Of a stretch of 14,339 bases of DNA, positions 1 to 14,339 are shown piece by piece. The stretch covers positions 1 through 14,339 of the forward strand of contig JACDAP010000116.1 of NCBI GenBank assembly GCA_013695395.1, in the 5' to 3' direction. The notes beneath the pieces were generated by a model. The model searched no databases. It was not told the origin of the DNA and saw nothing but the letters and a program-made list of their open reading frames with translations. The translations under genes were made by a program, and so were the position numbers. Source of the DNA: Solirubrobacterales bacterium. Lineage in GTDB: Bacteria; Actinomycetota; Thermoleophilia; Solirubrobacterales; Solirubrobacteraceae. The stretch's first letter is position 1; each line of letters opens with the position of its first letter.

Positions 1-702
1 GTCCTCGGCAGGCCCCGACCGCGCGTCGAGCACGACGAGCGGGCGCGCGTCGGCATCGGCGCTCAGCCGTCGCTCGTAAAGCTCGCCGGTCCGCGCGAAG
101 ACCGACCAGTGGATCCGTGAGGCGCTCGCTCCCGGCCGGTAGGGGCGGATGCCGTCGAGCTCGACCTCCGCCGCGATGCGCGCCCGCCCGGCCCGGGGCG
201 AGAGGACCCCTCCGTCGGCTGCGCCGTCGAGCGAGCGCACGGGCAGGACCCGGGGGAGGACCAGGATCTCCGCCGGCGCGGCGCCGCGCACCGTGCGCAC
301 GGCGAGCCCGAGGGGATCGCGCAGAACGACCACCGGGGCCTCGAGGGTGCGGCGCCCGCGCCGGGCGAAGGTCGCGGCGATGCGCAACCTCATCTCCCGG
401 CGACCGAACGCGAGCACCACGGGGCCCGCGAGCAGCGGCTCCTGCACCGTGCCGGTGGTGAGCGGGAGGAGCCCGGCGCGGACGCGGAGGCGGACCTCGA
501 CCGGCTGCTCCTCCAGCGCAGTACGGGCGGAGAGGTCTCGATCGATCCGCACGCCGAGCCCGCCGAGCAGCACCCAGCCCGACGCCAGGAGCGCGACGAG
601 GACGAACGCGACGCCGACCACGTAGAGGGGCTCGCCGTCGAACGTGGCGGCGGTGAGCAGCAGGAAGACGCCGAGCAGCGCGGTGAGCGCGGCCGGCCGC
701 AT
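1..702 (-). CDS. DUF58 domain membrane protein (partial, C-terminus off the left edge)
   Basis: Translating the minus strand from the ATG at 702 gives an open frame of 234 codons to the window edge. Residues about 4-20 and 27-48 are hydrophobic and probably form two membrane helices. A beta-rich extracytoplasmic-like region follows, with a RDPLGL motif near 128-133. The DUF58 signature is at about 184-199: GIRPYRPG, then RIHW, then ARTGELYERRL. Most family members have an acidic residue after PG; here the sequence is PGAS. DUF58 proteins are commonly encoded next to MoxR ATPases, as here. Their molecular role is poorly defined, although a chaperone-like or cell-envelope role is often suggested. 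The ATG at 702 overlaps the TGA of a 12-codon upstream ORF (TGATG) and has no good Shine-Dalgarno of its own. The codons just upstream in frame encode an arginine-rich stretch without a standard start codon, so 702 is the best start. Confidence 0.88.
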   Translation of the reverse strand, partial: MRPAALTALLGVFLLLTAATFDGEPLYVVGVAFVLVALLASGWVLLGGLGVRIDRDLSARTALEEQPVEVRLRVRAGLLPLTTGTVQEPLLAGPVVLAFGRREMRLRIAATFARRGRRTLEAPVVVLRDPLGLAVRTVRGAAPAEILVLPRVLPVRSLDGAADGGVLSPRAGRARIAAEVELDGIRPYRPGASASRIHWSVFARTGELYERRLSADADARPLVVLDARSGPAED

Positions 703-740
703 CAGCGGGCGACGGCGTCGGGCACGACGGCGAGCGACAT
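702..740 (-). other. 12-codon relay ORF between moxR and the DUF58 gene
   Basis: An ATG at 740 follows an AGGAG Shine-Dalgarno (745-749) that overlaps the moxR TAG stop (748-750). It encodes MSLAVVPDAVAR and stops with a TGA at 702-704. The last A of that TGA is the first base of the DUF58 ATG (TGATG). The strong ribosome-binding site belongs to this short ORF and not to the DUF58 start. Ribosomes may therefore enter here and reinitiate on the DUF58 gene. The peptide itself has no recognisable function. A chance ORF, or a sequencing frameshift that hides the true N-terminus of the DUF58 protein, are alternatives. Confidence 0.35.
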
Positions 741-747
741 TAGGCTC

Positions 748-1719
748 CTAGAGCGCCGGGACGGCGGCGAGCGCGTCGGTGACGATCGCCTCGCCGGTGG
801 TCTCCAGGGCCTCCGCCGCGGGGACGATCCGGTGGCCGAGGACGAGCGGGGCGAGCGCCTGGACGTCGTCGGGTAGGGCGTGGTCGCGACCGCAGAGCAG
901 CGCCCGGGCCTTGGCCGCACGCAGCAGCATGAGCCCGGAGCGCGGGCTCGCCCCGAGCTCGGCGCGCGGGTCGCTGCGCGTGGCGCCAAGCAGGTCGACC
1001 ACGTAGCGCCGCAACGCGTCGGAGGTGTGCACGCGCCGGGCGGCATCCTGGGCGTCGAGCAGGTCGCCGGGGCCGCCGACCGCCCGGATCGCGTCGGTGC
1101 GGTCGCCGGACTCGTGGCCGCGGAGCATCTCGGCCTCGGCCGCGGGTGAGGGGTAGCCGAGCGTGACCCGGGCCATGAAGCGGTCCACCTGCGCCTCGGG
1201 CAGCGGGTAGGTGCCCTCGAACTCGACGGGATTCTGCGTCGCGAGGACGACGAACGGGCGGGCGAGCTCATGCGTGTGAAGATCCACGGTGACGCGCCGC
1301 TCCTGCATGCACTCGAGCAGGCCCGACTGGGTCTTCGGCGAGGCACGGTTGATCTCGTCGACGAGGACGACGTTGGCGAAGACCGGCCCGGGCCGGAACT
1401 CGAAGCGTTCGTCGCGGCGGTTGTAGATGTTCGCGCCGACGACGTCGGCGGGCAGGAGGTCCGCAGTGCACTGGATGCGCGAGAGCTCGAGCCCGACGCC
1501 GCGGGCCAGGGCGCGGGCGAGCGTCGTCTTGCCGACGCCGGGGAGGTCCTCGATGAGGATGTGGCCTTCGGCGAGGATGCAGACGAGAAGCTCGTCGAGG
1601 AGCCCGTCGCGGACCTCGACGGCGTCGCCCACGGCGGCTTTCAAGGCGGCCGCGAAGCGCACGGCCGCCGCGACCTCGTCGGGCTGGACGCGTCCGGCGT
1701 CGGGACCGACCGACGTCAC
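748..1719 (-). CDS. MoxR-family AAA+ ATPase
   Basis: The product has 323 residues, a normal length for the MoxR family of AAA+ ATPases. Walker A (GVGKTT) is at 61-66 and Walker B (VVLVDE) at 117-122. The family hallmark NRASPKTQSGLLECMQE follows from 124. Sensor 1 lies in LATQNPVEFEGTYPLPEAQ (159-177), with DRF just after it. MoxR ATPases are thought to act as chaperones that help mature enzyme complexes or envelope proteins, often with a DUF58 partner, and the next gene here is DUF58. The start is GTG at 1719, four bases overlapping the coaBC TGA (GTGA). No clear Shine-Dalgarno is visible, so translational coupling to coaBC is likely. The family call is secure; the client protein cannot be told from this window. 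Confidence 0.95.
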   Translation of the reverse strand: MTSVGPDAGRVQPDEVAAAVRFAAALKAAVGDAVEVRDGLLDELLVCILAEGHILIEDLPGVGKTTLARALARGVGLELSRIQCTADLLPADVVGANIYNRRDERFEFRPGPVFANVVLVDEINRASPKTQSGLLECMQERRVTVDLHTHELARPFVVLATQNPVEFEGTYPLPEAQVDRFMARVTLGYPSPAAEAEMLRGHESGDRTDAIRAVGGPGDLLDAQDAARRVHTSDALRRYVVDLLGATRSDPRAELGASPRSGLMLLRAAKARALLCGRDHALPDDVQALAPLVLGHRIVPAAEALETTGEAIVTDALAAVPAL

Positions 1720-2978
1720 TGCGCGGGTCCGGCGGTGGTCGTCTCGCGCATCCGTTCCACAACGGAGAGGATGGCAGAGGCGACCTCGGATTTCGCCGAT
1801 CGAGCGACGTGGTGCTCGCCCGCCGCGGTGAGCACCGTGACCTCGTTCTCACCGCCCTCGAAGCCGATACCGGGCGCGGCAACGTCGTTGACGACGACGG
1901 CGTCGAGCCTCTTGCGGGCCAGCTTCTGACGGCCGTAGTCGAGCGCGCCGGCTCCGGTCTCCGCGGCGAAGCCGACGAGCACCTGGCCCGGTCGGCGCGC
2001 CGCCGAGAGGCCGCTCAGGACGTCGGCGGTGGGCTCCATGCGGACCAAGAGCTCGGCGCGTCCGGACTTCTTCAGCTTGTTCGCGGCGGGCTCGGTCGGG
2101 CGGAAATCGGCCACGGCGGCCGCCATCAGCAGCACGTCGCAGCTCGCGAAGGCCTCCTCGCAGGCCACCTGGAGCTCGGCCGCCGTGGTGACGTCGAGGT
2201 AGGCGACACGCGGATCGCGCGGCAGCGCGACGTTGGCGGCCACGACGGTGACCCGTGCACCACGGTCGGCTGCGGCGGCGGCCAGGGCGAAGCCCATCCG
2301 GCCACTCGACCGGTTGCCGACGTAGCGCACGGCGTCGATCGGTTCGCGGGTTCCTCCCGCGGTGACGAGGACGTGCAGGCCGTCCCAAGGACCCCCGCCG
2401 TCTCCGGCCGGCGCGACGGACTCGGCGGCGGCGAGGATCGCCGCGGGCTCCGCGAGCCGGCCCATCCCCCACTCCCCGATGGAGCCGAGCCGGCCCTCGG
2501 TCGGGGCGACGACGAGCGCGCCCCGCTCTGCGAGCAGTGCGAGGTTCGCGCGGGTGGCCGGGTGCTCCCACATGTGGACGTTCATCGCCGGGGCGAGCAC
2601 GAGCGGGCAGGTCGCGGCCAGCGCCGCGGAGCTCAGGAGGTTGTCGGCCAGTCCGTGGGCGAGCTTGGCGATGGTGTTGGCACCAGCCGGCGCCACGACG
2701 AAGACGTCCGCGTTGGCGACCAGCTCGAGATGGGAGAGCGGGTCGTGACCGGGCGGCGCCTGGTCGGGGAAGGCGCCCCGGGCGGGATCGCGCTCCCATT
2801 CGGAGGTGAGGACGGGCGCCCCGGTGAGCGCCGCGAAGGAGGCGGCGCCGACGAAGCGCTGCGCGGCCTCGGTCTGCACCACACGGACGGCGTGCCCGGC
2901 GGCGGTGGCCAGCCGGACGAGCTCGAGGGCCTTGTAGGCGGCGATGCCGCCGGTGACACCGAGGAGGATGCGGGCCAT
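1716..2978 (-). CDS. coaBC: Bifunctional phosphopantothenoylcysteine decarboxylase / phosphopantothenate-cysteine ligase
   Basis: This cytoplasmic enzyme makes 4'-phosphopantetheine for coenzyme A: CoaB joins cysteine to phosphopantothenate and CoaC decarboxylates the product. The product has 420 residues. CoaC is N-terminal and a flavoprotein: GGIAAYK at 10-16, the active-site histidine in SHLEL (H83), and the PAMNVHMW motif with N133. CoaB begins near 203 with VTAGGTREPID, then NRSSGRMG, AAVADFRP, NKLKK and VGFAAET. The flexible CoaC loop at about 162-178 reads GRLGSIGEWGMGRLAEP and lacks the cysteine that enterobacterial CoaC carries there. ATG at 2978 follows a purine-rich GGGAGGAGAGGGG ribosome-binding site. 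The gene lies 27 bases after rpoZ, the standard actinobacterial order, but moxR follows instead of metK. Confidence 0.97.
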   Translation of the reverse strand: MARILLGVTGGIAAYKALELVRLATAAGHAVRVVQTEAAQRFVGAASFAALTGAPVLTSEWERDPARGAFPDQAPPGHDPLSHLELVANADVFVVAPAGANTIAKLAHGLADNLLSSAALAATCPLVLAPAMNVHMWEHPATRANLALLAERGALVVAPTEGRLGSIGEWGMGRLAEPAAILAAAESVAPAGDGGGPWDGLHVLVTAGGTREPIDAVRYVGNRSSGRMGFALAAAAADRGARVTVVAANVALPRDPRVAYLDVTTAAELQVACEEAFASCDVLLMAAAVADFRPTEPAANKLKKSGRAELLVRMEPTADVLSGLSAARRPGQVLVGFAAETGAGALDYGRQKLARKRLDAVVVNDVAAPGIGFEGGENEVTVLTAAGEHHVARSAKSEVASAILSVVERMRETTTAGPAQ

Positions 2979-3005
2979 GCGACCCCTCTCCTCCCGCAGA
3001 GGCTC

Positions 3006-3233
3006 CTAGCGGTACTCGTACTTGATCTTGCCGGCGGCGACTTCCTCGAGCGCGATGGTGAGGTAGTTCTTCGAGCCGGTGTCGATCATCGGCGGCGGGA
3101 ACTCATCGAAGGTCCCCTCACCGAGGTTGTGGTAGTACGAGTTGATCTGTCGGGCGCGCTTGGCGGCCACGACGACAGAGGCGTAGTTCGAGTCGACGTT
3201 CTCGAGCAGGGTGTCGATGCGGGGGGAGATCAC
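3006..3233 (-). CDS. rpoZ: RNA polymerase omega subunit
   Basis: A 75-residue protein matching the omega subunit, which helps assemble and stabilise RNA polymerase by clamping the beta' chain. The family core is clear: NYASVVVAAKRARQIN at about 16-31, and NYLTIALEEVAAGKI near the C-terminus. The YYHNLGEGTFDEFPPPMID segment between them is the longer linker typical of actinobacterial omega proteins. The start is GTG at 3233, overlapping the gmk TGA by four bases (GTGA). A GAAGG stretch lies directly against this GTG with no spacer, too close for a normal Shine-Dalgarno, so translation probably depends on ribosomes finishing gmk. No better in-frame start exists before the conserved region. Confidence 0.95.
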   Translation of the reverse strand: MISPRIDTLLENVDSNYASVVVAAKRARQINSYYHNLGEGTFDEFPPPMIDTGSKNYLTIALEEVAAGKIKYEYR

Positions 3234-3787
3234 CCTTCAAGGGTAGCGCCCACACACTGCGCCAACTCCGTGATCGCCCGGTCGAGATCGTCGTTGACGA
3301 CCACATGGGCGAACTCGGAGGCCGCCGCGAGCTCCTCCACGGCAACGGCCAGCCGACGCTCCACCTGTTCGGCGTCGTCGGTGCCGCGGCCGATCAGGCG
3401 GGTGCGAAGCGCTTCGGGCGAGGGCGGGGCGATGAAGATCCGGACCGCGTCCGGCAGCGCGGCGCTGACCTGGCGGGCCCCCTGGACCTCGATCTCGAGC
3501 ACCACGGGATGGCCGTCGGCGGTCCGCCGCTCGAGCTCGGAGCGGAGGGTGCCGTAGCGGCGACCGGAGTACTCGGCGTGCTCGACGAAGTCCCCGAGCT
3601 CCACCCGGGCGGCGAACTGCTCGGGGGTGAGGAAGTGGTAGCTCTCGCCGTTCCGCTCGCCGGGCCGCGGCGGCCGGGTGGTGGCCGAGACGGACAGCTC
3701 GAGCTGCGGGAGGCGCTCGAGCAGCAGCTTGATGAGCGTGCCCTTGCCGACCCCGGAGGGTCCGGTGATGACGTAGACGTTCGCCAC
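3230..3787 (-). CDS. gmk: Guanylate kinase
   Basis: Guanylate kinase phosphorylates GMP (and dGMP) to the diphosphate with ATP in the cytoplasm. The 185-residue product has the expected length. The P-loop GPSGVGKGT is at 9-17. The GMP-binding segment is SATTRPPRPGERNGESYHF (34-52) followed by EHAEYSGRRYGT (69-80). The lid region IGRGTDD and the NDDLDRA motif near the C-terminus complete the fold. The start is GTG at 3787; its Shine-Dalgarno is weak. The gene sits 42 bases after mihF and overlaps rpoZ, the common actinobacterial arrangement mihF-gmk-rpoZ-coaBC. Confidence 0.97.
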   Translation of the reverse strand: MANVYVITGPSGVGKGTLIKLLLERLPQLELSVSATTRPPRPGERNGESYHFLTPEQFAARVELGDFVEHAEYSGRRYGTLRSELERRTADGHPVVLEIEVQGARQVSAALPDAVRIFIAPPSPEALRTRLIGRGTDDAEQVERRLAVAVEELAAASEFAHVVVNDDLDRAITELAQCVGATLEG

Positions 3788-3829
3788 GGGGCGCAGGACG
3801 CTACCCGGGGGGCCGGACGGTGTTGCGGG

Positions 3830-4171
3830 CTACCGGCGCAGCGACGCGACGAGTTCGTCGCGCTGACGCTGGGAGAGGCCACCGATGGTCTTGCTCGGCG
3901 AGATCCGGCAGGTGGTGAGCGCCCGGTTGGCCTTCACGCGACCGTACTTGGGGACGGCCAGGAGCATGTCGAACACCTTCGCGGTCTCGACCCAGTCCGG
4001 CGGTTCGAGCAGCAGCGTGTGGATCGAGATCCGACCGGCTTTCAGGTCGCGCTTGAGCTGCGCGCGACGCGAGCGGATCTCGTTCGCGCGCTGCAGCGCA
4101 TCCATGCGCTGGTTGAGCGATCGCTCCGGTGTCGTGGTGGGCTTCATGGAGGTCTCAGTCGCCTGCGGCAT
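3830..4171 (-). CDS. mihF: Integration host factor, actinobacterial type (mIHF)
   Basis: This small basic protein resembles the actinobacterial integration host factor, a DNA-binding nucleoid protein unrelated to the enterobacterial IHF heterodimer. An N-terminal helix rich in Arg and Lys (RANEIRSRRAQLKRDLKAGRI) is followed by a helical DNA-binding domain with VPKYGRVKANRAL and ISPSKTIGGLSQRQRDEL at the C-terminus. These match the family's conserved GKVKA and RGLGxRQ positions. Position directly before gmk is the family's usual context. The start is uncertain: ATG at 4171 gives 113 residues and ATG at 4147 (MKPTTTP) gives 105. Neither has a good Shine-Dalgarno; the upstream start could be used from a leaderless transcript. 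Confidence 0.9.
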   Translation of the reverse strand: MPQATETSMKPTTTPERSLNQRMDALQRANEIRSRRAQLKRDLKAGRISIHTLLLEPPDWVETAKVFDMLLAVPKYGRVKANRALTTCRISPSKTIGGLSQRQRDELVASLRR

Positions 4172-4325
4172 CGGCGGAGGACTCTACATCGCCCGCGCAA
4201 CGTGTGGAGGCACATCGGGCAGATTCACCTCGACCTCGACATGAGCTTCACGGTTCGGCGCGGCGGCGTGGCGATTCCCCGCTCTTTGCAGGGATATGGA
4301 CGCGGTGCGTTCGAGCGAGGCGGGT
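4172..4325 (-). other. Intergenic gap between pyrD and mihF
   Basis: This 154-base gap is the longest in the window. It should hold the promoter of the mihF-gmk-rpoZ-coaBC cluster. GC bias is visibly lower here than in the genes. I see no intrinsic terminator after pyrD, meaning no strong hairpin followed by a T-run on the minus strand. I also see no remnant of pyrF, which occupies this position in many actinobacteria. A short tandem GTCGAG pair lies at about 4229-4241. No small gene is convincing. Confidence 0.6.
4181..4186 (-). promoter_or_regulatory. Candidate -10 element for mihF
   Basis: TAGAGT on the minus strand fits the TAnnnT pattern of sigma-70 -10 boxes. It lies 9 bases before the ATG at 4171, so a start site at or next to that ATG would give a leaderless mRNA. 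No recognisable -35 is found 16-18 bases upstream. This is a weak, pattern-only call. Confidence 0.2.
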
Positions 4326-5201
4326 TCAGGCCCCGGCGGCGAGCGCGCTGAGCTCGGCGGCGATCCGAGCACCGGCGATGGGGTCTCGGAAGCTCTCGGT
4401 GCCGACCGCGACCAGCGTCGCGCCGACGGACAGGAGGTCCGCGGCGTGGCGCCCGTGCTGGACGCCCCCCATGCCGACGATGGGGATCCCGACCCGCTCT
4501 GCGACCGCCGCGACCTGAGCGAGCGCGACGACGCGGATCGCCGGGCCCGAGAGGCCGCCCTGCCGCCCCCCGAGCCATCGCGCACCGGACCCGTCGGGCT
4601 GCAGCGGCACCGCACGGAGGGTGTTGATGAGTGAGACCGCGTCCGCCCCCGCGGCCTCGGCCGCCTGCGCGCAGAGCGCGACGTCCGCGGTGTTCGGGGT
4701 GAGCTTCACGATGAGCGGTTTCGCGGTCACGGGCCGCACGCGGCGGAGCACCGCCTCGAGCTCGGCCGGGACCGCCCCGATGTCGAGGCCGGTGGCGACG
4801 TTCGGACAGGAGACGTTCAGCTCGATCGCCGCGATCTCCGGCCGGTCGCCGACCGCCGCGGTCACCTCGGCGAGTTCCTCGCCGGTCGCGCCCATCACGT
4901 TGGTGATCAGGGGGACCGGGAGCGTCGCGTAGCGCGGGACGTCGTCGGCGAGGTAGGCCTCGACGCCCTTGTTCGGGAGCCCGATCGAGTTGACCAGGCC
5001 GGTGGCCGTCTCCCACAACCGGGGTGGCGGGTTCCCCGGCCGCGGGACGAGCGTGATCGTCTTCGAGACGTACGCGCTGAACGGGAAGGCGGCGTGGAGC
5101 GCGGTGCGGCCGAAGGCGCGCTCGGCCGCGAGTGCGTCGAAGGTGCCCGAGCCGTTGACGATCGGGTGGTCGAGGGCGAGCCCGCAGAAGGAGACGGGCA
5201 T
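4326..5201 (-). CDS. pyrD: Dihydroorotate dehydrogenase, class 1B catalytic subunit
   Basis: The flavoenzyme oxidises dihydroorotate to orotate; the class 1B form passes electrons through PyrK to NAD+. From the ATG at 5201 the product has 291 residues. The N-terminus (VSFCGLALDHPIVNGSGTF) aligns with class 1B enzymes. Other motifs are SKTIT (K47), NSIGLPNKGVE (71-81), ITNVMGAT, NVSCPNV with the class 1 catalytic cysteine C132, K166 in VKLTPN, INT (192-194) and IVGMGG at the phosphate-binding end. The frame stays open upstream, with a GTG at 5231 just after the pyrK stop and another at 5261 inside pyrK. The family N-terminus favours 5201. The ATG overlaps the TGA of a 10-codon ORF (TGATG). PyrK immediately upstream confirms the 1B type. 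Confidence 0.95.
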   Translation of the reverse strand: MPVSFCGLALDHPIVNGSGTFDALAAERAFGRTALHAAFPFSAYVSKTITLVPRPGNPPPRLWETATGLVNSIGLPNKGVEAYLADDVPRYATLPVPLITNVMGATGEELAEVTAAVGDRPEIAAIELNVSCPNVATGLDIGAVPAELEAVLRRVRPVTAKPLIVKLTPNTADVALCAQAAEAAGADAVSLINTLRAVPLQPDGSGARWLGGRQGGLSGPAIRVVALAQVAAVAERVGIPIVGMGGVQHGRHAADLLSVGATLVAVGTESFRDPIAGARIAAELSALAAGA

Positions 5202-5233
5202 CAGCGGCTCAGGTGTGGGGCGTGGTGGCACAT
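5201..5233 (-). other. 10-codon relay ORF between pyrK and pyrD
   Basis: The pyrK stop and an ATG share a base (TGATG, 5231-5235). From that ATG runs MCHHAPHLSR and a TGA at 5201-5203, which in turn shares its A with the pyrD ATG (TGATG, 5199-5203). The short ORF is out of frame with pyrD and links the two genes by two stop/start overlaps. No strong Shine-Dalgarno precedes either ATG. It could let ribosomes leaving pyrK step to pyrD, or it may be chance. A GTG at 5231 in the pyrD frame is a competing explanation. Confidence 0.3.
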
Positions 5234-6144
5234 CAGTGGGCCGGTACCGGTGCGAGGTCACCGGCCGCCATGACCGGCCCGTCGACGCAGACGCGTGCGT
5301 AGCCGCCGTCCTTCAGCGGGACGACGCAGCCGAAGCAGGCGCCGTACCCGCACGCCATCCCGGCCTCGAGCGCGAGCTCGGTGGGGACGTCGCGCTCGCT
5401 CACCAATCGTCGGACGGCCTCGAGCATCGGGCCGGGGCCGCAGGCGTAGACGACCGCGTGCTGGTCGCGGTCGAGCTCGGCGGCCAGCAGCTCGGTGACG
5501 TAGCCGTGGTGGCCGGCGCTCCCGTCGTCGGTGGCCAGCTGCGCGGTGGCGAAGGAGGCGGCCACCTGGGCGTGGGCGGCGTCGCGGAAGCCGAGCAGCA
5601 TGGTGGCCTCGGTGCCCTGCTCGGTCAGGCGGCGTGACCAGTCGATGATCGGCGGCAGGCCGATGCCGCCCGCGACGAGGATGGGCCGGGGTCCGCCCCG
5701 GTCGCCGAGTGCCGGATCGTCTCCGCTCACCGAGCGTGCCTCGACGTGCACCGTCTCCGGGGAGTGAAAGCCACGGCCGAACGGGCCGCTGACCCACAGT
5801 GCCTCACCCTTCTTGAGGGTCGCGAGGCGGTGGGTGCCGGGGCCGACGTCCTCGAGCATGAACCAGAGGTGGCCGCCGGAGGAGCCCATCGGCGAGAAGG
5901 CGCGCGGCAGGAACGGTCGCTCGTCCTCCCCGGCCCCCCAGTGCTGCTGGGTCGCGAGCATGTGGAACTGGCCGGGGTCGGCGGGCGGGCCGTCACGGTC
6001 GGCGAGCTCGAGCAGCACGTAGCTGCCCACCGTGCGGGTGGAGACCACAAGCGCGCGGCGCCGGCCGAACGGCGCGAGCGTCCGTCCGTCTTCGCCGCGC
6101 GGGATCGCTGAGTGCGGATCCGCGCCCGACTGGTGGACGCTCAT
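5233..6144 (-). CDS. pyrK: Dihydroorotate dehydrogenase electron transfer subunit (FAD, 2Fe-2S)
   Basis: PyrK carries electrons from PyrD's FMN through a [2Fe-2S] cluster and FAD to NAD+. The product has 303 residues. The FAD-binding barrel has PFLPRAFSP (77-85) and a GPGTHRLATLKKG segment. The NAD-binding half has AGGIGLPP (158-165) and ACGPGPM (234-240). The iron-sulphur cysteines are C265, C270 and C273 in ACGYGACFGC, with C286 in RVCVDGPV. The first 25-30 residues extend beyond the usual family N-terminus, which begins near RRRALVVSTR. The first 15 codons lie inside a duplicated block. ATG at 6144 overlaps the TGA of a 20-codon upstream ORF (ATGA) and has a GGTGAG ribosome-binding site 5 bases upstream. 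Confidence 0.95.
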   Translation of the reverse strand: MSVHQSGADPHSAIPRGEDGRTLAPFGRRRALVVSTRTVGSYVLLELADRDGPPADPGQFHMLATQQHWGAGEDERPFLPRAFSPMGSSGGHLWFMLEDVGPGTHRLATLKKGEALWVSGPFGRGFHSPETVHVEARSVSGDDPALGDRGGPRPILVAGGIGLPPIIDWSRRLTEQGTEATMLLGFRDAAHAQVAASFATAQLATDDGSAGHHGYVTELLAAELDRDQHAVVYACGPGPMLEAVRRLVSERDVPTELALEAGMACGYGACFGCVVPLKDGGYARVCVDGPVMAAGDLAPVPAH

Positions 6145-6199
6145 CCGCGCTCACCGCCGGGGATCGCTGAGTGCGGATCCGCGCCCGACTGGTGGACGC

Positions 6200-6215
<16 letters not shown>
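6101..6215 (-). repeat. Perfect 56-bp tandem repeat, 59-bp period, across the carB/pyrK junction
   Basis: Copies at 6101-6156 and 6160-6215 are identical over all 56 bases and separated by ccg. On the coding strand each copy carries, in order, a GGTGAG ribosome-binding site, the codons GERG with the TGA stop of carB, the overlapping ATG of pyrK (ATGA) and the first 15 pyrK codons ([15 protein letters not shown]). Each copy also contains the 10-bp palindrome GCGGATCCGC (6114-6123 in the left copy). The sequence caccgccg that ends the left copy and spacer recurs just beyond the right copy at 6221-6228, a possible trace of the microhomology at the breakpoint. Complete identity suggests a recent event, or an assembly artefact. 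Confidence 0.97.
6141..6203 (-). CDS. 20-codon mini-ORF created by the carB/pyrK duplication
   Basis: The upstream copy of the pyrK start (ATG at 6203) overlaps the carB TGA as ATGA and has its own GGTGAG ribosome-binding site. It reads 15 residues identical to the PyrK N-terminus. Because the repeat period is 59 bases, the frame then passes into the duplicated carB tail and ends with GGERG and TGA at 6141-6143. That TGA again overlaps the real pyrK ATG as ATGA. The short product is therefore a PyrK head joined to a CarB tail, and it should be translated if the coupling works. It probably has no function of its own. Before the duplication, this ATG was probably the pyrK start. Confidence 0.5.
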
Positions 6216-9310
<3,095 letters not shown>

Positions 9311-10432
9311 CTACTTCCCCTCCCGGACCTGGTCGAGGAAGCGGTCGAAGAGGTAGAGCGAGTCGTGCGGGCCGGGGCCGGCCTCGGGGTGATACTGCAC
9401 GGTGCCTCCCGGGACGTCGAGGAGCTGGAGCCCCTCGACGGTGCGGTCGTAGAGGTTGATGTGGGAGAGCGCGGCCTCGCCGAAGTCGGTGCTCCAGCGG
9501 ACGGGCTCGTCGGCGGCGACCCGTCCGGAGCCGTCCGGGGCGCGGACCGCGAAGCCGTGGTTCTGCGAGGTGATCTCGATCGTCCCGGTCGTGAGGTCCT
9601 TGACGGGGTGGTTGCCGCCGTGGTGGCCGAACGGGAGCTTGTACGTCTCCAGGCCGACCGCGCGGCAGAGCAGCTGGTGGCCGAGGCAGATCCCCCAGAC
9701 CGGCTTCTTGCCGACGAGCGCCCGCGTCGTGGCCACGACATGGTCGAGTGCCGCGGGGTCGCCGGGCCCGTTGGCGAGGAAGAACGCGTCGGCGTCGGTG
9801 GCCAGGAGCTCCTCGGCGCTCACCGTGCACGGGTGCAGCGTGACCTCGGCGCCGCGGCTCGTCAGGTGGCGGACGATCGAGCCCTTGATGCCGGTGTCGA
9901 TCGCGTGGACGCGGACGTCGCCGCCGTGGCCGTGCGTCGTAGCGCGCTCCGGGGTCACCTCGCGGGCGAGATCCCGGCCGACCATCGAAGGTTCGGCGTC
10001 CATCAGCGCCCGGGCGTCGTCCTCGCCCATCGCGCCGGGGAAGACGCCGCCCTTCATCGCGCCCGCCTGCCGGATGTGCCGGACGAGCGAGCGGGTGTCG
10101 ACCCCGGTGATCGCGGGCACGCCGCAGTCGATCAGCCAGTCGAGCCACCCGCGCTCGGCCTCGGGGGCGTCCTCGCGGTTGCCCGCCTCGCGCATGATCG
10201 CCGCGCGCGACCAGACCCGCTCGGACTCCATCGCGCGCTCGCTGACGCCGTAGTTGCCGATGTGCGGGTAGGTGAAGGTGATCAGCTGCCCGGCGAACGA
10301 CGGGTCGGTCATCGACTCCTGGTAGCCGGACATCCCGGTGGTGAAGACGACCTCTCCGACCGCGACCGCGTCGGCGCCGCAGGCCTCGCCGTCGAAGCGG
10401 GCGCCGTCCTCGAGCAGCACGTAGGCGCTCAT
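9311..10432 (-). CDS. carA: Carbamoyl-phosphate synthase small subunit (glutamine amidotransferase)
   Basis: CarA hydrolyses glutamine and channels ammonia to CarB. The product has 373 residues, the family's usual size. The N-terminal small-subunit domain includes GEVVFTTGMSGYQESMTDPS (26-45) and HIGNYG (57-62). The class I amidotransferase domain has the nucleophile C249 in WGICLGHQLL and the catalytic H348 and E350 in QYHPEAGPGP. FLANGPGDP (218-226) and SQNHGFAV (289-296) are also typical. ATG at 10432 overlaps the pyrC TGA (ATGA) behind a GGAAGGAG ribosome-binding site. The frame is open far upstream through pyrC, but the family N-terminus (AYVLLEDGARFDG) fixes the start. Confidence 0.98.
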   Translation of the reverse strand: MSAYVLLEDGARFDGEACGADAVAVGEVVFTTGMSGYQESMTDPSFAGQLITFTYPHIGNYGVSERAMESERVWSRAAIMREAGNREDAPEAERGWLDWLIDCGVPAITGVDTRSLVRHIRQAGAMKGGVFPGAMGEDDARALMDAEPSMVGRDLAREVTPERATTHGHGGDVRVHAIDTGIKGSIVRHLTSRGAEVTLHPCTVSAEELLATDADAFFLANGPGDPAALDHVVATTRALVGKKPVWGICLGHQLLCRAVGLETYKLPFGHHGGNHPVKDLTTGTIEITSQNHGFAVRAPDGSGRVAADEPVRWSTDFGEAALSHINLYDRTVEGLQLLDVPGGTVQYHPEAGPGPHDSLYLFDRFLDQVREGK

Positions 10433-11784
10433 GACGCGGCTCCTTCCGGGCTCAGGGAGAACGCCCGTTCTCGGTAGGCGACCGAGCCCGCCGCGACCGT
10501 CATCAGGATCCGCCCGCGGAGCTCGCGGCCGTCGAAGCAGCAGTTCGAGGAGCGCGAGGCGTAGCCGTGCTCCCCGGCCGTCCAGGTGGCGTCGAGGTCG
10601 ACGAGCACGAGGTTCGCGGAGCTGCCGACCGCAATCATGGGGACGGGCAGGTCGAGCAGCCCGCCGCCGCTCGTGAGCTTCTCCACGACGAGCCCGAGCG
10701 GGAGGACCCCGGGCTCGACCAGACCGGTGTAGACGGCGGCGAACGCGGTCTCGAGGCCCGTGGTGCCCATCGGCGCCTGCTCGAACGGGACCTCCTTCTC
10801 GTCCTTGGCGTGGGGCGCGTGGTCGGTGGCGATGCAGTCGATCGTCCCGTCGCGCAGCCCGGTGATGAGCGCCTGGCGGTCCTCCTCGGTCCGCAGCGGC
10901 GGGTTCATCTTCATCCGCGTGTCGAGCGAGCGGACCGCCTCGTCGGTGAGCAGGAGGTGGTGCGGGCTCGCCTCGCAGGTGACCTGGACGCCCTGGGCCT
11001 TCGCCGTGGCGACGGCGAGCACCGACTCCTGTGCGGAGAGGTGCTGCATGTGCACCCGCCCGCCCTCGTAGCCGGCCAGGGCCGCGTCGCGGGCGACCAT
11101 CGTGCTCTCGCTCACGCTCGGGATCCCGGCGATCCCGAGCAGCGCGGAGACCGCGCCCTCGTGCATCGCCCCGGCGCCGCTGAGCGACGGGTCCTCCTCG
11201 TGCAGCGCGATGACGCCGCCGCACATGCGCTGGTACTGAAGCGCCTTGCGCAGCATCCCGGCGGAGACGACCGGGCGCCCGTCGTCGGTGAATCCGAGCG
11301 CCCCGAGCGCCCGGAGCTCGGCCATCTCGGTGAGCTCCTCGCCGCCGAGGCCGCGCGTGATCGCGGGCATGAAGCCGACGGGCACCTTCGCGTCGCGTGC
11401 CGCCCCGTCGCGGAGGGAGCGCAAGCCGGAGGCGGAGTCGACGACCGGGCTCGTGTTCGGCATCGCGACCACGGCGCAGTAGCCGCCGGCGGCCGCGGCG
11501 CGGGTTCCGCTCCCGAGATCCTCCTTGTGCTCCTGGCCGGGAACCCGCAGGTGCACGTGCGGATCGACGAACGCCGGGAACAGGTGACGCCCCGTGCCGT
11601 CGACGAGCTCGGCGCCCGCGGGGACCTCGAGGCTCCCGGGCGCACCGATCTCCGCGATCTCCCCCTCCCGGACCAGGACGTCGTGCGGGGCGTCGATCCC
11701 GGTGCGCGGGTCGAGCACGTGGGCACCGCGGACGAGGAGGTCGACAGCGGCGGCGGGGGCGCGGACGAGGGCTTCAGCGTTCAT
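10429..11784 (-). CDS. pyrC: Dihydroorotase (type I, Bacillus/actinobacterial PyrC)
   Basis: This zinc amidohydrolase cyclises carbamoyl-aspartate to dihydroorotate. The product has 451 residues, long enough for the type I family. Metal-binding residues visible are H76 and H78 in DPHVHLR, D167/D168 in GFTDDGRPV, H195 in ALHEED, H248 in MQHLS, and D321 in ATDHAPH. EASPHHLLLTDE (271-282) and MNPPLR (293-298) are also characteristic. The C-terminal SSNCCFDG and RGRI segments match the family's small beta domain. ATG at 11784 overlaps the pyrB TGA (ATGA) behind a GAAGGAG ribosome-binding site. The active-site set is complete, so it should be a working enzyme rather than the inactive paralogue that accompanies some PyrB proteins. 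Confidence 0.97.
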   Translation of the reverse strand: MNAEALVRAPAAAVDLLVRGAHVLDPRTGIDAPHDVLVREGEIAEIGAPGSLEVPAGAELVDGTGRHLFPAFVDPHVHLRVPGQEHKEDLGSGTRAAAAGGYCAVVAMPNTSPVVDSASGLRSLRDGAARDAKVPVGFMPAITRGLGGEELTEMAELRALGALGFTDDGRPVVSAGMLRKALQYQRMCGGVIALHEEDPSLSGAGAMHEGAVSALLGIAGIPSVSESTMVARDAALAGYEGGRVHMQHLSAQESVLAVATAKAQGVQVTCEASPHHLLLTDEAVRSLDTRMKMNPPLRTEEDRQALITGLRDGTIDCIATDHAPHAKDEKEVPFEQAPMGTTGLETAFAAVYTGLVEPGVLPLGLVVEKLTSGGGLLDLPVPMIAVGSSANLVLVDLDATWTAGEHGYASRSSNCCFDGRELRGRILMTVAAGSVAYRERAFSLSPEGAAS

Positions 11785-12719
11785 GCGAGTGCTCCTTCGG
11801 CGGACGGGGCGGCGGCACTCGCGCGCGATCCGGCGAGCACTTCGTAGAGGACGGCCATGCGGACCACGACGCCCGCCTCGACCTGCGCGGTGATCGCGGC
11901 CTGCGGCGAGTCGACGACCTCGCCGCTCAGCTCGACGCCCCGGTTGACGGGCCCGGGGTGCATCAGGATCTGGTGGGGCGAGAGCCGGGCGGCGTTGATC
12001 TGGAAGAGGGCCGCGTACTCGCGCAGCGAGGGGATCCACGCCTGGTCCATCCGCTCGTGCTGCATCCGCAGCGCGTAGACGACGTCGGCCTCGGCCAGGC
12101 GGTCGAGCGTGTGGCGCACGGTGCAGCCGAGCGCCTCGATCCCGCGTGGGATGAGCGTCGGCGGGCCGCAGACGGTGACGCGCATGCCCATCTTCTGGAA
12201 GGCGAGGATGTTCGAGCGCGCCACGCGGGAGTGCAGGACGTCGCCGACGATCCACACATCGAGGCCGTCGAGCGCGCCGAGCTTCGAGCGCAGCGTGTGC
12301 ACGTCGAGCAGCGCCTGCGTCGGGTGCTCGTGCTTGCCGTCGCCTGCGTTGACGACCTGGGCCGGGCTCCAGCCGGTCACGAGCTGGGCCGAGCCCGCCC
12401 ACGGCGTGCGGATGACGATCACGTCCGGCTTGTGCGCGTTCAGCGTGAGGATCGTGTCCTTGAGCGACTCGCCCTTCTCGACGCTCGAGCCGCTCGCGGC
12501 GAACGTGACGACGTCGGCGGACAGCCGCTTGGCGGCGAGCTCGAAGCTCGAACGCGTCCGGGTGCTCGATTCGTAGAAGAGGTTCAGGACCGTCCGACCG
12601 CGGAGCGCCGGGACCTTCTTGATCTCCCGCCCGGCGACCTCGGCGAAGGAGGCGGCACGGTCGCAGATGCGCTCGATGGCCTCCCGGTCGAGATCCTCGA
12701 TGCTCAGCAGGTGGTTCAT
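11781..12719 (-). CDS. pyrB: Aspartate carbamoyltransferase catalytic subunit
   Basis: PyrB transfers the carbamoyl group from carbamoyl phosphate to aspartate, the committed step of pyrimidine synthesis. The product has 312 residues. The carbamoyl-phosphate motif STRTRSSFE is at 52-60. K82 lies in SVEKGES, and HPTQALLD begins at 132. SRVARSN is at 164-170, RMQ at 218-220, and the C-terminal HPGPVNRGVE at 254-263. No PyrI regulatory chain is encoded nearby, in keeping with Gram-positive-type enzymes controlled through PyrR. ATG at 12719 overlaps the pyrR TGA (ATGA) behind an AGGAG ribosome-binding site. Confidence 0.98.
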   Translation of the reverse strand: MNHLLSIEDLDREAIERICDRAASFAEVAGREIKKVPALRGRTVLNLFYESSTRTRSSFELAAKRLSADVVTFAASGSSVEKGESLKDTILTLNAHKPDVIVIRTPWAGSAQLVTGWSPAQVVNAGDGKHEHPTQALLDVHTLRSKLGALDGLDVWIVGDVLHSRVARSNILAFQKMGMRVTVCGPPTLIPRGIEALGCTVRHTLDRLAEADVVYALRMQHERMDQAWIPSLREYAALFQINAARLSPHQILMHPGPVNRGVELSGEVVDSPQAAITAQVEAGVVVRMAVLYEVLAGSRASAAAPSAEGALA

Positions 12720-13258
12720 GCGGGGGCTCCTGTGATGGTGACGGAGTCCTCGCCGTCGAGCTCGTCGAGATGCACGTTGACCCGCTCGCCGCGCGCCGTC
12801 GGCAGGTTCTTGCCGACGTAGTCGGGTCGGAAGGGCAGCTCGCGGTGGCCGCGGTCGGCCAGGACGGCGAGCTGGACCCGCGAGGGGCGCCCGTAGTCGA
12901 AGAGCGCCTCGATGGCGGCGCGGACGGTGCGCCCCGTGAAGAGGACGTCGTCGACGATCACGACGGTGCGCCCCGCCAAGTCGAAGGGCACGTCGGAGGC
13001 GTGCACGACCGGCTGGTCGGGTCGCGTGGCGACATCGTCGCGGTAGAAGGCGATGTCGATGCTCCCAGCGGGGATGTCCAGTTCCAGGAGGTCGTCGAGC
13101 AGCTGCTTGATCCGCGCAGCCAGGAAGGCGCCGCGACGATGGATGCCGACCAGCGCCAGCTGGGCGGGGTCGCTGTTCTTCTCAACGATCTCGTGCGCGA
13201 TCCGCACGAGTGTGCGACGCATGTCGTCGCGGTCGAGGACCGTCTTGGGCGCTGCCAT
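12716..13258 (-). CDS. pyrR: Pyrimidine operon regulator / uracil phosphoribosyltransferase
   Basis: PyrR is an RNA-binding repressor of pyr operons with the fold and often the activity of uracil phosphoribosyltransferase; UMP promotes RNA binding. From ATG 13258 the product has 180 residues. The PRPP loop VVIVDDVLFTGRT is at 99-111. VGIHRRGAFLA (37-47), FYRDD (71-75) and LADRGHRELP (133-142) are typical PyrR features. A GTG at 13279 in frame could add seven residues but lies inside the hairpin. ATG 13258 has an AGGAAGG Shine-Dalgarno six bases upstream and is preferred. It is the first gene of the pyr operon, and its leader carries a matching RNA target. Confidence 0.97.
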   Translation of the reverse strand: MAAPKTVLDRDDMRRTLVRIAHEIVEKNSDPAQLALVGIHRRGAFLAARIKQLLDDLLELDIPAGSIDIAFYRDDVATRPDQPVVHASDVPFDLAGRTVVIVDDVLFTGRTVRAAIEALFDYGRPSRVQLAVLADRGHRELPFRPDYVGKNLPTARGERVNVHLDELDGEDSVTITGAPA

Positions 13259-13264
13259 CGGCTG

Positions 13265-13297
13265 CCTTCCTGGCCTCACGGGGCCGGGTTAAAGGAC
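13265..13297 (-). promoter_or_regulatory. PyrR-binding RNA hairpin overlapping the pyrR Shine-Dalgarno
   Basis: On the minus strand the leader begins GUCCUUUAA and folds as a hairpin. The hexaloop CCGUGA (13276-13281) matches the PyrR loop rule CNGNGA. It is closed by GGCC/GGCC. A C-A mismatch and two further CC/GG pairs follow, then a 5'-side UAA bulge, then CCUU paired with AAGG. Layout and sequence agree with known PyrR binding loops (GUCCUUUAA ... NGUGAGGC ... AAGG). The 3' strand contains AGGAAGG, the pyrR ribosome-binding site. Binding should therefore hide that site. No T-run or second hairpin is visible, so attenuation is unlikely. Confidence 0.85.
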
Positions 13298-13308
13298 GTT
13301 ATGGAGCG

Positions 13309-13337
13309 AGCCTACCAACGGCTCCGGCGGTGCTCAG
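13309..13337 (-). promoter_or_regulatory. Candidate pyr operon promoter
   Basis: TAGGCT (13309-13314) fits TAnnnT and would place a start site near 13300-13303, just before the PyrR hairpin. The hexamer 17 bases upstream, CTGAGC (13332-13337), overlaps the stop codon of the preceding gene and matches TTGACA at three of six positions. This is the best candidate I see in the 75-base leader. Read-through from the upstream gene is also possible. Confidence 0.25.
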
Positions 13338-13822
13338 CGACGCTCGATGTCGACGCGGATCGTCGAGCCCTGTTCGATCAGCTCCTCCGCCGCCGGGCGC
13401 TGGGCGACGACCTCCCAGTTCTCCTCGATCTGCACGCCGAAGAGACCGCCCCCGGAGCCGATGACGAGATCGAACCTCGACCGCTCGGCCCGTTCGCGGG
13501 CGACGTCAAGGCGTTCCCCGACCAGCGCGGGGATACGCGTCCTGGTGATCACGGTGCCGCCTTGGGGCGCTGTCCCCGCGGGCGCGGTGACGGTACGCAC
13601 CTGGGTCTCGGTCGTGGTGACGTCGCCGCCACCGACGGTCGTGATCACGAGCGCGCCGAGCAGGAAGCCGCAGGCCGTCGCGAGCGCGAGGCTGACCCAT
13701 GAGCCGACCGAAGGACGGCGTCCGCCCCCCGGCTGCGCACGGGGCGGCGCGTCGTCGTGGACGCGGGTCGGGGCCTCGCTGCTCGGGTCGGTGTCGCGGA
13801 GACGGACGGGCGGATCGCTCAT
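13334..13822 (-). CDS. Membrane-anchored single-PASTA-domain protein
   Basis: The 162-residue product has a proline- and charge-rich cytoplasmic N-terminus of about 41 residues and one membrane helix (about 42-63, SWVSLALATACGFLLGALVI). A threonine-rich linker (TTTETQVRTVTAP) leads to one PASTA-like domain at about 97-160 (IPALVGERLDVARERAER, WEVVAQRPAAEELIEQGSTIRVDI). PASTA domains bind peptidoglycan fragments or scaffold wall enzymes, usually as repeats on Ser/Thr kinases or penicillin-binding proteins. Here there is one copy and no catalytic domain. ATG at 13822 overlaps the rnz TGA (ATGA), with GAGG seven bases upstream. A cell-wall sensing or anchoring role is inference. The longer open frame to 14173 is only the shadow of rnz. 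Confidence 0.82.
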   Translation of the reverse strand: MSDPPVRLRDTDPSSEAPTRVHDDAPPRAQPGGGRRPSVGSWVSLALATACGFLLGALVITTVGGGDVTTTETQVRTVTAPAGTAPQGGTVITRTRIPALVGERLDVARERAERSRFDLVIGSGGGLFGVQIEENWEVVAQRPAAEELIEQGSTIRVDIERR

Positions 13823-14339
13823 CCGGGAACCTCGGCGGGCGCCGGCCGGGCGGGCGCGCCCGAGGCGCGGTCCCAGCGGTGCAGGACCGGCTTGCCCTTC
13901 TCCGCGTAGGGCACGTCGATCGTGTCGAAGTCTCGGGGGAGCTCGGCCGCCGGGAACCCGGCGCGGGCCTCGTCGAGGATCTCCCGCCCCGCGTACCGGG
14001 TGGAGACGTGGGTGAGGGCCAGCAGCTGGACGCCGGCCTCGGTGGCCAGGGCCGCGGCCTGGGCAGCGGTCGAATGGCCGGTCTCCGCGGCGCGCCCCCG
14101 ATCCTCGGAGGTGAACGTCGCCTCGTGGACCAGCAGTTCCGCGCCGTCGGCGGCCACGCGCACGGCGTCGCACGGGGCGGTGTCCCCCGAGAAGACCACT
14201 CGCCGGCCCGGCCGGTCCGGCCCGCCGACCTGCGCGGGGTCGATCCCGCGCACCGACTCGCCGCGCTGGAGCTGCCCGAGCTCGGGGCCGAACGGCACCC
14301 CGAGCTCGGCCGCGCGCTCCGCGTTGAAGCGCCCCGGCC
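13819..14339 (-). CDS. rnz: Ribonuclease Z (partial, N-terminus off the right edge)
   Basis: RNase Z is a metallo-beta-lactamase-fold endonuclease that trims tRNA 3' ends. The C-terminal 173 codons are present and open to the window edge. At the edge the sequence reads GRFNAERAAELG, continuing to PFGPELGQLQRGESV, which matches the PGPLxGxLqxGe region of the family. VVFSGDT holds the metal-binding aspartate. LLVHEATF, GHSTAAQAA and LTHVSTRY carry further metal or catalytic histidines. The N-terminal HxHxDH motif must lie beyond the window. The gene overlaps the PASTA gene by four bases. Other MBL hydrolases are possible, but the LVHEATF/GHST/LTHxSxRY set is specific to the RNase Z group. Confidence 0.92.
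   Translation of the reverse strand, partial: PGRFNAERAAELGVPFGPELGQLQRGESVRGIDPAQVGGPDRPGRRVVFSGDTAPCDAVRVAADGAELLVHEATFTSEDRGRAAETGHSTAAQAAALATEAGVQLLALTHVSTRYAGREILDEARAGFPAAELPRDFDTIDVPYAEKGKPVLHRWDRASGAPARPAPAEVPG

Follow-up and report, generated by a model that had tools for sequence, protein, structure and literature searches.

Our main reading, to which we assign a probability of about 0.8, is that two units of a 45-nt near-palindrome, dispersed through this genome, occupy the overlap of carB and pyrK in the window (the whole 14,339-nt stretch of Solirubrobacterales DNA that was analysed), a unit or doublet having been inserted near an ancestral GTGA overlap and the coupling rebuilt. 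The present carB stop, the pyrK start and the first 12 residues of PyrK lie within the palindromic units, and we assign all three to the element because the units belong to a dispersed family and because the unit is missing from the junctions of relatives. A mobile-looking palindrome would thus have rewritten the stop and the start of two essential-pathway genes, in a layout that should preserve their coupling.

Layout of the carB–pyrK junction

Bases 6101–6156 of the window equal bases 6160–6215 over 56 bp without a mismatch, with CCG filling the three-base gap. TRF reported this array (6101–6215) with a period of 59, about 1.9 copies (1.95 over the array), 100% matches and a score of 230, the highest of its four rows for the window. 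The preliminary description had noted a perfect 59-bp repeat of two 56-bp copies three bases apart, which base comparison and TRF confirmed, and its frame arithmetic, with a 20-codon ORF that ends at the second pyrK start, proved equally sound.

All genes at the junction are read from the minus strand. The final residues of carB (6200–9310) and its stop (TGA, 6202–6200) extend into the carB-side unit (6168–6212), which also contains the ATG at 6203. This ATG opens a relay ORF of 20 codons (6141–6203) whose closing TGA (6143–6141) overlaps the ATG of pyrK (5233–6144) at 6144, giving −4 overlaps at both ends of the relay ORF, with the carB stop and with the pyrK start. The pyrK start and the first 12 pyrK codons fall in the pyrK-side unit (6109–6153), and a 14-nt linker (6154–6167) separates both units. 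The Shine-Dalgarno-like sequence GGTGAG, presumably serving in that role, lies 5 nt ahead of each ATG (6209–6214 for the ATG at 6203, 6150–6155 for that at 6144). The unit end at the junction reads GGTGAGCGCGGATGA, with which an insertion would have rebuilt a stop and start at −4 spacing, and the encoded PyrK N-terminus consists of 12 residues of unit sequence followed by AIP from the flank.

Because the linker has 14 nt instead of the usual 15, the first ATG does not share the pyrK frame and opens the 20-codon relay ORF instead; by frame arithmetic, a 15-nt linker would put the first ATG in the pyrK frame and yield a longer PyrK. The layout is a fact of the sequence, and the relay ORF should pass ribosomes from carB on to pyrK. 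Most likely, the element is tolerated at this junction because coupled expression is kept. Pfam supported the assignment of the operon's products as CarB, PyrK (DHODB_Fe-S_bind, NAD_binding_1), PyrD, CarA, a PyrC-type amidohydrolase, PyrB and a PyrR-type phosphoribosyltransferase.

A dispersed palindromic family in the same genome

When the genome that contains the window (G000; 3.25 Mb in 637 contigs, 87% complete) was searched by sequence, the array had 30 matches and a single unit had 56; these totals cover both strands and include the window itself. The unit, being a near-palindrome, matches on both strands. This dispersal is not visible from the window alone. First, A-type units are 45-nt near-palindromes of the form TGAGNGCGGAT...CCCGAANGGTGG...ATCCGCNCTCA. 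By combining covariance model R1 with a position matrix, we counted 36 full units, distributed over 14 doublets, one triplet and five singles (20 sites in all), including one 46-nt unit on contig C105 that the matrix missed and that was counted through R1 and the alignment; the count excludes incomplete units at the ends of contigs C256 and C229. Second, a related B-type family (TGAGAATGGAT...GCCCGCCNGGCGGGC...ATCCATTCTCA) comprises 20 units, spread over 12 sites that include eight doublets, a weak unit on C620 and a partial one on C313 being left out of this count. Scanning a genome-contig collection, which may exclude the own genome, with the A-type pattern gave 0 matches.

The spacing of neighbouring units was exactly 15 nt in 19 of the 24 A- and B-type pairs: 12/16 for the A-type, with 14 nt at the window and C295 and 17 nt at C252 and C206, and 7/8 for the B-type, with 16 nt at C91. 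No common linker motif was found among the 12 A-type pairs with a 15-nt linker (one per spacing), whose inner 11 nt had an identity of 0.314 versus 0.287 when shuffled, 52 of 1000 shuffles being as high. GGATGA occurred on either strand in 23 of the 32 aligned A units, and GGTGAG-N-GCGGATGA in 10. Since GGATGA occurred in 0/14 B-type units, a portable stop/start is not general across both types. The preliminary description had taken the block at the junction for duplicated carB and pyrK sequence; it is instead a dispersed element, whose own GGATGA accounts for the doubled stop/start.

Gene context was assigned with a codon-usage predictor made for this analysis and trained on eight window genes. 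The 32 sites comprised 11 between convergent, 14 between codirectional and 2 between divergent genes, 3 within genes and 2 with one-sided context, versus 15 convergent, 95 codirectional and 22 divergent cases among other neighbouring gene pairs on the contigs examined. Convergent placement was therefore enriched (11/27 versus 15/132, p 0.0007, with gap length unmatched). At 7/32 sites the 3′ end of the upstream gene enters the element, four times via exactly the unit's terminal TGA, and a downstream start lies inside the element at the window alone (1/32 sites). Three copies are read in frame within genes. The first, a doublet, lies in a 2-oxoacid dehydrogenase acyltransferase between the lipoyl domain and the E3-binding domain and encodes two copies of VSADERPNGGRQSALS connected by DEDG; the second lies between both domains of an M17 aminopeptidase, and the third within an intein-like insertion in a UvrD-type helicase (L050, C82). 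In the M17 aminopeptidase gene (L049, C128), a short direct repeat encoding TEGETG repeats adjoins the unit at about 1440–1515.

The enriched convergent placement, together with the fixed unit length and spacing, would also be expected if the palindromes were chiefly functional RNA or DNA sites under selection, such as bidirectional terminators, mRNA stabilisers or protein-binding sites, with the carB–pyrK doublet acting as a regulatory hairpin. The minus-strand RNA of the array has a strong predicted fold (−68.2 kcal/mol, z −4.2), and, according to PMC12306157, E. coli REPs near a stop codon lower translation. We nevertheless consider this explanation unlikely. Covariation in the units was not above that of shuffles, on which ground a conserved RNA structure was rejected, and the share of paired cells (82.6% versus 30–45% when slid) shows only the palindromic nature of the unit. 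Three copies lie within coding sequence, and no run of four T was seen by eye beside the arrays. Predicted openness at the two starts was 0.30 and 0.32, equal to that in three relatives (G003, 0.32; G001, 0.30; G007, 0.31), so lower accessibility of the pyrK start was rejected; the suggestion in the preliminary description that PyrK output might be lowered or buffered found no support in these values. No Rfam family matched up to E 0.5 across 5800–6500.

Relatives' junctions and the origin of the array

In 22 of the 31 genomes, counting that of the window, PyrK was detected. Of the 21 relatives, we inspected the carB–pyrK junction in 16 (the other five being G004 and, with split matches, G019, G024, G027 and G030), none of which has a unit there. 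Covariance model R1 likewise detected no junction unit across the pyrK loci of all 21 relatives, G004 being covered for about 120 bases upstream of its PyrK match. Beyond the window, the only match to pass E 0.001 in these loci was a unit inside the pyrK of G003, and the rest were weak (≤16.7 bits).

G003 is the closest relative (CarB 87%, PyrK 76%). Its carB ends in LQELHAPEVVA and the stop, and its pyrK starts at an overlapping GTGAGC, i.e. a plain GTGA overlap. The PyrK proteins of G003 and the window have RGEDGR..LAPFGRRR in common, directly after the element-derived N-terminus in the window; the placement of the block within a non-conserved N-terminal extension of PyrK, as noted earlier, thus held up in the comparison with relatives' proteins. 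The exact insertion point is ambiguous because the G003 junction itself has TGAGCGC, like the unit end. The unit within G003 pyrK is clear and in frame (L056, 1959–2009), and the window pyrK matches this G003-type unit weakly at the equivalent place (5703–5753, minus strand; 17.3 bits, with E 0.0056 over 1.2 kb), in a form that looks decayed; this pyrK-internal insertion is lacking from PyrK of G001, G006 and G007. In G008, from another genus, the end of carB has its own perfect hairpin (CGATGAGGCGAGC..GCTCGCCTCATCG, L067) with the carB stop inside, independent of the window's unit.

Elsewhere in the genome, the flanks of 14 of the 32 sites were compared with G003, and at six of them (C295, C442, C128, C77, C455, C597) both flanks fell on a single G003 locus. 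Models R1 and R3 found no unit at five of these six loci; at the sixth, C597, a G003-type unit is present.

The linker of the window equals the left flank of the array's first unit at 12 of 14 bases, the top share among 21 doublets (next best were C77 and C601, 11/15 each). Unit identity was higher within sites (0.864, 15 pairs) than between sites (0.833, 481 pairs), with 8 of 5000 permutations as high. These figures, and the perfection of both copies, agree with a recent small tandem duplication of native carB-end and pyrK-start sequence as the source of the relay ORF. We regard this origin as highly improbable and rejected it, as the sequence is multicopy in the own genome and lacking at the relatives' junctions. 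The preliminary description, which had proposed aligning the junction in close relatives, is contradicted by that alignment in its view that the sequence is native. Duplication of an already inserted unit remains part of our best explanation: given the match between linker and left flank, local duplication of the inserted unit with its flank may explain the identical units, and insertion as a ready doublet is, given this match, only one possible course. The idea that a small duplication built the array therefore survives in part, in that the second unit may stem from local duplication, but the supposed native carB/pyrK origin was wrong. Under the insertion reading, a unit or doublet would have entered at or near an ancestral GTGA overlap resembling that of G003, and the two units would have become identical via local duplication or conversion.

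An assembly artefact at the window doublet, for which the two identical copies and the assembly's 637 contigs and 87% completeness could be cited, is very improbable, since similarly spaced doublets occur on about 20 further contigs, on many of them with diverged units.

Known repeat systems and related families

MIRUs, the description of which is reportedly due to Supply in 1997, are longer than the 45-nt unit and non-palindromic. According to the review PMC12548453, they appear to be mobile, and insertion at a start codon couples their internal ORF at −4 spacing. Compared by layout, not by sequence, the window element resembles this description as a dispersed repeat, inserted at a start codon, with an internal ORF coupled at −4 nt: carB stop, relay ORF and pyrK start are joined by −4 overlaps, at this one of the 32 sites. 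It differs in being a 45-nt palindrome that occurs in doublets and also lies between convergent genes and within genes. By analogy, MIRU would be the nearest system in its way of working, and the window junction may be seen as a palindromic counterpart to the coupling described for it.

The nearest systems in kind are REP, REPIN and RPE. The present family, with its 36 A-type and 20 B-type units, resembles REP/BIME sequences in that its members are short, imperfectly palindromic and numerous, and lie mostly in intergenic positions and near 3′ ends. The 5′-terminal tetranucleotide GT(A/G)G of the REP definition in PMC3686654 does not open either consensus, which begins with CGnTGAG in the A-type and CGGTGAG in the B-type. 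REPINs similarly form doublets at a preferred spacing, and they are mostly inverted (93% of 430, PMC3116915); here, of the 16 A-type neighbour pairs, 13 are direct and 3 inverted, and the linkers are equal in length, not in sequence. Rickettsia RPEs are described in PMC2229807 as palindromic elements of 105–146 bp that are intergenic or fused in frame within conserved protein genes. Going by this description, the in-frame copies in conserved protein genes (three genes here) are alike; the unit differs in its 45 nt, and the window copy in creating a new stop/start junction. Among the titles retrieved for palindromic repeats in Actinobacteria, Solirubrobacter and Thermoleophilia, none concerned this repeat.

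Two observations stand against a mobile element: no Y1_Tnp was found in G000, G003 or G007, and no target-site duplication was seen by eye. The search for a cognate RAYT (Y1_Tnp, PF01797), made in the 87% complete own genome among others, was negative in 7 of the 8 genus genomes. G005 and G014 do have Y1_Tnp, and the four loci examined there lack the searched arm strings; mobilisation by a RAYT is thus unsupported. We regard a non-autonomous REP-like repeat as the most likely identity of the element. Next to the Y1_Tnp locus of G005 (L121, about 1327 and 2115) lies a different palindrome, of the GGGGCCTGACCCC / GGGGTCTGACCCC type, and Y1 genes here accordingly seem to accompany another repeat.

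Congeners have families of equal unit length with other arms. The pattern GARACCCG...CGGGTYTC, searched in eight genus genomes, was found at 21 sites in G007, 3 in G004 and 0 in the other six, with 0 for the reversed control. On the single contig of G007, the arm-to-arm length was 43 nt at 19 of 21 sites, equal to that of the window's units; in the one pair compared, a G007 unit and the window unit shared 17 of 18 core bases and 12 of 27 arm bases. In G003, model R3 matched 14 places with E at most 0.01 (eight of which were used to build it), with arms that differ again and none near another. At the cut-offs applied, every unit listed in G003 or G007 stands alone. Matches to R1 occurred in 8 of 61 relatives' genomes (own included) and to R2 in 8 of 39, several of them single weak matches that may be due to chance.

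Tentatively, and with more doubt than confidence, we propose that the Solirubrobacteraceae possess a Y1-independent class of palindromic repeats in which the 45-nt unit and the 60-nt doublet period are constant (both multiples of three) and the arms are rewritten per lineage. A-type ends, on which a stop, ATGA and a Shine-Dalgarno-like site can occur, could then land on an operon junction and rebuild its coupling, or lie in frame within genes. Lineage-private repeat families with a constant unit length and without the usual transposase are indicated, and their mode of spread and the reason for the constant 15-nt doublet linker become testable questions. Ten 43-nt sites of a further type occur on the single contig of G014, from another genus, and were absent from the other 120 genomes searched; their link to the common class consists of length and layout, plus weak model matches.
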